Positions 1-64,000 of a DNA stretch of 64,000 bases are shown one piece after another. A model generated the notes under the pieces. That model was given only the letters and a program-made list of their open reading frames with translations. It was not told the origin of the DNA and searched no databases. The stretch comes from Bradyrhizobium sp. ORS 285 (lineage in GTDB: Bacteria > Pseudomonadota > Alphaproteobacteria > Rhizobiales > Xanthobacteraceae). Within the stretch, counting starts at the first letter, position 1. The number at the start of each line of letters is the position of its first letter. The stretch spans positions 3,307,001 to 3,371,000 of the forward strand of contig NZ_LT859959.1 in NCBI RefSeq assembly GCF_900176205.1. The letters run 5' to 3'. The position numbers were made by a program, and so were the translations under genes.

Positions 1-495
1 GCCAAGGGCGAGCTCGCCTCCTATGTCGGCTCGATCCTGGTCATCGTGTTCATGCTGGTAACCTACCGGCTGTTCGGCGTGTTCGCCAACATCGCCGTGG
101 TCGTGAACGTCGCGATGATCTTCGGCGTGCTGTCGCTGCTGAACGCAACGCTGACCTTGCCCGGCATCGCCGGCATCGTGCTGACGGTCGGCATCGCGGT
201 CGACTCCAACGTGCTGATCTATGAGCGCATCCGCGAGGAACTGCGCGGCGGCCGCAACGCGATCTCGGCGATCGATGCCGGATTCAAGCGCGCACTGGCG
301 ACCATTCTAGACTCCAACATCACCACCTTCATCGCCGCCGCCGTACTGTTCTACATCGGCACGGGCCCTGTGCGCGGTTTCGCCGTGACGCTCGGCATCG
401 GCATCCTCACCACGGTCTTCACCGCCTTCACGCTCACCCGCCTCATCGTGGCGGCATGGGTGCGGTGGAAGCGGCCGCAAAGCGTGCCAATCTAG
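1..495 (+). CDS. secD: Protein translocase subunit SecD, C-terminal part (5' end outside window)
   Basis: The reading frame is open from base 1 to a TAG at 493-495; the start lies upstream of the window. The visible 164 residues are the C-terminal membrane half of an RND-type SecD: hydrophobic segments surround the conserved stretch 'GIAVDSNVLIYERIREEL' with the NVLIYERI signature seen in SecD and SecF. SecD acts with SecF at the SecYEG channel in the inner membrane and uses the proton gradient to pull exported proteins through. secF follows at once, the usual order. Family assignment is secure; nothing can be said about the missing N-terminal periplasmic domain. Confidence 0.95.
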   Translation, partial: AKGELASYVGSILVIVFMLVTYRLFGVFANIAVVVNVAMIFGVLSLLNATLTLPGIAGIVLTVGIAVDSNVLIYERIREELRGGRNAISAIDAGFKRALATILDSNITTFIAAAVLFYIGTGPVRGFAVTLGIGILTTVFTAFTLTRLIVAAWVRWKRPQSVPI

Positions 496-503
496 GAGCT
501 AAA

Positions 504-1523
504 GTGACACACTGGGTTCTCATCGGGCTTGGCATCCTGATCGCGGTGCTGACGGTGGTCAGTGCGCTCGGCCTGCTGCCGTCGCTGCGCATCGTTCCCG
601 ACGACACGCATTTCGACTTCACGCAGTTCCGGCGTATCAGCTTCCCGATCTCGGCGGCGCTGTCGATCCTGGCGATCGTGCTGTTCTTCACGCATGGCCT
701 GAATCTCGGGATCGACTTCCGCGGCGGCAGCCTGCTCGAGGTGCGGGCCAAGTCCGGCACCGCCGATATCGCGGGGATGCGCGCGAAGCTGTCCACGCTT
801 GGTCTTGGCGAAGTGCAACTGCAGCAGTTCGGTGGCCCCGAAGGGGTGCTGATCCGCGTCGCGGAGCAGCCCGGCGGGGACATCGCGCAGCAGGAAGCTG
901 CCAACAAGGTCAAGGCCGCGATCGGTGATTCCGTCGAGTATCGCCGCGTCGAGGTCGTCGGTCCGCGCGTGTCCGGCGAGTTCCTGGCCGTCGGCATGCT
1001 CGGCCTGATGCTCGCGATCGTCTCGATTCTGATCTACCTCTGGTTCCGCTTCGAGTGGCAGTTCGCGCTCGGCGCCATGATCGCCAACGTCCACGACATC
1101 GTGCTGACGATCGGCTTCATGTCGATTAGCCAGGTCGATTTCGACCTCACCAGCATCGCGGCGCTGCTGACCATTCTCGGCTATTCGCTCAACGACACCG
1201 TCGTCATCTACGACCGTATCCGCGAGATGCTCAGGCGCTACAAGAAGATGCCGATGCCGCAGCTGCTCAACGAGTCGATCAACTCGACCTTGTCGCGCTC
1301 GATCATCACCCACGTCACCGTGACCTTGGCGTTGCTCGCGCTGCTGCTGTTCGGCGGCCCGGCGATCCACAGCTTCACGGCTGTCATGATGTTCGGCGTC
1401 GTGCTGGTCGGCACCTACACCTCGATCTTCATCGCGTCTCCTATCCTGATCTATCTCGGCGTGCACGCGATGCGCGCCGAGGCGCAGGATGAGAAGCCGG
1501 CTGCGAAGAAGAAAACCCCGTGA
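504..1523 (+). CDS. secF: Protein translocase subunit SecF
   Basis: Membrane partner of SecD in Sec-dependent protein export. The product carries the N-terminal segment 'LGIDFRGGSLLEVR' (SecD/F GG domain) and the C-terminal 'SLNDTVVIYDRIRE' motif in a run of membrane helices. I chose the GTG at 504: AGGAG (495-499) is well spaced before it and it starts just after the secD stop. An ATG at 456 in the same frame would overlap secD by 40 bases and has no good ribosome site. With this start the protein has 339 residues, normal for the family. It is co-transcribed with secD and probably with the two downstream genes. Confidence 0.93.
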   Translation: MTHWVLIGLGILIAVLTVVSALGLLPSLRIVPDDTHFDFTQFRRISFPISAALSILAIVLFFTHGLNLGIDFRGGSLLEVRAKSGTADIAGMRAKLSTLGLGEVQLQQFGGPEGVLIRVAEQPGGDIAQQEAANKVKAAIGDSVEYRRVEVVGPRVSGEFLAVGMLGLMLAIVSILIYLWFRFEWQFALGAMIANVHDIVLTIGFMSISQVDFDLTSIAALLTILGYSLNDTVVIYDRIREMLRRYKKMPMPQLLNESINSTLSRSIITHVTVTLALLALLLFGGPAIHSFTAVMMFGVVLVGTYTSIFIASPILIYLGVHAMRAEAQDEKPAAKKKTP

Positions 1524-1578
1524 TTCGAAGGATGCTTGCCTTTGGATCCTATCCAGCGGCAGCAAGTTGATCTCGGAC

Positions 1579-1962
1579 ATGGCCACTGCGAACGACACGC
1601 CACACTTTCCGCGGTCCGCACCGATCGACGGCTATGGCAAAGGCGGCTTCGCCTTTGCCGACATGTCGCATCGCGGCTCGCTGCTGTGCCTGCCGGATTC
1701 GATCTGGGCCTGGGACGTCACCCAGCCGAGCCAGATCGACCGCTATTCCCTGCAGCGCGTGTTCGATGCGGCGAACAAGATCGACACGCTGATCGTCGGC
1801 ACCGGAAATGAAGTCTGGATTCCGCCGGCGCCGCTGCGCGCGGCGTTGCGCAACGTGTCCGTCGTGCTCGACGCCATGCAGACGGGACCGGCGATCCGCA
1901 CCTACAACGTCATGATCGGCGAGCGGCGGCGGGTTGCGGCTGCGCTGATCGCAGTGCCATGA
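1579..1962 (+). CDS. Mth938/NDUFAF3-like domain protein
   Basis: A 127-residue single-domain protein of the Mth938-like (DUF498) fold; its human relative NDUFAF3 is a complex I assembly factor. Recognisable features are 'IDGYGKGGFAFADMSHRGS' near the N-terminus, a central 'DTLIVGTG' strand and the 'LRAALR' helix before the end. The ATG at 1579 was chosen because the family starts a few residues before this segment; in-frame upstream codons would give an arginine-rich tail unlike the family. It begins 55 bases after secF and its stop overlaps the next start (ATGA, 1959-1962), so translation is coupled. A bacterial role in complex I assembly is an inference from the mitochondrial relatives. Confidence 0.85.
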   Translation: MATANDTPHFPRSAPIDGYGKGGFAFADMSHRGSLLCLPDSIWAWDVTQPSQIDRYSLQRVFDAANKIDTLIVGTGNEVWIPPAPLRAALRNVSVVLDAMQTGPAIRTYNVMIGERRRVAAALIAVP

Positions 1963-2825
1963 GCGAGACGGCCGCCAGTACCAGCGATGCCGCGTTCTGT
2001 GCAAGCTTGGTCCGCGAGCTCGATTTCGACCGCTACGCCTCGACGCTGTTCGTGACGCCGGAGATCCGGCGTGCGCTGCTGTCGCTCTATGCGTTCAATG
2101 TCGAGGTGAGCCGGATCCGTGATCTCGTCACGCAGCCGCTGCCGGGCGAGGTTCGCCTGCAATGGTGGCGGGACTCATTGACGGGCCTTGAGCATGGCGG
2201 CGTCGAAGGCAATCCCGTCGCTGCCGAGCTGCTGCTGACGGTGCAGCGCTTTGCTCTCCCGGTGGATCGGCTGACGCGTCTGGTGGATGAGCATCAGTTC
2301 GACCTCTATAACGATCCGATGCCGACCATGGCGGCCCTCGATGCGTATCTCAGTGATACAAGTGGGACACTGTTCGCGCTGGCCGGACGTATCGCGGCCG
2401 GGGCCTTCGAGAATATCGACCATCTTGCCCATCACGCCGGCGTCGCGCTCGGCCTGCTGCAGGTGATCGCGTCGCTGCCGCGGGATGCTGCTCACCGACA
2501 GCTCTATGTGCCGCTGGATCTCCTCGCGCGCCATGGCGTCGATCAGGAGGAGGTCTTTGCAGCCAAGGCTACGCCAGCCATCCAGGCCATGCTGACCGAT
2601 CTGCGAGGCCAGGCGTTGCAGCATCTCGATCATACGCTGGAACTGGCGGGCCAGGCGCCGCCGGCCGTGCGGCCGGCTCTGTTGCCGCTTGCGCTCGTCC
2701 GTCGTGATCTCGCGCAGGCCGCGCGGCGCGCTCCAGATCCGTTCCAACCGCAGCCCCGCTCGCATCTGGCGACGCTCTGGACGCTGTGGCGGGCGTCCAG
2801 AACGGCGAGTTTTCGCGGGCGCTGA
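1959..2825 (+). CDS. Squalene/phytoene synthase-family protein (NDUFAF6-like)
   Basis: A 288-residue protein of the trans-isoprenyl diphosphate synthase superfamily. It keeps the general helical plan ('LYAFNVEVSRIRDLV', 'QWWRDSL') but not the two Asp-rich DxxxD motifs needed for prenyl condensation: the first position reads 'NVEVSRIRD'. It therefore resembles the non-catalytic NDUFAF6 (C8orf38) branch more than a carotenoid enzyme. The start ATG overlaps the stop of the preceding NDUFAF3-like gene. No carotenoid or hopanoid genes are nearby, which supports the assembly-factor reading. Family is clear; function is inferred. Confidence 0.85.
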   Translation: MSETAASTSDAAFCASLVRELDFDRYASTLFVTPEIRRALLSLYAFNVEVSRIRDLVTQPLPGEVRLQWWRDSLTGLEHGGVEGNPVAAELLLTVQRFALPVDRLTRLVDEHQFDLYNDPMPTMAALDAYLSDTSGTLFALAGRIAAGAFENIDHLAHHAGVALGLLQVIASLPRDAAHRQLYVPLDLLARHGVDQEEVFAAKATPAIQAMLTDLRGQALQHLDHTLELAGQAPPAVRPALLPLALVRRDLAQAARRAPDPFQPQPRSHLATLWTLWRASRTASFRGR

Positions 2826-2838
2826 TGGTTTCGCCGCC

Positions 2839-3531
2839 TCAGGCGGTCGGCATCGTGTTCCAGAGCGGCGGGCTGTGCAGCAGCCTCGGCATGTCCGATG
2901 CCTCGTGGCGGTGGATCGTGCAGCGCGTGTCCCACACGACGAGATCACCGCCGCGGCAGGTATGAGCCCAACTGAATTCGGGCCGTTCAGCAAGCTGCCA
3001 GAGATCGTCGAGCAGCACGTCCGATTCGTCCTGCTCGAGGCCGACGACATAGGAATGGCGCCGCTGGCCGAGCGCCAGCATCGAGCGGCCGGTGTCGGCA
3101 TGCAGGCCGACCAGCGGATGAACGGGACCGGCAACGATGGTGCGGCGGCCGTCATCAGCCATATCGATCGTGCGATGACGAACCTTCAGATGGGCGACGC
3201 GGCTGCGCAGCGCCGGCGACAGCGCATCATACGCTGCGTAGAGGCTGCAGAAGGACAGGGTGTCGCCGAGCATCGTGCCATAGGACGTGTAATGGAGATC
3301 GGCATGGCCAAAGCGCCGGCTGAACGCGGCGATGTCGCGCTCGGTGAGACGCTGTCCGCGCACCAGCAGCACCTGGTGCTTGAGCAGTGCGCGCATGAAG
3401 GAGGCGAACGCCCAGTCGTCGAAGGATCGGAGGTCGACATTGCAGACCTCGGCACCGAGCGCTTTTCCGGTCGGGAGCACCTGGACGAGGCTGCTTTCGG
3501 CGTTTCGCGCAACGTTGCTTCTGTGACTCAC
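2839..3531 (-). CDS. Degenerate TauD/TfdA-family dioxygenase, internally deleted
   Basis: Homologous to the intact dioxygenase just upstream (3774-4664) at both ends: 'VNVDLR'-like start region, 'HQVLLVRGQ', 'SFCSLYAAYDALS', 'HPLVGLH'. About 60 residues are missing between 'FSRRFG' and 'GDTLSFCS', which removes the HxD iron-binding motif (HTD in the paralog). The C-terminal 'RLLHSP' replaces 'RIMHRT', so one of the two 2-oxoglutarate-binding arginines is also gone. The GTG at 3531 with GGGAGA upstream is the best start (230 residues); an in-frame ATG at 3630 lacks a ribosome site. Two of the active-site elements are lost, so it is probably not a working oxygenase; it may be a decaying gene or a regulatory remnant. 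Confidence 0.8.
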   Translation of the reverse strand: MSHRSNVARNAESSLVQVLPTGKALGAEVCNVDLRSFDDWAFASFMRALLKHQVLLVRGQRLTERDIAAFSRRFGHADLHYTSYGTMLGDTLSFCSLYAAYDALSPALRSRVAHLKVRHRTIDMADDGRRTIVAGPVHPLVGLHADTGRSMLALGQRRHSYVVGLEQDESDVLLDDLWQLAERPEFSWAHTCRGGDLVVWDTRCTIHRHEASDMPRLLHSPPLWNTMPTA

Positions 3532-3773
3532 TTGCGTCGTCTCCCAAGTTTCACCAGCGCTGCCAATCAACCACTGTAATTTGTCGGGGTTGTTTCGGCT
3601 CGGAGGCAATTCGCGGAAGGATCGCGGCACGATCTGCCGATTGTCGGCACAGTCTGCCGCTGTGAGTCAGAAGTTGGACGCTTCAAGGCGGCGTGCGACG
3701 AAATATCGAGCAAGCTGCAACTCGTTCGCAGGCATTGTGCCGCTCAGGCAGGCGTCACCGTTGTGCGAACGAA

Positions 3774-4664
3774 TCAGCTGGGGCGTTGAGTTCCCTTGAT
3801 CTGAGTCCGGTGCATGATTCGCCGTGCGTGATCATCGAACGGATCGCGCCGATGCATGGTGCTGCGATTGTCCCAGATGACGAGATCGCCGACCTTCCAC
3901 ACATGCTCCCAGGCGAATTCGGGGCGCGCGACATAGGTCCAGAGTTCGTCGAGCAGCGCTTCAGAGTCGGCGAGCTCGAGTCCCACCAGATACGCGTTGC
4001 GCCGGCGGCCGAGATAGAGCATTTGCCGGCCCGACTCGGGATGCGTGCAGACCAGCGGATGGACAGCGCCGGGCGATGTGCGTGGATCATCCGTCGGCGT
4101 GACGCCTTGGCGGACGAAGCCGCCACTGTTGTAGGTGCCGTCGTGCTTGATCTTCAGGTCGGCGATGCGGCGCTTCAAATCAGCGGGAAGCGCGTCATAG
4201 ACAGCGTACATGCTGCAGAACGAGGTGTTGCCGCCGACGGGCGGAATCTCCAGCGCATAGAGCGCGCTCGCGATCGGCGGCGTGTCGAGATATGACATAT
4301 CCGTGTGCCACACCGCTTCGCCGGCACCGAGACTGCCGATCGCCTCGCCGTTCACCTTCACGTTCGAGACGATGTAGATCTCGGGGAGGCCTTCGACGAA
4401 GCGGCGGCCGTTCTCCTGGATCGGCGCGAAGTCCAGTTCGCCGAAGCGGCGGCTGAAGGCGATCAGGTCCTGATCGCTCAGGCTCTGGCCGCGCACCAGC
4501 AACACGGAATGGTCGTGGAAGGCGCCGAGCAGGGTCGAGAACGCCTTATCGTCCAAATGCCGGAGATCGACGTTGCGGATCTCGGCACCGAGTTGCGCGC
4601 CGGTCGGGATGATCTCGAGCGCTGATGGCAGAGTGGCTGGATGCACGCGGGCTTCAACGTTCAT
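3774..4664 (-). CDS. TauD/TfdA-family Fe(II)/2-oxoglutarate dioxygenase
   Basis: A 296-residue member of the taurine/2,4-D dioxygenase family. The iron triad is present: HxD in 'VWHTDMSYLD' and the distal His in 'STMHRRDPFD'; the 2-oxoglutarate arginines are in 'RRIMHRTQ'. Family enzymes use O2 and 2-oxoglutarate to hydroxylate small sulfonates, phenoxyacids or similar substrates; the substrate cannot be told from sequence. The ATG at 4664 is preceded by GGAAGGA at a good distance; a TTG two codons upstream would sit on that site. A degenerate paralog follows on the same strand, a local duplication. Confidence 0.9.
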   Translation of the reverse strand: MNVEARVHPATLPSALEIIPTGAQLGAEIRNVDLRHLDDKAFSTLLGAFHDHSVLLVRGQSLSDQDLIAFSRRFGELDFAPIQENGRRFVEGLPEIYIVSNVKVNGEAIGSLGAGEAVWHTDMSYLDTPPIASALYALEIPPVGGNTSFCSMYAVYDALPADLKRRIADLKIKHDGTYNSGGFVRQGVTPTDDPRTSPGAVHPLVCTHPESGRQMLYLGRRRNAYLVGLELADSEALLDELWTYVARPEFAWEHVWKVGDLVIWDNRSTMHRRDPFDDHARRIMHRTQIKGTQRPS

Positions 4665-4733
4665 GGCCAATCCTTCCGAGCGATTGTGCGGCCCACGCAG
4701 ACTAGCGCGGCCAGTCTTCGAAGTCTCGTCTGC

Positions 4734-5834
4734 TCACGTCGACGGCAGCTTCAGCTCCGCCTCGAAATTGAATCGGTCGCGCAGGTTCTTGCGCGAGTCC
4801 AGGATGTCCTTGAGGAAAGCGCGGTCGCTGTCGCTCGTGATCATCGGCTCGACCAGGTCGATCTGGTTCATCGCGACCAGCTGCAACAGCTCGGTCCGCG
4901 GCCGGCCGCTGGCGTCCCGCGGAAGGGCGTGCACCACCTGGATGTGCTCCGGCGGCTTCGGGCCCTTGGCGGAGGCCAGCTCGGTTTGCAATTGAGTCTC
5001 GAGGGCAGCCTGTTCCGCCTCGACGAAGGCATAGAGACCGACGCCGGTGCGGCGGTCGGCAAAGGCAACGATGGCGGCGTCCCGCACCTCGGGGTTCTTG
5101 CGGATCATCTCCATCAGCACCGGCGCGTCATTGACCAGCCGTCGTCCGCCGCCCTCGCGGTCGGTGAAGTTGAAGATGCCGCGGGTGATCGCGCGATAGA
5201 CCTTCTTGCCGGTCATCAGCCAGATGCGCGCGAACAGCGATTTGCGCGCCAGGATCTTGCGCTCCTTCGGCGTCAGCGCGTCCGGTGCATAGGTGCGCTT
5301 GTGCTTGAGGAGGTGGCGCAGATCCTCATAGGCCGCGATCCGGAACAAGCGGCTGCGGGTGGTGAAGCACGCGGCAAGCTGGAAGTCCGTCACGTAGCAA
5401 TGGCCGCCATGTCCGACCAGCCAGTTCTGCTCCTTGGCGAGGTCGTTGTGCGTGATGCCGGCGCGGTGCAGTCGCCGCATCATCTGCTTGGCGGAGCGGA
5501 AATAGGCGATGTTGCCGTGCGGTTTCGCCAGATGCAGCGCCACGCCATTGATGAAGCCGCGCACCAGCGCGCGATCTCCGGCCCACAGCAGGTCCGGGCC
5601 GGCGTTGAGGCCCTTGGCCCGCCTCAGCGCCTTGCGTTCCCTGGCGAACAGATGACGCGCCAGCACGAACGACCACCACGGCACCTCGTCGAGCCGGCGC
5701 AGCACCGCGTCGACCTCGCCGGTCTCGCTCTTGAAGCGGCCGCGCTCGACGGTCGAGAACACGTCGCGCTTGAGCAGCACGCCCTCGCTCCAGCGTGACG
5801 CCAGCAGGGCGGAGTCGGTCTTCGGCAAACTCAT
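4734..5834 (-). CDS. Kinase-like protein with C-terminal AMP-binding-enzyme (ANL)-like domain
   Basis: Of 366 residues, roughly 1-225 look like a small protein-kinase fold: the catalytic loop is 'GITHNDLAKEQNWLV' (Asp131, Asn137) and the metal motif is 'TDFQLA' (DFQ, not DFG). No glycine-rich loop is evident, as in RIO- or lipid-A-type kinases. Residues about 238-322 resemble the C-terminal lid of acyl-CoA synthetases: 'NPEVRDAAIVAFADRRTG' then 'HALPRDASGRPRTELL'. In that family the last motif carries the catalytic Lys (GK); here it reads GR. The start is 7 bases after the trmFO stop, so the two are probably co-transcribed. Targets are unknown. Confidence 0.75.
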   Translation of the reverse strand: MSLPKTDSALLASRWSEGVLLKRDVFSTVERGRFKSETGEVDAVLRRLDEVPWWSFVLARHLFARERKALRRAKGLNAGPDLLWAGDRALVRGFINGVALHLAKPHGNIAYFRSAKQMMRRLHRAGITHNDLAKEQNWLVGHGGHCYVTDFQLAACFTTRSRLFRIAAYEDLRHLLKHKRTYAPDALTPKERKILARKSLFARIWLMTGKKVYRAITRGIFNFTDREGGGRRLVNDAPVLMEMIRKNPEVRDAAIVAFADRRTGVGLYAFVEAEQAALETQLQTELASAKGPKPPEHIQVVHALPRDASGRPRTELLQLVAMNQIDLVEPMITSDSDRAFLKDILDSRKNLRDRFNFEAELKLPST

Positions 5835-5841
5835 CGCAATC

Positions 5842-7275
5842 TCACGCAGCCGCCGCGACGCGGAGATGCTCGGCGATCCAGCGGTCGAGATCCGCCAGCG
5901 CCCGGGCGCTCATCGCCTGCTTCTTGGCCACCGTCTTCTCGTTGCCTTTGAGCCGCGTGCCGTCGGGCTTCTTGGTCGGAGCTACCGCCAGCGGCGGGAA
6001 CAGGCCGAAATTGACGTTCATCGGCTGGAACGAGCGCGTCGCGCCGTCGATCGTCTCGATGTGCCCGCCGGTGATGTGGCCGAGCAGGGCGCCGAGCGCG
6101 GTGGTCGGCGGCGGCGCGGCGAGACTTGCACCGCGTGCCTCGGCAGCGGCGTAGAGGCCAGCGATGAGGCCGATGCTCGCGGACTCCACATAGCCCTCGC
6201 AGCCCGTCATCTGGCCAGCGAAGCGCAGCCGCGGCTGCGCGCGCAGGCGCAATTGCTGATCAAGCAGCTTCGGCGAGTTGAGGAAGGTGTTGCGGTGCAG
6301 GCCGCCGAGCCGGGCGAACTCCGCGTTTTCCAGGCCGGGAATGGTGCGGAAGATCTGCTGCTGCGGGCCATACTTCAGCTTCGTCTGGAAGCCGACCATG
6401 TTGTAGAGCGTGCCGAGCTTGTTGTCCTGGCGCAGCTGCACGATGGCGTAGGCCTTCACGGTCGGATTGTGCGGATTGGTCAGGCCGACCGGCTTCATCG
6501 GACCGTGACGCAACGTCTCATGGCCGCGCTCGGCCATGACTTCGATCGGCAGGCAGCCGTCGAAGTAGGGCGTGTTGGTCTCCCACTGCTTGAAGTCGGT
6601 CTTCTCGCCGGCGAGCAGCGCCGCCACGAAGGCGTCGTATTGCTCCCGGGTCATCGGGCAGTTGATGTAGTCGGCTCCCGTGCCGCCCGGACCGACCTTG
6701 TCATAGCGCGACTGGAACCACGCCTTCGACATATCGATCGTGTCCTTGTGCACGATCGGCGCGATGGCATCGAAGAAGGCGAGCGCGTTCTCATCCGTGA
6801 GGCCGCGGATCGCCTCGGCCAGCGGTTGCGAGGTGAGCGGGCCGGTGGCGATGATGACGTTGGTCCATTCGTCGGGCGGCAGGCCGGTGACCTCGCCACG
6901 ACGCAATTCGACGCGTGGATGGGCCTCCAGGGCGCTAGCCACGGCCGCCGAGAAGCCGTCGCGGTCGACCGCGAGCGCACCACCGGCGGGGACCTGGTTG
7001 GCGTCAGCGGCCCGCATGATCAGCGAGCCGAGCCGGCGCATCTCGGCATGCAGCAGGCCCACGGCGTTGTTGGCGGCATCGTCGGAGCGGAAGGAATTCG
7101 AGCACACGAGCTCCGCAGGCGTCGCGGTGCGGTGCGCCTCGGTCATGCGGTCCGGCCGCATCTCATGCAGCACCACGTCGATGCCCGCCTCGGCGAGCTG
7201 CCAGGCTGCTTCGGAGCCGGCCAAGCCGGCGCCGATAACGTGGACGGTATTTGAAGGTGATTTGGTCCCGGTCAT
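5842..7275 (-). CDS. trmFO: tRNA (uracil-5-)-methyltransferase, folate/FAD-dependent
   Basis: TrmFO makes 5-methyluridine at position 54 of tRNA from methylenetetrahydrofolate with FAD. The N-terminus carries the FAD-binding '[19 protein letters not shown]', followed by family blocks '[11 protein letters not shown]', '[15 protein letters not shown]' and '[13 protein letters not shown]'. The ATG at 7275 gives 477 residues, normal for the family; the 43-residue extension to an upstream start is low-complexity and unlikely. The kinase-like gene follows with a 7-base gap. Assignment is firm. Confidence 0.95.
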
Positions 7276-7431
7276 GCGCGGGACAGGTAGCGCTTTTCCG
7301 GAGCGCTGCAAATGCGCCAAGTGGGCTTGCGCGAGAGAAACCCGAGGGCTGTGGCCCTTTGCGCAAGGACCCAAAAACGGCAACGCCCGCAGCGAGGCGG
7401 GCATGTCCGGTCGATATCGGAAGGTGGCTGA

Positions 7432-7584
7432 TCAGCCGTTGTAGTGACCAGCAGCAACGCGCGGAATGTCCGAACGGTCGAGACCGATGTCGGCGAGCTC
7501 GCGATCGCTGAGCTGCGACAGCTCGGCAACGTTGCGCTGATACTCACGGAACGCCTGAACCATGCGGATGAGCGAGAGCAACAT
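7432..7584 (-). CDS. DUF1127 small protein
   Basis: A 50-residue protein typical of the DUF1127 family of alphaproteobacteria: basic N-terminal helix 'MVQAFREYQRNVAELSQLSD' followed by 'RELADIGLDRSDIPRVA'. The ribosome site AAAGGAGAT lies just upstream of the ATG and is among the strongest in the window. Small Arg-rich DUF1127 proteins are linked in other species to phosphate, stress and RNA turnover control, but no function can be fixed here. It stands alone between trmFO and a divergent small secreted protein. Confidence 0.9.
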   Translation of the reverse strand: MLLSLIRMVQAFREYQRNVAELSQLSDRELADIGLDRSDIPRVAAGHYNG

Positions 7585-8070
7585 GAGAAATCTCCTTTAG
7601 TTCGCGATTCAGTTCTTCGTTGGAACCTCATCGTTGAAATGAACATAGAAGAGATTGTTGCGATGCAGAAGCGCTGATGTTGCGATGCAGCTAAACCGCC
7701 GGCGCATAGCTTGAGTAACGCTTGGGTAAGAATCGGGCAGGGCCGCCCAGCGGTTGAGCGAATGACGAAAAGCCCCGTAATCATGCGGCTTTCAATCGCT
7801 CGTTTGATTTTATTGGTCCCTGAGGCTCGATCCCTGGGAGGTCGCCACACCTGCCAGCGGTGCGTGCCCGTCGCCTGATGTCCCACCTGTGAATGCATGG
7901 ATGAACGCGGGTGAACAACGGTTCAGTGTTTGTGAGGTAATCCTCTAACGGACGTTCGCGATCACGGCGTGCTCGCAGGGATTTCATTTCGCGAGACTCC
8001 GAGCGTGGTGCGACAAAGTGTCGCGGTGATCGGCGATGATGCCGACGCCGTCGCACAGCGAGGAAGAACA
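7585..8070. other. Intergenic region
   Basis: About 490 bases with no convincing gene. A short hairpin AAAGCC...GGCTTT lies near 7774-7793. The region must hold the divergent promoters of the DUF1127 gene and of the secreted protein at 8071, but I see no clear -35/-10 pair. An 88- to 96-codon minus-strand frame here has an Arg-rich, non-protein-like composition and was not called. Confidence 0.5.
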
Positions 8071-8337
8071 ATGAACAGCAAACTGTTGGGGGCCGCGCTC
8101 GTCACTGCGGCAGTTGTTGCGATTGGACCGGTTCAGGCGGCGAGGATGCACGGCGCCGGCTGCAGCGGGGCCAATCTGGAAAAGACCGAGACGGCGATCG
8201 AAGCGATGGCCGATGGCGATGCCCGCTGGGAGGCCCAGAAGGAGATCGCGGCGGCGCAAGACGCGCTGCTGAGCGGCAAGATGGGGGCCTGCAGCATGCA
8301 TCTGACCAAGGCGATGCATGTCGGGATGATCAAGTAA
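8071..8337 (+). CDS. Small secreted protein of unknown function
   Basis: An 88-residue protein with a clear signal peptide ('LLGAALVTAAVVAIGPVQA', cleavage near residue 23). The mature part is helical and charged ('EKTETAIEAMADGDARWEAQKEIAAAQ') with two cysteines (in 'GCSG' and 'ACSM') that could form a disulfide and several Met/His residues ('MHLTKAMHVGMIK'). AGGAAGA precedes the ATG. Helical periplasmic proteins with such Met/His content are sometimes metal- or stress-related, but this is only suggestive; I do not recognise the family. Confidence 0.8.
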   Translation: MNSKLLGAALVTAAVVAIGPVQAARMHGAGCSGANLEKTETAIEAMADGDARWEAQKEIAAAQDALLSGKMGACSMHLTKAMHVGMIK

Positions 8338-8408
8338 CAGCTGCATCGATCGCACGATCGAAGGACCGGCCGGTCGCCTCCCGCGATCGGCCGTCTCTCT
8401 GTCCAATC

Positions 8409-9230
8409 CTATGGCGCGCGCGCCAGCTGGGTTGCAAAGGTCGCGATCGTTCGCGCATAGACCTCGCTCTTGTTCCACTGCTGGATGACCGCGAAATTGG
8501 GGCTGCCGGGCTCCCAATCCTTGCCCTTCTGCCAGCCATAGCCCTTCAGATAGTTGGCGGTGGAAGCGAGCACGTCGGGCGCGCTGCGGATCAGGTCGCG
8601 CTTGCCGTTGCCGTCGAAATCGACGGCGTATTTGATCCAGGACGACGGCATGAACTGCGTCTGCCCGATCTCGCCGGCCCAGGCGCCGCGCATCTCGGCC
8701 GGCTGCAGATCGCCGCGATCGACGATGCGCAGCGCCTCCAGCAGCTCGCCACGGAACTGCTCCGCGCGGCGGCAGTCATAGGCCAGCGTCGCGAGCGCGC
8801 GGATGGTGGGAAACTTGCCGACGTTGACGCCGAAATCGGTCTCGAGCCCCCAGATCGCAACCAGCACCTCGCCGGGCACGCCATAGGCCTGCTCGATCCG
8901 CGACAGCACCGATCCGTACTGCTTCATCATGTTCGAGCCACGGGTCAGGCGCGGCGGCACCATGCGGCCCGAGAACTCCTCGAAGGTCTGGCTGAACACC
9001 TTCTGGCTCTTGTCGCGGTTGAGCACACTCTGGTCGGGCGTGATGCCGGTGAGCGCGGCGTTGATCGCGTTCTGCGAAATCCCTTTTGTCGTAGCTTCGG
9101 TCTTGAACTCACTGAGCCAGGCATCGAAGCTGCCGCTGCCGCATGGAACGGCGGCGCTGGCAGGGGAGCAGAGGGTGAGCAGGGTGGCGAGGCAGGCAAA
9201 AGCGGAGGTCGTCAGAACGCGAGCAATCAT
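8409..9230 (-). CDS. Lytic murein transglycosylase, MltB type
   Basis: A 273-residue periplasmic enzyme that cleaves the MurNAc-GlcNAc bond of peptidoglycan with 1,6-anhydro ring formation. It has a signal peptide (cleavage near 'SPASA'), then the SLT_2/MltB domain: 'YGVPGEVLVAIWGLETDFG' with the catalytic Glu in 'LETDFG', 'GAWAGEIGQTQFMPSSW' and 'DGNGKRDLIRSAPDVLASTANYL'. No C-terminal peptidoglycan-binding domain is present, so this is the short form. It is monocistronic, downstream of the DUF2189 gene. Confidence 0.93.
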   Translation of the reverse strand: MIARVLTTSAFACLATLLTLCSPASAAVPCGSGSFDAWLSEFKTEATTKGISQNAINAALTGITPDQSVLNRDKSQKVFSQTFEEFSGRMVPPRLTRGSNMMKQYGSVLSRIEQAYGVPGEVLVAIWGLETDFGVNVGKFPTIRALATLAYDCRRAEQFRGELLEALRIVDRGDLQPAEMRGAWAGEIGQTQFMPSSWIKYAVDFDGNGKRDLIRSAPDVLASTANYLKGYGWQKGKDWEPGSPNFAVIQQWNKSEVYARTIATFATQLARAP

Positions 9231-9387
9231 CGAAACACCTGGACGGCAATGACATCAAATAGGATCGGGGACCTGCTCCATGTCGGGCGTAACCGCGGCA
9301 GCAACAAGGCCGTCCGATCACGATGATGTCGGTTTGCGTGAGCTGCCGCCGAGCCTCCAGGCTCCGCTGGTTCGTTTCGCGACACCA

Positions 9388-9409
9388 CCGCCGGCCGGCA
9401 GGCCGGCGG
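9388..9409 (-). terminator. Probable terminator of the DUF2189 gene
   Basis: Nine-base arms CCGCCGGCC / GGCCGGCGG with a 4-base loop lie 25 bases past the DUF2189 stop on the minus strand. There is no strong T-run, so termination efficiency is uncertain. Confidence 0.45.
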
Positions 9410-9434
9410 CATCAACGCATCCATGGAATCATCC

Positions 9435-10346
9435 TTACATCTGATCACGCGAACGCCATGGGAAGAGATTGGCCGGGAAATCCGCGGCCGGCTTCGCCGC
9501 ACGCGGCGCTGGCGGCACGATCCTGGCGGCGTCCGGATGGATCGCGATCGCCTCGCGGTAGAGGTGCCAGGTGGCGTGGCCGAGCACGGGGATGACGACG
9601 GCGAGGCCCAGGAACAACGGGATCGTGCCGGCGACCAGCAGCACCGCGACGATGAGGCCCCAGGTGGCGACGGCGACAGGGTTCTTCGCAACTACGCGCA
9701 ACGAGGTCACAACCGCTTCGAGCGCGCCGGCGTGCCGGTCGAGCATCAGCGGGAAGGAGACGATGCTGAGGCACAGCGCCAGCAGCGCGAACAGGAAGCC
9801 GGCGCCGCAGCCGACCGCCATCAGCCACCAACCTTGCGGCGTGGTGAAGACGCGCTGAACGAAATCGCTCACGCCCGACGCGCCGCCATAGCCGAACACC
9901 GCGACGTAGATCGCCTGCGCCGTCGCGACCCAGGTGACGAACAGCGCCAGCAGCAGGGTGCCGAGACCGAGCATCGAGCCGAACGAGGGCGAGCGCAGCA
10001 CCTCGAAGGCATCCCACGCGCTCGCTTCCTCGCCGCGATCGCGGCGACTCGACAGCTCGTAGAGGCCAAGCGCGGCGAACGGGCCGAGCAGGGCAAAACC
10101 GGCCGCCAGCGGAAACAGCAGCGGCAGCACCGCATAGCCGAACACGGCGCGCGCCAACACCAGGCCGAGCACGGGATAGATCGCGCACAGCATCACGGCG
10201 TGGCTTGGAACAGCCTTGAAATCATCCCAGCCGAGCCGCAGCGCGCGCATGAGGCTCGAGAAGTCGATCGTGCGAATGGTGATCTCGGCCGCGACCTCGT
10301 CGGCAGGCCGAACATGTGCGGCGACATTGCTGTGATAGGTGGCCAT
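9435..10346 (-). CDS. DUF2189 integral membrane protein
   Basis: A 303-residue inner membrane protein with about six hydrophobic segments and a long family-typical lead-in 'ITIRTIDFSSLMRALRLGWDDF'. The family (COG5473) is widespread in alphaproteobacteria and uncharacterised. The ATG at 10346 has GGGAG upstream; the frame stays open far beyond it, but that extension is Arg/Ser-rich and overlaps other genes, so it was rejected. The C-terminus ('PAPRAAKPAADFPANLF') is a short cytoplasmic tail. Confidence 0.88.
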   Translation of the reverse strand: MATYHSNVAAHVRPADEVAAEITIRTIDFSSLMRALRLGWDDFKAVPSHAVMLCAIYPVLGLVLARAVFGYAVLPLLFPLAAGFALLGPFAALGLYELSSRRDRGEEASAWDAFEVLRSPSFGSMLGLGTLLLALFVTWVATAQAIYVAVFGYGGASGVSDFVQRVFTTPQGWWLMAVGCGAGFLFALLALCLSIVSFPLMLDRHAGALEAVVTSLRVVAKNPVAVATWGLIVAVLLVAGTIPLFLGLAVVIPVLGHATWHLYREAIAIHPDAARIVPPAPRAAKPAADFPANLFPWRSRDQM

Positions 10347-10748
10347 TATCGTTCGCTCCCTCATGCCTTGTGAGGCGCTTCCCAACCACGCAGGCAGGGC
10401 TGCGCTTGTCGTTGGACGGATCGCGAATGGCCAAACGCGACGAACCCTGGGGACGGCCATTCGCGAACGGAAGTGAGAAGCATAATGGGGAACGTGACGC
10501 CGCCTACTCACGCCTCGGTGAGGGATGTGAATGTCGCAGTGCATTAGAACGGCCGGAGAGCGCGACGAAGCTGAGCATTCCCTGGACAAAGTCATTCCGC
10601 CGTCATTCTGCCTTCGGTAAGCTTCACAACGGTCGCCGTGTTCGGGCTGGCAGGTGACCGCCGCGCGAAGGAGCTGTGACGGGCAGCTCCGCAACGGAAC
10701 ACCGCCGACCGAGTTCTTCATTCGATCTCTATCCATTGGGAGCCACTG
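10347..10748. other. Intergenic region between divergent genes
   Basis: About 400 bases between the divergent DUF2189 and DUF3597 genes. No gene or clear repeat is visible; the promoters of both genes must lie here. Confidence 0.5.
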
Positions 10749-11156
10749 ATGAGCGTTTTCGGAAAGATCATGGGCGCGATTTTCGGCCATCATGCCGAGG
10801 CTGCGCCGGCCGGCGGCAGCACGCCGGCTGCAGGCGGAACCGCGCCCGCAGGTGGCACGGCTGCGGCTCCGGCGGCTGCCCCTGCTGCAGCGCCGCAGAG
10901 CGTGGATGTAGCTGACATCGTCGACAAGGCCGCGGCCGCCAAGCACGAGAAGCTGGAGTGGCGCACCTCGATCGTCGACCTGATGAAGGCGCTCGACATC
11001 GATTCGAGCCTCGCGGCGCGCAAGGAGCTCGCCAAGGAGCTCGGCTACAGCGGCGACACCAACGACTCCGCCAGCATGAATGTCTGGCTGCACAAGCAGG
11101 TGATGAGCAAGCTTGCGGCGAACGGCGGTAAGCTGCCGCCGGAGATCAAGCACTAA
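10749..11156 (+). CDS. DUF3597 protein
   Basis: A 135-residue protein: a short N-terminal 'MSVFGKIMGAIFGHH', an Ala/Gly/Pro-rich linker (residues about 17-50) and a C-terminal DUF3597 domain ('VDVADIVDKAAAAKHEKLEWRTS', 'KELAKELGYSG', 'NVWLHKQVMSKLAANGG'). This domain shares the LysM/'KelchN'-like helical look of other small phage- and stress-associated proteins, but its function is unknown. GGGAG precedes the ATG and a strong terminator follows 27 bases after the stop, so the gene is monocistronic. Confidence 0.88.
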   Translation: MSVFGKIMGAIFGHHAEAAPAGGSTPAAGGTAPAGGTAAAPAAAPAAAPQSVDVADIVDKAAAAKHEKLEWRTSIVDLMKALDIDSSLAARKELAKELGYSGDTNDSASMNVWLHKQVMSKLAANGGKLPPEIKH

Positions 11157-11183
11157 AGATCTTGGCTCAGCCGTCCAAAAGCG

Positions 11184-11209
11184 AAAGGCCCGCCATCGTG
11201 CGGGCCTTT
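11184..11209 (+). terminator. Rho-independent terminator after the DUF3597 gene
   Basis: Perfect ten-base arms AAAGGCCCGC / GCGGGCCTTT with a six-base loop, followed by a short T-rich stretch. The sequence is symmetric enough to serve the convergent DUF1127 gene as well. Confidence 0.85.
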
Positions 11210-11250
11210 GTCGTTTCTGATCTCCTGATAGGCGGCGGCGTGCAAGGATC

Positions 11251-11415
11251 TCAGGCGCGCACGAGCGCGGCGCGTTCCCAGGCCTGCGCATACATCTGGT
11301 CGCGATTGACGCCGATGTCGCGCAGCGTGCGATCGTCGAGCCCCTCGAGGCAGGCGAGCTGGGCGCGGTAGTGCGTGTAGCGCTTGAAAAAGTCGAAAAT
11401 GGCGGTGATGAACAT
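11251..11415 (-). CDS. DUF1127 small protein (second copy)
   Basis: A 54-residue DUF1127 protein: 'FFKRYTHYRAQLACLEGLDD' then 'RTLRDIGVNRDQMYAQAWE'. GGGGAGAGG lies just upstream of the ATG. It shares the family core with the copy at 7432-7584 but is clearly diverged (an extra cysteine, different C-terminus), so the two are not a recent duplication. Function unknown. Confidence 0.88.
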   Translation of the reverse strand: MFITAIFDFFKRYTHYRAQLACLEGLDDRTLRDIGVNRDQMYAQAWERAALVRA

Positions 11416-11530
11416 GAGCCTCTCCCCATCGGTCTGGTTGTCTGTTCGGCGGGGGATTGCTGATCCATCCGGGTAGCCATTACGTTAATCCGGGCGCTCC
11501 ACTTGTCCTGCTCGGTAGTTCTACGGACCG

Positions 11531-11803
11531 TCAGGCCATGATGTCACGGTTCTCCGGGTGGTCGCGGAGGTAGTCGGCGACGAAGCTGCAGCCCGCGGCG
11601 ACCTTGTGACCCTCGGCGCGGATCAGCTCCAGCGCGCCCTTGACCAGCTCCGAGCCGATGCCGCGCCCGCGCAGCGGACGCGGCGTCTCCGTGTGGGTGA
11701 TGATGACCGCCTGCGGCGTCGCGCGGTAATTGGCAAAGGCGACGTTGCCGTCGATGTCGAGCTCGAAGCGGCTCTCGGCCTTGTTGTCGCGAACGGCGGT
11801 CAT
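11531..11803 (-). CDS. Small GNAT-type N-acetyltransferase (Acetyltransf_CG/YjdJ type)
   Basis: A 90-residue, single-domain acetyltransferase. The acetyl-CoA pyrophosphate loop is 'PLRGRGIGSELVKGAL' (Q/R-x-x-G-x-G/A), followed by 'AAGCSFVADYLRDHPE', the short-GNAT ending seen in human GTLF1/GNAT-like NATD1 and bacterial YjdJ. The substrate is unknown. It starts upstream of, and reads toward the same direction as, the neighbouring secreted protein gene with an 18-base gap, so a two-gene operon is likely (the secreted protein first). Confidence 0.9.
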   Translation of the reverse strand: MTAVRDNKAESRFELDIDGNVAFANYRATPQAVIITHTETPRPLRGRGIGSELVKGALELIRAEGHKVAAGCSFVADYLRDHPENRDIMA

Positions 11804-11821
11804 GGTCGCTCCTCTTGGGCT

Positions 11822-12361
11822 CTACCTTCGTTTCGGTTTATCGGTCTGCTTGATGAACTCGGCCAGCATGTCGCGGATTGACCACGGCTTGCCGTCGACG
11901 GTGCCGCGGATGTCGTCGATCTTCCATTGGCCCTCATCGCGCACGAAGTCGTAACGAATGACGTTGTCGGCCTGTTCCTTGCGCTCTAGCCGATGGCCGG
12001 TGATGGTGACGGCGATGGTGGCCTTGTCGGCCTCCTGCTTCTCTGAAACCACCTTGAACGAGGCGACGTCCGGATCCTGCGAATTGGTGATCGGATCGAA
12101 ATCGACCGCGCCGACCTCGCCCTTGGGCGTACGCGCATCCATCTTGGCCCATTGGGCCGCCAGCGCTTTCGACAAATACTTCGCGCGTGCCGCCTTATCC
12201 GCGATGACGAAGTTGCCGCCGTCCTCGCCCTTGCCCTTGGCCACGCGGGTGTAGATCGCGGTCATGATGCCGGCGGGATCGCTGACGGAGGTCTGCGCGT
12301 GCAGCGATGGGGTGGCGAGCACGCCGAAAAGGCCGAGAAGCAGGAAGCGACGATCGATCAT
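11822..12361 (-). CDS. Secreted DUF3828-like protein
   Basis: A 179-residue exported protein with a Tat-looking or long Sec signal ('MIDRRFLLLGLFGVLATPSLHA'). The mature region ('YFVR'-like strands, 'VRYDFVRDEGQWKIDDIRG' region) matches the layout of DUF3828 proteins, an NTF2-like fold predicted for periplasmic proteins. GAGGAC lies upstream of the ATG. The GNAT gene follows 18 bases downstream. The family name is a recognition call; function is unknown. Confidence 0.78.
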   Translation of the reverse strand: MIDRRFLLLGLFGVLATPSLHAQTSVSDPAGIMTAIYTRVAKGKGEDGGNFVIADKAARAKYLSKALAAQWAKMDARTPKGEVGAVDFDPITNSQDPDVASFKVVSEKQEADKATIAVTITGHRLERKEQADNVIRYDFVRDEGQWKIDDIRGTVDGKPWSIRDMLAEFIKQTDKPKRR

Positions 12362-12630
12362 GGGTGTCCTCAAATCAGATTCGGCGCGCGCTGAAATGGG
12401 GAAATGCGCGGCCGGCACGGGTTTGTCGCACGGGCTCCGCATTCGTTCGAACGACCTGACCGCATGGGAGCGATGGGCAAGCCGCGCTTGCGAGGCTGTG
12501 GCGGAGCACGATAAACAGGCCGGATGGTAACGGGCGGCTGAGATCGCCCGATGGATCGATCGAGGGGACGCTGCCATATGAATCTGGTCACGGGGCTATT
12601 CATCCGCGTTATCAGCACGAGGGCGCGTCG

Positions 12631-14226
12631 ATGACACAGCTGCGCACGTCCCGCCGGGTGATGAATCTCGCGCATATCGTCACCCAGAACGGCCGCCGGC
12701 TCGGTGAGCGCATCGGCTTCGTGTGGGGTGAGCGCGCCTGGACCTGGCGCGAGATCGACGCGATGGTGTCGGCGCTGTCGGCCGCGCTGGCCGAGCAGGG
12801 CATCGCCAAGGGCGATCGCATCCTCGTGCATTCCAAGAACTGCGAGGAGATGTTCGTCTCGATGTTCGCCGCGTTCCGGCTCGGCGCGGTCTGGGTGCCC
12901 ACCAATTTCCGCCTGATGCCGGATGAGGTCGCCTATCTCGCCACCGCCTCGGGCGCCAGGGCGTTTCTCTGCCATGGCGATTTTCCCGAGCATGCAGCGG
13001 CGGTGACGACAGCAGCGTTCACCTGGCGCATCGGCGAGGGCGGCACTCTCGGCTCGCGCTCCGTTGCCGAGGCGATGAAGGCCCACGCCGGCACTGACGT
13101 TCCGAATGCCGCGGTCGAGCACGACGATCCCTGCTGGTTCTTCTTCACCTCGGGCACCACCGGGCGTTCGAAAGCAGCCGTGCTCACCCACGGCCAGATG
13201 GCGTTCGTCATCACCAACCATCTCGCCGATCTGACTCCGGGCACGACCGAGAACGACGCCTCGCTTGTCGTGGCACCGCTGTCGCATGGCGCCGGCGTGC
13301 ATCAGCTGATGCAGAGCGCACGCGGCGCCAAGACGGTGCTGCTGCCGAGCGAGAAGTTCGACATCGCGGAGGCCTTCCGCCTGATCGAGACGCATCGCGT
13401 CAGCAATCTCTTCACCGTGCCGACGATCCTGAAGATGATGGTCGAGCATCCCGCCGTCGACCAGTTCGATCATTCCTCGCTGCGCCACGTCATCTATGCC
13501 GGCGCGCCGATGTATCGCGAGGACCAGAAGCGCGCGCTGGCGCGGCTCGGCAAGGTCATCGTGCAGTATTTCGGCCTCGGCGAGGTCACCGGCAACATCA
13601 CGGTGTTGCCGGCTGCGGTCCATGAGGAAGAGGATGGGCCGCAGGCGCGGATCGGCAGCTGCGGCTATGAGCGCACGGGCATGCAGGTCTCGATCCAGAA
13701 CGATGGGGGACGCGAGCTCAAGCCCGGCGAGACCGGCGAGATCTGCGTCATCGGTCCGGCGGTGTTCGCCGGCTATTACGACAATCCCGAAGCCAACGCG
13801 AAGGCGTTCCGCGACGGCTGGTTCCGCACCGGCGATCTCGGCCACATGGACGCGCAGGGGTTTGTCTACATCACCGGCCGCGCGTCCGACATGTACATCT
13901 CCGGCGGCTCCAACATCTATCCGCGCGAGGTCGAGGAAAAGATCCTGACACACCCTGATATCGGCGAGGTGGCGGTGCTCGGCGTGCCCGATCCCGTGTG
14001 GGGCGAGGTCGGCGTCGCCGTTTGCGTTGCGCGCGAAGGCGCAAAAGCGCCGAGCGAGAGCGACATCGCCGGCTATCTCGCGACCAAGCTGCCGCGCTAC
14101 AAGATGCCGAAGCGCTTCTTCTTCTGGGACAGCTTGCCGAAGTCCGGCTACGGCAAGATCCCGAAGCGCCTGGTGCGCGACGAGCTCGAGGCGCGCGGGC
14201 TGCTCGATCTCACCAAGCAGGGCTGA
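12631..14226 (+). CDS. Acyl-CoA synthetase (AMP-binding, ANL superfamily)
   Basis: A 531-residue enzyme that activates a carboxylic acid to acyl-AMP and transfers it to CoA. The motifs appear in order: P-loop 'FFTSGTTGRSKAAVLTH', 'VQYFGLGEVTG' (A5), 'DGWFRTGDLGHMDAQGF' (A7), 'GRASDMYISGGSNIYPREVE' (A8) and the C-terminal catalytic Lys in 'LPKSGYGKIPKR' (A10). The A5 motif has GLGEVTG where most fatty acyl-CoA ligases have YGxTE, so the substrate pocket may be unusual. The PCC-domain gene starts 6 bases after its stop, suggesting an operon. Substrate is not determined. Confidence 0.93.
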   Translation: MTQLRTSRRVMNLAHIVTQNGRRLGERIGFVWGERAWTWREIDAMVSALSAALAEQGIAKGDRILVHSKNCEEMFVSMFAAFRLGAVWVPTNFRLMPDEVAYLATASGARAFLCHGDFPEHAAAVTTAAFTWRIGEGGTLGSRSVAEAMKAHAGTDVPNAAVEHDDPCWFFFTSGTTGRSKAAVLTHGQMAFVITNHLADLTPGTTENDASLVVAPLSHGAGVHQLMQSARGAKTVLLPSEKFDIAEAFRLIETHRVSNLFTVPTILKMMVEHPAVDQFDHSSLRHVIYAGAPMYREDQKRALARLGKVIVQYFGLGEVTGNITVLPAAVHEEEDGPQARIGSCGYERTGMQVSIQNDGGRELKPGETGEICVIGPAVFAGYYDNPEANAKAFRDGWFRTGDLGHMDAQGFVYITGRASDMYISGGSNIYPREVEEKILTHPDIGEVAVLGVPDPVWGEVGVAVCVAREGAKAPSESDIAGYLATKLPRYKMPKRFFFWDSLPKSGYGKIPKRLVRDELEARGLLDLTKQG

Positions 14227-14232
14227 CGCGGA

Positions 14233-15090
14233 ATGCGATCCATCACCCAGCCCGGCACGCCCATTGCGGACCGCATCCAATGGGTGGAGGCGCGCGGCCG
14301 CGCGTTCACCTTCACGATGGAGCCGGGCGTGCCGCTGCTCGAAGCGGCGCGTCGCGGCTTTGCGGCGCATGGCTTTGCCGGCGGGGTGCTCGACATCAAG
14401 CGCGGCGCGCTCGGGCCGTTCGCCTATGTGATGCCAGCGCTGTCGAAGACGCCTGACCATGCCGCGTTCTACAGCGAGACCTATCGGCCCGCGGGTGTCA
14501 CGCAGCTGACGACTGCGACGATGACGCTGGGCGCCCGCGACGGCGGGCCGTTCTTTCATTGTCACGCACTCTGGACGGAAGAGGGTGGTCGCGCCGGGGG
14601 TGGGCACATCCTGCCCGAGGAGACCGTCGTTGCCGAGCCGTTCGAGGTCGCGGCGTTCGGTCTCGATGGCGCGATCTTCACTGCGGAGCCTGATCCCGAG
14701 ACGGGGTTCAAGCTGTTCGGCCCGGTGGCGGCAGCGCCGAGTGGTGCCACCACGGACCGCCGCGCCTTCGCGCTGCGGCTGCGGCCGAACCAGGATTTTG
14801 CCGGCTGCCTCGAAGCGTTCTGCCAAGCGCAGGGCATCCGCAAAGCCCTGGTCCACGGCGGCGTCGGCTCGACCATCGGAGCGCGGTTTGTTGATGGCTC
14901 CGTCGTCGAGCCGTTCGCCACCGAGCTGACGATCACCGCCGGCACCATTGCGCCCGGCACGGATGGTCTCGAAGCTACGCTCGACGTCGCGCTCGTCGAC
15001 TACACCGGCGCGCTGGCACACGGACGGCTGGTGCGCGGCGACAATCCGGTGCTGATGACCATGGAGCTGGTGCTGGAGGTGGTGGCGTAG
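14233..15090 (+). CDS. Tandem PCC-domain (DUF296) protein
   Basis: A 285-residue protein with two PCC/DUF296 modules. The first has the family's His-rich core 'FHCHALWTEEGGRAGGGHI' (residues about 100-125); the second ends with 'DYTGALAHGRLVRGDNPVLM', equivalent to the same strands but with different residues in place of the metal histidines. PCC domains occur in plant AT-hook proteins and in bacterial proteins of unknown role. Its start is 6 bases after the acyl-CoA synthetase stop, so it is probably co-expressed with that enzyme. Confidence 0.85.
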   Translation: MRSITQPGTPIADRIQWVEARGRAFTFTMEPGVPLLEAARRGFAAHGFAGGVLDIKRGALGPFAYVMPALSKTPDHAAFYSETYRPAGVTQLTTATMTLGARDGGPFFHCHALWTEEGGRAGGGHILPEETVVAEPFEVAAFGLDGAIFTAEPDPETGFKLFGPVAAAPSGATTDRRAFALRLRPNQDFAGCLEAFCQAQGIRKALVHGGVGSTIGARFVDGSVVEPFATELTITAGTIAPGTDGLEATLDVALVDYTGALAHGRLVRGDNPVLMTMELVLEVVA

Positions 15091-15165
15091 CGCGCTGCGG
15101 GCGCTGGTCGATTGCGCCGCGATGTGCGACATTGCCGGTCGTGTCATTGAGGTTGTGAAAGCATC

Positions 15166-15930
15166 ATGGCGAGGAAGCAGCGTGAGATCCGGCTGCCCGC
15201 ACCCTATCTGAAGCGGCTGTGGCTCGATCCGGCCAAGATCGCCGATCGTGATGCGTACCCGTTCTGCCTGCCATTCCTGCTGGACGATTTCGAACTGAAT
15301 TTTTCTCATGCCATCACCATCATCGTCGGCGAGAACGGCACGGGAAAGTCGACGCTGCTCGAGGGCATCGCGGCGCTCGCCGGCTATGACGAGGCGGGCG
15401 GTGGCAAGGGCTACATGCCGGTCAACCACAGTCGGGCGGTGGAACGCATGGGTGGTGCGCTCGCTGACGCATTCCGCGCCAGTTGGTTGCCCAAGGTCAC
15501 AAGCGGTTGGTTCTTTCGCGCCGAAAGCTTCTTCTCGGTCGCGCGCTATCTCGACGAGGCCGCGCTGGACGTCGGCGGGCCGCCGCCCGACTTCCTGTCG
15601 CATTCGCACGGCGAGGGCTTCCTGCGCTTCTTCGAGGAGCGCTGCCGGCGCCAGGGCCTCTACATCTTCGACGAGCCGGAATCGGCGCTGTCGCCGGCCC
15701 GGCAGATCGAGTTCTTGAAGCTGATGCGGCGGATGGACGAAGCGGGACACTGCCAGGTGTTGATGGCGACGCATTCGCCGGTGCTGATGGCCTATCCCGG
15801 CGCCACGCTGCTGCGGTTGACGAAGTACGGCCTGGAGAAGGTCGCGGTGCAGGACACCGATCATTTCAAGGCGCTGCGCGAGTTCTGCAGAGATCCGGAT
15901 GGGTTCGTGCAGGGCGTGCTCGCGGAGTGA
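15166..15930 (+). CDS. ABC-type AAA family ATPase
   Basis: A 254-residue ATPase with Walker A 'VGENGTGKSTLLEGIAALAG' (residues about 50-70), a signature-like 'LSHSHGEGFLRFF', Walker B 'GLYIFDEPESALSP' and H-loop 'LMATHSPVLMAY'. This is the small, coiled-coil-free class of RecF/OLD-like AAA ATPases seen in many genomes. No TOPRIM nuclease partner is adjacent, so I do not call it an OLD defence system. Start ATG chosen from the frame; the ribosome site is weak. Confidence 0.88.
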   Translation: MARKQREIRLPAPYLKRLWLDPAKIADRDAYPFCLPFLLDDFELNFSHAITIIVGENGTGKSTLLEGIAALAGYDEAGGGKGYMPVNHSRAVERMGGALADAFRASWLPKVTSGWFFRAESFFSVARYLDEAALDVGGPPPDFLSHSHGEGFLRFFEERCRRQGLYIFDEPESALSPARQIEFLKLMRRMDEAGHCQVLMATHSPVLMAYPGATLLRLTKYGLEKVAVQDTDHFKALREFCRDPDGFVQGVLAE

Positions 15931-15984
15931 CTTGCGTTGACGAAGAGACATGAATCCTCGTTATCGCGATGCATCCGCACCCGA

Positions 15985-16480
15985 GCTTTGACTGTCATTC
16001 CGCCCTCACCGATGAGAGGGCGCAGGGAAGGCCGGGTGCAGGCCGCACCCATGGCCCGCCTGCAGAAAACAAAGCAGGCGGCAGTCACCACAGGATTGGC
16101 CGAGCAACCGGCCTTCCCTGCGCGACGGTTTTAACGGCTTATACGCGCTCTCCTCGGTGCACCGGGCTTTCTGGCCACCGTCATCGCAAGCGCCGCGTCA
16201 GCAACGCCCGCGATTTGACCTCAGCGTCGGGAGGTCAGGACCACACGATTTCGCCGTCCGCCCCGCGGCCCGTCGTCTTGCGCAAAAGCGCCGGGCCCGT
16301 GACGTCCATCGCATCCCGCCCTCCACGCCCGTGACGACCGCGAAGCGCCCCTCTCGTGAGAGCAGGACGGGGACAGGAAAACCGAAATTCGATAAAGACG
16401 AAAGGAGAATATTTTTCGCGGCGGGACTGGACAGCGGTGATCCGATTGATTGTGCGGTGAAATTTAGGTTTTGCGCGCAG
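15985..16480. repeat. Probable Bradyrhizobium dispersed repeat / non-coding region
   Basis: About 500 bases without a convincing gene. The segment starting near 'TGTCATTCCGCCCTCACC', containing 'GGCGGCAGTCACCACAGG' and 'CGCTCTCCTCGGTGCACC', has the look of a family of long dispersed repeats that recur in Bradyrhizobium genomes and give short spurious frames on both strands. I recognise it from memory; no second copy is in this window, so copy number cannot be shown here. The promoter of the SEC-C gene must lie in or after it. Confidence 0.45.
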
Positions 16481-16577
16481 CATCGGTTTGGTGTCAAAAC
16501 GGCCCTCTCACGGCTGCGTCGCGTGGCCGCCGGGCAAATCAGGCCGGGATGTCGGCGCGGCAAGAGCAGGGTTGCAG

Positions 16578-17264
16578 ATGGCGGATCAGACCAACTCTCA
16601 CGTGGCGCTGGAGCAGGCGCTGCTCGCGCTCGACGACCGGGCGATGGTGCTGGAGGAGCTCGACGGCTTTATCGCCGGTCTGCTGATCCTGCCCGAACAG
16701 GTGCCGCCCGGCGAGTGGTTCGCGGTCGCTTTCGGTCTCGGCAAGGGACAGCGCACGGTGTTTGCCAGCATCGATCATGCCAATGCGGTGCTGGACCTGG
16801 TGAGGGCCTATCACGACGCCATTGCGCGCACATTGGCGCGCACGCCGGAGCTGTATCAGCCGCGTTTTCCGGTCGATCCCGACACTGGCGATGTGGTGTG
16901 GGAGCTGTGGATCGACGGCTTTGCCAGGGCCACGGATCTGCGTCGCCAACGATTCGATGCCTATGAGCTGGTTGGGGGCGAAGTCGCCATCGCCGCGCTG
17001 GGCCTGATCACGATGATCGGTGCGACTCTCGACGACGATCCGGATCCCGTCGAATATCGAAATCTCAGTCGCAACGCGCCGAGAAACATCCGCGATGCGG
17101 TCCTGACCCTGTATCAATACCGGAACAGCGGGGGGCCATTGCCCGGCACGCCCTCTTTCGAGGACATTCCGAATCCGTTCGCCTCGCTTGCCAAGACCGG
17201 CCGCAACGATCTCTGTCCGTGCGGTTCCGGCCGGAAATTCAAGCGCTGTTGCGGCGCGAATTGA
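16578..17264 (+). CDS. UPF0149 (YecA/YgfB-type) protein with C-terminal SEC-C zinc motif
   Basis: A 228-residue protein with the UPF0149 helical domain (residues about 10-175; 'LEELDGFIAGLLILPEQVPP') and a C-terminal SEC-C motif 'GRNDLCPCGSGRKFKRCCG' that binds zinc through CxCx8CC. The same motif ends SecA and lets it bind SecB and ribosomes, so a ribosome- or chaperone-linked role is possible. The ATG at 16578 was chosen because the domain starts there; a start 30 codons upstream adds a non-conserved extension. Function unknown. Confidence 0.9.
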   Translation: MADQTNSHVALEQALLALDDRAMVLEELDGFIAGLLILPEQVPPGEWFAVAFGLGKGQRTVFASIDHANAVLDLVRAYHDAIARTLARTPELYQPRFPVDPDTGDVVWELWIDGFARATDLRRQRFDAYELVGGEVAIAALGLITMIGATLDDDPDPVEYRNLSRNAPRNIRDAVLTLYQYRNSGGPLPGTPSFEDIPNPFASLAKTGRNDLCPCGSGRKFKRCCGAN

Positions 17265-17368
17265 GGCGGCCACGACACGGTCTTTTTTGTTGCAACAATC
17301 CGCTGCGGTGCAAAGATGCGCTGCCCGTGCCGGATGCGCGGGCCAATGAAAGTGACCGAGGAAACGAG

Positions 17369-17938
17369 ATGAGGATGGTGTTCGGCAAGGCGCTGACCGC
17401 GACGGCGGCGCTCGCGATCGCAACGACGGCTCTGACAATTTCGGCCCTGACCACTGCGGATGCGCACGGCCCCACCCGGCGCAAGGTGCAGGAGCATGTC
17501 GAGATCAACGCCGCGCCCGCCAAGGTGTGGGCTGTCATGGGCAACTTCCAGGACATGAGCTGGCTCGGCATCGTCGACAAGACCGAGGGCGACAAGGGCA
17601 ACGAGATCGGCGCGACGCGCAAGCTGACCCTGAAGGGCGGCGCCACCGTCGACGAGGAGCTCTACAAATACGACGCCGAGAAGATGAGCTATTCGTATCG
17701 CATCACCGCCGTCGACGTGAAGGTGCTGCCGGTGACGAACTACTCGTCGACCATCGCGGTGACGCCGAGCGCCGACGGCAAGGGCAGCGTGGTCGAATGG
17801 ACCGGCGCCTTCTACCGCGGCTTCCCCAACAACGACCCGCCGCCGGAGCTCAGCGACGAGGCCGCTGTGAATGCGGTGAGCGGCTTGTACAAGGGCGGGC
17901 TCGAAGGCCTGAAGAAGAAGGTGGAGAGCGGGAGCTGA
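17369..17938 (+). CDS. Secreted SRPBCC (START-like) protein
   Basis: A 189-residue exported protein: a long signal peptide with 'ATAALAIATTALTISALTTADA' and then a single SRPBCC domain. Typical polyketide-cyclase/START features are 'VQEHVEINAAPAKVWAVMGN' at the start and 'VVEWTGAFYRGFPNND' near the end. Such domains form a deep ligand pocket; a periplasmic location is unusual for the family. GAGGAAA precedes the ATG. Ligand and role are unknown. Confidence 0.87.
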   Translation: MRMVFGKALTATAALAIATTALTISALTTADAHGPTRRKVQEHVEINAAPAKVWAVMGNFQDMSWLGIVDKTEGDKGNEIGATRKLTLKGGATVDEELYKYDAEKMSYSYRITAVDVKVLPVTNYSSTIAVTPSADGKGSVVEWTGAFYRGFPNNDPPPELSDEAAVNAVSGLYKGGLEGLKKKVESGS

Positions 17939-17991
17939 CCTGACAGAGTGACAGTGATGAATCACTCGTGTCTCCCAGCAAGCGCTGTGCT

Positions 17992-18167
17992 CCCTCTCCC
18001 CGTTCTTCACGGGGAGAGGGTTGGGGTGAGGGGCGTCCGCACGGGAAGTGTTCGCGACCTGACGTATGATCCCGCGTTCAGATTGCGTCGAACATGCAAT
18101 CCGGGTGAAGAGGACTCTTCAAACACCGGACTCGCGGAGAGTCCCCCTCACCCCAACCCTCTCCCCG
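17992..18167. repeat. Inverted pair of palindromic intergenic repeat elements
   Basis: A hairpin at 17992-18020 (CCCTCTCCCCG / CGGGGAGAGGG) is extended to the right by GTTGGGGTGAGGGG. The 24-base stretch 18010-18033 recurs as a perfect inverted copy at 18144-18167, about 110 bases away. This GC-rich CTCTCCCC...GGGGAGAGG element is a familiar Bradyrhizobium intergenic palindrome. It lies in frame upstream of the YVTN gene and makes its apparent N-terminus longer than it should be. Confidence 0.8.
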
Positions 18168-18199
18168 CAAGCGGGGCGAGGGGGCGCACCGTCGATGAC

Positions 18200-19165
18200 G
18201 TGCTATCTCGGCTTCATCGGAGAGCACGACGTCTGATCTCTGGCGTTCTCGGAGCTTTTCTATTTGGCACCATCCCGCTCCACGCCGAGGAAGCTTTCGT
18301 CACCAACCAGCTCAGCGATGATCTCACCATCGTCGATCTCGCAAGCGCCAAGCCCGTGGCCACGATTCCGATCGGCGGCAAGCCGGCCGGTGTCGCCGTC
18401 GCCGCCGACGGCCGCTTCGCCTATGTCGCGAGCCCCGATGACAAGGCGGTCAGCGTCATTGATGCGGTCGCGCGAAAGGTCATAGGCCGCGTCGAGGTCG
18501 GCGGTGGGCCGCTCGGGATCGCGGTGGCGCCTGACGGAGTGACGGTCTACGTCGCCGACTGGTACAACGCGGCGATCCGGGTGATCGATGCGAAGACGCT
18601 GACAGTCACCGGCAGCATCGCGGTCGGCGCCTCGCCCTCGGGGCTCGCGCTGACGCCCGACGGCAAGCTGCTGCTGTCAGCGGATCGCGACGACGACATG
18701 GTCTCGGTGATCGACGCCGCCACGCGGCAGCGGCTCAAGACCATCAAGGTGGGCACCCGGCCGTTCGGCGTCACCATCGACGCCGAGGGCAAGCGCGCCT
18801 ACACGGCCAATGTCGGCTCCAACGACGTCTCGGTGATCGATCTTGCCGACGGCCGTGAGATCGGCCGCATCAAGACCGGCCTGCGGCCCTATGCCGTGGC
18901 GCTGGCACAGGGCAGGGGCTTCGTCACCGATCAGTATGACGGCACGGTGAGCGTGTTCGATATCGCCAGCCTGCAGCCGATCAAGCGCATCACCGTCGGC
19001 GACTATCCCGAGGGCATCGAGGCCACGGCCGATGGCCAGCGCATCATCGTCGCCAATTGGGAGAGCAACATGCTCAGCATCATCGACGTCGCGGCGCTGA
19101 AGGTGACGGCCGAGATCAAGGTCGGCGACGGCCCGCGCGCGTTCGGCGCGTTTCTGCGCAGGTGA
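18200..19165 (+). CDS. Secreted YVTN-type beta-propeller protein
   Basis: A 321-residue exported protein of the YVTN beta-propeller family. After a signal peptide ('RLISGVLGAFLFGTIPLHA') come about seven repeats of the type 'SVIDAVARKVIGRVEVGGGPLGIAVAPDG', each ending in a P-DG turn. The fold is used by quinoprotein-like and cell-surface proteins. The frame is open back to 17948, but that part is translated palindromic repeat, so I place the start at the GTG 18200, just before the signal peptide; there is no good ribosome site, so this is uncertain by a few codons. Confidence 0.83.
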   Translation: MLSRLHRRARRLISGVLGAFLFGTIPLHAEEAFVTNQLSDDLTIVDLASAKPVATIPIGGKPAGVAVAADGRFAYVASPDDKAVSVIDAVARKVIGRVEVGGGPLGIAVAPDGVTVYVADWYNAAIRVIDAKTLTVTGSIAVGASPSGLALTPDGKLLLSADRDDDMVSVIDAATRQRLKTIKVGTRPFGVTIDAEGKRAYTANVGSNDVSVIDLADGREIGRIKTGLRPYAVALAQGRGFVTDQYDGTVSVFDIASLQPIKRITVGDYPEGIEATADGQRIIVANWESNMLSIIDVAALKVTAEIKVGDGPRAFGAFLRR

Positions 19166-19166
19166 G

Positions 19167-19805
19167 CTACGAGCTGGCCTTCGCCACCAGCTTCTCGACG
19201 ATCTCGTCCATCCGCGTGAACACCAGCTCCGGCTGGCGGTCGCGCAGCGCCTTCTCGGCGGCATAGCCCCAGGTCACCGCGCCAAAGGCGATGCCGGCCG
19301 CGCGCGCGGCCTCGATGTCGCGGGTTTCGTCGCCGATGGCGATCGCCTCGGCCGGGGCCACGCCAATGCGCTTGACTACGCGCCTGAACTTGCGTGCCTT
19401 GCCATACAGCGCGGCCGAGCAGTCGAAGGCGGTGAACAGCGCGGCCGAGGCGCCGAGCTTCTGGCGCGCATTGGCCTCGGTGTCCGATGAGACCAGCGCC
19501 AATTGCAGCCCCGCATCGGCCAGCGTGGCCAGCGTCGTCTCGACGCCGCCAAACAGCGGGATGCTGGCGGCCTGCTCAGTCTTGAGACAGCGAATGTGCC
19601 GCGCGATCAACGGCAGCTTCCACCTGGCAACGCCGAGATGGTTCAGCACCTCTGCCGTGGAGGAATGACGCAGACGTTCGACATCCTCATCGACCACCGG
19701 CCGAAAGCGATAGCGCGCCGCGACCGTATTCACGTTGCGGCGAAACCACGGGAAGCTGTCGGCCAGGGTGCCGTCGAGATCGAAGATGACGAGAGAGTAG
19801 GGCAT
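19167..19805 (-). CDS. HAD-superfamily hydrolase (phosphoglycolate phosphatase-like)
   Basis: A 212-residue phosphatase. Motif I is 'IFDLDGTLADSFPW' (nucleophile Asp), motif II 'LVSSDT', motif III Lys in 'GKARKFRRVVKR' and motif IV 'AIGDETRDIEAARAAG'. The helical cap after motif I fits the phosphoglycolate phosphatase-like subfamily. Its stop is 1 base from the end of the convergent YVTN gene. The ATG at 19805 is the start the family alignment suggests; its ribosome site is poor. Substrate unknown. Confidence 0.9.
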   Translation of the reverse strand: MPYSLVIFDLDGTLADSFPWFRRNVNTVAARYRFRPVVDEDVERLRHSSTAEVLNHLGVARWKLPLIARHIRCLKTEQAASIPLFGGVETTLATLADAGLQLALVSSDTEANARQKLGASAALFTAFDCSAALYGKARKFRRVVKRIGVAPAEAIAIGDETRDIEAARAAGIAFGAVTWGYAAEKALRDRQPELVFTRMDEIVEKLVAKASS

Positions 19806-19999
19806 CGGACCTGAGGCGACGAGGGCGGACGTTTGACCGGCGACCATGTGAGAGACCGCGGGCCGCTTCGCACTTAGCAATGGCGGCCTCCCGCGGCAAC
19901 TGATCAGGCCGACGACACCCGGCGCGCGCTCCGGGCACGGCAACGATCCAGGGTTGAACATGTTGTGATGTGCGCGTCGGGGGGAGATGGCCTAGGGTG

Positions 20000-20030
20000 A
20001 TGAAGCGACGGACGGAGTCCGTCGCTTCAT
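20000..20030. repeat. Perfect 14-base inverted repeat upstream of the lipase gene
   Basis: ATGAAGCGACGGAC, a 3-base loop GGA, then GTCCGTCGCTTCAT. It is followed by an AT-rich tract TTGATTTGAATTATTTG. It looks like a rho-independent terminator for plus-strand transcription, but no plus-strand gene ends upstream, so it could be a leader attenuator or an operator for the lipase. Confidence 0.75.
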
Positions 20031-20074
20031 TTGATTTGAATTATTTGTATCATTCAACAGCAGCGAGATTTCAG

Positions 20075-21070
20075 ATGCCGTTCAACAAATTTGCAGCCGC
20101 CTATCTGTCCTACTTCGCCTATATCGATGACGCGCTCGACGTCGTTCAGGCCAGCGACTTCGCGACCTTCCTGCAGAAGATCCCCGCCGGCCCGGCCAAC
20201 GGACCCTGGTCCTTGTGCTGGGGCCCGGCCGTGAATGATGGCGTGCTCGCCTATGTCGCGAAGGGCGCCGACGGCAGCTACGCACTGGCGTTTCGCGGCA
20301 CCGATGTCGACGGCTCGGTGTCGGCGGCGTTCGAGAATGTCGGCGCCGACCTCGAGGCGTTCTTCATGGTGCCGTTCCTGTATCCGCAGCAGCCGTCACT
20401 GCCGGCCGCGTCGCAGCCGCAGATCTCGTCGGGTCTCAACGGCGCGCTGGCGCTGGCCATCGGGCTGACCGATCCGGCGACCGACATCTCGCTGCTGGAT
20501 TATCTGCGCAGTCTCGCCAAGGCCGCTCCGCTCGATCTGATCGTGACCGGGCACAGCCTCGGCGGCGCGCTCGCTGTGGCGGCGACCGCCTGGCTGCAGG
20601 ATCAGCTGCCGAAGGCCGGTGCTGTCTCCTACACGCTGTGGCCGCACACGTTTGCATCCCCGACGATGTGGAACGCTGCGTTTGCAAGCGATTTCGCGAG
20701 CTTTACCTACTACGCCGCCGTCAACAAATACGACGCGGTGCCGATGGGCTGGGCTGATCTCGCCACCTTGCAGACGACCTATCCGGCGCCGGGGCCGAGC
20801 CTCGAAGATACGGATACGCTGCTCTATGTCGGCATCTTGGCCCTGGAGCCCGTCGCTGCCAAGCTCGGCTACACCAAGATCGTGCCGAGCAATCCCGATG
20901 TGTTCGCGGCGACGCTGCAGTCGGTGCCGACATGGACCGACGAGGCCGGCCTGATGCATTCGATGCAGGACGTATATTTCCAGCACGTGATCGGAACGGT
21001 CGGCCCGGATCTGCCGGGTACCAGCACGACCGGCGTGGCGCGGCCGCGTGCGGTGGCTGTGGCGGCCTAA
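20075..21070 (+). CDS. Class 3 (lipase/esterase) family protein
   Basis: A 331-residue alpha/beta hydrolase of lipase class 3. The nucleophile elbow is 'LIVTGHSLGGALAVAA' and the oxyanion/first conserved block is 'YALAFRGTDVDGSV'. The probable acid and His residues are in the C-terminal third ('NKYDAVPMGW', 'LMHSMQDVYFQHVIG'). No signal peptide is visible. The ATG at 20075 is used because an earlier in-frame ATG at 20000 lies inside a perfect hairpin and would be occluded. Target lipid unknown. Confidence 0.88.
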   Translation: MPFNKFAAAYLSYFAYIDDALDVVQASDFATFLQKIPAGPANGPWSLCWGPAVNDGVLAYVAKGADGSYALAFRGTDVDGSVSAAFENVGADLEAFFMVPFLYPQQPSLPAASQPQISSGLNGALALAIGLTDPATDISLLDYLRSLAKAAPLDLIVTGHSLGGALAVAATAWLQDQLPKAGAVSYTLWPHTFASPTMWNAAFASDFASFTYYAAVNKYDAVPMGWADLATLQTTYPAPGPSLEDTDTLLYVGILALEPVAAKLGYTKIVPSNPDVFAATLQSVPTWTDEAGLMHSMQDVYFQHVIGTVGPDLPGTSTTGVARPRAVAVAA

Positions 21071-21166
21071 AGCGCGATGAGATCAGGATGAATCTTCATC
21101 GCGCTTTAGGTTATTGTTTGCGCATGATCTTTTCGGAAAACCGCTGCGCACTTTTCCGGATCATGC
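21069..21166. repeat. Composite palindromic repeat after the lipase gene
   Basis: Two hairpins in series: AAAGCGCGATGA (21069-21080) with TCATCGCGCTTT (21096-21107), and GCATGATC...CGGAAAA with TTTTCCG...GATCATGC (21122-21166). I recognise this pair as a repeat found between genes in many Rhizobiales. The first hairpin overlaps the lipase stop and can act as its terminator. Confidence 0.8.
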
Positions 21167-21376
21167 TTTAGTGCGATCGCTGCGGCGGCGCGGGCGAAGA
21201 TTGTGGAGGCGCGATGCGGACGGCGTGTCGCGCCTTTTTCCATGCGTGTCGATCGACGGCTGCAAGGGGATGAAGCGATCTCGCCGATCACGTTTGCATC
21301 ACGGCTTTTGTGAGGGTGCGCTGCGGAACGGTGCCGCAATGCGGCCGTTGACCCGCACGAAAGCAAGGAGAACAAC

Positions 21377-21679
21377 ATGCAACGCACGATCAAGATGGCG
21401 GCGCTCGCCGCGGCAACCCTCGTCATCGGTACCGCCGCCGCGTCCGCGCAGGGCTATGCCCGCTACAACGATTCGATGGCCTTCGTGCCGCCGGCGCAGA
21501 GCTATGATTCCGAGCCGGTCTATGGCGCCGTGCAGGCACCGGCCTACGCACCGGGTCCGGCGGCCTGGGGCCGCGGCTTCAACGGCACCAACCATCCGAC
21601 TCCGGGCTCGACCCAGGGCGATGTCGGCCCGCAGGGCAACAACAACGGCACGCAGACCGGCATCTATCGCCAGTGGTAA
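21377..21679 (+). CDS. Small secreted protein with 'NGTNHPTP' C-terminal motif, copy 1
   Basis: A 100-residue exported protein with signal peptide 'MAALAAATLVIGTAAASAQG'. The mature part is Tyr/Pro-rich and ends in 'GFNGTNHPTPGSTQGDVGP' then 'GNNNGTQTGIYRQW'. The same C-terminal block occurs in the next gene, so the two are tandem paralogs. AAGGAG lies upstream of the ATG. Small alphaproteobacterial proteins with this ending are uncharacterised; a cell-envelope role is a guess. Confidence 0.85.
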   Translation: MQRTIKMAALAAATLVIGTAAASAQGYARYNDSMAFVPPAQSYDSEPVYGAVQAPAYAPGPAAWGRGFNGTNHPTPGSTQGDVGPQGNNNGTQTGIYRQW

Positions 21680-21716
21680 CAGCATCGCCGCCTTAATGGC
21701 GTCGGTGTGAGTTCAG

Positions 21717-21750
21717 CAAACCCGTCGCTCGGACACGAGCGGCGGGTTTG
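21717..21750 (+). terminator. Terminator after secreted protein copy 1
   Basis: Arms CAAACCCGTCGCTC / GAGCGGCGGGTTTG with a six-base loop, one G-T pair, 38 bases past the stop. Nearly the same hairpin core follows copy 2. Confidence 0.85.
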
Positions 21751-21918
21751 TTGCGCCTGAACGGACGAGCACGTCTGAACGGAGGAGTGGGCGGATTACG
21801 GCCTCGCTCGAATGTGAGCGCCGCGTTGTGTCGCACAATTGTTGGAGCGACCACCGGAACCTCCTCTGCGGTGCCGTCGTTTGTTCCCCGATTCAATTAG
21901 GAACAACGGAGCAAGTTC

Positions 21919-22242
21919 ATGCGCATGATCACGATGGCCGCGCTGGCTGCGGCGACGGTGGTGACGGGCACGGTCGGCGCCACGGCCGGCGAATACGGCC
22001 CGGGCGGCTACGGCTATGGCGGCCAGACCACCAGCACCTATGCCTACCGCGACTCCTTCGCCTGGGCGCCGGCCCCAGTCTACGAGGAAGGCTACGTCGC
22101 CGTCGCACCCGGCCCCTATGCCGGCCCGGGCTGGGGCGCCGGCTACAACGGCACCAACCACCCGACCCCGAGCTCAACCCAGGGCGACGTCGGCCCGTGG
22201 GGCAACAACAATGGGACGCGTAGCGGATATTATCGGTGGTGA
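21919..22242 (+). CDS. Small secreted protein with 'NGTNHPTP' C-terminal motif, copy 2
   Basis: A 107-residue paralog of the preceding gene. Signal peptide 'MAALAAATVVTGTVGATAG', a Gly/Tyr-rich middle ('GPGGYGYGGQTTSTYAYRDS'), then 'GYNGTNHPTPSSTQGDVGP' and 'GNNNGTRSGYYRW'. The signal peptides and C-termini match copy 1 while the middles differ. It ends 24 bases before its own terminator, which resembles that of copy 1. Function unknown. Confidence 0.85.
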   Translation: MRMITMAALAAATVVTGTVGATAGEYGPGGYGYGGQTTSTYAYRDSFAWAPAPVYEEGYVAVAPGPYAGPGWGAGYNGTNHPTPSSTQGDVGPWGNNNGTRSGYYRW

Positions 22243-22266
22243 GTTGAGCTTGTAGAGCAACGATCG

Positions 22267-22296
22267 AGCCCGTCGCTCTTGGCTGAGCGGCGGGCT
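22267..22296 (+). terminator. Terminator after secreted protein copy 2
   Basis: Arms AGCCCGTCGCTC / GAGCGGCGGGCT with a six-base loop and one G-T pair; followed by TTCCGTTTG. Confidence 0.82.
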
Positions 22297-22326
22297 TCCG
22301 TTTGAGGCGACGGCTGCCGCCCCGAC

Positions 22327-22402
22327 CGTCATTGCGAGCGCAGCGAAGCAATCCAGACCCTTGCGCTCTGCCCTGGATTGCTTCGCTGCGCTCGCAATGA
22401 CG
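22327..22402. repeat. Perfect 30-base inverted repeat
   Basis: Two 30-base arms (22327-22356 and 22373-22402) are exact inverted copies around a 16-base loop. The arm contains CATTGCGAGCGCAGCGAAGC, which I recognise as a very common Bradyrhizobium intergenic palindrome. It lies between convergent genes (secreted protein copy 2 and uvrA). Confidence 0.88.
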
Positions 22403-22426
22403 GCGTAACTAACATCCATTGTCCGC

Positions 22427-22509
22427 GTAGCCGGATGAGCCCAGCGATATCCGGGGTCATCGCCGACGTCCGAGGAGAACCCGGAGTCGCTATCGCTCAT
22501 CCGGGCTAC
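22427..22509. repeat. Imperfect long palindrome
   Basis: GTAGCCGGATGAGC at the left is mirrored by GCTCATCCGGGCTAC at the right, with partly complementary GCGATATCCGGG and CCCGGAGTCGCTATCGC inside. It is another dispersed-repeat type and ends a few bases before the uvrA stop, where it may serve as terminator. Confidence 0.7.
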
Positions 22510-22516
22510 GGCTGCG

Positions 22517-25579
<3,063 letters not shown>

Positions 25580-25671
25580 GACGATTGTCCCACGGCGCAG
25601 GGCTGCGCCATCGTTGCAGGCGCGTTCTGCCGGAAGCCGGCCCTCGGACGCCAGGGGGAAAGGTATCGTCG

Positions 25672-25686
25672 GAACGTAGGAAGAAC
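25672..25686. promoter_or_regulatory. LexA (SOS) box upstream of uvrA
   Basis: GAACGTAGGAAGAAC fits the alphaproteobacterial SOS box GAAC-N7-GAAC exactly. It lies 93-107 bases upstream of the uvrA start, so uvrA is predicted to be repressed by LexA and induced by DNA damage. Confidence 0.88.
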
Positions 25687-25820
25687 GGGCCCGGATTTCC
25701 AGTGCCCCGAGCGAATCATCAACAATGCGCTCGCGACATGGCAGCGAGTGGCAGGAGCGGAACCGCTCCGCAATTGGCGGGGGCGGCCGGGCGATCGATC
25801 GGGAAGCGGATTCGACAAAG

Positions 25821-25849
25821 AAAAAACCTCCGCCCTTGTGGAGCGGAGG
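25821..25849 (-). terminator. Terminator of outer membrane protein gene 1
   Basis: Arms CCTCCGC / GCGGAGG followed on the minus strand by TTTTTT. Confidence 0.85.
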
Positions 25850-25878
25850 CCTGTGCGTTGGCCCGAAGGCCGCAGTTC

Positions 25879-26532
25879 TTAGAAGTGGTAGTTCACGCCG
25901 ACCTGAACGCTGTGCAGGTTCAGGTTGCCGGTCGGCAGAGCGCCGTTGAAGTAGGTCTTGCCGTCGAAGCTCTTGTAGAGGTACTCGGCCTTGACCGACC
26001 ACTTCGGAGCGAACATCACCTCGACGCCGCCGCCGGCGGTCCAGCCGCTCAGGAACTGCGAGTCGGAGACGCTGACGCCCAGCGCCGAGAGGCTGATCTT
26101 GTTGTTGGCCCAGGCGTAACCACCGGTGCCGTACACCAGCACGGTGTTGAAGGCATAGCCGATGCGGCCGCGGACCGTACCCGTCGCGTCGATCTTGCTG
26201 CCGACGGCAACAGCACCGAAGCCCGGAACAACGCCACCGACCGAGTCCTTGATGTCGGCCCAGGCAGCGTCGGCCTCAACGCCGAACACCCACGCGCCGG
26301 TCTGCCAGTTGTAGCCGGCGGTGCCGCCCGCGAAACCACCCTTCGGGCTCAGGATGCCGCCGTTGTCCGTGGTCGCGTAACCGCCCATGCCGCCGAGGTA
26401 GAAGCCACCCCAGGTCGGAACCGGCGCGAGAACCGGGGCCTTGGTGTAGGTCGGACGCGCGGCAAGATCGGCAGCGGCAGCGGGAGCAGCCAGGGCGGCC
26501 AGGGCCACGGTCGCAAGCAGGATCTTCTTCAT
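25879..26532 (-). CDS. Outer membrane beta-barrel protein 1 of 5 (Omp25/Omp31 type)
   Basis: A 217-residue outer membrane protein: signal peptide '[16 protein letters not shown]', mature N-terminus '[13 protein letters not shown]', the family block '[18 protein letters not shown]', amphipathic beta strands and a C-terminal aromatic 'VQVGVNYHF' ending in Phe as barrel insertion signal. It is an eight-stranded barrel of the OmpA-like beta-barrel (RopB/Omp25) class. GGAGAC lies before the ATG and a terminator follows, so it is its own transcription unit. It has no Cys pair near residue 45, unlike copies 2-4. Confidence 0.92.
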
Positions 26533-26771
26533 TCTTGTCTCCAGTTTATTCCTCGAAGTCCGCGTCGCACCGAAGCTTTCACGCACGAAACAGACTCACC
26601 CGTTCAAGTTGACGATCACCCTATAGCCGGGTTCCGTGCGGATTACCGTCACCCTGAAGCCACACTCGCGGCCAAACCGCGTTTTTGCGGGCGGGTTCCC
26701 GAAAGCCATTGTGACTCAATTGCTTGGTTCCGGGTGTGGCCTGCGGATCAAGGTGTCATCCGGGCAACAAA

Positions 26772-26795
26772 AAAGGCCGGCTTTCGCCGGCCTTT
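26772..26795 (-). terminator. Terminator of outer membrane protein gene 2
   Basis: AAAGGCCGGC / GCCGGCCTTT with a four-base loop and a T-run on the minus strand. It is nearly the same sequence as those after genes 3 and 5. Confidence 0.9.
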
Positions 26796-26819
26796 GGGAA
26801 CTCGCGGTTGATCGGTCGA

Positions 26820-27548
26820 TCAGTATTTCGCCACGACCGGGCCACCGAAGCGGTAGTTCAGGCGGGCCGTGAACAGGTCGACATCCTGCTTGATGGTGTC
26901 GGTCTGGGTGAAGACCGCGCCGCGGAACGGGACGTTGGTGTTGCCCATGAACAGGTGGTCGTACTCGAAGCCGACCGACCATCCCGGCGCGAAGGCGTAT
27001 TCGACACCTGCGCCGACAGTGGCGCCCCACTTGTGCACGGTCGTGGTGGCCAGCACGCTGTTGATCACGCCGGAGAAGATCTCGTACTTGGTGTCGGTGA
27101 CCGCCGCGCCGCCCTTGGCGTAGATCAGGGTGTCGCCGAAGGAATAGCCGATCTGGCCGGTGAACAGGCCGAAGGCGTTGAGCTTGGTGCGGTTGCGATC
27201 GGGCGCGAACACCGGGCTGATGTTGTTGCCGGTGAGATCAGCCCAGTTGCCCTGCGCCTCCAGGCCGAACACGACCGAGTTCATCTGCCAGCGATAGCCG
27301 AACTGACCGCCGATCGTGCCGCCGGTGGCGTTGTGGCAGCCCTCGGTCGGGCCGTTCACGAGCGTCCAGCAGTTGCGGCTCGAGCCGTAGCCGCCGTTGA
27401 TGCCGAGGTAGAAGCCGCTCCAGTCGTTGATGGCAGCAATCATCGGCGGCGCCTTGGTGTACGGGCGGACGGCCATGTCGGCCGCCGAAGCGGACGTGGC
27501 GGTTGCGATGCCGACGAGAGCCGTCGTGATCACAAACAACTTCTTCAT
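26820..27548 (-). CDS. Outer membrane beta-barrel protein 2 of 5
   Basis: A 242-residue barrel: signal peptide 'FVITTALVGIATATSASA', mature start 'ADMAVRPYTKAPPMIAAIND', 'WSGFYLGINGGYGSSRNCWT' and a Cys pair ('RNCWTL' / 'EGCHN') that could form an extracellular-loop disulfide. The C-terminal block 'DLFTARLNYRFGG' is shared with copies 3 and 4. GGGGAG lies before the ATG. Ending is '...GPVVAKY', without a terminal Phe. Confidence 0.92.
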   Translation of the reverse strand: MKKLFVITTALVGIATATSASAADMAVRPYTKAPPMIAAINDWSGFYLGINGGYGSSRNCWTLVNGPTEGCHNATGGTIGGQFGYRWQMNSVVFGLEAQGNWADLTGNNISPVFAPDRNRTKLNAFGLFTGQIGYSFGDTLIYAKGGAAVTDTKYEIFSGVINSVLATTTVHKWGATVGAGVEYAFAPGWSVGFEYDHLFMGNTNVPFRGAVFTQTDTIKQDVDLFTARLNYRFGGPVVAKY

Positions 27549-27708
27549 CAAATTCTCCCCCAAGGAGTTGGAATGACAAGCGATGAAACGTTCATACACG
27601 CGGCATCCCGGAGATGCTGTAACGCACCTGCCACAGGGTGTAAAAAGCGTTATAAATCAAATATTTAACACAAAAGCGCCGCGCCGATGCCGAAGCCCTG
27701 ACACGAAA

Positions 27709-27732
27709 AAGGCCGGCGCGGGCGCCGGCCTT
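27709..27732 (-). terminator. Terminator of outer membrane protein gene 3
   Basis: Eleven-base arms AAGGCCGGCGC / GCGCCGGCCTT with a minus-strand T-run. Confidence 0.88.
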
Positions 27733-27762
27733 CAGAAGGGCTCCGAGAAGCCGCTTTTTCGC

Positions 27763-28548
27763 TTAGTAGCGGGTGCCCGCGGGGCCGCCGAATCGGTAGT
27801 TCACCCGCACCGTTGCCATGTCGATGTCCTGCTTGATGGTGTCGACGCGCGAATTCACCAGGGCAGTGGCCGGGAACGTGATGTCGCGCGAGCCCATGAA
27901 CAGGTGGTCGTATTCGACGGCGACCGACCAGTTCGGCGCAAAGCCGTACTCGACGCCGGTGCCGACGGTGCCGCCCCAGCGAGTCTCGCTGGCGGAGTCC
28001 AACTGCGTTCCGACGGCGATCGGCGCGGCTGCATTGGCGGTCCCGGTGTATTTGTTGTGCGTGACCGCGGCGCCGCCCTTCACGTACCAGAGCACGTTGC
28101 CCCAGGCGTAGCCGACCTGGCCGGTGAACAGGCCGATCGCGTCGGTCTTGGTGTTGTTGGTGATGCCGGCTGCGAGGGCTGCGGTGCTGGCTTGCGACGA
28201 TTTCAGGTCGGTCCAGTCGCCTTGAGCTTCCAGGCCGAACACCCAGCTGGCGGCCTGCCAGCGATAGCCGACCTGACCGCCGATCAGGCCGCTGCTCGCA
28301 TTGCGGCAGCCTTCGGACTGCGCCGGTGCGACGGGCACGCCGCCGACCTGATTCAGCGTCCAGCAATTGCGGCTCCAATCGGCGCCGCCGTTGATGCCGA
28401 GATAGAAGCCGGCCCAGCTCGGCAGCGGCGCGACATAGGCCGGCGGCGGCGCCTTGCCATACGGACGCGTCGCGAAGTCGGCGGCCGATGCCGGAGCCAG
28501 TCCGAGCAAGGCCGCACCGGCAGTCACGATCAAGGTAGTCTTCTGCAT
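27763..28548 (-). CDS. Outer membrane beta-barrel protein 3 of 5
   Basis: A 261-residue barrel: signal peptide 'LIVTAGAALLGLAPASA', mature 'ADFATRPYGKAPPPAYVAPL', 'WAGFYLGINGGADWSRNCWT', a matching cysteine in 'EGCRNASSG', and ending 'MATVRVNYRFGGPAGTRY'. It shares the cysteine pair and the terminal block with copies 2 and 4 and is closest to them. GGGGAGAG lies upstream of the ATG. Probably surface-exposed; permeability not known. Confidence 0.92.
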   Translation of the reverse strand: MQKTTLIVTAGAALLGLAPASAADFATRPYGKAPPPAYVAPLPSWAGFYLGINGGADWSRNCWTLNQVGGVPVAPAQSEGCRNASSGLIGGQVGYRWQAASWVFGLEAQGDWTDLKSSQASTAALAAGITNNTKTDAIGLFTGQVGYAWGNVLWYVKGGAAVTHNKYTGTANAAAPIAVGTQLDSASETRWGGTVGTGVEYGFAPNWSVAVEYDHLFMGSRDITFPATALVNSRVDTIKQDIDMATVRVNYRFGGPAGTRY

Positions 28549-28813
28549 TGGTTCTCTCCCCAGTCCCAGAACGAGTCCCGCCGGATCCCTCCGATCCGGC
28601 CGCGTGTCGTTTGTCGCTGGTTGTAGGAGAGAGTGATTTCTAAAGCGGTGATGGCCGAGCAGGCGCGGCCAGATGTATCGATCGTGCTTAAGCGGACGTA
28701 AATGACGCCGCGACCGAGGCGGGATGACGCCGGGCAGGGCGCGCGAGACAAGGCTCGCGGGCCATCGAGCGTTCGCAGAAAGCCGGCGGACGGGACGTCG
28801 TGCGCCCGCGCGC

Positions 28814-29569
28814 TCAGTGCTTGGAGACGACCGGGCCGCCCCAGCGATAGTTGACGCGCACCGTCGCCATGTCGACGTCCTGGCCGACCGTGTCCGTCCG
28901 GGTCGCCGCGCCGGCGGGGACGCCGGTGAAGTTCAGGGCCTTGTTGCCCATGAAGATGTGCTCGTACTCGGCGCCGACCGACCAGTTCTTGCCGAAGCCG
29001 ACCTCGAGCCCGGTGCCGACCGCGGCGCCCCACCGGGTGGTGCTGAACTGGTCGAGGGTCGTCCCAGTGCCAGTCGCAAGACCGTTGTACTTTTCGCCCG
29101 CGACAGCCGCGCCGCCCTTCACGTACCAGAGCACGTTGTTCCAGGCATAGCCGATCTGGCCGGTGAGTAGGCCGACACCGTTGACCTTGGTCTGGTTGGT
29201 GACTGCCGGCGCGAGCTGGCTGGTGTTGCTGCCCTTGAGGTTGGCCCAGTTGCCCTGGCCCTCGACGCCGAACACCCAGCTGCCCGCCTGCCAGCGATAG
29301 CCGATCTGGCCGCCGGCCAGCGCGCCGGTCGCGTCGTGGCAGCCCTCGGCATTGGTCGCCGCGACGCCGCCAAAAGTGACGTTGTTGGTCCAGCAGGTGC
29401 GGGCGGAGCCGCCACCGGCGTTCAAACCGAGATAGAAGCCGCTCCAATCATAGATCGTGGCGATCATCGCGGGCGCCTTGGTGAAGGTGCGCGCGGGCAA
29501 ATCGGCTGCGATCGCCGGCGCAAGCCCCAGCGCCAACGAGGTTGTCGCCCCCAGCAACAGCCTTCTCAT
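28814..29569 (-). CDS. Outer membrane beta-barrel protein 4 of 5
   Basis: A 251-residue barrel: signal peptide ending 'LALGLAPAIA', mature 'ADLPARTFTKAPAMIATIYD', 'WSGFYLGLNAGGGSARTCWT', second Cys in 'EGCHDATGA', and C-terminal 'MATVRVNYRWGGPVVSKH'. Start ATG 29569 follows GGGGAC; an upstream in-frame ATG adds a poorly conserved stretch. No clear terminator follows it. It forms the 2-3-4 subgroup by shared Cys pair and ending. Confidence 0.9.
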   Translation of the reverse strand: MRRLLLGATTSLALGLAPAIAADLPARTFTKAPAMIATIYDWSGFYLGLNAGGGSARTCWTNNVTFGGVAATNAEGCHDATGALAGGQIGYRWQAGSWVFGVEGQGNWANLKGSNTSQLAPAVTNQTKVNGVGLLTGQIGYAWNNVLWYVKGGAAVAGEKYNGLATGTGTTLDQFSTTRWGAAVGTGLEVGFGKNWSVGAEYEHIFMGNKALNFTGVPAGAATRTDTVGQDVDMATVRVNYRWGGPVVSKH

Positions 29570-29712
29570 CGCAGTCCCCAAACCAAGTCCGACGCCCGCA
29601 CGCACGCTCTCACCAACGCCCACCCGCGGAGCCTTGATAGACCCTTCCGTCGCAAAAAGCCGTCACCCAAACGACACAGCGGCTCAGCAAGTGCCGGTTC
29701 TGACAGGCAAAA

Positions 29713-29737
29713 AAAGGCCGGCGCGAGGCCGGCCTTT
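29713..29737 (-). terminator. Terminator of outer membrane protein gene 5
   Basis: AAAGGCCGGC / GCCGGCCTTT with a five-base loop and a T-run on the minus strand; same core as after genes 2 and 3. Confidence 0.88.
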
Positions 29738-29762
29738 CGTCATATTCGCGTCTAGCGAGCAA

Positions 29763-30515
29763 TCAGTAGCGCGACACGCTCGGGCCACCGAAGTGGTAGA
29801 CGATGCCGGCCTTGACGGTGTGGATGGTGTCCTTCCACTCCGACCGATTGCCCGCAGCGGGGGTGTACTGGAGCGAGCTCGTGCCGAAGTCGAGGTAGTT
29901 GTACTCGACCTTGGCCGACCAGTTCTGGGCGAACATGTATTCGGCGCCGGCACCGATCGTCCAACCCCAGCGCCAATCGTTCTGCGACGCGCCGGCCGCA
30001 GCCCCGAACAGGCCGGGATCGTAGCGGTGCTGCAGATCGCCGACCGTGGCACCGCCGCTGACGAAGAACAGGGCGGGGCCAGCTGCCCAGCCGAGACGAC
30101 CCTTGATGTCGCCGAAGCCGCGCAGCCGGGTGAAGTAGCTGTCACCGAAGCCGGCGTTGATCACGCTCGAGCGGCCGTTGATGTCCGCCCAGTGGTAGTC
30201 GCCTTCGAGGCCGAACACGACGTTGTCGACCTGCCAGTTGTAGCCGATCACGCCACCGGCGAAGCCGCCGTTGAAGTCGTAGCGCTGCGTGCCGGCGAAG
30301 CCGACCGCGTTCGGCGCGCCCAAGAAGGTCTCATCGCTGCGACCCCAGCCGCCGCCGCCCTGCAGACCGAGATAGAAGCCGGCCCAGGTCGGAAGCGGAG
30401 CGGGCGCTGCCACCGGCGCCTTGGTGTAGGGGCGGGCAGCCAGGTCGGCGGCCCCTGCGGGGGCCAGCGACCCCAAGACCATCAAGCTGGCTGCTGCAAG
30501 AAAGATTCTTTTCAT
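29763..30515 (-). CDS. Outer membrane beta-barrel protein 5 of 5
   Basis: A 250-residue barrel: signal peptide 'FLAAASLMVLGSLAPAGA', mature 'ADLAARPYTKAPVAAPAPLP', 'WAGFYLGLQGGGGWGRSDET', and ending 'AGIVYHFGGPSVSRY'. It lacks the Cys pair and resembles copy 1 in its start while sharing the loop pattern of Omp31-like proteins ('GGVIGYNWQVDNVVFGLEGD'). GGGAGAC lies upstream of the ATG. Each of the five genes has its own ribosome site. Confidence 0.92.
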   Translation of the reverse strand: MKRIFLAAASLMVLGSLAPAGAADLAARPYTKAPVAAPAPLPTWAGFYLGLQGGGGWGRSDETFLGAPNAVGFAGTQRYDFNGGFAGGVIGYNWQVDNVVFGLEGDYHWADINGRSSVINAGFGDSYFTRLRGFGDIKGRLGWAAGPALFFVSGGATVGDLQHRYDPGLFGAAAGASQNDWRWGWTIGAGAEYMFAQNWSAKVEYNYLDFGTSSLQYTPAAGNRSEWKDTIHTVKAGIVYHFGGPSVSRY

Positions 30516-30729
30516 CCCAAGTCTCCCGCGTTGGGCGCCCCGAATTTCGTCCCCGGAGGCGCTCGTCCTTAGAGGTGGCGCGACCGCGTTAGCGGCCTCA
30601 TTCCATCCGCAAATATACGCGATTCAACCCTGGATACCGTCTCCCAAAAGCCACAGGCGAGGAGGATGTAAGGCAGGCTAAGTTAATGAAAGTTAATCGC
30701 TTTTTCGTGATCAGGGGAACTTTTTGGCA

Positions 30730-30778
30730 GTTCCATGCATGGAACTCGGGGTTCCCTGCGGTTCCATTCGGTTCCATG
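30730..30778. repeat. GTTCC palindrome and 10-base-phased direct repeats
   Basis: A perfect 16-base palindrome GTTCCATGCATGGAAC (30730-30745) is followed by GGTTCC at 30750, GGTTCCAT at 30760 and GGTTCCAT at 30770, so three copies recur every 10 bases. They fall on one helix face and look like an operator array. The spacing (GTTC-N6-GTTC) is one base short of a LexA box. Confidence 0.65.
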
Positions 30779-30811
30779 AAACTCGCTGTCTGGTTGTGGG
30801 CGTAGGTTTGC

Positions 30812-30826
30812 GAACAAAACTGGAAC
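30812..30826. promoter_or_regulatory. LexA (SOS) box upstream of ssb
   Basis: GAACAAAACTGGAAC fits GAAC-N7-GAAC exactly, about 165 bases upstream of the ssb start. ssb is a classical SOS target in alphaproteobacteria, so repression by LexA is likely. Confidence 0.88.
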
Positions 30827-30988
30827 GATCATCCTCGGCCTGCTATATGTGGATAAGCAATGAGAAAGCAGGTGGCAGGCGCGGCAACCGTATAGGGTCC
30901 GGCGCCAGAGGAAGGGTTAGCCACCTTGTGCCGAGAGGCCGGTCGGCAGGACCGGTCCGGTCATTTCTGAAAACCGCGGGAGAGTGTG

Positions 30989-31483
30989 ATGGCGGGTAGC
31001 GTGAACAAGGTGATTTTGGTCGGCAATCTCGGCAAGGACCCTGAGATCCGCCGCACCCAGGACGGTCGGCCGATCGCCAATCTGAGCATTGCGACGTCGG
31101 AAACGTGGCGCGACAAGGCGACGGGCGAGCGCAAGGAAAAGACCGAGTGGCACCGGGTCGTGATCTTCAATGAAGGTCTCTGCAAGGTCGCCGAGCAATA
31201 TCTCAAGAAGGGCTCCACGGTGTATATCGAAGGCGCGCTTCAGACCCGCAAATGGACCGACCAGAGCGGCGTCGAGAAGTACTCGACCGAGGTGGTGCTG
31301 CAGGGCTTCAACTCGACGCTGACGATGCTCGGTGGCCGTGGCGGCGGAGGCGGCGGCAATTTCGCCGACGACGCGGGCGGTGGCGATTTCGGCATGAGCA
31401 GTCCGTCCTCATCACCGGCGCCACGTCGTCCGATGGCGGCCGCCAGCCGCAACAGCGACATGGACGACGACATTCCGTTCTGA
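30989..31483 (+). CDS. ssb: Single-stranded DNA-binding protein
   Basis: A 164-residue SSB: OB-fold '[19 protein letters not shown]' to '[16 protein letters not shown]', a Gly-rich linker (about residues 112-135) and the acidic C-terminal tip 'DMDDDIPF' that binds partner proteins. It coats single-stranded DNA in replication and repair. The ATG at 30989 with GGGAG upstream was preferred to a GTG one codon earlier. It lies under a LexA box and runs toward gyrA. Confidence 0.96.
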
Positions 31484-31691
31484 TCCGAAGGCGGCGCGGA
31501 GCGGGGCTCGCAAGGCCCGTTCCGCGTCAGCTCCACCGCGGCCGTGGATCGTTCCGTAAGATCTTGTTAAGTCGCTGGAATTGCGGCTCGAAAAACCTTC
31601 GTGCTGGAAGGCCTGGGGGTGGCCTGCCGCGACGCGATGCGCTATATGATTCCAAGCGATTTTCGCGTGTCAAAACCGACCGGTATCCCCT

Positions 31692-34442
<2,751 letters not shown>

Positions 34443-34463
34443 GGCGTAGCTACTCGCTCCCTC

Positions 34464-34721
34464 TCACTGCGTCCGCTCGACACCGACGATCCGCGCCTCG
34501 CGGATCGTCGACTTGGTGCCGGCGCCGCGCAGGCAGGAGGCCTCGAAGTTCGGCCAAGCCTGCTGCGAGCAGTCGCGGCCGATCGGGCGAAAGTCGAGGC
34601 GGTCGCCCTTGGCCAGCGGCTGCGGCACGCTGGCGTTCACCTCCGGGGCGAGGCCGGGCAGGACGGTGAGGGCGGCAGCCACGAAGCCGGCCGCTGCGAC
34701 GGCAGAAAGCGCTTTGATCAT
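34464..34721 (-). CDS. Small secreted protein of unknown function
   Basis: An 85-residue exported protein: signal peptide 'LSAVAAAGFVAAALTVLPGL', then a short charged domain with two cysteines ('RDCSQQAWPNFEASCLRG'). The ATG at 34721 has AGGGGA upstream; the frame extends further but that part is non-conserved. It converges with gyrA. The Cys spacing (about 12 residues) suggests a disulfide in the periplasm. I know no function. Confidence 0.75.
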   Translation of the reverse strand: MIKALSAVAAAGFVAAALTVLPGLAPEVNASVPQPLAKGDRLDFRPIGRDCSQQAWPNFEASCLRGAGTKSTIREARIVGVERTQ

Positions 34722-34995
34722 GACGGTCCCCTGTGGTTGGGCCGTTCCCGGCCCGTCGTTCGTTAAGGATTTGATAACCATTTCGGGTTTCGAGATGCTT
34801 TCGCGGTCCGAGCGAATTGGTTTCGTGGCCTTGCCGCTGTGTTTCGTGGCTGAAGTTCCGAGGAAACAATCGCGAAGGCGGGCGGCAGTTCCGGCTGTAT
34901 TGCCGCAGCGCACCCGCATGGCCCAGGCATCACAGCCGCGCCAGCATAGGCGCCGGCGGCTTGCCGGCCTGTTCCGGCCGGTATAGGACGGGCGC

Positions 34996-35490
34996 ATGCA
35001 ACGCATTGCGCTCTATCCGGGCTCGTTCGATCCCGTCACCAACGGCCATCTCGACGTGGTCCGGCAGGCCGTTCACCTCTGCGATAAGCTGATCGTCGCG
35101 GTCGGCGTGCACCACGGCAAGAAGCCGCTGTTCTCGACCGAGGAGCGGCTGGCGATGGCCCATGAGGTGTTCGGACCGGTCGCCGCCGCCGCCGGCTGCG
35201 CCTTCGACGCCTCGACCTATGACAATCTGACCGTGACGGCCGCTGCGAAGGCGGGTGCGATCATGATGATCCGCGGCCTGCGCGACGGCACCGATCTCGA
35301 CTATGAGATGCAATTGGCCGGCATGAACCAGACCATGGCACCGTCGATCCAGACGGTGTTCGTGCCGGCCTCGGTGCCGGTCCGTCCGATCACTGCCAGC
35401 CTCGTGCGCCAGATCGCCGCGATGGGCGGCGAGATCTCGCATTTCGTGCCGCCGTCGGTGCTGGCCCCCTTGAAAGCCAAGTTCGTCTGA
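34996..35490 (+). CDS. coaD: Phosphopantetheine adenylyltransferase
   Basis: CoaD transfers AMP from ATP to 4'-phosphopantetheine, the fourth step of coenzyme A synthesis. The 164 residues contain the nucleotidyltransferase T/HxGH motif in '[16 protein letters not shown]' and '[15 protein letters not shown]'. The family's 'ISSSxVR' motif reads '[10 protein letters not shown]' here. Length is normal. It is followed after 76 bases by a periplasmic cyclophilin gene. Confidence 0.95.
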
Positions 35491-35566
35491 CGATCCGGCG
35501 TCCGGCGACGGCCTGCGCCGGGCGGCCTTCTTAACGCGTCCCTCTCATCATCTTTTCGGAGTTGCC

Positions 35567-36130
35567 ATGATCCGCGCTCTCGCCTTCGTCTTCGCTCTCG
35601 TGTTCGCCGTGCCGGCGCTGGCGCAATCGCTGCCCGCCGGGCTCGACAAGCAGAATGCGCTGGTCATCGACACCACCAAGGGCCGCATCATCATCAAGCT
35701 GCGCACCGATCTCGCGCCCCAGCACGCCGAGCGGCTCAAGACGCTGGCGCGCGAGGGCTACTACAACAATGTGCCGTTCCACCGCGTGATGGACGGCTTC
35801 ATGGCGCAGACCGGCGACGGCCAGAAATTCGACGGCACCGGCGGCTCGAAATATCCGAACCTGAAGCAGGAGTTTTCGCAGACGCCGTTCAAGCGCGGCA
35901 CCGTCGGCATGGCGCGCCGCGGCGACAGCGTCGATTCCGCCAACTCGCAGTTCTTCATCTGCTTCGGCGACGCCTCCTTCCTCAACGGCCAGTACACGGT
36001 GGTCGGTGAGGTCGTGCAGGGCATGGACGTCGTGGACAAGCTGAAGAAGGCGCCTCCGGGCTCAGCGGGCGGCGCCGTGACCGATCCGGACAAGATGGTC
36101 AAGGTCCAGGTCGCCTCCGACATCAAGTAG
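35567..36130 (+). CDS. Periplasmic peptidyl-prolyl cis-trans isomerase (cyclophilin)
   Basis: A 187-residue cyclophilin with a signal peptide ('LAFVFALVFAVPALAQ'). The isomerase core has 'FHRVMDGFMAQTGDG', 'FKRGTVGMARRGD' and 'NSQFFICFGDASFLNGQYTV'. It is predicted to speed folding of exported proteins. It is paralogous to the cytoplasmic cyclophilin 275 bases downstream, and the two may share a transcript, although a hairpin lies between them. Confidence 0.93.
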   Translation: MIRALAFVFALVFAVPALAQSLPAGLDKQNALVIDTTKGRIIIKLRTDLAPQHAERLKTLAREGYYNNVPFHRVMDGFMAQTGDGQKFDGTGGSKYPNLKQEFSQTPFKRGTVGMARRGDSVDSANSQFFICFGDASFLNGQYTVVGEVVQGMDVVDKLKKAPPGSAGGAVTDPDKMVKVQVASDIK

Positions 36131-36147
36131 CCGGAGAGCGCAGGGCG

Positions 36148-36166
36148 CCCGGGCTTCGCGCCCGGG
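36148..36166 (+). terminator. Hairpin after the periplasmic cyclophilin gene
   Basis: Seven-base arms CCCGGGC / GCCCGGG around TTCGC, followed by TTCCC. No long T-run, so it may only partly terminate. Confidence 0.55.
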
Positions 36167-36404
36167 TTCCCGCGCGGTTTAAGGAACCCTTTGCCACGCG
36201 CCGCCCGCCGCATCGACAGGACGGGCGGCTTCAGCTTTAAGCGCGTTGGGTCTATTCTGGACCCGCATCGCCCCGGGCCTCGTTGTGCCCGGAGTGCCGT
36301 CAGGAGGGGTGGCGGCCGCACATGAGAAGGCGCCGCGACATGTCAGACCCCGGACTGTCCGTTGTCCTACCCCTCATCAATTCAACCAAAACCGAGAGAC
36401 CCGC

Positions 36405-36869
36405 ATGGCTGTGACTGAAAATACCTTGATCCTCGAGACCACCCAGGGCCCCGTCACCATCGAGATGCGCCCCGATCTGGCGCCGAACCACGTCGCGCGC
36501 ATCAAGGAGCTCGTCCGCGAGGGCTTCTATGACGGGATCGTCTTCCACCGCGTCATCGACGGCTTCATGGCACAGACCGGCTGTCCGCAGGGCACCGGCA
36601 TGGGCGGCTCCGGCAAGAAGCTGAAGGCCGAGTTCAATGCCGAGCCGCATGTCCGCGGCACCACGTCGATGGCCCGCGCCGCCAACCCGGATTCCGGCGA
36701 CAGCCAGTTCTTCATCTGCTTCGACGACGCCAGCTTCCTCAACAAGCAGTACACCGTCTGGGGCAAGGTCACCGAAGGCATGGAGAACGTCGACAAGATC
36801 AAGCGCGGCGAGCCGGTGCAGAACCCAGACAAGATCGTCAAGGCCTACATGGCCGCCGACGCGGCGTAA
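36405..36869 (+). CDS. ppiB: Cytoplasmic peptidyl-prolyl cis-trans isomerase (cyclophilin)
   Basis: A 154-residue cyclophilin without a signal peptide, with 'FHRVIDGFMAQTGCPQG', 'VRGTTSMARAANPDSGDSQF' and 'FICFDDASFLNKQYTV'. It is the cytoplasmic counterpart of the gene at 35567. The ATG at 36405 was chosen from the family; a frame open to 36246 adds a non-homologous leader. GAGAG lies upstream. A long palindromic repeat follows the gene. Confidence 0.94.
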   Translation: MAVTENTLILETTQGPVTIEMRPDLAPNHVARIKELVREGFYDGIVFHRVIDGFMAQTGCPQGTGMGGSGKKLKAEFNAEPHVRGTTSMARAANPDSGDSQFFICFDDASFLNKQYTVWGKVTEGMENVDKIKRGEPVQNPDKIVKAYMAADAA

Positions 36870-36878
36870 CCAACGACC

Positions 36879-36978
36879 CTCATGGTGAGGAGCGTGCGCA
36901 GCACGCATCTCGAACCATGAGGCCACAGTCGGGCCTCATCCTTCGAGACGCGCTGACGCGCTCCTCAGGATGAGGTGT
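36879..36978. repeat. Palindromic intergenic repeat between ppiB and queA
   Basis: Two related inverted units: CTCATGGTGAGGAGCG...CGAACCATGAGG and CCTCATCC...CTCCTCAGGATGAGG. I recognise the sequence type as a common Bradyrhizobium repeat; short frames through it appear as 'proteins' elsewhere. It ends just before the queA start. Confidence 0.75.
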
Positions 36979-37000
36979 CCGACGGTCGTCCAGAACGACG

Positions 37001-38074
37001 ATGCGCACCGATCTTTTCGATTTCCATCTTCCCCCCGAGAACATCGCGCTGCGGCCGGCGAGCCCGCGGGAATCTGCACGCATGCTGGTGGTGCAGGGCG
37101 ACGGCGTGCTGCGCGACCGCACCGTCGGCGATCTGCCGGACTGGTTGGAGCCGGGCGATCAGCTCGTCGTCAACGACACCAAGGTGATCGCCGCCCAGCT
37201 CTCCGGCCGCCGCATCAGCCGCGAGACCGAGGCCAAGATCGAGGCGACGCTGATCAAGCGGCTCGACGGTTCGCGCTGGCAGGCGCTGGTGCGGCCGGCC
37301 AAGAAGCTCGCCCCGGGCGACACGATCCGCTTCGGCAATGAGGGCAAGGTCTGTTTCCTGGGCCATCTCGACGCCACCGTCGAGGCCAAGGGCGAGGAGG
37401 GCGAGGTGACGCTGTCCTTCGTCTTCCACGGCCCCGCGCTCGATCAGGCCATCGCCGATCTCGGCCGCCCGCCGCTGCCGCCCTACATCGCCGGCAAGCG
37501 GCCCGCCGACGAGCAGGACGCCGCCGACTATCAGACGATGTTTGCGGCCAACGAAGGCGCTGTTGCCGCGCCGACCGCCGGGCTGCATTTCACGCCGGCC
37601 CTGGAGCAGCGCCTGCGCGAGCGCGGCGTCGTGCTGCAGCGAGTCACGCTGCATGTCGGCGCCGGCACCTTTCTGCCGGTGAAGGTCGACAACACCGAGG
37701 GCCACCGCATGCATGCGGAGTGGGGGAGTCTCACGGCCGAGACTGCGGCTGCTCTCAACGAGGCGCGCGCGAACGGCGGCCGGATCGTGGCCGTCGGCAC
37801 CACCTCGATGCGGCTGCTCGAAAGTGCCGCGCTGCCGGACGGCACCATCGCGCCGTTCGAGGCGGAGACGTCGATCTTCATCACGCCCGGCTACCGCTTC
37901 CGCGCCGTCGACATCCTGATGACCAACTTCCATCTGCCGCGCTCGACCCTGTTCATGCTGGTCTCGGCCTTTGCAGGCCTCGAGACGATGCAGGCGGCCT
38001 ATGCGCATGCGATTGAGAGCGGCTACCGCTTCTATTCGTATGGCGATGCCTGCTTGTTGTTCCGCGCCGAGTAG
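37001..38074 (+). CDS. queA: S-adenosylmethionine:tRNA ribosyltransferase-isomerase
   Basis: QueA adds the epoxyqueuosine ring to preQ1-modified tRNA, using the ribosyl group of S-adenosylmethionine. The 357 residues are a full-length QueA: '[20 protein letters not shown]' at the N-terminus, central '[20 protein letters not shown]' and '[18 protein letters not shown]', and C-terminal 'FMLVSAFAG'. Tgt, the previous step enzyme, is encoded at 43965. The ribosome site is weak; the ATG at 37001 fits the family start. Confidence 0.95.
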
Positions 38075-38113
38075 CGCGCTCACCGACCGATAATTTCGAG
38101 TCCGCCGCACCGG

Positions 38114-38135
38114 CTGCCGCAGTGACCTGCGGCAG
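38114..38135 (+). terminator. Hairpin after queA
   Basis: Eight-base arms CTGCCGCA / TGCGGCAG around GTGACC, 40 bases past the stop. Confidence 0.6.
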
Positions 38136-38303
38136 AGTGTCGGCGCATGCCTGCGAGCACGTACTTGCCTGATCGGCAATTTGCGCTAGTATCCACTCAT
38201 TGCCGCAATGATTGATTGTGGGGTGCGTCACACATCGTGTCCGCTCCATCCCGTTAGTTCGTTGGGACGACCAGACAGCTTTTCGACAGGAAAGGATTTT
38301 GTC

Positions 38304-39776
38304 ATGGGTGCGGTTCGGCAGGACGTTGCGACGCTGGGCGCCGGTTGGAATAAGACTTTGCTGAACTACGCGCTCGCCATGCGAGCGCTCGATCAATTGC
38401 CGATCAGCAATCGCAACAGCTGGAAATTTCTCGGCGCCATGCATGGCTTCGACGAGGAGCTCTGGCGCAGCGAGGAATTGATCGGCGGCACCGATCCGGT
38501 GCCGGCGGACCTGACGAACGGCACCTATGGTGATCAATGCCAGCACGGCAGCTGGTACTTCCTGTCTTGGCATCGCGGTTACCTCGCGACCTTCGAAGCC
38601 ATCGTCGCAGCCAAGGTGAAGGAGCTCACCGGCGACGACTGGGCGCTGCCGTACTGGAACTATCTCGATGCGAGCAACCCGGATGCGCGCAAGGTGCCCG
38701 CGGCGTTCATCGCCGACAAGCTGCCGAACGGCGATCCCAATCCGCTCAAAACCTATCCGCGTCGGCCGGGGCTCAGCATCCTGCAGCCGGGCCGGCGCGA
38801 CGCGTTCAGCCTGGCTGCGGTGCAGGAAAACGATTTCATCGTCGGCAAGGACGGCAGCATCGGCTTCGGCGGCGGCATCACCGGAGACTTCGTTCAGTTC
38901 GGTGGCTGGACCGGCGATCTCGAGAACAACCCTCACAACACGGTGCACCGGCTGATCGGCGGCTACATGGGGGATCCGCGGCTTGCCGGGCTCGACCCGC
39001 TGTTCTGGCTGCACCATTGCAACGTCGACCGGTTGTGGGAGGCCTGGATGAACACGCCGGGCAAGACCATGACGCGCGACTCGCGCTGGCGCGAAGGGCC
39101 GGCCGATCGTCCGTTCCTGATGCCCGCGCTCGGAGGCGCCGATCCCGGCATCAGCTTTGGCGGCGCGGATACGTTGAAGGGCGGGAAATTCCACCCCACC
39201 TATGACGATCTGACCAAGGGAACGGGCCTCGTTCCGGGAGGTGTCGCGGTGGCACGTGTGGGCATGGGTCCTTCGCATCAGCAGTCCGTCGAGCCCATCG
39301 GCGCCAATGCCAGCGTGGTGAGTGTCGGCAGCACAGCCGCGAGCAGCCTCGTCACGCTCGAGCCGCGGGCGACCGCCGCCGGTGTGGCCGCGATGGGGGC
39401 GACGACTCCGGGACAGACGGTGACGCGACTCTATCTCGCGCTGGAATCCGTCCGCGGCAATGCCCCGGCGCCGCAGCTCGATGTCTACGTCAACCTGCCT
39501 GATGGCGCCGATCCGGATGCGCATCCGGAATTGCACGCGGGCAACCTGACCCTGTTCGGCTTGAACGTCGCGTCGCGGCCGGATGGCCGGCACGGCGGCA
39601 ATGGTCTCGGCTACACGCTCGACATCACCGATCTGGCGCAGCGCCTGCAACAGGCCGGGGGCTTCGATCCGACCAACATCCGCGTGACGCTGGTGCCCGG
39701 CGAGCATGTCAGTGACGCTCAGCCGATTACGGTCGACAAGATCAGCGTGTTGAAGCGCGTCGGCACCGTCAGCTGA
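38304..39776 (+). CDS. Tyrosinase-family (type-3 copper) protein
   Basis: A 490-residue protein with a type-3 copper centre. The CuA site is 'QHGSWYFLSWHRGYLATFE' and the CuB site 'NPHNTVHRLIGG' with 'DPLFWLHHCNVDRLWEAWM', matching the H-x3-H and H-H-x4-D patterns of tyrosinases. A Cys in 'DQCQHGSW' precedes CuA. C-terminal residues from about 320 on form an extra beta-rich domain. No signal peptide is visible. The ATG at 38304 has AGGAAAGGA upstream. A DUF2182 gene starts 10 bases after the stop. Substrate (phenol or diphenol) is not decided by sequence. Confidence 0.9.
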   Translation: MGAVRQDVATLGAGWNKTLLNYALAMRALDQLPISNRNSWKFLGAMHGFDEELWRSEELIGGTDPVPADLTNGTYGDQCQHGSWYFLSWHRGYLATFEAIVAAKVKELTGDDWALPYWNYLDASNPDARKVPAAFIADKLPNGDPNPLKTYPRRPGLSILQPGRRDAFSLAAVQENDFIVGKDGSIGFGGGITGDFVQFGGWTGDLENNPHNTVHRLIGGYMGDPRLAGLDPLFWLHHCNVDRLWEAWMNTPGKTMTRDSRWREGPADRPFLMPALGGADPGISFGGADTLKGGKFHPTYDDLTKGTGLVPGGVAVARVGMGPSHQQSVEPIGANASVVSVGSTAASSLVTLEPRATAAGVAAMGATTPGQTVTRLYLALESVRGNAPAPQLDVYVNLPDGADPDAHPELHAGNLTLFGLNVASRPDGRHGGNGLGYTLDITDLAQRLQQAGGFDPTNIRVTLVPGEHVSDAQPITVDKISVLKRVGTVS

Positions 39777-39786
39777 GTTGGCTTCG

Positions 39787-40575
39787 ATGCGGCGCGCAGC
39801 GATTTTGCGCAGCTTTGCCCGGCCGCCCTGGTGGGCGCTGTTCGCCGCGGCAGGCTGCGGCTTGCTTCTGTCGACCTATGGGACGGCGACGGCGACCGTG
39901 CCGCTGCTCTGTCGCTCTAGCGCGATCAGCGAGCTGACCGCGACGAACGCCGCCGATGCGGTCGCCCTCGCGATCGCGCTCAATCCACCGGGGCCGCTCA
40001 TGGCCGGCTGGGCGCTGATGTTGCTGGCGATGATGCCGCCGCTGCTCGCCGCGCCCTTGATGCACGTCTGGCGCTCGAGCCTGCCGCAACGCCGCCAAGG
40101 GTCGCTGGCGCTGTTCCTGATCGGCTATTGCGCGGTGTGGATGGCTGCCGGGTCGCCGCTGATCGTGCTCGCCGTGACGCTGCACATGCTGCTGGGCGGC
40201 GTCAGCCTGTGGGTGACCTTTTCGCTCGTGGTTGTGGCGCTGCTCTGGAGCGCCTCTCCGTGGCAGCGGGCGGCGCTCAACCGCGGTCACCGCCTGCAGC
40301 GGATCAGCCTGTTCGGCTGGGCTTGGGGGCGGGATTGCGCGCGGTTCGGTGTGGTCCACGCGCTGTGGTGCGTGGCCTCCTGCTGGCCTTGGATGCTGGC
40401 GGCCGCAAGCGCGGAGGATTGGCATCTTGCGTTCATGATAGCGGCCGGCGCGATCATGCTCGGCGAGCGCCTGGCGCCCGCGGAGCCGCCACGCTGGCGC
40501 TGGCCCGTGCTGATCCTGGCGCTCGATCCGCGCCCCGCTTGGGCGCCGCTGCAGGACCTGCTCCGCCATGGGTAG
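39787..40575 (+). CDS. DUF2182 integral membrane protein
   Basis: A 262-residue inner-membrane protein with about six hydrophobic segments and His/Met residues in them ('PLMHVWRSS', 'LHMLLGG', 'WGRDCARFGVVHALWC'). DUF2182 (COG5486) is described as a predicted metal-binding membrane family. It starts 10 bases after the tyrosinase stop and overlaps the caspase-like gene by 8 bases (ATGGGTAG), so the three are one unit. A metal (copper?) supply role for the tyrosinase is an inference. Confidence 0.85.
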   Translation: MRRAAILRSFARPPWWALFAAAGCGLLLSTYGTATATVPLLCRSSAISELTATNAADAVALAIALNPPGPLMAGWALMLLAMMPPLLAAPLMHVWRSSLPQRRQGSLALFLIGYCAVWMAAGSPLIVLAVTLHMLLGGVSLWVTFSLVVVALLWSASPWQRAALNRGHRLQRISLFGWAWGRDCARFGVVHALWCVASCWPWMLAAASAEDWHLAFMIAAGAIMLGERLAPAEPPRWRWPVLILALDPRPAWAPLQDLLRHG

Positions 40576-42583
40576 ACGCGCATGTCTTGCGATCGGGGTG
40601 GCGACCGTGCTGCCGGTGAAAGCGAACGAGACCTCGCGCTTCGTCGATCTCGATGGCGCCGTGATTGCGGCCCGCGCCATCGGCGATTGGGCACTGCGCT
40701 CGGGCTTCGGCGCTGAGAACGTTCGCGTCGTCGACGACAAGCGGGTCGGCGGCAAGGACAATCCGGTCACGGCCGCGCGCGTCCAGCAGGCGGTGGACGA
40801 ATTGTTTCCAGCCGGTGGCGACGGCGTCGACCATCTCTTTCTCGCCTTCTGCGGCCATGGCCTCACCGATGCGAATTTCGGCTCGATCTCCTGGCTGTTC
40901 AGCGACTCCTTGCGTGCGCGCTATCGCGTGGTCGCGGACGCCTTCAATGAGGAACTGCTGCATCACAACGTCCAGCGCATCACTCTCATCTCCGATGCGT
41001 GCCGCGAAGCTCCCAAGGATATCGACCTGATGCGGCTCGATCCGGTGCGCGGAATCACGGTCGACGGCGAGCGGGTGGAGAGCCCGAAATTCGATCGCTT
41101 CGCCGCCTGCCAGGATGGACAGCTCGGCTTCATGGTGGCGGAGCAGAACTCCGCCAGCCCCGGCAAATGCATTTTCTCAGGCGTGATCGTCGATGTGCTC
41201 TGGGGCAAAGAGCCCACGGCGATCAGCAATGACGTGATCACCACCAACAGCTTCGGCGTCTGCGTGCGCAACCGGACGACCCAGCGCGCCAAGGATTATC
41301 GGCTGAAGCTCAATCCGCAGTGCCAGGTCGATCCCGAGGCCGTTGTTCTCTACGACAAGAACAAGCCGCCGCCGGACAATGGCATCGAACTGCAACCCTG
41401 GCCGCCAGCTGGCAGCGCGTCCATCATGGGCGCGCTCCCGCCGGTGGCCGACGCGGCCGAGGCCGAACGCAACCTGGAGATGGTTCGCACCGACGAGTCG
41501 TTCCGCAACCGCGTTCTTGGGCCGGGCTTCGGTCTCAACAAGCTTGGCTTCGGCGTCTCGAAGGAAACCTTGCCGATCCCGCGCGCAAGCGAGGACATGC
41601 TGCATGACCTGGTCCGGCTGCGCGTCGCGCCGTCGGAGCAAAGCCGTACACAGGAGACGCAGCGTGCGGCGGATGCCATTGCGCTGCAGCTCGAGGCCGA
41701 CGCCGTCGCTGCTGCGCGCGCCAAGGCCGCCGGCGAATTTCGCCGCAGCGTCACGCAGATCAAGCCATCTCCCGGGCCCGACGGGTCCAACTTGATCATT
41801 GCCGGAGACGCCAAATTGTGGGCGCGGCAGCCGCCACAGGCGGGCCGCCAGACCGCGGCGCGGATGGGCTTTCGCGTCAGCACGGATCCTGCGGGATGGC
41901 CTGTTCTGGTCGAACTCGCCGACGGCAGCTTCGTGCCGGTCGTCCCTTATGACGGCCTGTATGCTGTCGTGAAGCAGAGCTCGACCGGAGACGTCATGCT
42001 CGTCTATGGCGAGCGCGATTCGCGGGACGCCTTCCGCGATGCGCTCGAGGCGATCACCGATTTCGCGGCGGGTCGGATCGGTCCCGATCGACTCGCCGCG
42101 CTCGCGGCGCGGCTCAGGCTTTCCAAGCATGCCGATCCTGCACTGGGCGCGATCTGTGCTCATCTGTATCGGGCGATGGCCGACTTCGACAGCATTCGCC
42201 GCATGGCCTATTTGTTCGTTGCGAACGGACAGGCGGTGCCGTTCGACGTCGCGCTGCTCGGTGCCATGGACGTGGTGCGCGGCCGCGACGGCACGCTGAC
42301 GCTCGCGATCCCGGCCGTGAAGGCGCGCAACCGGCCGGATGGCGCTTCGGAGCTGCCGGACTTCGTCATCTGCAGCACACCCGAAGCCCAGGCATCAATC
42401 GCGGGACGCTGCCCGTGGCTGGCCAGCGGCTGGGATTTCGTGACCGATCCGCGGCGGGCGACGGCCGCACTGGTCGAAGGTCTGGCCGAGCACGCCGCCG
42501 AGATCCGCCGCAGCGGTTTCACCGTGCTTCCCGCTGAAGCCGGCCGACAGTTCGCCCAACAATGGGGGCTGACGCCCCCCTGA
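40568..42583 (+). CDS. Caspase-like (peptidase C14 type) protein with unrecognised C-terminal region
   Basis: A 671-residue protein. Residues about 1-215 form a caspase-like domain: beta strand 'LFLAFCGHGLTDA' provides the catalytic His and 'RITLISDACREAPKD' the catalytic Cys. The rest (about 220-671) shows no known domain; it includes a stretch of charged helix ('SEQSRTQETQRAADAIALQL') and a C-terminal region rich in Asp/Arg turns. No signal peptide. Its start overlaps the DUF2182 stop by 8 bases, so it is translationally coupled to the tyrosinase unit. Substrate unknown. Confidence 0.85.
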   Translation: MGRRACLAIGVATVLPVKANETSRFVDLDGAVIAARAIGDWALRSGFGAENVRVVDDKRVGGKDNPVTAARVQQAVDELFPAGGDGVDHLFLAFCGHGLTDANFGSISWLFSDSLRARYRVVADAFNEELLHHNVQRITLISDACREAPKDIDLMRLDPVRGITVDGERVESPKFDRFAACQDGQLGFMVAEQNSASPGKCIFSGVIVDVLWGKEPTAISNDVITTNSFGVCVRNRTTQRAKDYRLKLNPQCQVDPEAVVLYDKNKPPPDNGIELQPWPPAGSASIMGALPPVADAAEAERNLEMVRTDESFRNRVLGPGFGLNKLGFGVSKETLPIPRASEDMLHDLVRLRVAPSEQSRTQETQRAADAIALQLEADAVAAARAKAAGEFRRSVTQIKPSPGPDGSNLIIAGDAKLWARQPPQAGRQTAARMGFRVSTDPAGWPVLVELADGSFVPVVPYDGLYAVVKQSSTGDVMLVYGERDSRDAFRDALEAITDFAAGRIGPDRLAALAARLRLSKHADPALGAICAHLYRAMADFDSIRRMAYLFVANGQAVPFDVALLGAMDVVRGRDGTLTLAIPAVKARNRPDGASELPDFVICSTPEAQASIAGRCPWLASGWDFVTDPRRATAALVEGLAEHAAEIRRSGFTVLPAEAGRQFAQQWGLTPP

Positions 42584-42667
42584 GAAGCTGGTCGGCGGCT
42601 CCGGCACGATGTCGCGGCAGCAGGCCAGGACGCGTGGCCGGCTGCCATCGCTCTGCGATGCGTGAGA

Positions 42668-43693
42668 TCAGGCCATCACCCGCTCGGGCAGCAGCTCGGC
42701 GATCTGCACTGCGTTGAGCGCGGCGCCCTTCAGCAACTGGTCGGCGGCGACGAACATCGCGATCGAATGGCCGGACGGATCGGACAGATCCTTCCTGATG
42801 CGACCGACCAGCACGTCGTCCTGGCCGGAGGCGTCGACCGGCATCGGGAAGTAGTTCTTGGCGCGGTCGTCGACGATGCGCACGCCGGGCGCGGTCGCGA
42901 GGATGCGGCGGACGTCGTCCTCGGTGATCGGCTTCTCGCATTCGAAGGTGATGGCCTCGCAATGGGCGCGCAGCACCGGCACGCGGACGCAGGTGACGCC
43001 GATGGCGATGCCCTCGTCCTCGAAGATCTTGCGGGTCTCGTTGATGACCTTGGTCTCTTCGTCGTTGTAGCCGGTGTCGGGGTCGATGGCCGTGTTGTGG
43101 CTGAACAGATTGAAGGCGAACGGATGCGGCATCACCTTGGGCGCATAGACCTGGCCGTTGAGGTTGGCGCGGGTCGACTGCACCAGCTCGTCCATCGCGG
43201 CCGCTCCGGCGCCGCTGGCGGCCTGGTAGGTCGAGATGATCACGCGCTTGATGCGATTCTGCTGGTGGATCGGCCACAGCGGCACCAGCGCCGTGATCGC
43301 CGCGCAGTTCGGATTGGCGATGATGCCCTTGTGGTCGCGGATGCGGCGGGAGTTGATCTCCGGGATCACCAGCGGCACGTTCGGATCCATGCGGAAGGCC
43401 GAGGAATTGTCGACCACGACGGCGCCCGAGCGAACCGCTGAAGGCGCGAACTTCTTGGAGATGCCGCTGCCGGCCGAGAACAGCGCGATGTCGACGCCCT
43501 CGAAGGAGCGCTCATTGAGCTCCTCGACCACGATCGTCTGGCCGCGGAAGGTGAGGGTCTGGCCAGCCGAGCGTGCGCTCGCCAGCGCCTTGAGCTTGCC
43601 GACGCGAACGTTGCGGCGGTCCAGGGTGGCGATGAACTCGGCGCCGACGGCGCCGGTCACGCCGACGATGGCAATGGTGGGATCTTGCGGCAC
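42668..43693 (-). CDS. asd: Aspartate-semialdehyde dehydrogenase
   Basis: Asd reduces beta-aspartyl phosphate to aspartate semialdehyde in the lysine/threonine/methionine branch. The 341 residues contain the NADP-binding 'IAIVGVTGAVGAEF', the catalytic Cys in 'IIANPNCAAITALVPLWPI' and the base in 'VPVLRAHCEAITFECE'. It starts with GTG (43693) after GGAGA. About 36 bases upstream lies an intrinsic terminator preceded by a Thr/Lys-rich mini-gene, pointing to attenuation by Thr and Lys. Confidence 0.95.
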   Translation of the reverse strand: MPQDPTIAIVGVTGAVGAEFIATLDRRNVRVGKLKALASARSAGQTLTFRGQTIVVEELNERSFEGVDIALFSAGSGISKKFAPSAVRSGAVVVDNSSAFRMDPNVPLVIPEINSRRIRDHKGIIANPNCAAITALVPLWPIHQQNRIKRVIISTYQAASGAGAAAMDELVQSTRANLNGQVYAPKVMPHPFAFNLFSHNTAIDPDTGYNDEETKVINETRKIFEDEGIAIGVTCVRVPVLRAHCEAITFECEKPITEDDVRRILATAPGVRIVDDRAKNYFPMPVDASGQDDVLVGRIRKDLSDPSGHSIAMFVAADQLLKGAALNAVQIAELLPERVMA

Positions 43694-43728
43694 TTCTCAG
43701 GTCTCCGGTTGAAATTTGGGCATAAAAA

Positions 43729-43757
43729 AAGCCCCGGACCTTCATCAGGCGGGGCTT
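43729..43757 (-). terminator. Intrinsic terminator in the asd leader (attenuator)
   Basis: On the minus strand AAGCCCCG ... CGGGGCTT is followed by a run of seven T. No minus-strand gene other than the mini-gene at 43788-43859 precedes it, and asd starts about 35 bases later. It fits an attenuator that stops transcription before asd. Confidence 0.8.
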
Positions 43758-43787
43758 CGGTTCGAAGATGGTCGCGATATCGTTCGA

Positions 43788-43859
43788 TTACGCGCGCACG
43801 CCTCCCGAGTCCCCCTGGGGCTTGGTGGTTTTCGTCGTGCGTTTGGTCGCGGTGAACAT
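43788..43859 (-). CDS. Thr/Lys-rich leader peptide upstream of asd
   Basis: A 23-codon frame ending in TAA 34 bases before the attenuator terminator. Its product begins 'MFTATKRTTKTTKPQ': residues 3-13 contain six Thr and three Lys, the end products of the pathway asd serves. A second in-frame ATG at 43871 is possible. The ribosome site is not strong, so translation needs proof. A sequence at its end, CAGGGGG, could pair with the 5' arm of the terminator (CCCCGCCTG), a possible antiterminator with a mismatch. Confidence 0.7.
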   Translation of the reverse strand: MFTATKRTTKTTKPQGDSGGVRA

Positions 43860-43964
43860 GGGGCGGACCATAGGGACGTGAGGTTCCGCCGTCAACGGCC
43901 CTGATCGGCCAAACACCGCCGATCGCGGTTGAATCGAGGACGATCCTGACGCAATAAGCCGGCC

Positions 43965-45113
43965 ATGAGCTCCCCAGCTAACGACCTTCCCAACCATTTC
44001 GAATTGCTCGGCACCGATGGCGCGACGCGCACCGGCCGGCTGACGACGCCGCATGGCGTGGTCCGGACCCCGGCCTTCATGCCGGTCGGCACCGCCGGCG
44101 CCATGAAGGGCATCCACTGGCGCGACGTGCGCGAGGCCGGCGCCGATATCGTGCTCGGCAACACCTATCATCTGATGCTGCGGCCCACGGCGGAGCGGAT
44201 CGCGGCGCTCGGCGGCCTGCAGCGCTTCACCGGCTGGGGCGGGCCGATGCTGACGGATTCCGGCGGTTTCCAGGTCATGTCGCTGTCGGGCTTACGCAAG
44301 GTCACCGAGCAGGCGGTGACGTTCCGCTCGCATATCGACGGTGCCAAGATCGAGCTGTCGCCCGAGCGCGCGATCGAGGTGCAGCGGCTGCTCAACTCCG
44401 ACATCGCGATGCAGCTCGACGAATGCGTCCGGCTGCCGGCGGAGCCCGCCGATATCGAGCGTGCGATGCGGCTGTCGCTGCGCTGGGCCGAGCGCTGCCG
44501 CCGCGCGTTCGAGAGCGCGCCCGCCGGCTACATGCTGTTCGGGATCGTGCAGGGTGGCGATGTGCCGGCGCTGCGCGTGGCGAGCGCACAGGCGCTGGTC
44601 GACATCGGCTTTCATGGCTATGCGATCGGCGGCCTCGCCGTCGGCGAGCCACAGGCCGTCATGCTCGAGATGATCGAGGCCACCGTGCCGGCGCTGCCGG
44701 CCGACCGGCCGCGCTATTTGATGGGCGTCGGCACGCCGGACGATCTCCTGGAGTCGGTGAAGCGTGGCGTCGACATGTTCGACTGCGTGCTGCCGACCCG
44801 CAACGGCCGCCACGGCGTGGCCTATACGCGCTTCGGGCCCGTCAACCTGCGCAACGCTCGTCATGCCGATGATGCCCGGCCGCTCGACGAGGAGAGCCCG
44901 TGGCCGCCGGCGCGCAGCTATGCGCGTGCCTATCTACATCACCTCATTAAGGCCGGTGAGGCGCTCGGGGCGACGCTGCTGTCGGAGATCAACATCGCCT
45001 ATTTCCAGCAGCTGATGGCCGGGATGCGCGAGGCCATCGCGCAAGGGCGCTTCACCGAATTCTACGAACGCACCAAGGCCGATTGGGCCCACGGCGATAT
45101 CGCTCCGCTGTGA
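43965..45113 (+). CDS. tgt: tRNA-guanine(34) transglycosylase lacking the zinc site
   Basis: Tgt replaces G34 by preQ1 in tRNAs with a GUN anticodon, the step before QueA. The 382 residues keep the catalytic aspartates ('[11 protein letters not shown]' and 'FDCVLPTRN') and the tRNA-binding core. But the zinc site is gone: where Zymomonas Tgt has Cys318, Cys320, Cys323 and His349, this protein has Ser311, Trp313, Ala316 and Ile342 ('[15 protein letters not shown]', '[13 protein letters not shown]'). All four ligands are lost together. The start ATG at 43965 is family-conserved. The gene diverges from the asd leader. Confidence 0.93.
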
Positions 45114-45214
45114 AATTGCTCACGCAATTCAAGGTTGCGTGATCCAGAATTGTCGTGCCAGTCACACGCCTGCAAGGTATCGCTATTATGATACCGTGAG
45201 CGCGGAGGTGGACA

Positions 45215-46608
45215 TTGGGCCGGCTGATCATTGTTTCCAATCGCGTCAACCCTCCATCGAGCGCGGGCGACGAGAGCGTCGGCGGATTGGCCATGGCGCT
45301 GGCGGCCGCCTTGCGCGGCAGCTCGGGACTGTGGTTCGGCTGGACTGGGAAAACTGCCAGTACCTATTCGGGTCAACTGAAGGTCGAGCGCATCGGCGGC
45401 GTGATGACCGCCACCATCGACCTCGACGAGGCGGGGTTCTGCAACTACTACAACGGCTATTCCAACAAGACCCTGTGGCCGCTGTTGCACTACCGCCCGA
45501 CCTCGCGGTCTATGACCGCGACTTTCAACACGGCTACCGGATGGTGAACGAGCGCTTTGCGGATGCGCTTGCGCCGCTCGTCGAGCCGGATGACCTGATC
45601 TGGATCCACGACTATCATCTGATCCCGCTGGGGCGCGAGCTGCGGCGTCGCGGGTTTACGAACCGGATCGGCTTTTTTCTCCATGTGCCCTGGCCGGCCG
45701 CGCAGGTGTTCGTCAATCTGCCCGAGCACCGCGATCTCGTTCAGGCGCTGTTTGCCTATGATCTGCTCGGCTTCCAGATTCAGGACTATCTCCAGGCGTT
45801 CGAGGACTACGTCGTCTCGCAGGCGGCCGGCCGGCGAACGGAGGAGGGGCTGCTCTCGGCCTTTGACCGTTCGGTCGAGACCGGCGTCTTTCCGATCGGC
45901 ATCGACGCTCCGGAGTTCGCGCGGCTGGCGCGCACGCAGACGGCGCGATCCAGCCGCGAGCGGCTGATCGGGGCGACTGCCGGCCGGAGGCTCATCGTCG
46001 GCGTCGACCGCCTGGATTATTCCAAGGGTATGGAGGAGCGCTTCCTCGGCTTCGAGCGCTTTCTCGCCGATCACGCCGAGCTGCGCAGCCAGGTGCTGAT
46101 GCTGCAGGTCGCGCCCGTCAGCCGCGAGCAGGTGCTCGCCTATCAGGAGATCCGAAGCCGGCTGGACGCGCTGTCGGGGCGAATTAACGGAGAGTATTCC
46201 GACGTCGACTGGACGCCGCTCCGCTACGTCAACAAAAGCTACCGGCGGGATGAGCTCGCCGGGATCTATGCCGCCTCATGCGTCGGGCTGGTAACGCCGC
46301 TGCGTGATGGCATGAACCTGGTCGCCAAGGAATATATCGCGGCCCAGGACCCGGAAGATCCAGGCGTGCTGATCCTGTCGCGGTTCACCGGGGCGGCACG
46401 CGAGCTGGACGCAGCGTTGCTGGTCAACCCGAACAGCCGGGAAGAAGTCGCGGACGCGTTGCGCCGGGCACTGACCATGGATCACGCCGAGCGCACCGCG
46501 CGATGGCTGGCGCTCTACGACGTGGTCAGCCGTAACGATGTGCAGGCCTGGCGGGACAGCTTCGTTGCGCGTCTGATGGCGACGAGCCGCCTTCCGATTG
46601 CGGCATGA
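45215..46608 (+). pseudogene. otsA: Trehalose-6-phosphate synthase gene with a frameshift
   Basis: OtsA makes trehalose 6-phosphate from UDP-glucose and glucose 6-phosphate. The first part, from a TTG at 45215 with GGAGG upstream, encodes 'GRLIIVSNRVNPPSS...' and ends in 'NKTLWPLLHYRP'; the rest, in another frame, continues 'DLAVYDRDFQHGYRMVNERF', 'DYHLIPLGREL', 'GVDRLDYSKG', 'YVNKSYRRDELAGIYAASCV'. At 45496-45498 one base is missing relative to an uninterrupted gene. Either the gene is inactive or the base was lost in sequencing. The end at 46608 is intact. Confidence 0.8.
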
Positions 46609-46765
46609 CCGGTACCAGCCGTTCGCGCGCGATCCGTCGTACAATTAACCCCGCCACGCCGAGAGCGCGGGGCAGGTGACGTGCCCGCAACGGGCAAGGG
46701 GGTGAGTTTTTGAGGCAAAGTCTGTCACGGGACGTGACGCTCCCCGCATCACCGTTACGAGCCGC

Positions 46766-46984
46766 TCAATTGCAGACGAAACGGCTCCTGAGCGTGTGCT
46801 TCGTCACGAAGCCGTAGCCGCAGGTGTCGCAGGTCCAGAGATAGCTGATCACATTGTCGGCCAGATAGGCCGAGGCCTCCGCAGCGATCATGGAGTCGGC
46901 GCAGACCGGGCATGTCGGCAAGTCGCAGCCGCGAGGATCGGGCCGGGGCGATGCGGTCGACACGAGATCAGCGAGTGCTGACAT
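46766..46984 (-). CDS. Small CxxC zinc-ribbon protein
   Basis: A 72-residue protein with 'CPVC' near the middle and 'CDTC' 28 residues later ('CPVCADSM', 'LWTCDTCGYGFVTKHTL'), a zinc-ribbon arrangement. AGGAGG lies just upstream of the ATG at 46984; earlier in-frame ATGs give a Lys/Arg-rich extension from AT-rich DNA and were rejected. Proteins like it are common and unnamed in Bradyrhizobium; function unknown. Confidence 0.75.
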   Translation of the reverse strand: MSALADLVSTASPRPDPRGCDLPTCPVCADSMIAAEASAYLADNVISYLWTCDTCGYGFVTKHTLRSRFVCN

Positions 46985-47519
46985 AGGGACCTCCTGAGGC
47001 GATCTCTTTGTTGTCGTTTTCTGTTTGAATGGCGTCAATTTGAGCATGTCGTTTTTCGAACTTGTCTCATTCCGACTCGTCCGATTTCGACGCTTCAAAG
47101 TTTCAACTCGTCCAACTTCCAACGGTCTGAAGTGCGTCACACGAATTCAGTCACACAAAGAGTTTGTCTGGTGGTCTCTTCTTATAGGATCCGATTTTGG
47201 ATGATCTGTTCTATGGAAGCGGCTTCGGGTGGCATCAACATTCTGCTTATACCATTCCCAAGATGACATCTTGCTGATGTCCGCTTGGGCCGCAGGCGAT
47301 GCACACCGTGAATCTCCGCCCTACTGAAGTTGAACATACACCCAGTCTGTTGACCTTGTCGCAACACAAATGCGTAGGTTTTGCGCAATTTAACGACGAC
47401 TTGTTGTGCGTCGCGATGATCGTACCATCGCGCAAACGTGCTTGCGCAGCGCAGCAGGCTCGCTGAAGATAGTCAGGACCTCTGTCGATACCGCGCCGAC
47501 GTGCGCAAGGAGTGATTTC
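46985..47519. other. AT-rich intergenic region upstream of cysK
   Basis: About 535 bases without a convincing gene and with clearly lower GC than the surroundings. The direct repeats 'ACTCGTCCGATTTC' / 'ACTCGTCCAACTTC' lie near 47075-47120. A perfect 15-base palindrome is annotated separately. A minus-strand frame at 47182-47388 is not supported by composition. Confidence 0.55.
47258..47272. promoter_or_regulatory. Perfect palindrome CAAGATGACATCTTG
   Basis: Seven-base arms around one base, about 250 bases upstream of cysK. It looks like a binding site for a dimeric regulator; no regulator or regulated gene is identified. Confidence 0.4.
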
Positions 47520-48488
<969 letters not shown>

Positions 48489-48490
48489 TC

Positions 48491-48730
48491 ATGGCCGATC
48501 AGCCGCGACGTCCGCGCACGCTCGCCGATGCCCGCACTGAGGCGGAGGCGGCGTTCAAGAAGGTCACCACCAAGCCTGTCGAGGCGCCGCCGAAGAAGGC
48601 GGCTGTCCCGGGCGTGCGCGAGCAGGTGACGTTGCGCATCGATCAGGATGTGCTGGAGCACTTCCAATCCCAAGGCCCCGGCTGGCAGGATCGCATGAAT
48701 GCGGCGCTGCGCAAGGCCGCGGGGCTCTGA
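48491..48730 (+). CDS. BrnA-like antitoxin-family protein (no toxin partner)
   Basis: A 79-residue protein with a Lys/Pro/Ala-rich N-terminus and a BrnA/ribbon-helix-helix-like C-terminal part 'REQVTLRIDQDVLEHFQSQG' followed by 'GWQDRMNAALRKAAG'. In known BrnTA systems the BrnT toxin gene lies just upstream; here the neighbour is cysK and no toxin is present. It starts 2 bases after the cysK stop and is followed by a strong terminator. It may be a stand-alone DNA-binding protein linked to cysK expression. Confidence 0.78.
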   Translation: MADQPRRPRTLADARTEAEAAFKKVTTKPVEAPPKKAAVPGVREQVTLRIDQDVLEHFQSQGPGWQDRMNAALRKAAGL

Positions 48731-48743
48731 TCGGTCTTGAGCT

Positions 48744-48778
48744 AACCAAGCGGCGGGGCTTTGCCGCGCCGCTTGGTT
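48744..48778 (+). terminator. Terminator of the cysK unit
   Basis: Perfect 12-base arms AACCAAGCGGCG / CGCCGCTTGGTT with an 11-base loop. Confidence 0.85.
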
Positions 48779-48852
48779 GCTGCTTCAGCGGCCGCGTCGT
48801 CTGGCCTCGGCTCTCAAGCCGTAGGAAGTTGCGTTGAGCGCAGGACGGTCGC

Positions 48853-50265
48853 TCAGCGCCGGAACGCACCGCCGAGCATTCCGCCCATGACCCCGCCGAT
48901 GAAGGCTGCGCCGGCGTCCGGCCCGCTGCGGTGATAGCCACCGCCGCCACCGCTGCTGCGTTGCGCGCGGCGGGCAGGGCGCTCCTCATTTGCGCTGGCG
49001 GTCGCCGCGGCCGGAACGATCTCGGCGAGCAGGGCCTTGTGCTGCAGCTTCGTCAGATAGCCGCTCGACGGATAGCCGCGTGCCGCCTGCCAGCGCTTGA
49101 GCACGGCGCGCGTGGGCTCGTCGAACTTGCCGGTCGTCTTGGTGTCGAAGCCGAGCCCGGTGAGGCGGCGCTGCACGTCGCGGCGCAGGCCCTTGTCGAG
49201 ACCGATCTGGTCTTCTGTGATCTGCGTGCCCTGTTCGGTGAAGGTCGCGGGATCGACGCCCGTGGTCAGGTTGCGCGTCGTCGTTGAGGGCCCATTCTCC
49301 AGCGAGGCGACTCGCGCCAGCGCCAATGACCTGAACTGGCCGTTGGGATAATTGGTGAGGTAGGCCTTGAGCTCTTCGGCCTTGTTGGAGTCTTTGACCG
49401 AGCGCCAGAACTCGAGCTCCACATCGTTCGCGGGCTGCACGGCTGCGACGATCGCCGGAGCAGCGGCGGTAGTCGCCCCGCCGGCCGCCGGATTGAGATA
49501 GACGGCGCCGATCAGGTTGGTGTGTCCCCAGGGCAGCTGGCCTTTGGCGGTTTCTTCGTTCACCTGGGCGCGGACAGAGGTCATCGCCTGCTGGATCTCG
49601 ACGCCGGGCTTAGTGATGTGCGCGATCAAAGCGCGCGTGAACGGGCTGTTGGTGCCGGCCTCGCCGTCGAGCGCCGTCTGGCCCGGGCCGGTGGCGAACG
49701 CGATCAAGGTGCCTTCGCCGGACTTCATCTCGGCAAGGCCGGTCTGCACCGAGACGCTGCGGGTCGAAGCCGTCGACCTGATCTTGGCGGCGAACGGGTT
49801 GTCGCGGCAGGCGTCGAGGAACACCAGCTTGACCTTGGCGTCCGCCAGCGTCTGCTCGAGCGTGACGTCGACATTGATGGCCGCGCCGAGCTTGGCATCC
49901 ATCTCGGACTTGATGTCGGCGTCGATCGGCAGCAGGTAGTTGGTCCCGGAGATCGCGATGCCGTGGCCGGCATAATAGAACACGGCGACGTCGGCGCCCT
50001 GGCTGCGGCGGCCAAACTCCAGCAGCTTCTCGGTCATCTGCTCGCGATTGAGGTTGGTGCCCTCGACGACGTCGAAGCCGACATTGCGCAAGGTCACCGC
50101 CATCGCACTGGCATCGACCGGCGGGTTTGGCAGCTGGGCCACGTTCTTATAGGCGCCATTGCCGACCACGAAGGCGACGCGCCGATCGGCCATGGCCGTG
50201 TCGATCGCCAGCGCAGACCAGACCAGCGACACCACGAGCGCCGGAATGAGGCTGAGCACCCGCAT
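48853..50265 (-). CDS. Secreted caspase-like protein with peptidoglycan-binding domain, copy 1
   Basis: A 470-residue exported protein: signal peptide ending near 'DTAMA', caspase-like domain (residues about 30-240) with catalytic His in 'VAVFYYAGHGIAISG' and Cys in 'LVFLDACRDNPFAAK'; a short linker repeat 'EFWRSVKDSNKAEELKAYLT'; a peptidoglycan-binding domain 'LRRDVQRRLTGLGFDTKTTG'; and a Gly-rich tail 'GAAFIGGVMGGMLGGAFRR'. ATG 50265 with GGGGGA upstream. It is a tandem paralog of the next gene. Confidence 0.92.
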   Translation of the reverse strand: MRVLSLIPALVVSLVWSALAIDTAMADRRVAFVVGNGAYKNVAQLPNPPVDASAMAVTLRNVGFDVVEGTNLNREQMTEKLLEFGRRSQGADVAVFYYAGHGIAISGTNYLLPIDADIKSEMDAKLGAAINVDVTLEQTLADAKVKLVFLDACRDNPFAAKIRSTASTRSVSVQTGLAEMKSGEGTLIAFATGPGQTALDGEAGTNSPFTRALIAHITKPGVEIQQAMTSVRAQVNEETAKGQLPWGHTNLIGAVYLNPAAGGATTAAAPAIVAAVQPANDVELEFWRSVKDSNKAEELKAYLTNYPNGQFRSLALARVASLENGPSTTTRNLTTGVDPATFTEQGTQITEDQIGLDKGLRRDVQRRLTGLGFDTKTTGKFDEPTRAVLKRWQAARGYPSSGYLTKLQHKALLAEIVPAAATASANEERPARRAQRSSGGGGGYHRSGPDAGAAFIGGVMGGMLGGAFRR

Positions 50266-50380
50266 CTGAAATCCCCCTGGAGCAAGCAAAATGAGCGACT
50301 GAAAACCGCCATCTTGTCTACACCAAAAAGCCGTGATTGGCCCAAGTCAAATCAGCAGTTGTGAGCTGACGGGCAAGCAA

Positions 50381-50408
50381 AAAGCCCGCACCTTGCGGCG
50401 CGGGCTTT
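50381..50408 (-). terminator. Terminator of caspase-like copy 2
   Basis: Arms AAAGCCCGC / GCGGGCTTT with minus-strand T-rich end (TTTTTGC), 22 bases past the stop of the gene at 50430-51890. Confidence 0.85.
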
Positions 50409-50429
50409 GCGTCTTGAGCGGACCGGTCG

Positions 50430-51890
50430 TCAGCGGCGCAGGGCGCTGCCGAGCACGCCGCCCATCATGCCGCCGATGAAGGCGGCGCCGGCGGCATTGC
50501 CGGCGTTGTCCTGCGGCGGCGGGTTGCGATAGACCGGCGCGCCCTGCGGCGGCGGGCTGCCGGCGGCGACGTTGCCCGCCGGCTTGGGGCGGCGCGGCTT
50601 GGCCTCATCGCCGACCGCGGCGGTCGCAGGCGTCGGCTGGGGCTCGGCCAGGAGCGCCTTGTGCTGCAGCTTGGTCAGGAAGCCCGTGGAGGGGAAGCCG
50701 CGCGCGGCTTGCCAGCGCTTCATGACGCCGCGGGTCTCGTCGTCGAACACGCCGGTCATCTTGGTGTCGAAGCCGAGCCCGGTGAGGCGGCGCTGCACGT
50801 CGCGGCGCTTGGTCTTGTCGAGGCCGATCTGGTCCTCGCTGACCTGGGTGCCTTCCTCGGTATAGGTCGCGGGATCGACGCCCTTGGCGACGTTGCGGGT
50901 CGCGGTGTTGACGGCGCCGGTCTCGATCGAGGCAATGCGGGCCATCGCCAGCGACTTGAACTGACCGTTCGGATAGGTCGCGAGATAGGCGTTGAGCTCT
51001 TCCGGCTTGTTCGAGTCCTTCACCGAGCGCCAGAACTCGAGCTCGGCCTCTGCAGCCGTCGGGCTTGCCGCGGCGGCGGCCGGCGTCGTGCCGGGAGTTG
51101 CAGCCGTCGTCGCCGGCGCGGCTGCCGGGTTGAGATAGACCGCACCGATCAGGTTGGTGTGACCCCAGGGCAGCTGGCCCTTGCTGGTCTCCTCGTTGAC
51201 CTGGGCGCGCACGGACGTCATCGCCTGCTGGATCTCCACACCGGGCTGGGCGATGTGTGAGATCAGCGCGCGGGTGAACGGGCTGTTGGCGCCGGCGTCA
51301 CCATCGAGCGCGGTCTGGCCGGGACCGGTCGCGAACGCGATCAGCGTGCCTTCGCCCGACTTCATCTCGGCGAGGCCGGTCTGCACCGACACGCTGCGGG
51401 TCGGCGAGTTCGACTTGATCTTGGCGGCGAACGGGTTGTCGCGGCAGGCGTCGAGGAACACCAGCTTGACCTTGGCATCGCCCATCGTCTGGTCGAGCGT
51501 CACGTCGATGTTGATCGCGGAGCCCAGCTTGACGTCCATCTCGGATTTCAGATCGGCGTCGACCGGCAGCAGATAGTTGGTGCCGGCGATCGCGATGCCG
51601 TGGCCGGCATAGTAGAACACCGCGATATCGGCGCCCTGCGCCTTGCGCCCGAAGTCGAGCAACTTCTCGGTCATCTTGTCGCGCGTGAGATTGGTGCCCT
51701 CGACAACGTCGAAGCCGACATTGCGCAAGGTCGCAGCCATCGCCTTGGCGTCGACAGGCGGGTTCGGCAACTGGGCCACGCTCTTATAGGCGCCGTTGCC
51801 GACGACGAAGGCGACCCGGCGGTCGGCCTTCGCGGCTCCGGCCGTCAGCACCATGCAGAGCAGCGACAGGGTGATGGTGAAAAAGCGCAT
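50430..51890 (-). CDS. Secreted caspase-like protein with peptidoglycan-binding domain, copy 2
   Basis: A 486-residue paralog of the previous gene with the same layout: signal peptide 'FFTITLSLLCMVLTAGAAKA', His in 'IAVFYYAGHGIAIAG', Cys in 'LVFLDACRDNPFAAK', linker 'EFWRSVKDSNKPEELNAYLA', peptidoglycan-binding 'RRDVQRRLTGLGFDTKMTGV' and tail 'GAAFIGGMMGGVLGSALRR'. The linker between domains is longer and Ala/Thr-rich. ATG 51890 is chosen over an upstream TTG. Both products are expected in the periplasm. Confidence 0.92.
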   Translation of the reverse strand: MRFFTITLSLLCMVLTAGAAKADRRVAFVVGNGAYKSVAQLPNPPVDAKAMAATLRNVGFDVVEGTNLTRDKMTEKLLDFGRKAQGADIAVFYYAGHGIAIAGTNYLLPVDADLKSEMDVKLGSAINIDVTLDQTMGDAKVKLVFLDACRDNPFAAKIKSNSPTRSVSVQTGLAEMKSGEGTLIAFATGPGQTALDGDAGANSPFTRALISHIAQPGVEIQQAMTSVRAQVNEETSKGQLPWGHTNLIGAVYLNPAAAPATTAATPGTTPAAAAASPTAAEAELEFWRSVKDSNKPEELNAYLATYPNGQFKSLAMARIASIETGAVNTATRNVAKGVDPATYTEEGTQVSEDQIGLDKTKRRDVQRRLTGLGFDTKMTGVFDDETRGVMKRWQAARGFPSTGFLTKLQHKALLAEPQPTPATAAVGDEAKPRRPKPAGNVAAGSPPPQGAPVYRNPPPQDNAGNAAGAAFIGGMMGGVLGSALRR

Positions 51891-52099
51891 CAGGAGATCC
51901 CCCAACGATCAAGCGAAGCGGTCACTGCAGCATTTGTCGTCGTTCAGGACGAAAAGTCTTGTTCCAGAAGAAAAAATCTCGCTTTCGCCACAAATCAAAC
52001 CGCGAGTGTTGCGCACGGCCAACGCCGATCGCGTGTATGCCAGGAGTTCCGTGAGAGAGGTCACAGACCGCTGGGCGCGCCAAGCCGGAAAAGTCCGGA

Positions 52100-52987
52100 T
52101 CAGCCCTGCGACGTGTTGACCGCAACCGGTCGCGGCTGAGGCGGCCGCAGGTTCAGCAGGTTGCCGGCGAGAATCAGCACGGCGCCCAACACGGTGAATC
52201 CGTCGAGCCGCTCCGAATACACCAGCCAGCCGACCGTCGCGGTCAGCGGCACGCGCAGGAAGTCCATCGGGATCACGATGGTGGCGTCGGCATAGAGCAT
52301 CGCGCGCGCCATGCAGAAGTGCGAGAAGGTGCCGCAGAGGGCGACGAGGACGATCCAGCCCCAGGCCGTGGCCGACGGCCACGACCAGAGCAGCAGCGTC
52401 GGCACCAGACCGGCGACCGCCTGCACCGTCAGCATCCAGAAGATGATCGAGACGGTGGGCTCGGTCCGCGTCAGGAATTTGACCAGCGCGATCGAGATGC
52501 CGAAGCCGACGGCGGCGGCCAACGCAATCAGCTGACCCGGATTGATCGCGCCGGTATCCGGCCGCACGATCACCACGACGCCGACAAGGCCCAAGATGAT
52601 CGCTGCGAGCTTGAACAGGGTGATCCGCTCGCCGAGGAATGTGGCTGCGAGCAGGGCGGTCCAGATCGGCATCGTGAACTCGATCGCGACCACTTGGCCG
52701 ATCGGAATCAGAGTGAGAGCAAAGAACCAGCCGAGCTGCGCCCCGTAGTGGATTAGGTTGCGGGCTGCGTGCAGCTTGAGCCGCGTCGTGCGCAGCGTGG
52801 CGAAGCCGCCGCTCAACGCAATCACCGGCGACAGCATCACGAGGCCGAGGAGACAGCGCAGCTCCATCAGCTCGAACACGTTGAGCTCGCGCATTGCCTC
52901 ACGCCCGGCCACCGCCATGACCAGCATGAGGCTGAGCCAGCCGGTCATCCACAACGCAGCCATCAGTTTCGAAGCGGGGCGAGTCAT
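52100..52987 (-). CDS. EamA/DMT-superfamily transporter
   Basis: A 295-residue inner-membrane protein with about ten transmembrane segments in two EamA repeats ('GYAAR'-free). Typical are 'LGERITLFKLAAIILGLVGV' in the first half and 'RVPLTATVGWLVYSERLDGF' in the second, where the 'GE' and 'SE' near the end of each half are family hallmarks. DMT proteins export amino acids, purines or other metabolites; the substrate is not predictable. It is monocistronic. Confidence 0.92.
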   Translation of the reverse strand: MTRPASKLMAALWMTGWLSLMLVMAVAGREAMRELNVFELMELRCLLGLVMLSPVIALSGGFATLRTTRLKLHAARNLIHYGAQLGWFFALTLIPIGQVVAIEFTMPIWTALLAATFLGERITLFKLAAIILGLVGVVVIVRPDTGAINPGQLIALAAAVGFGISIALVKFLTRTEPTVSIIFWMLTVQAVAGLVPTLLLWSWPSATAWGWIVLVALCGTFSHFCMARAMLYADATIVIPMDFLRVPLTATVGWLVYSERLDGFTVLGAVLILAGNLLNLRPPQPRPVAVNTSQG

Positions 52988-53202
52988 GCAGCGGGAGAGG
53001 CGAGGCGGGCGGGAGCGGCTGTATCACCTCGCGTGCAAAGCATTGCAAACGAAATCAACGGTGCAGTGCACCACGTGGCCCCAGCAAGGGGAGCGACGCG
53101 CCATGATAAACGCCACGAGAAACACTGTGAGAAAAACGTGGAGTGTGAGGGCGTTTCGTCCTAAAGCGACCGCCGCGAAACAGCCAAGGGCAGCTTTGAC
53201 AC

Positions 53203-53430
53203 ATGACCGACCGTGCCGCCTCAGCCGACTTCCTGACCGCCTTCGCCACGGGCTGGCCGGAGCGCGAGCCTCACCTGATGGTGCTGTCGCTGACCACGCA
53301 GAAGGGCGTGCAGGATTTCGCCATGACGCGCGAGCAGGCGCTGCTGGTCGCCAAGACCATCAAGCGCACCGCGGCGCAGCTTGCCCCGGCTCCGGCCGGA
53401 GCGCCGTCGCCAGGAATCAAGCGCGCCTGA
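53203..53430 (+). CDS. Small protein of unknown function
   Basis: A 75-residue protein without signal peptide or recognisable domain: 'ADFLTAFATGWPEREPHLMV' then a helix 'REQALLVAKTIKRTAAQLAP' and a Pro/Ala-rich tail. Start ATG is clear; the ribosome site is weak. It ends 6 bases before the convergent secreted protein gene. Composition is that of a real protein but I do not recognise it. Confidence 0.6.
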   Translation: MTDRAASADFLTAFATGWPEREPHLMVLSLTTQKGVQDFAMTREQALLVAKTIKRTAAQLAPAPAGAPSPGIKRA

Positions 53431-53436
53431 GCGCCG

Positions 53437-54036
53437 TCACCGCGACAGCGAGATGTTCGCTGCGCGGAACTGGCTATCGGCGCGGATCGATACTGATTGC
53501 TTGTTGCCGCGGGTGGCGAGCGCGATGTTGGCATTGAAGCCGGCGGTCGAGGCAGCCAGCTGGAAATTGCCGCCGCCGCCGCGCCCCTGAAGCACGCCGC
53601 TGACGCCACGGCTGGTTTCGGTCCACGTGCCCGAGATAGCCGAGCCCTCGGCGATCACCTCGGCCTGCAGACCGAACTTGTAGGCGTCGCTGGCGCAAGT
53701 GAGCACCAGGGTCATGCGCGGGCCGGCAACATCATAGTGAGCCCGGCAGCGGATGCGTTCGGTGGAGCCATCCTCGAGGGCGACGGTGCCGCCGCCACCC
53801 CAGTTTCCCGCCAGGCCGGTAAACGGACCTGGATCGGCGCGCAGCGGCGATGCCGCGATACCGGCGGCCAAAACGATCGCGGCGGCCGAGAGCCGCCGCG
53901 TGACCTGTTGCAGAGAGCCGAAGCCGTTACAGGCGCGAGGCCTGCCAGCGACCGCTGCACGGAATGCCTGCAGAGGCTCCGTTCCACTTGCCTGAACCCG
54001 AATTGCCGCTGAGCTGCCCATTCGCATATGCGCCAT
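53437..54036 (-). CDS. Secreted protein of unknown function, start unresolved
   Basis: The mature domain ('GPFTGLAGNWGGGGTVALED', 'VIAEGSAISGTWTETSRGV', 'GFNANIALATRGNKQSVSI') is beta-rich and probably secreted. A signal-peptide-like segment 'RRLSAAAIVLAAGIAASPLRA' lies at residues about 46-67 from the first ATG, but no ATG, GTG or TTG precedes it closely. Either a non-standard start near 53915 is used, or the N-terminus overlaps the preceding gene by about 110 bases. The two genes appear related in plan ('SGxWxE' core). Function unknown. Confidence 0.6.
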   Translation of the reverse strand: MAHMRMGSSAAIRVQASGTEPLQAFRAAVAGRPRACNGFGSLQQVTRRLSAAAIVLAAGIAASPLRADPGPFTGLAGNWGGGGTVALEDGSTERIRCRAHYDVAGPRMTLVLTCASDAYKFGLQAEVIAEGSAISGTWTETSRGVSGVLQGRGGGGNFQLAASTAGFNANIALATRGNKQSVSIRADSQFRAANISLSR

Positions 54037-54277
54037 TGATCGAGACCTTGACGAGGCCTTCGCGCCCGATCGAACCCGATACGTTGGCGCCAGCCGCCGA
54101 AATCTTACCGTCTGCGACGATCAGGGTCGAGCTGGCCGTGGGCTCGCAGCTGCCGCTGCTGGTGACGATCGTGACCTGCCACTGGCCGTCATAGGGCGAC
54201 TGGGCGAATGCGGGGGCGGCCGAGCTGCCCACCAGGATCGACGCGGCGAATGCCATTCCAATGCGGTCGAGACGCAT
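53927..54277 (-). CDS. Small secreted protein of unknown function
   Basis: A 116-residue exported protein: signal peptide 'MAFAASILVGSSAAPAFAQ', then a beta-rich domain 'SPYDGQWQVTIVTSSGSCEP', 'IGREGLVKVSINGAYANGQL', ending 'GIPCSGRWQASRL'. Two cysteines could form a disulfide. GAGGGAC lies before the ATG. It overlaps or abuts the next gene on the same strand, which shares a similar beta layout; perhaps a diverged pair. No known function. Confidence 0.72.
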   Translation of the reverse strand: MRLDRIGMAFAASILVGSSAAPAFAQSPYDGQWQVTIVTSSGSCEPTASSTLIVADGKISAAGANVSGSIGREGLVKVSINGAYANGQLSGNSGSGKWNGASAGIPCSGRWQASRL

Positions 54278-54571
54278 GAATCTTGTCCCTCAATATCGTT
54301 GATGAGGTCAGCTTATTTGGACGAATTGTGACGAAAATTTGCCGCACTGCCGAAAGTAAATTTTATCGAGCAGTTCCAGTCTGTTAACGATTAACGCGAA
54401 ACCCGCTTTTGAGGCATTCGGGCGGCATTGTGGGTAAACTGCGCCTTCGCGCACGACATGAGCAGATGATGGCCATAGCCCTGCGTTGACAGAACATCCG
54501 TTCGTGGCAAGCGTCGCGCCGTCTCGGCCAAGGCCGCGCGAGGGTCATGGCCATTGCCTCGGGAGAGGCGC

Positions 54572-55165
54572 TCAGTGCGGCGTGATGCTGGGCGCCTTGG
54601 TCGCGAACTGCTCGTCCTGCGGCTTGGCTGGGATGGTGCCGGTCGCCTTGGCTGATTCGACGACGTCGCCGAGCAGCTTGAGGCCGAGCGGCGCCAGCGC
54701 GCGCTCCCACAATTCGCGGGCGGTCTCACCCTTCTTGACGAAGCACCAGTCCTGGGCCGCGATGGCGCCCGCGTCCATCCGCTCGGCGAGGTGATAGATG
54801 GTGCCGCCGGCGACCGGATCGCCTTCCTTGATCGTCCATTCCACCGCGGCGATGCCGCGGTGCCGCGGCAGCAGCGAGGGATGGTAGCCGATGCCGCCGA
54901 GCTTGGCGGCGGCAACTGCCTCCTGCGTGACGCGGGCGTGGCTGTGCGCGGTCACGATCAGGTCGGTGCCAGGGGCGATCTCGCTGGCTGGCACCACCTT
55001 GGGATCGGCCTGGACCACGACCTCGATCCCGGCCGCGCGCGCCGCTGCGGCAAGCCGGTCCTCGCCGTCATGCACGACCACGCGTGCGATCTCGATGCCT
55101 CTCTCGCGCAACATGTTCAGTGTGGCGACACCGAAATGGCGGGAGCCGACGAGAGTGATGCGCAT
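54572..55165 (-). CDS. Formyltransferase-family protein with altered active site
   Basis: A 197-residue single-domain formyltransferase fold (as in methionyl-tRNA formyltransferase or PurN). The hallmark 'GYHPSLLPRHRGIAAVEWTI' and 'MDAGAIAAQDW' are present, giving the catalytic His and Asp. The catalytic Asn two positions before the His is Gly here ('GIGYH'). No C-terminal OB domain follows, so it is not a tRNA formyltransferase. Start ATG 55165. It may act on a sugar or amino compound, or be inactive. Context gives no pathway. Confidence 0.8.
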   Translation of the reverse strand: MRITLVGSRHFGVATLNMLRERGIEIARVVVHDGEDRLAAAARAAGIEVVVQADPKVVPASEIAPGTDLIVTAHSHARVTQEAVAAAKLGGIGYHPSLLPRHRGIAAVEWTIKEGDPVAGGTIYHLAERMDAGAIAAQDWCFVKKGETARELWERALAPLGLKLLGDVVESAKATGTIPAKPQDEQFATKAPSITPH

Positions 55166-55826
55166 GGTTCGGGATCTTCCATGGTTGGGCGGGGTGGTGT
55201 CCGGGTCAAACCAAGCCTTGGCGCCGAGGTCAAGCGCCTGCTGTGCTTTCCTCCCATCCCAGCCGTCGGGATCTCGCCGGGCCGGCAGGTGGCCGGGATC
55301 GTCCAGACGACCCATGTTCCGGAGGATGGGACCCCCGTCTCAGCCGGGCGGCTGGTCAGATCCGGCGGAGCGACCTGGCCGGCCGGCGGAGGGCGGGACA
55401 GCCGGGCGCCACTCACGGCGGAGCGCCGGCCGTGTCCGTCACCATCGTTCGTCGGGTCGATGTCTTGATCAAGTCGCGGTCTTTGCGGCAGAGCAAAGCT
55501 CGCTGGAACGCAACGAACTAATGAGCTGGACTATCAGCTCGTCGCCGCCACGGACATTCATGGGAAGCACGCTCGTTCAGGCTGGATTTGACCGGTGTGC
55601 GAACGCAAATCGCGTCCACCCGGTCTGATCCTGGTCGATACAACTTTTGATTGTGTAATTAGCTGCCGGTCGTGCGTAGTAAGACTGACGCCTAGGCGTA
55701 TGATGGAGATAATTTCTTAAACGCCGTCACGCAGAATACAAAAGCCGCTCCGCCGCGCGGCCGGATAGCCGGGTGCCGCGCCTGTCACCGATCCCTGGGC
55801 AACAGCACCCGGTTATTTGCCGGCGG
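55166..55826. other. Intergenic region with palindrome ACGCCTAGGCGT
   Basis: About 660 bases without a supported gene. A perfect 12-base palindrome ACGCCTAGGCGT lies at 55688-55699 in AT-richer DNA. The end of the TPR-sulfotransferase transcript and the promoter of the formyltransferase gene must fall here. Confidence 0.5.
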
Positions 55827-58800
55827 TCAGGTCGCTTCCGCCGCCGGCGGTACTTCGTCGAGGCCGAGCGCTTGGCGCAGCGGCCCGAGATGCTTCTCGT
55901 AGCGGCGCCAGCTTCCGATCGCGCGACGGTAGATCGGCTCGCGCACCTGCATCAGGCTCGCGGTTCGCACGGTGCGCTCGGTGCGGTGGAAGTCGAGGCA
56001 GGCATCCTCCCAGTCCAGCCCGCAATGATCGAGCACCCGGCGTGCGACGCCCTCGAGGTCGTCGACCATGTCCTCGTACTGCACGTCGATCAGGACGCCC
56101 GGCGGCAGCACCTTGTGCCAATGTTCCATCACGCCCTCATAGCCCCGGTAGTAGTGGCCGAGTTCCGTGAGGTCGTAGGCAAACGGCTGGGCTCCGGTGA
56201 ACAGCAGCTGATAGCAGGAGATGCAGTTGTCCAGCGGGTCACGCCTGGTGTTGATGATCCGGGCGCGCGGAAACGCCGCATGGATCAGGCCGACGAACAG
56301 GAAGTTGAGCGGCATCTTGTCGACGATGCGCTCGGCCTCAGGCGCCAGGATGCGCACGCGAGCGGTGTATTCCTGCCCGAGCTTGGTCATTTCCTCCGGC
56401 GGCAGCAGCATGACGAGATCGGGGTAGTTCGGAACCACCTTCTGCCGCGTGGCGCATTCGCCAACCAGGTCCTTGAAGGTCTCGAGCTCGCCCGCACCGA
56501 ATACCTTGGAATGGCTCGCCAGCACCTGCTCCATCAGCGTGGTTCCGGAGCGCGGCATGCCGACGATGAAGATCGGCGCCCAGGACTCGTCGCCATGACC
56601 CGCAACCGTGCGGAAGAACTCGGGCGTGAAACGGCTGGCGACGTTCTTCATCATGTCGAGCCGCTGCCCGGAGTCGTAGTCGAAGGTCTGGCGCTTGAGC
56701 GTGTTGGCCTTGTGCAGATGCGAGAAGGCGGCGTCGTAGTCCTTCAGATCCGACAGCGCCTTGCCAAACGCAAAATGGGCCGCGATCTGCTTCTCCTGGT
56801 CGAGCTGGTCGATTCGAGCCATCAGGCTTTGCAGGCCGGGCAGGCGGCTGTCGTCCGGCTTGAACTTCGACATGTTCGCCAGATTGAGGTGGATCGGCGC
56901 GTCATCCGGCGCGAGCTCCAAGGCTTTCTGGAACGCCGCGGTCGCCTCATCGAAGCGGCCGAGCGCCTGGTAGGCGACACCGAGATTGTTGTAGGAGCCG
57001 AACCGCTCCGGCTTGATCTTGATGGCCAGGAGGTTCTGCTCGATCGATTCCTCGAGCCGGTTGAGCTCGAGGAACGCATTGCCGAGATTGCCGTAGGCAT
57101 CGGCATAGTCGGGCCGGCTCGCAATCGCGCGCTGGTAGTGCTCGATCGCGCGCTCGCGATGGCCCTGCCGCAGCAGCACGTTGGCGATGTTGTTGTGAGT
57201 CTCGGCGTGTTCGGGGCTGAAATCGAGAACCTTGAGGTAGTGTCTCGCTGCCTCGATATCCTTGCCTGACGTATACAGCAGATTGCCGAGCGCAAAATGC
57301 GCATCGAGGTGCTGCGGCTTGTTGTCGATCGCCCGCCGCAGCAGGGCCATCGCCTCGTCGATCAGTCCCTGGTTCTGCCGAACCATGGCAAAGCCGTAGA
57401 GAATGCCGGGATGGCTCGGCGACAGCGTCAGTGCCGTCTCGTAGTGCCGGACCGCCTCGTCGTAGCGGCCCGCGGAGCCTTCGACGGCGCCGATGCTGCC
57501 ATGGGCCTCGGCGGAGTTGGCATTCACCGCCACCGCGCGGACGAAATAGTCCTTGGCTTCCTCGAGGCGGCTGTAAGTGGTTGAGATCATGCCGAGGCCG
57601 ACGAGGGCCTCGAAATTGGTCGGCTGGCCGGCCAGGATCAGCTTGAAGATCTGCTCGGCATCACTGATTTCGCCGCGGCTCTGCAGCTTCTTGGCGACAG
57701 CGAGGACGCCGTCCGCCAGCGTCTGCAGCGACGCGAGCTGCGTGGCGTCGAATGGGCGCGAGTCTTTCGTCGGCGTGACCACCGGCGGCGCGACGTTGAC
57801 GGGCTGGGGCGGCGCCCCTCCGGCGATGGCCTCGGCGATCGTCGGCCTGAGAGCTTCGGTGCCGAGCGCATCGAGCAACGGTTTCAGGCGATCGCCATAC
57901 ATTCGCCAGCGGCCGACCGATCCGGAGAATAGCGGCTTGCGGACCTGCACGAGACTCGCGGTGTTGACCGGACGCTCGTTCTCATGGAACGACAGGCAGG
58001 CGTCGTTCCATTCGAGCCCGCTATGTGCGACGATCTTGCGGGCGTGCGCCTCGAAGTCGCGCACGACATCCTCATACGCCACTTCGAGCATGACGCCGTC
58101 CGGCAGGACATCGCGCCAGTGCTTCATCAGTTGCTCGTAGGCCCGGTAGTAGCGGCCGAGCTCGGCGAGGTCGTAGGCGAAGGGCTGCGGCTCCGCGAAC
58201 AGCTGCGTATAGCACGACAGGCAGGTGTCGATAGGATTGCGCCGGACGTGAATGATGCGCGCGTTCGGCAGCGCGAGATGAATGAGCCCGGCAAACAGGA
58301 AGTTCGACGGCATCTTGTCGACGATGCGCTGCGTGTCCGGCGGCAGGTTCGTGAGCCGGTCGAGATAGGCGCGCGCGAGCGTCGAGATATCCGCGTCGGC
58401 GAGTTTGGCGAGCATCTCCGGATAGTCACCGCGGGAACGGTCGGTAAACAGCCCTGCGGCTGCCGCGAAGTAGTTGACCTCGCCAGCGCCATGAACCGCC
58501 GGGTGGCTGGCGAGGATCTGCTCGATCAGACTGGTGCCGGACCTGGGCATGCCGATCACGAACACGGGGGCGTCAGATGGATCGCCATGGCCGGCCCGCG
58601 CCCGCAGCACCTGTTTGGAGAAGACGGTGCGAATGCGCTCGATCTGGCGCAGCGCCTGGTTCTCGTCGTAGTTGATGCGGCGGCGCTCGAGGCCGTTGCC
58701 GGCATTGAGATGCAGCAGCGATCGTTCGCCATCCTTGATGTCGGCATAGGCGCGCCCGAGCGTGAAGTGCAGGGCGATGCGGGCGTCTTCGGTCAGGGTC

Positions 58801-60059
58801 TCGGAGCTCGATGCGAGCTCCTGGAGCGCGGGCCAGCGTGGGTCGTCGACGGCGAACGGCTTGACCACGCCGAGATTGAGGTGAGTGCCGATGCTGCGCG
58901 GGTTGACGGCTAACGCGGATTCATAGGCGCGCTCCGCTTCGTCGATCCGGCCCACGATCGTGAGGACGCCCGCGAGATGGTTCATGGTCGTCGTGTCGCG
59001 AGCATCGTGCGCAAGAGCGGTCTGATACCCGGCGATCGCCTCGTCGTATCGCTGCGCGTTGCGCAGCGAGTCCGCGCGATTGCGGTGGGCAACGGCGTAG
59101 TCTGGCCGCAGCCGCAGCGCTTCGTCATAATGGGAGAGGGCCTCATCGTGCCGGCCCGACGACTCCAACGCATTGGCGAAATTGTTGTGGGCCTCGGGGA
59201 AGTCCGGTCGCAGGGCGACCGCGCGCTCGTAGTGGAAAAGCGCTCCCGGCCAGCTCTTCATGTCCAGGTGGATATTGCCGAGATTGTAGTGGGCCTCGGC
59301 GAGTTGAGGGCTCAACGCGAGAGCCTTCTGCAGGTTGCGAATGGCGGCATCCAGTTCGCCGATCGCTTGATGACAGCCGCCGAGATTGAGCAGGACCATC
59401 GGCATGTTGGGCTCGATGGCGAGCGCCCGGGTGTAGTGAGCGATGGCTTCCGAATGACGGCCGAGCTGCCGGCAGACATCGCCGAGGCTGCTCGCAGCCG
59501 CTGCAAATTGCGGCCGCGCCGCGAGCGCCGCCTCATGATGCGACATGGCCTTCTCGTTTTGGCCGAGCCGCTGCAGGGCTAGGCCGAGCGCCTGGTGGAG
59601 GTCCGCATTGGTGGCATCGATCGCAAGCGCCTGTTGAAGGTGCTGCACGGCGGCTGCGGGATCCCCCAGGCCGTAGAGCGCGCCGCCGAGCAGCAGGCGG
59701 GGCTCGACCGAGGAGTCGTCCAGTGCGGCGGCGCGTGCGAAATGCGATGTCGCTTTGGCGAGGTCGCCCAAGCCTGCGAACGCTTTTCCGACGGTCAGGT
59801 GCAGCCCTGCCGAGTCGCCTGCAGCGTCCGCGGCGCGCTCCAGCAGGGTTCGCGCCTCATCGGCGTCACCGAGTTGCAGACGGACAGTCGCAAGGCTGCA
59901 AAGGGTCCGAAAATGCTGCGGCTGAAGAGCAAGCACTTTCCGGTAGGCCTCCTCGGCAATCTGCAGGGCGCGACCGTCGATCGGAGACGGGAATGGCGCG
60001 CGGGCGTTGCTCGATGCCGACACGAGACGGGGACGGAAGGCGAGGGCTGGCTCGTTCAT
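55827..60059 (-). CDS. Two-module TPR-sulfotransferase protein
   Basis: A 1410-residue protein made of two copies of the same plan: TPR repeats (about 30-440), sulfotransferase (about 495-740), a hinge, TPR repeats (about 790-1060), sulfotransferase (about 1155-1400). Each enzyme has the PAPS phosphosulfate loop ('FVIGMPRSGTSLIEQI' and 'FIVGMPRSGTTLMEQV') and the 3'-phosphate block ('IIHVRRNPIDTCLSCY' and 'IINTRRDPLDNCISCY'). It would transfer sulfate from PAPS to an unknown glycan or peptide. No signal peptide. Start ATG 60059 is preferred to a GTG two codons earlier; both lack a strong ribosome site. Confidence 0.93.
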   Translation of the reverse strand: MNEPALAFRPRLVSASSNARAPFPSPIDGRALQIAEEAYRKVLALQPQHFRTLCSLATVRLQLGDADEARTLLERAADAAGDSAGLHLTVGKAFAGLGDLAKATSHFARAAALDDSSVEPRLLLGGALYGLGDPAAAVQHLQQALAIDATNADLHQALGLALQRLGQNEKAMSHHEAALAARPQFAAAASSLGDVCRQLGRHSEAIAHYTRALAIEPNMPMVLLNLGGCHQAIGELDAAIRNLQKALALSPQLAEAHYNLGNIHLDMKSWPGALFHYERAVALRPDFPEAHNNFANALESSGRHDEALSHYDEALRLRPDYAVAHRNRADSLRNAQRYDEAIAGYQTALAHDARDTTTMNHLAGVLTIVGRIDEAERAYESALAVNPRSIGTHLNLGVVKPFAVDDPRWPALQELASSSETLTEDARIALHFTLGRAYADIKDGERSLLHLNAGNGLERRRINYDENQALRQIERIRTVFSKQVLRARAGHGDPSDAPVFVIGMPRSGTSLIEQILASHPAVHGAGEVNYFAAAAGLFTDRSRGDYPEMLAKLADADISTLARAYLDRLTNLPPDTQRIVDKMPSNFLFAGLIHLALPNARIIHVRRNPIDTCLSCYTQLFAEPQPFAYDLAELGRYYRAYEQLMKHWRDVLPDGVMLEVAYEDVVRDFEAHARKIVAHSGLEWNDACLSFHENERPVNTASLVQVRKPLFSGSVGRWRMYGDRLKPLLDALGTEALRPTIAEAIAGGAPPQPVNVAPPVVTPTKDSRPFDATQLASLQTLADGVLAVAKKLQSRGEISDAEQIFKLILAGQPTNFEALVGLGMISTTYSRLEEAKDYFVRAVAVNANSAEAHGSIGAVEGSAGRYDEAVRHYETALTLSPSHPGILYGFAMVRQNQGLIDEAMALLRRAIDNKPQHLDAHFALGNLLYTSGKDIEAARHYLKVLDFSPEHAETHNNIANVLLRQGHRERAIEHYQRAIASRPDYADAYGNLGNAFLELNRLEESIEQNLLAIKIKPERFGSYNNLGVAYQALGRFDEATAAFQKALELAPDDAPIHLNLANMSKFKPDDSRLPGLQSLMARIDQLDQEKQIAAHFAFGKALSDLKDYDAAFSHLHKANTLKRQTFDYDSGQRLDMMKNVASRFTPEFFRTVAGHGDESWAPIFIVGMPRSGTTLMEQVLASHSKVFGAGELETFKDLVGECATRQKVVPNYPDLVMLLPPEEMTKLGQEYTARVRILAPEAERIVDKMPLNFLFVGLIHAAFPRARIINTRRDPLDNCISCYQLLFTGAQPFAYDLTELGHYYRGYEGVMEHWHKVLPPGVLIDVQYEDMVDDLEGVARRVLDHCGLDWEDACLDFHRTERTVRTASLMQVREPIYRRAIGSWRRYEKHLGPLRQALGLDEVPPAAEAT

Positions 60060-60203
60060 GATCACAACTTACTGATGGTTCGACGAAAACAGTCTTCGGG
60101 TGGAATGAAGCGAAACAGAGGCTTGGCGGCTGTGGATCGGGACAGGGCGTCTGGAATCCTTCGAGCCAAGCCGTCCCGGGGAGCTTTTGTCAGAATGCAA
60201 CAA

Positions 60204-60234
60204 GGCCGGCACAGACCATGGGTCTGCGCCGGCC
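60204..60234 (-). terminator. Terminator of the His-tailed protein gene
   Basis: Fourteen-base arms with one mismatch (GGCCGGCACAGACC / GGTCTGCGCCGGCC), then TTGTTGCATTC on the minus strand. Confidence 0.75.
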
Positions 60235-60260
60235 GGCGTTGAGGAGTCAGTATGAAGGTG

Positions 60261-62078
60261 TCAGGCCCACATGTGATGCATCGCATGGTGATGCGACATG
60301 TCGGGAGCGGCCGTCGCCGCCGCCGCCGTGCCCGCCGTCGTAGCGGCAGCTGCCGTGTGGTGACTGTGATGATGACCGTGGCAGTGGTGCATGTTGTTGG
60401 TCTGGTTGCCGCCGCCGCCAGCCGCTCCCCCGTTGTTACCTCCCGCCGCGCCGCCGCCTGCAGCTCCGCCTCCGGCCGTTCCTCCGCCAGTGGTGCCGCC
60501 GCCGGCAGCTCCTCCACCGGCCGTGCCGCCGCCTGCCATGTCGCCGCCGGTGGTACCACCCGGCGTGGTCGGAGCGGCGACAGCACCGCCGGTGCCGTTG
60601 GCGATGTTCGGATTGGCGCCCGCCGGCATACCGGTGCCCTGAGCGATGCCATTGACCGCCGTCGCGGTCACGAAGCTGGTCGCTGACGTCACGTAGGCGG
60701 ATCCGCCGATCGCGATGTTGTTTCCGGCGATGTCGCCGGCATTGCCGATGTAGTTCGCGGCCGCAGCCTTCAGCATCGCCTGATCCGTCGCCAGGGCTGC
60801 ACCCGTGTCGCCGTTCATGATGCCCATGAGCGCCTTCGTGGCCATGATGGTGTCGGACTGCAGAGCACCGGCGGCGAGCTCGTCATCGAAGCGTCCCTTG
60901 AACACCGCGCCCTGGGCCGCATCGAAGGCGGCGCCGAAGTTCTGGTAGTTCGTGATCTGATCGATCAGGGCCTGCGACGCCATCCCCGTTCCATTGGCGA
61001 CCGCGACGAGCTTTGCACCGAGCGTATTGCCCTCGGCGAGGAAACTGGCCCAGAAGTTGGTCTGCGCCTGATTGTCCTGGAACTTCGTGACGGTTCCGGT
61101 GAGTCCGCCCGGGTCCTCGGCGAAGCCGCCGCCATGTCCCGGCATGCCGGTGCCGCCCGCCGCCTTGTTGAGGGCCGCGTCGTTCTGAAACACGTCGATC
61201 ATGTCGACGATGTTGTCGGCCGAGCCGCGTAGCGCGGTCGGACTGGCCATGGTCTCGGCAACGTCGTAGTTGTTCAGCTGAAGGTTTGCTTGGCTGAGCA
61301 GCGTCATCAGATGCAGTGTCGTCGTTTGCGCATCGACGGCGGTTTGACCGGCTTCAATGGCGGCGAGCTTCGCCGGATCATTCAGGATCGCCTGAAGGCC
61401 CTGCGACACGGCCGTGAAATCAGCCTGGACCTGGTTGATGTTGTTCGCGCTCATGCCACCCATCGACAGGGTCGCGACGGCGTTGAACACCGATCCGATA
61501 GCTGTCAGATCGCCCGCTGCTGCTGCTGCAAGATTGGTCGCGCTGTCGTTGCCGACGGAAAGGGGCTGGAACGCGATGTCCATGGCGCCCGTATTGGCCA
61601 GGAAGGGAACGTTGTTGAGAGCGGCCGAAAGATGCGCATCCCCATGGATTTGACCCAGGATCTGCATCTGTACGTTGTGGAGAGTCTGATCGGCCTCGGC
61701 GAGCGTCGCCGGATTGGTAGTGTTCGGCGCCGCGTTGATCAGCGTGGTGATCTCGTTCGACACCTGAGTGAGCACCGCAGTATCGGTGGCGTTCAGCGTG
61801 AACGCCTTACCGCCCACGGTGACCTGGCCGGGATTGGCCAGCATCGCGTTGATGTCGTTCTGCACCGCATGCAGGTCGGTGGTGTAGCTGCCGAGGAACG
61901 GGTTGGAATTGCCGCTGTTCTGCGGCGTCGAGAACAGGCCGGTCGAGATTCGAACGGCGTCATTGAACACGACGCCGGCCTGCACGAGGTCGGTCGACAG
62001 GTTCAGCGCCGATGCGCGAACGAGTAGGTTGGACGTGCCATTCGCCAGCGCCGTCGGGTTGAAGGTATTGGCTGCCAT
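60261..62078 (-). CDS. Large Ala/Gly-rich protein with His-rich C-terminal tail, copy 1
   Basis: A 605-residue protein without signal peptide. An Ala/Asn/Thr-rich helical body ('LHNVQMQILGQIHGDAHLSA', 'TVTKFQDNQAQTNFWASFLA', 'GAAFDAAQGAVFKGRFDDEL') is followed by a Gly-rich stretch (GGGTAGGGAAGGG repeats, about 515-560) and a His-rich tail 'NNMHHCHGHHHSHH' then 'PDMSHHHAMHHMWA'. The tail suggests metal binding. I do not recognise the family; the composition resembles surface or type I-secreted proteins. A paralog follows upstream on the same strand, the TPR-sulfotransferase downstream. Confidence 0.85.
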   Translation of the reverse strand: MAANTFNPTALANGTSNLLVRASALNLSTDLVQAGVVFNDAVRISTGLFSTPQNSGNSNPFLGSYTTDLHAVQNDINAMLANPGQVTVGGKAFTLNATDTAVLTQVSNEITTLINAAPNTTNPATLAEADQTLHNVQMQILGQIHGDAHLSAALNNVPFLANTGAMDIAFQPLSVGNDSATNLAAAAAGDLTAIGSVFNAVATLSMGGMSANNINQVQADFTAVSQGLQAILNDPAKLAAIEAGQTAVDAQTTTLHLMTLLSQANLQLNNYDVAETMASPTALRGSADNIVDMIDVFQNDAALNKAAGGTGMPGHGGGFAEDPGGLTGTVTKFQDNQAQTNFWASFLAEGNTLGAKLVAVANGTGMASQALIDQITNYQNFGAAFDAAQGAVFKGRFDDELAAGALQSDTIMATKALMGIMNGDTGAALATDQAMLKAAAANYIGNAGDIAGNNIAIGGSAYVTSATSFVTATAVNGIAQGTGMPAGANPNIANGTGGAVAAPTTPGGTTGGDMAGGGTAGGGAAGGGTTGGGTAGGGAAGGGAAGGNNGGAAGGGGNQTNNMHHCHGHHHSHHTAAAATTAGTAAAATAAPDMSHHHAMHHMWA

Positions 62079-62648
62079 CAGATTATCTCCCCAAGTTTCA
62101 ACCCGGCATCAGCTGCTTGGCGTCATGGCAGCACGCGGGCGTTGATCGGGTTGCGACGTCTCGTTCACCCCTTGCAGGGCGGGCGAAATGTCGCAGCCTC
62201 AGAGCACCTGGGAATTATTTGCTCCAATGGGGCCAAAAGAAGCGTCGCGGAGTCCCCAAATATGATGTTGTTCGGGCATGCGACGGGTGTCGCAGCCGGG
62301 GCACGGCAACGTGTAGAAACATTCTAACTCGTTGATTTCTGTCGTGGCATCCTTGCAACATGCTTAGGTGAGTGACTCCTCGACACACGGTGTAGACAAA
62401 AAGTTGCCCTGATCTCGTAGCGCGGATCGACACTCACCTTAGAAGAGTTCCAGCACCCTGGCGGCATCTGATGGGAACGGAAGATGCATCACGGCGAATC
62501 TCCAAAGCCTGTTTTCTTCACCTCACTTCCTCCGACTTTGCTCATCATCGTTTCGCCTGTGGCCCGGGAGCTCGGTGACGTGTTGACGTCATTCGGGACT
62601 CCCGGGGTCTGATCACCGCGGCTGCTGCGGCTGCGTCATCGCGCTGTC
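62079..62648. other. Intergenic region between the two His-tailed genes
   Basis: About 570 bases, moderate GC, with no supported gene and no clear terminator. The promoter of copy 1 should lie here. Confidence 0.5.
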
Positions 62649-64000
62649 TCAAGCCCACATGTGATACATCGCGTGGTGATGCGACATATCGGGGCCGGCT
62701 GCTGCTGCCTGGCTCGTATGCGCGGCCTGGGTCATATGAGGACCCGGGCTGTGATCGTGATGATGGTCGTGGTGCTGCATGTTGTTGCCGCCGTTATTGG
62801 CGGTGGTGGTGCCGCCATTGGCCTGCCCGGCGGCTCCTCCGGCAGCCGCACCTCCGTTCGCAGCCGTTCCACCGGCCGCAGCGCCGCCAGCTGCAGCACC
62901 GCCCGCCGCCGTCGTTCCCGCCGCCGCAGTGCCGCCGGTGCCATTGGCGAGGTTCGGCGTGGCGGTGACCGGAATGGTCCCGTGTGCCGTGCCCTTGATG
63001 GAGGTCGCTGCCGAGACCGTCGTCGCGGTGCCAACATAGGTGCCGCCATTCACCGGGATGTTGTTGCCGGACACGTCCATGGCGTCAGCCGCGAAGCCCT
63101 GGCCGGCCGCGGTAATCATGGCCTTGTCGGCGGCAAGCGCTGCACCGGTGTCGCCGTTGAGGATGCCCTGCAGGCCCTTCACGGCCGCAGCCGTGTCGGC
63201 CTCGAGCGTGCCGCTCAGCAGCTCGTTGTCGAAGCGGCCCTGGAAGACGGCGCCCTGAGCGGCGTCGAAATTGGCGCCGAACTGCTGGTAGTTCTGGATC
63301 TGCGTGACCAGCGCGGCGCTGGCTTGTGCGCCGCCGGTCGAGATCTTCTGCAAGGTCGCGTTGATGGTGTTGGCTTCGGCCAGGAACGCCGCCCAGAAGT
63401 TCGTCTGTGCCTGGTTGTCCTGGAATTTGGTGACGGTGCCGGTCAATCCACCCGGGTCCTCAGCGAAGCCGCCGGCATGACCTGCAGCGCCATTACCGCC
63501 AGCCGCCTTGTTCAGGTTGGCGTCGTTCTGGACGATGTCGATGATGTCGAGCAGGTTGTCGGCGGTGCCGCGCAAGGCTGCCTGATTGCCGGTCGTCGCG
63601 GCCTGATCATACTTGGTCAACTGCAGGTTGATCTGACCGAGCACGGTCTGCAGGTGGACCGTGGTCAGTGCGGCCGCGTTCGCCGTCTCGCCGGCCTCGA
63701 TCTGCGCGAGCTGGGTCTTGTTGTTGAGGATGGCCGTCAGCCCCTGCTGGACCGCGGTGAAGTCGGCGTGGACCTCGGCCAGATTGCCGGTGTTGATGCC
63801 GCCTGTAGCGACCTCGACGGCCTTGTTGAAGACGAGACCGACGTCCTTGAGGCTGTTGCCGGCTGCGGCCGCAGCAAGGCTCGCCGGATCATCAGCGCCC
63901 GCAGGCGACGTCTGGAAGGCGACGTCCTGACCGCCGGTGTTGGCGAGGAAGGGGACGTTGTTCAGCGCGTTCGCCAGATGCGCGTCGTTGTGGATCTCGC
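62649..64000 (-). CDS. Large Ala/Gly-rich protein with His-rich C-terminal tail, copy 2 (5' end outside window)
   Basis: The frame is open from 64000 to the stop at 62649 and aligns along its whole length with copy 1: 'NNVPFLANTG', 'ADFTAVQQGLTAI', 'TVTKFQDNQAQTNFWAAFLA', 'DAAQGAVFQGRFDNELLS', a Gly/Ala-rich repeat region and the same ending 'PDMSHHHAMYHMWA'. The His cluster before it is 'MQHHDHHHDHSPGPHM'. About 150-200 N-terminal residues lie beyond the window. The pair is a tandem duplication. Function unknown. Confidence 0.85.
   Translation of the reverse strand, partial: EIHNDAHLANALNNVPFLANTGGQDVAFQTSPAGADDPASLAAAAAGNSLKDVGLVFNKAVEVATGGINTGNLAEVHADFTAVQQGLTAILNNKTQLAQIEAGETANAAALTTVHLQTVLGQINLQLTKYDQAATTGNQAALRGTADNLLDIIDIVQNDANLNKAAGGNGAAGHAGGFAEDPGGLTGTVTKFQDNQAQTNFWAAFLAEANTINATLQKISTGGAQASAALVTQIQNYQQFGANFDAAQGAVFQGRFDNELLSGTLEADTAAAVKGLQGILNGDTGAALAADKAMITAAGQGFAADAMDVSGNNIPVNGGTYVGTATTVSAATSIKGTAHGTIPVTATPNLANGTGGTAAAGTTAAGGAAAGGAAAGGTAANGGAAAGGAAGQANGGTTTANNGGNNMQHHDHHHDHSPGPHMTQAAHTSQAAAAGPDMSHHHAMYHMWA

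Follow-up and report, generated by a model that had tools for sequence, protein, structure and literature searches.

A probable threonine/lysine attenuator upstream of a second asd gene in Bradyrhizobium

Aspartate-semialdehyde dehydrogenase (Asd) makes a branch-point intermediate for both lysine and threonine. In the enterobacterial thr leader (Thr_leader in Rfam), a Thr-rich ORF, alternative hairpins and an intrinsic terminator are followed by an aspartate-family gene, and elsewhere the lysine (L-box) riboswitch governs genes of the lysine pathway. To our knowledge, which draws on a narrow literature search, textbooks do not describe lysine sensing by way of a leader peptide and its translation.

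The accessible text of a study of Sinorhizobium meliloti (PMC10117765) describes SEP5, an ORF in a 5' UTR whose codons include six for Thr and three for Lys, whose translation was shown by Ribo-seq and Western blot and which was proposed as a possible leader peptide. The gene 3' of SEP5 is named 'aspartate dehydrogenase' in that text and is taken here to be asd. The trp attenuator of the same species yields a small RNA, rnTrpL, with its own targets, according to the accessible parts of PMC10117765 and PMC7143759. In the open literature searched (most subscription papers lay outside its scope), SEP5 was the sole Thr/Lys leader described upstream of an asd-type gene, and no such leader was described for Bradyrhizobium or dapA. 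Within the portions of the papers that were available, no mention was found of asd, threonine or Bradyrhizobium in PMC2965389, of asd, threonine, aspartate, attenuation or leader peptide in PMC4842269, or of threonine, lysine or leader peptide in PMC7143759; in PMC4117421 threonine was not found, and the asd matches displayed (12 of 19 places) stood for anti-Shine-Dalgarno.

The locus described here lies in a 64,000-nucleotide stretch of Bradyrhizobium sp. ORS 285, hereafter the window. An earlier interpretation made from the letters alone (the sequence-only reading) had proposed a probable attenuator there and had regarded a Thr leader upstream of asd as not known for alphaproteobacteria. The latter has to be amended for Sinorhizobium, where SEP5 is in print (PMC10117765, accessible text), and holds for Bradyrhizobium in the open literature searched.

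The asd2 leader locus

On the minus strand, from 43895 to 43693, the window bears in order a promoter-like site, a leader ORF and an intrinsic terminator, and then an asd gene, here called asd2, with GTG (43693) as its start codon (Table 1). The 11-position block with six codons for Thr and three for Lys, and the intrinsic terminator with seven U ahead of asd, were thus correctly described in the sequence-only reading; the terminator stem spans 43758-43728 and the U tract 43730-43724. The leader AUG lies 7 nt 3' of the -10 box, and the asd2 transcript is therefore probably leaderless or nearly so, with a start site placed by this spacing.

Table 1. Features of the asd2 leader region and its neighbours (window coordinates)
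Feature	Coordinates	Strand	Basis
Promoter-like site, sigma-70 type, TTGACG-N17-TATGGT	43867..43895	-	consensus match and conserved spacing
Leader ORF MFTATKRTTKTTKPQGDSGGVRA (then stop), 23 codons, AUG near predicted transcript 5' end	43788..43859	-	
Control codons 3-13, six Thr and three Lys	43821..43853	-	in-frame dN/dS
Hairpin 1:2 (anti-antiterminator)	43801..43828	-	predicted local fold
Antiterminator 2:3, region 2 and terminator 5' arm	43751..43814	-	predicted pairing
Intrinsic terminator 3:4 and seven U	43724..43758	-	sequence, folding, conservation
asd2, aspartate-semialdehyde dehydrogenase, second copy	42668..43693	-	TIGR01296 and NF011456 above cut-off
tgt, divergent neighbour	43965..45113	+	TIGR00430, 445.1 bits (cut-off 306.75)

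The terminator call rests on sequence, folding (stem energy -18.5 kcal/mol in the window leader) and conservation. Hairpin 3:4 was absent from the output of a simple terminator scan, probably because its loop is longer than the limit of 8 used there. The overall stability of the window leader showed no excess over expectation (z -0.95). Rfam covariance models gave zero matches at E up to 1 in positions 40000-48000 of the window and no gathering-level match in eight related loci, and control of asd2 by a lysine riboswitch or a T-box was rejected on this ground.

The asd2 gene is a paralogue, at 43% identity, of the asd gene at G000:C1:7291051, and each of the 25 genomes of the genus searched has asd2 plus a further asd, here asd1, at about 44% identity. 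Among 198 genomes of the family, asd2 was found in all 11 members of the genus and in one more genome (G114, 80%); G076 has a 50% relative without leader. No Thr-rich ORF was present upstream of asd1 in the window's genome. When asd2 was traced by protein similarity, no outside source emerged among the 120 listed of 8000 close relatives, of which the named ones were Bradyrhizobium. Upstream of hom and of aspartokinase-family genes, a Thr-rich ORF was found at none of 30 loci for hom, 19 of which belong to the genus, and at none of four AA_kinase loci, the best upstream ORF in these two sets, scored for Thr, having 3 Thr in 12.

Conservation, codon-level selection and modelled switch

Conservation was assessed in 115 asd2 loci, defined as asd at least 79% identical, a set that counts the window and omits one duplicate. 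They were drawn from the best 80 of 457 asd relatives (L001-L080), comprising 78 titled Bradyrhizobium, one Frankia sp. RB7 and one Bradyrhizobiaceae MAG, and from a second genome set that may overlap with this one. Leader ORF and terminator were kept in 115/115 loci (103 distinct leaders), contrary to what the sequence-only reading had named as evidence against itself, and the terminator sequence GGGGCTTTT was present in all of them. A 17-nt promoter spacer together with an ATG 7-9 nt past the -10 box was found in 112 loci; as to the other three, the script took a wrong ATG in L046 and L065, and one locus has a 15-nt spacer. In L112 the leader ORF bears a one-base deletion that alters its C-terminal frame. 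Among 110 aligned leader peptides (the alignment skips L007, L046, L050, L065 and L112), K6, K10 and T11 were each kept in 109, T5 in 106 and T8 in 104.

A repeat-like insert of about 50 nt, CATGATCCGGAAAAGTGG...CGGTTTTCCG...ATCATGC, separates the terminator from the asd2 start in 15 loci. It was recognized by eye in L010, L012, L013, L015, L016, L018, L020, L039, L048, L050, L051, L056 and L074, and its presence in L091 and L097 is suggested by a longer terminator-to-asd distance.

Codon-level analysis covered 113 loci, 67 of them distinct (L050 and L120 were left out). The dN/dS ratio was 0.43 in frame for codons 5-12, versus 1.41 and 1.97 out of frame, and 0.55 for codons 3-13, versus 1.19 and 2.44; for codons 14-22 the in-frame value was 2.07. 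Judged by these ratios, in-frame selection is confined to the Thr/Lys block: it is the peptide that is selected in the first half of the ORF, and codons 14-22 lack such selection, as expected if region 2 is constrained at the RNA level. The Lys codon was AAA at both position 6 and position 10 in 113/113 aligned loci, and the window's Lys13 was replaced by Thr in 72 of the 113. L120, outside this set, has Gln at codon 6.

In 32 printed leaders, the predicted energies were about -7 to -14 kcal/mol for hairpin 1:2, about -20 to -32 for 2:3 and about -16 to -21 for 3:4. A local hairpin in the 1:2 region was predicted in all 32, in differing registers, and in 24 leaders picked from the 103 distinct ones its energy was no better than that of shuffles (mean z -0.17). 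In the same 24 the GCCCCG terminator arm paired with region 2 over at least 4 bp in every case, versus about 32% of shuffles, and the mean z of 2:3 was -1.6; in two of them, L066 (z +0.3) and L053 (z -0.2), 2:3 was not more stable than shuffles. Tests for covariation in the leader hairpins found none, the pairs showing almost no variation among the 13 leaders analysed; in one of the alignments (A2) the L001 row begins seven bases late, with no effect on the columns under test. RNAalifold gave little consensus structure for the leader alignment because hairpin 1:2 changes register between clades.

The switch was modelled by masking a ribosome, with five footprints, on transcripts of 50 of the 103 distinct leaders cut before the terminator 3' arm. 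With the A-site on codons 3-11, the terminator 5' arm was paired upstream, with medians of at least 0.83 for four of the five footprints and a value of 0.67 at codon 11 for the longest; from codon 15 onward it was unpaired (0-0.01) for all five. In full-length folding of the 103 leaders, median P(terminator) had its main dip at A-site codons 10 (0.48) and 11 (0.14) and a mild one at codons 4-5 (0.62 and 0.72), and was at least 0.96 for codons 13-23. The window leader differed from the median, P(terminator) in full-length folding being low at codons 3-9 and high from codon 10, and its switch in cut transcripts was weaker (0.65-0.69 at codons 3-11, 0.29-0.47 at codons 13-16). Without a ribosome its full-length P(terminator) was 0.13, and in cut transcripts the pairing of the arm was 0.64 for this leader and 0.24-0.91 for five others. 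Since ribosome-free cut transcripts mostly pair the arm, termination without translation would have to rely on kinetics. These models are mostly consistent with mutually exclusive hairpins 1:2, 2:3 and 3:4 that would flip at about the end of the Thr/Lys block.

Related leaders upstream of dapA2 and of asd in other families

Searches with a covariance model for the asd2 leader gave weaker matches, over its full length, 5' of a DapA-like gene, here dapA2, with cross-hits between the two leaders at 1.9e-6 and 7e-4. The dapA2 protein of G000 narrowly passes TIGR00674 dapA (211.7 versus 206.15 bits). The gene was found in 18 of 19 genus genomes searched (17 others at 61-67%) and was absent from G006; four of the 18 matches report one internal TAG. 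Other DapA-like genes coexist with it, e.g. one of about 31-33% identity. In-frame AAA AAA precedes the hairpin in 18/18 dapA2 loci, and a promoter-like site lies 6-9 nt ahead of the leader ATG in all 18. At G000:C1:784569-784705 (L283) and in L288-L305, a near-leaderless ORF (e.g. MITKSCAIVSKKGPHPGTSDFCAR, then stop) with the tandem AAA AAA is followed by a terminator and dapA2.

Modelling of cut dapA2 transcripts gave 0.98 on the codon preceding the Lys pair and on both Lys codons, 0.04 at the next codon and about 0.5 further upstream; full-length folding gave the terminator at every ribosome position. The dapA2 leader is a candidate lysine attenuator, and the Lys pair in this related leader supports lysine sensing by the asd2 leader.

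A covariance model built from the dapA2 leaders (R2) had strong matches in 22 of 23 genus genomes, the downstream gene being unchecked in G019-G022. Its weaker matches include the leader of a DUF1127 gene (PF06568) and one asd2 leader (G019, 7e-4). Leader ORFs with terminator-like hairpins were observed upstream of DUF1127-domain genes (PF06568) at G000:C1:4222860-4222988 and 4223741-4223860 (L284), and a similar pair occurs at G021:C1:6600150-6600291 (L285), where the downstream start reads into a short frame; an example of these ORFs is MIKSSRTFNRNHMTRFGWAVGGVAR, then stop. In other genera (G045, G089 and G147; L279-L281), related leaders precede a DapA-like frame and have a single Lys codon, at codon 11, among otherwise different residues (MIIRIVHLVSKNRACFGAGDARAR, then stop).

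Thr/Lys leaders also occur upstream of ordinary asd. ORFs in which five or more of 12 residues are Thr were present in 39 of 70 loci, versus 0.9% of dinucleotide shuffles, and in 15 of the order's 27 families sampled. The sample is non-random: 29 loci are best matches to the asd of G028, itself with such a leader, three (L107, L109 and L110) came from the asd search covering the 25 genus genomes, and 38 were chosen across families after leaders had been noticed in three of those families. Of the 38 chosen loci 25 reach five Thr. This occurrence, together with the second-copy status of the window's asd, adds to what the sequence-only reading had described. In other orders of the class 1 of 28 loci qualified, namely L221 (G413; ...APTTTKKTKTVA, then stop).

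Among the non-Thr residues of the T-rich leaders, Lys accounts for 37% and Arg for 7%, versus 3% and 21% in shuffles, with the choice of scoring window breaking ties towards Lys in leaders and shuffles alike; Asn accounts for 0.4%, and Glu and Gln for none. By way of reference, asd2 and tgt together have 19 K and 58 R. The Lys codons of the 39 leaders are AAA 66 times and AAG 18 times. The T/K block ends at most 3 residues from the stop codon in 34 of the 39, a U tract occurs in one, and the asd start lies 81-210 nt 3' of the ORF. In 37 printed folds inspected by eye, a pyrimidine-rich segment between ORF and asd often had two GGGGAGAG-like segments as alternative pairing partners. These leaders perhaps represent a second architecture, translational or Rho-linked. 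The 39 loci, among L107, L109, L110 and L140-L208, mostly have leaders without U tract and with alternative CUCUCCCC/GGGGAGAG hairpins.

Proposed mechanism, alternatives and comparison with known systems

The asd2 leader is probably a ribosome-mediated transcription attenuator whose signal is the charging of tRNA-Thr and tRNA-Lys. The probable attenuator of the sequence-only reading is supported by its conservation, by selection in one frame, by where the control codons lie and by the mutually exclusive hairpins of the model, and the translated Thr/Lys-rich ORF upstream of an asd-type gene in S. meliloti is in line with it; the weak switch of the window's own leader, with its arm paired without a ribosome, lowers our confidence slightly. 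For the start site, translation and amino-acid response we infer the following course. RNA polymerase would start at or beside the leader AUG, and a ribosome would load on the resulting near-leaderless RNA. In a shortage of either amino acid it would stall within codons 3-13, region 2 (the end of the ORF) would pair with region 3 (the terminator 5' arm) and asd2 would be transcribed. With plentiful Thr and Lys, the ribosome would move past codon 13 and cover region 2, so that 3:4 would form and transcription would halt ahead of asd2.

The case for lysine sensing rests on codon conservation, and AAA could instead be kept for its lack of structure. An attenuator that senses threonine only, its Lys codons being tolerated since AAA leaves the control region unstructured, would suit the excess of Thr over Lys codons and the frequent Thr in place of Lys13. 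The invariant AAA at codons 6 and 10, the share of Lys in T-rich leaders of other families, where other A-rich codons are rare, and the related Lys-pair leader upstream of dapA2 argue against it, and we consider it rather unlikely. In a further alternative, the terminator would yield a small RNA constitutively, or a weak transcript of asd2, and the ORF codons would have no sensory role. Leader-derived small RNAs with their own targets are known, as for S. meliloti rnTrpL (accessible parts of PMC10117765 and PMC7143759), but here in-frame selection falls in the Thr/Lys block and the modelled hairpin switch sits at its end, which makes this explanation improbable; an additional trans-acting role of the leader RNA beside attenuation is possible.

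That the hairpin is an ordinary terminator of an upstream gene, with the leader ORF arising by chance, is barely credible. In the window tgt is divergent and therefore no minus-strand gene ends right 5' of the terminator; the promoter-like site, moreover, lies in between. The argument of the sequence-only reading that, from gene direction, the terminator makes sense only as attenuation stands for the window. It does not carry over to all loci: tgt was found upstream and divergent in 16 of the 115, and among the other 99, 12 were printed, in 9 of which the longest upstream open frame (an open frame, not a gene call) is co-directional with asd, as an upstream-gene terminator would have it. Leader ORF and terminator nevertheless accompany asd2 both with and without upstream tgt, and the frame-specific selection also speaks against chance.

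In a broader reading, which could as well prove wrong as right, attenuation at asd2 would belong to a Lys/Thr starvation circuit of second copies in Bradyrhizobium, with asd2 under a Thr and Lys attenuator, dapA2 under a Lys attenuator with an AAA pair, and housekeeping copies without such a leader (as seen for asd1 in the window's genome). Across the order, Thr/Lys leader peptides would have come to control asd by means of two or more unlike RNA architectures: the terminator type of Bradyrhizobium asd2 and a block-at-stop type, hardly ever with a U tract and with alternative hairpins towards the asd start, that would probably act on translation or by Rho. If so, a gene at the branch point, read via codons for the products of both branches, would act as a simple sensor with two inputs, whose predicted control codons are few, nearly invariant and found in harmless soil bacteria, which makes them directly testable, and leader-bearing extra copies of asd and dapA would suggest why Bradyrhizobium retains duplicates. 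Attenuation is well known as a kind of control; lysine sensing and the parallel dapA2 leader are probably the most interesting parts.

With the thr operon attenuator the asd2 leader shares the Thr-rich ORF, intrinsic terminator and downstream aspartate-family gene and, in the models, alternative hairpins. It differs in having Thr and Lys rather than Thr and Ile codons, in being probably near-leaderless, in preceding a single gene and in its alphaproteobacterial host, and Rfam Thr_leader had no match to it in positions 40000-48000 at E up to 1. The lysine riboswitch likewise had no Rfam match, and the proposed sensor of asd2 is a translating ribosome. The trpL/rnTrpL system (PMC10117765, accessible text) concerns another gene, as a Trp attenuator upstream of trpE, and shares with the asd2 leader, as predicted here, a leaderless ORF starting from its AUG and an attenuator RNA, and also an alphaproteobacterial host of the same order. 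SEP5, as presented in the accessible text of PMC10117765, is like the asd2 leader a Thr/Lys-rich ORF upstream of an asd-type gene. It is called conserved only in Sinorhizobium there, with no terminator or mechanism described, whereas the asd2 leader has a terminator and precedes a paralogue; its cluster lies near the 3' end of the ORF and that of the asd2 leader near the start. Because of this position of its cluster, SEP5 fits the block-at-stop group of leaders.
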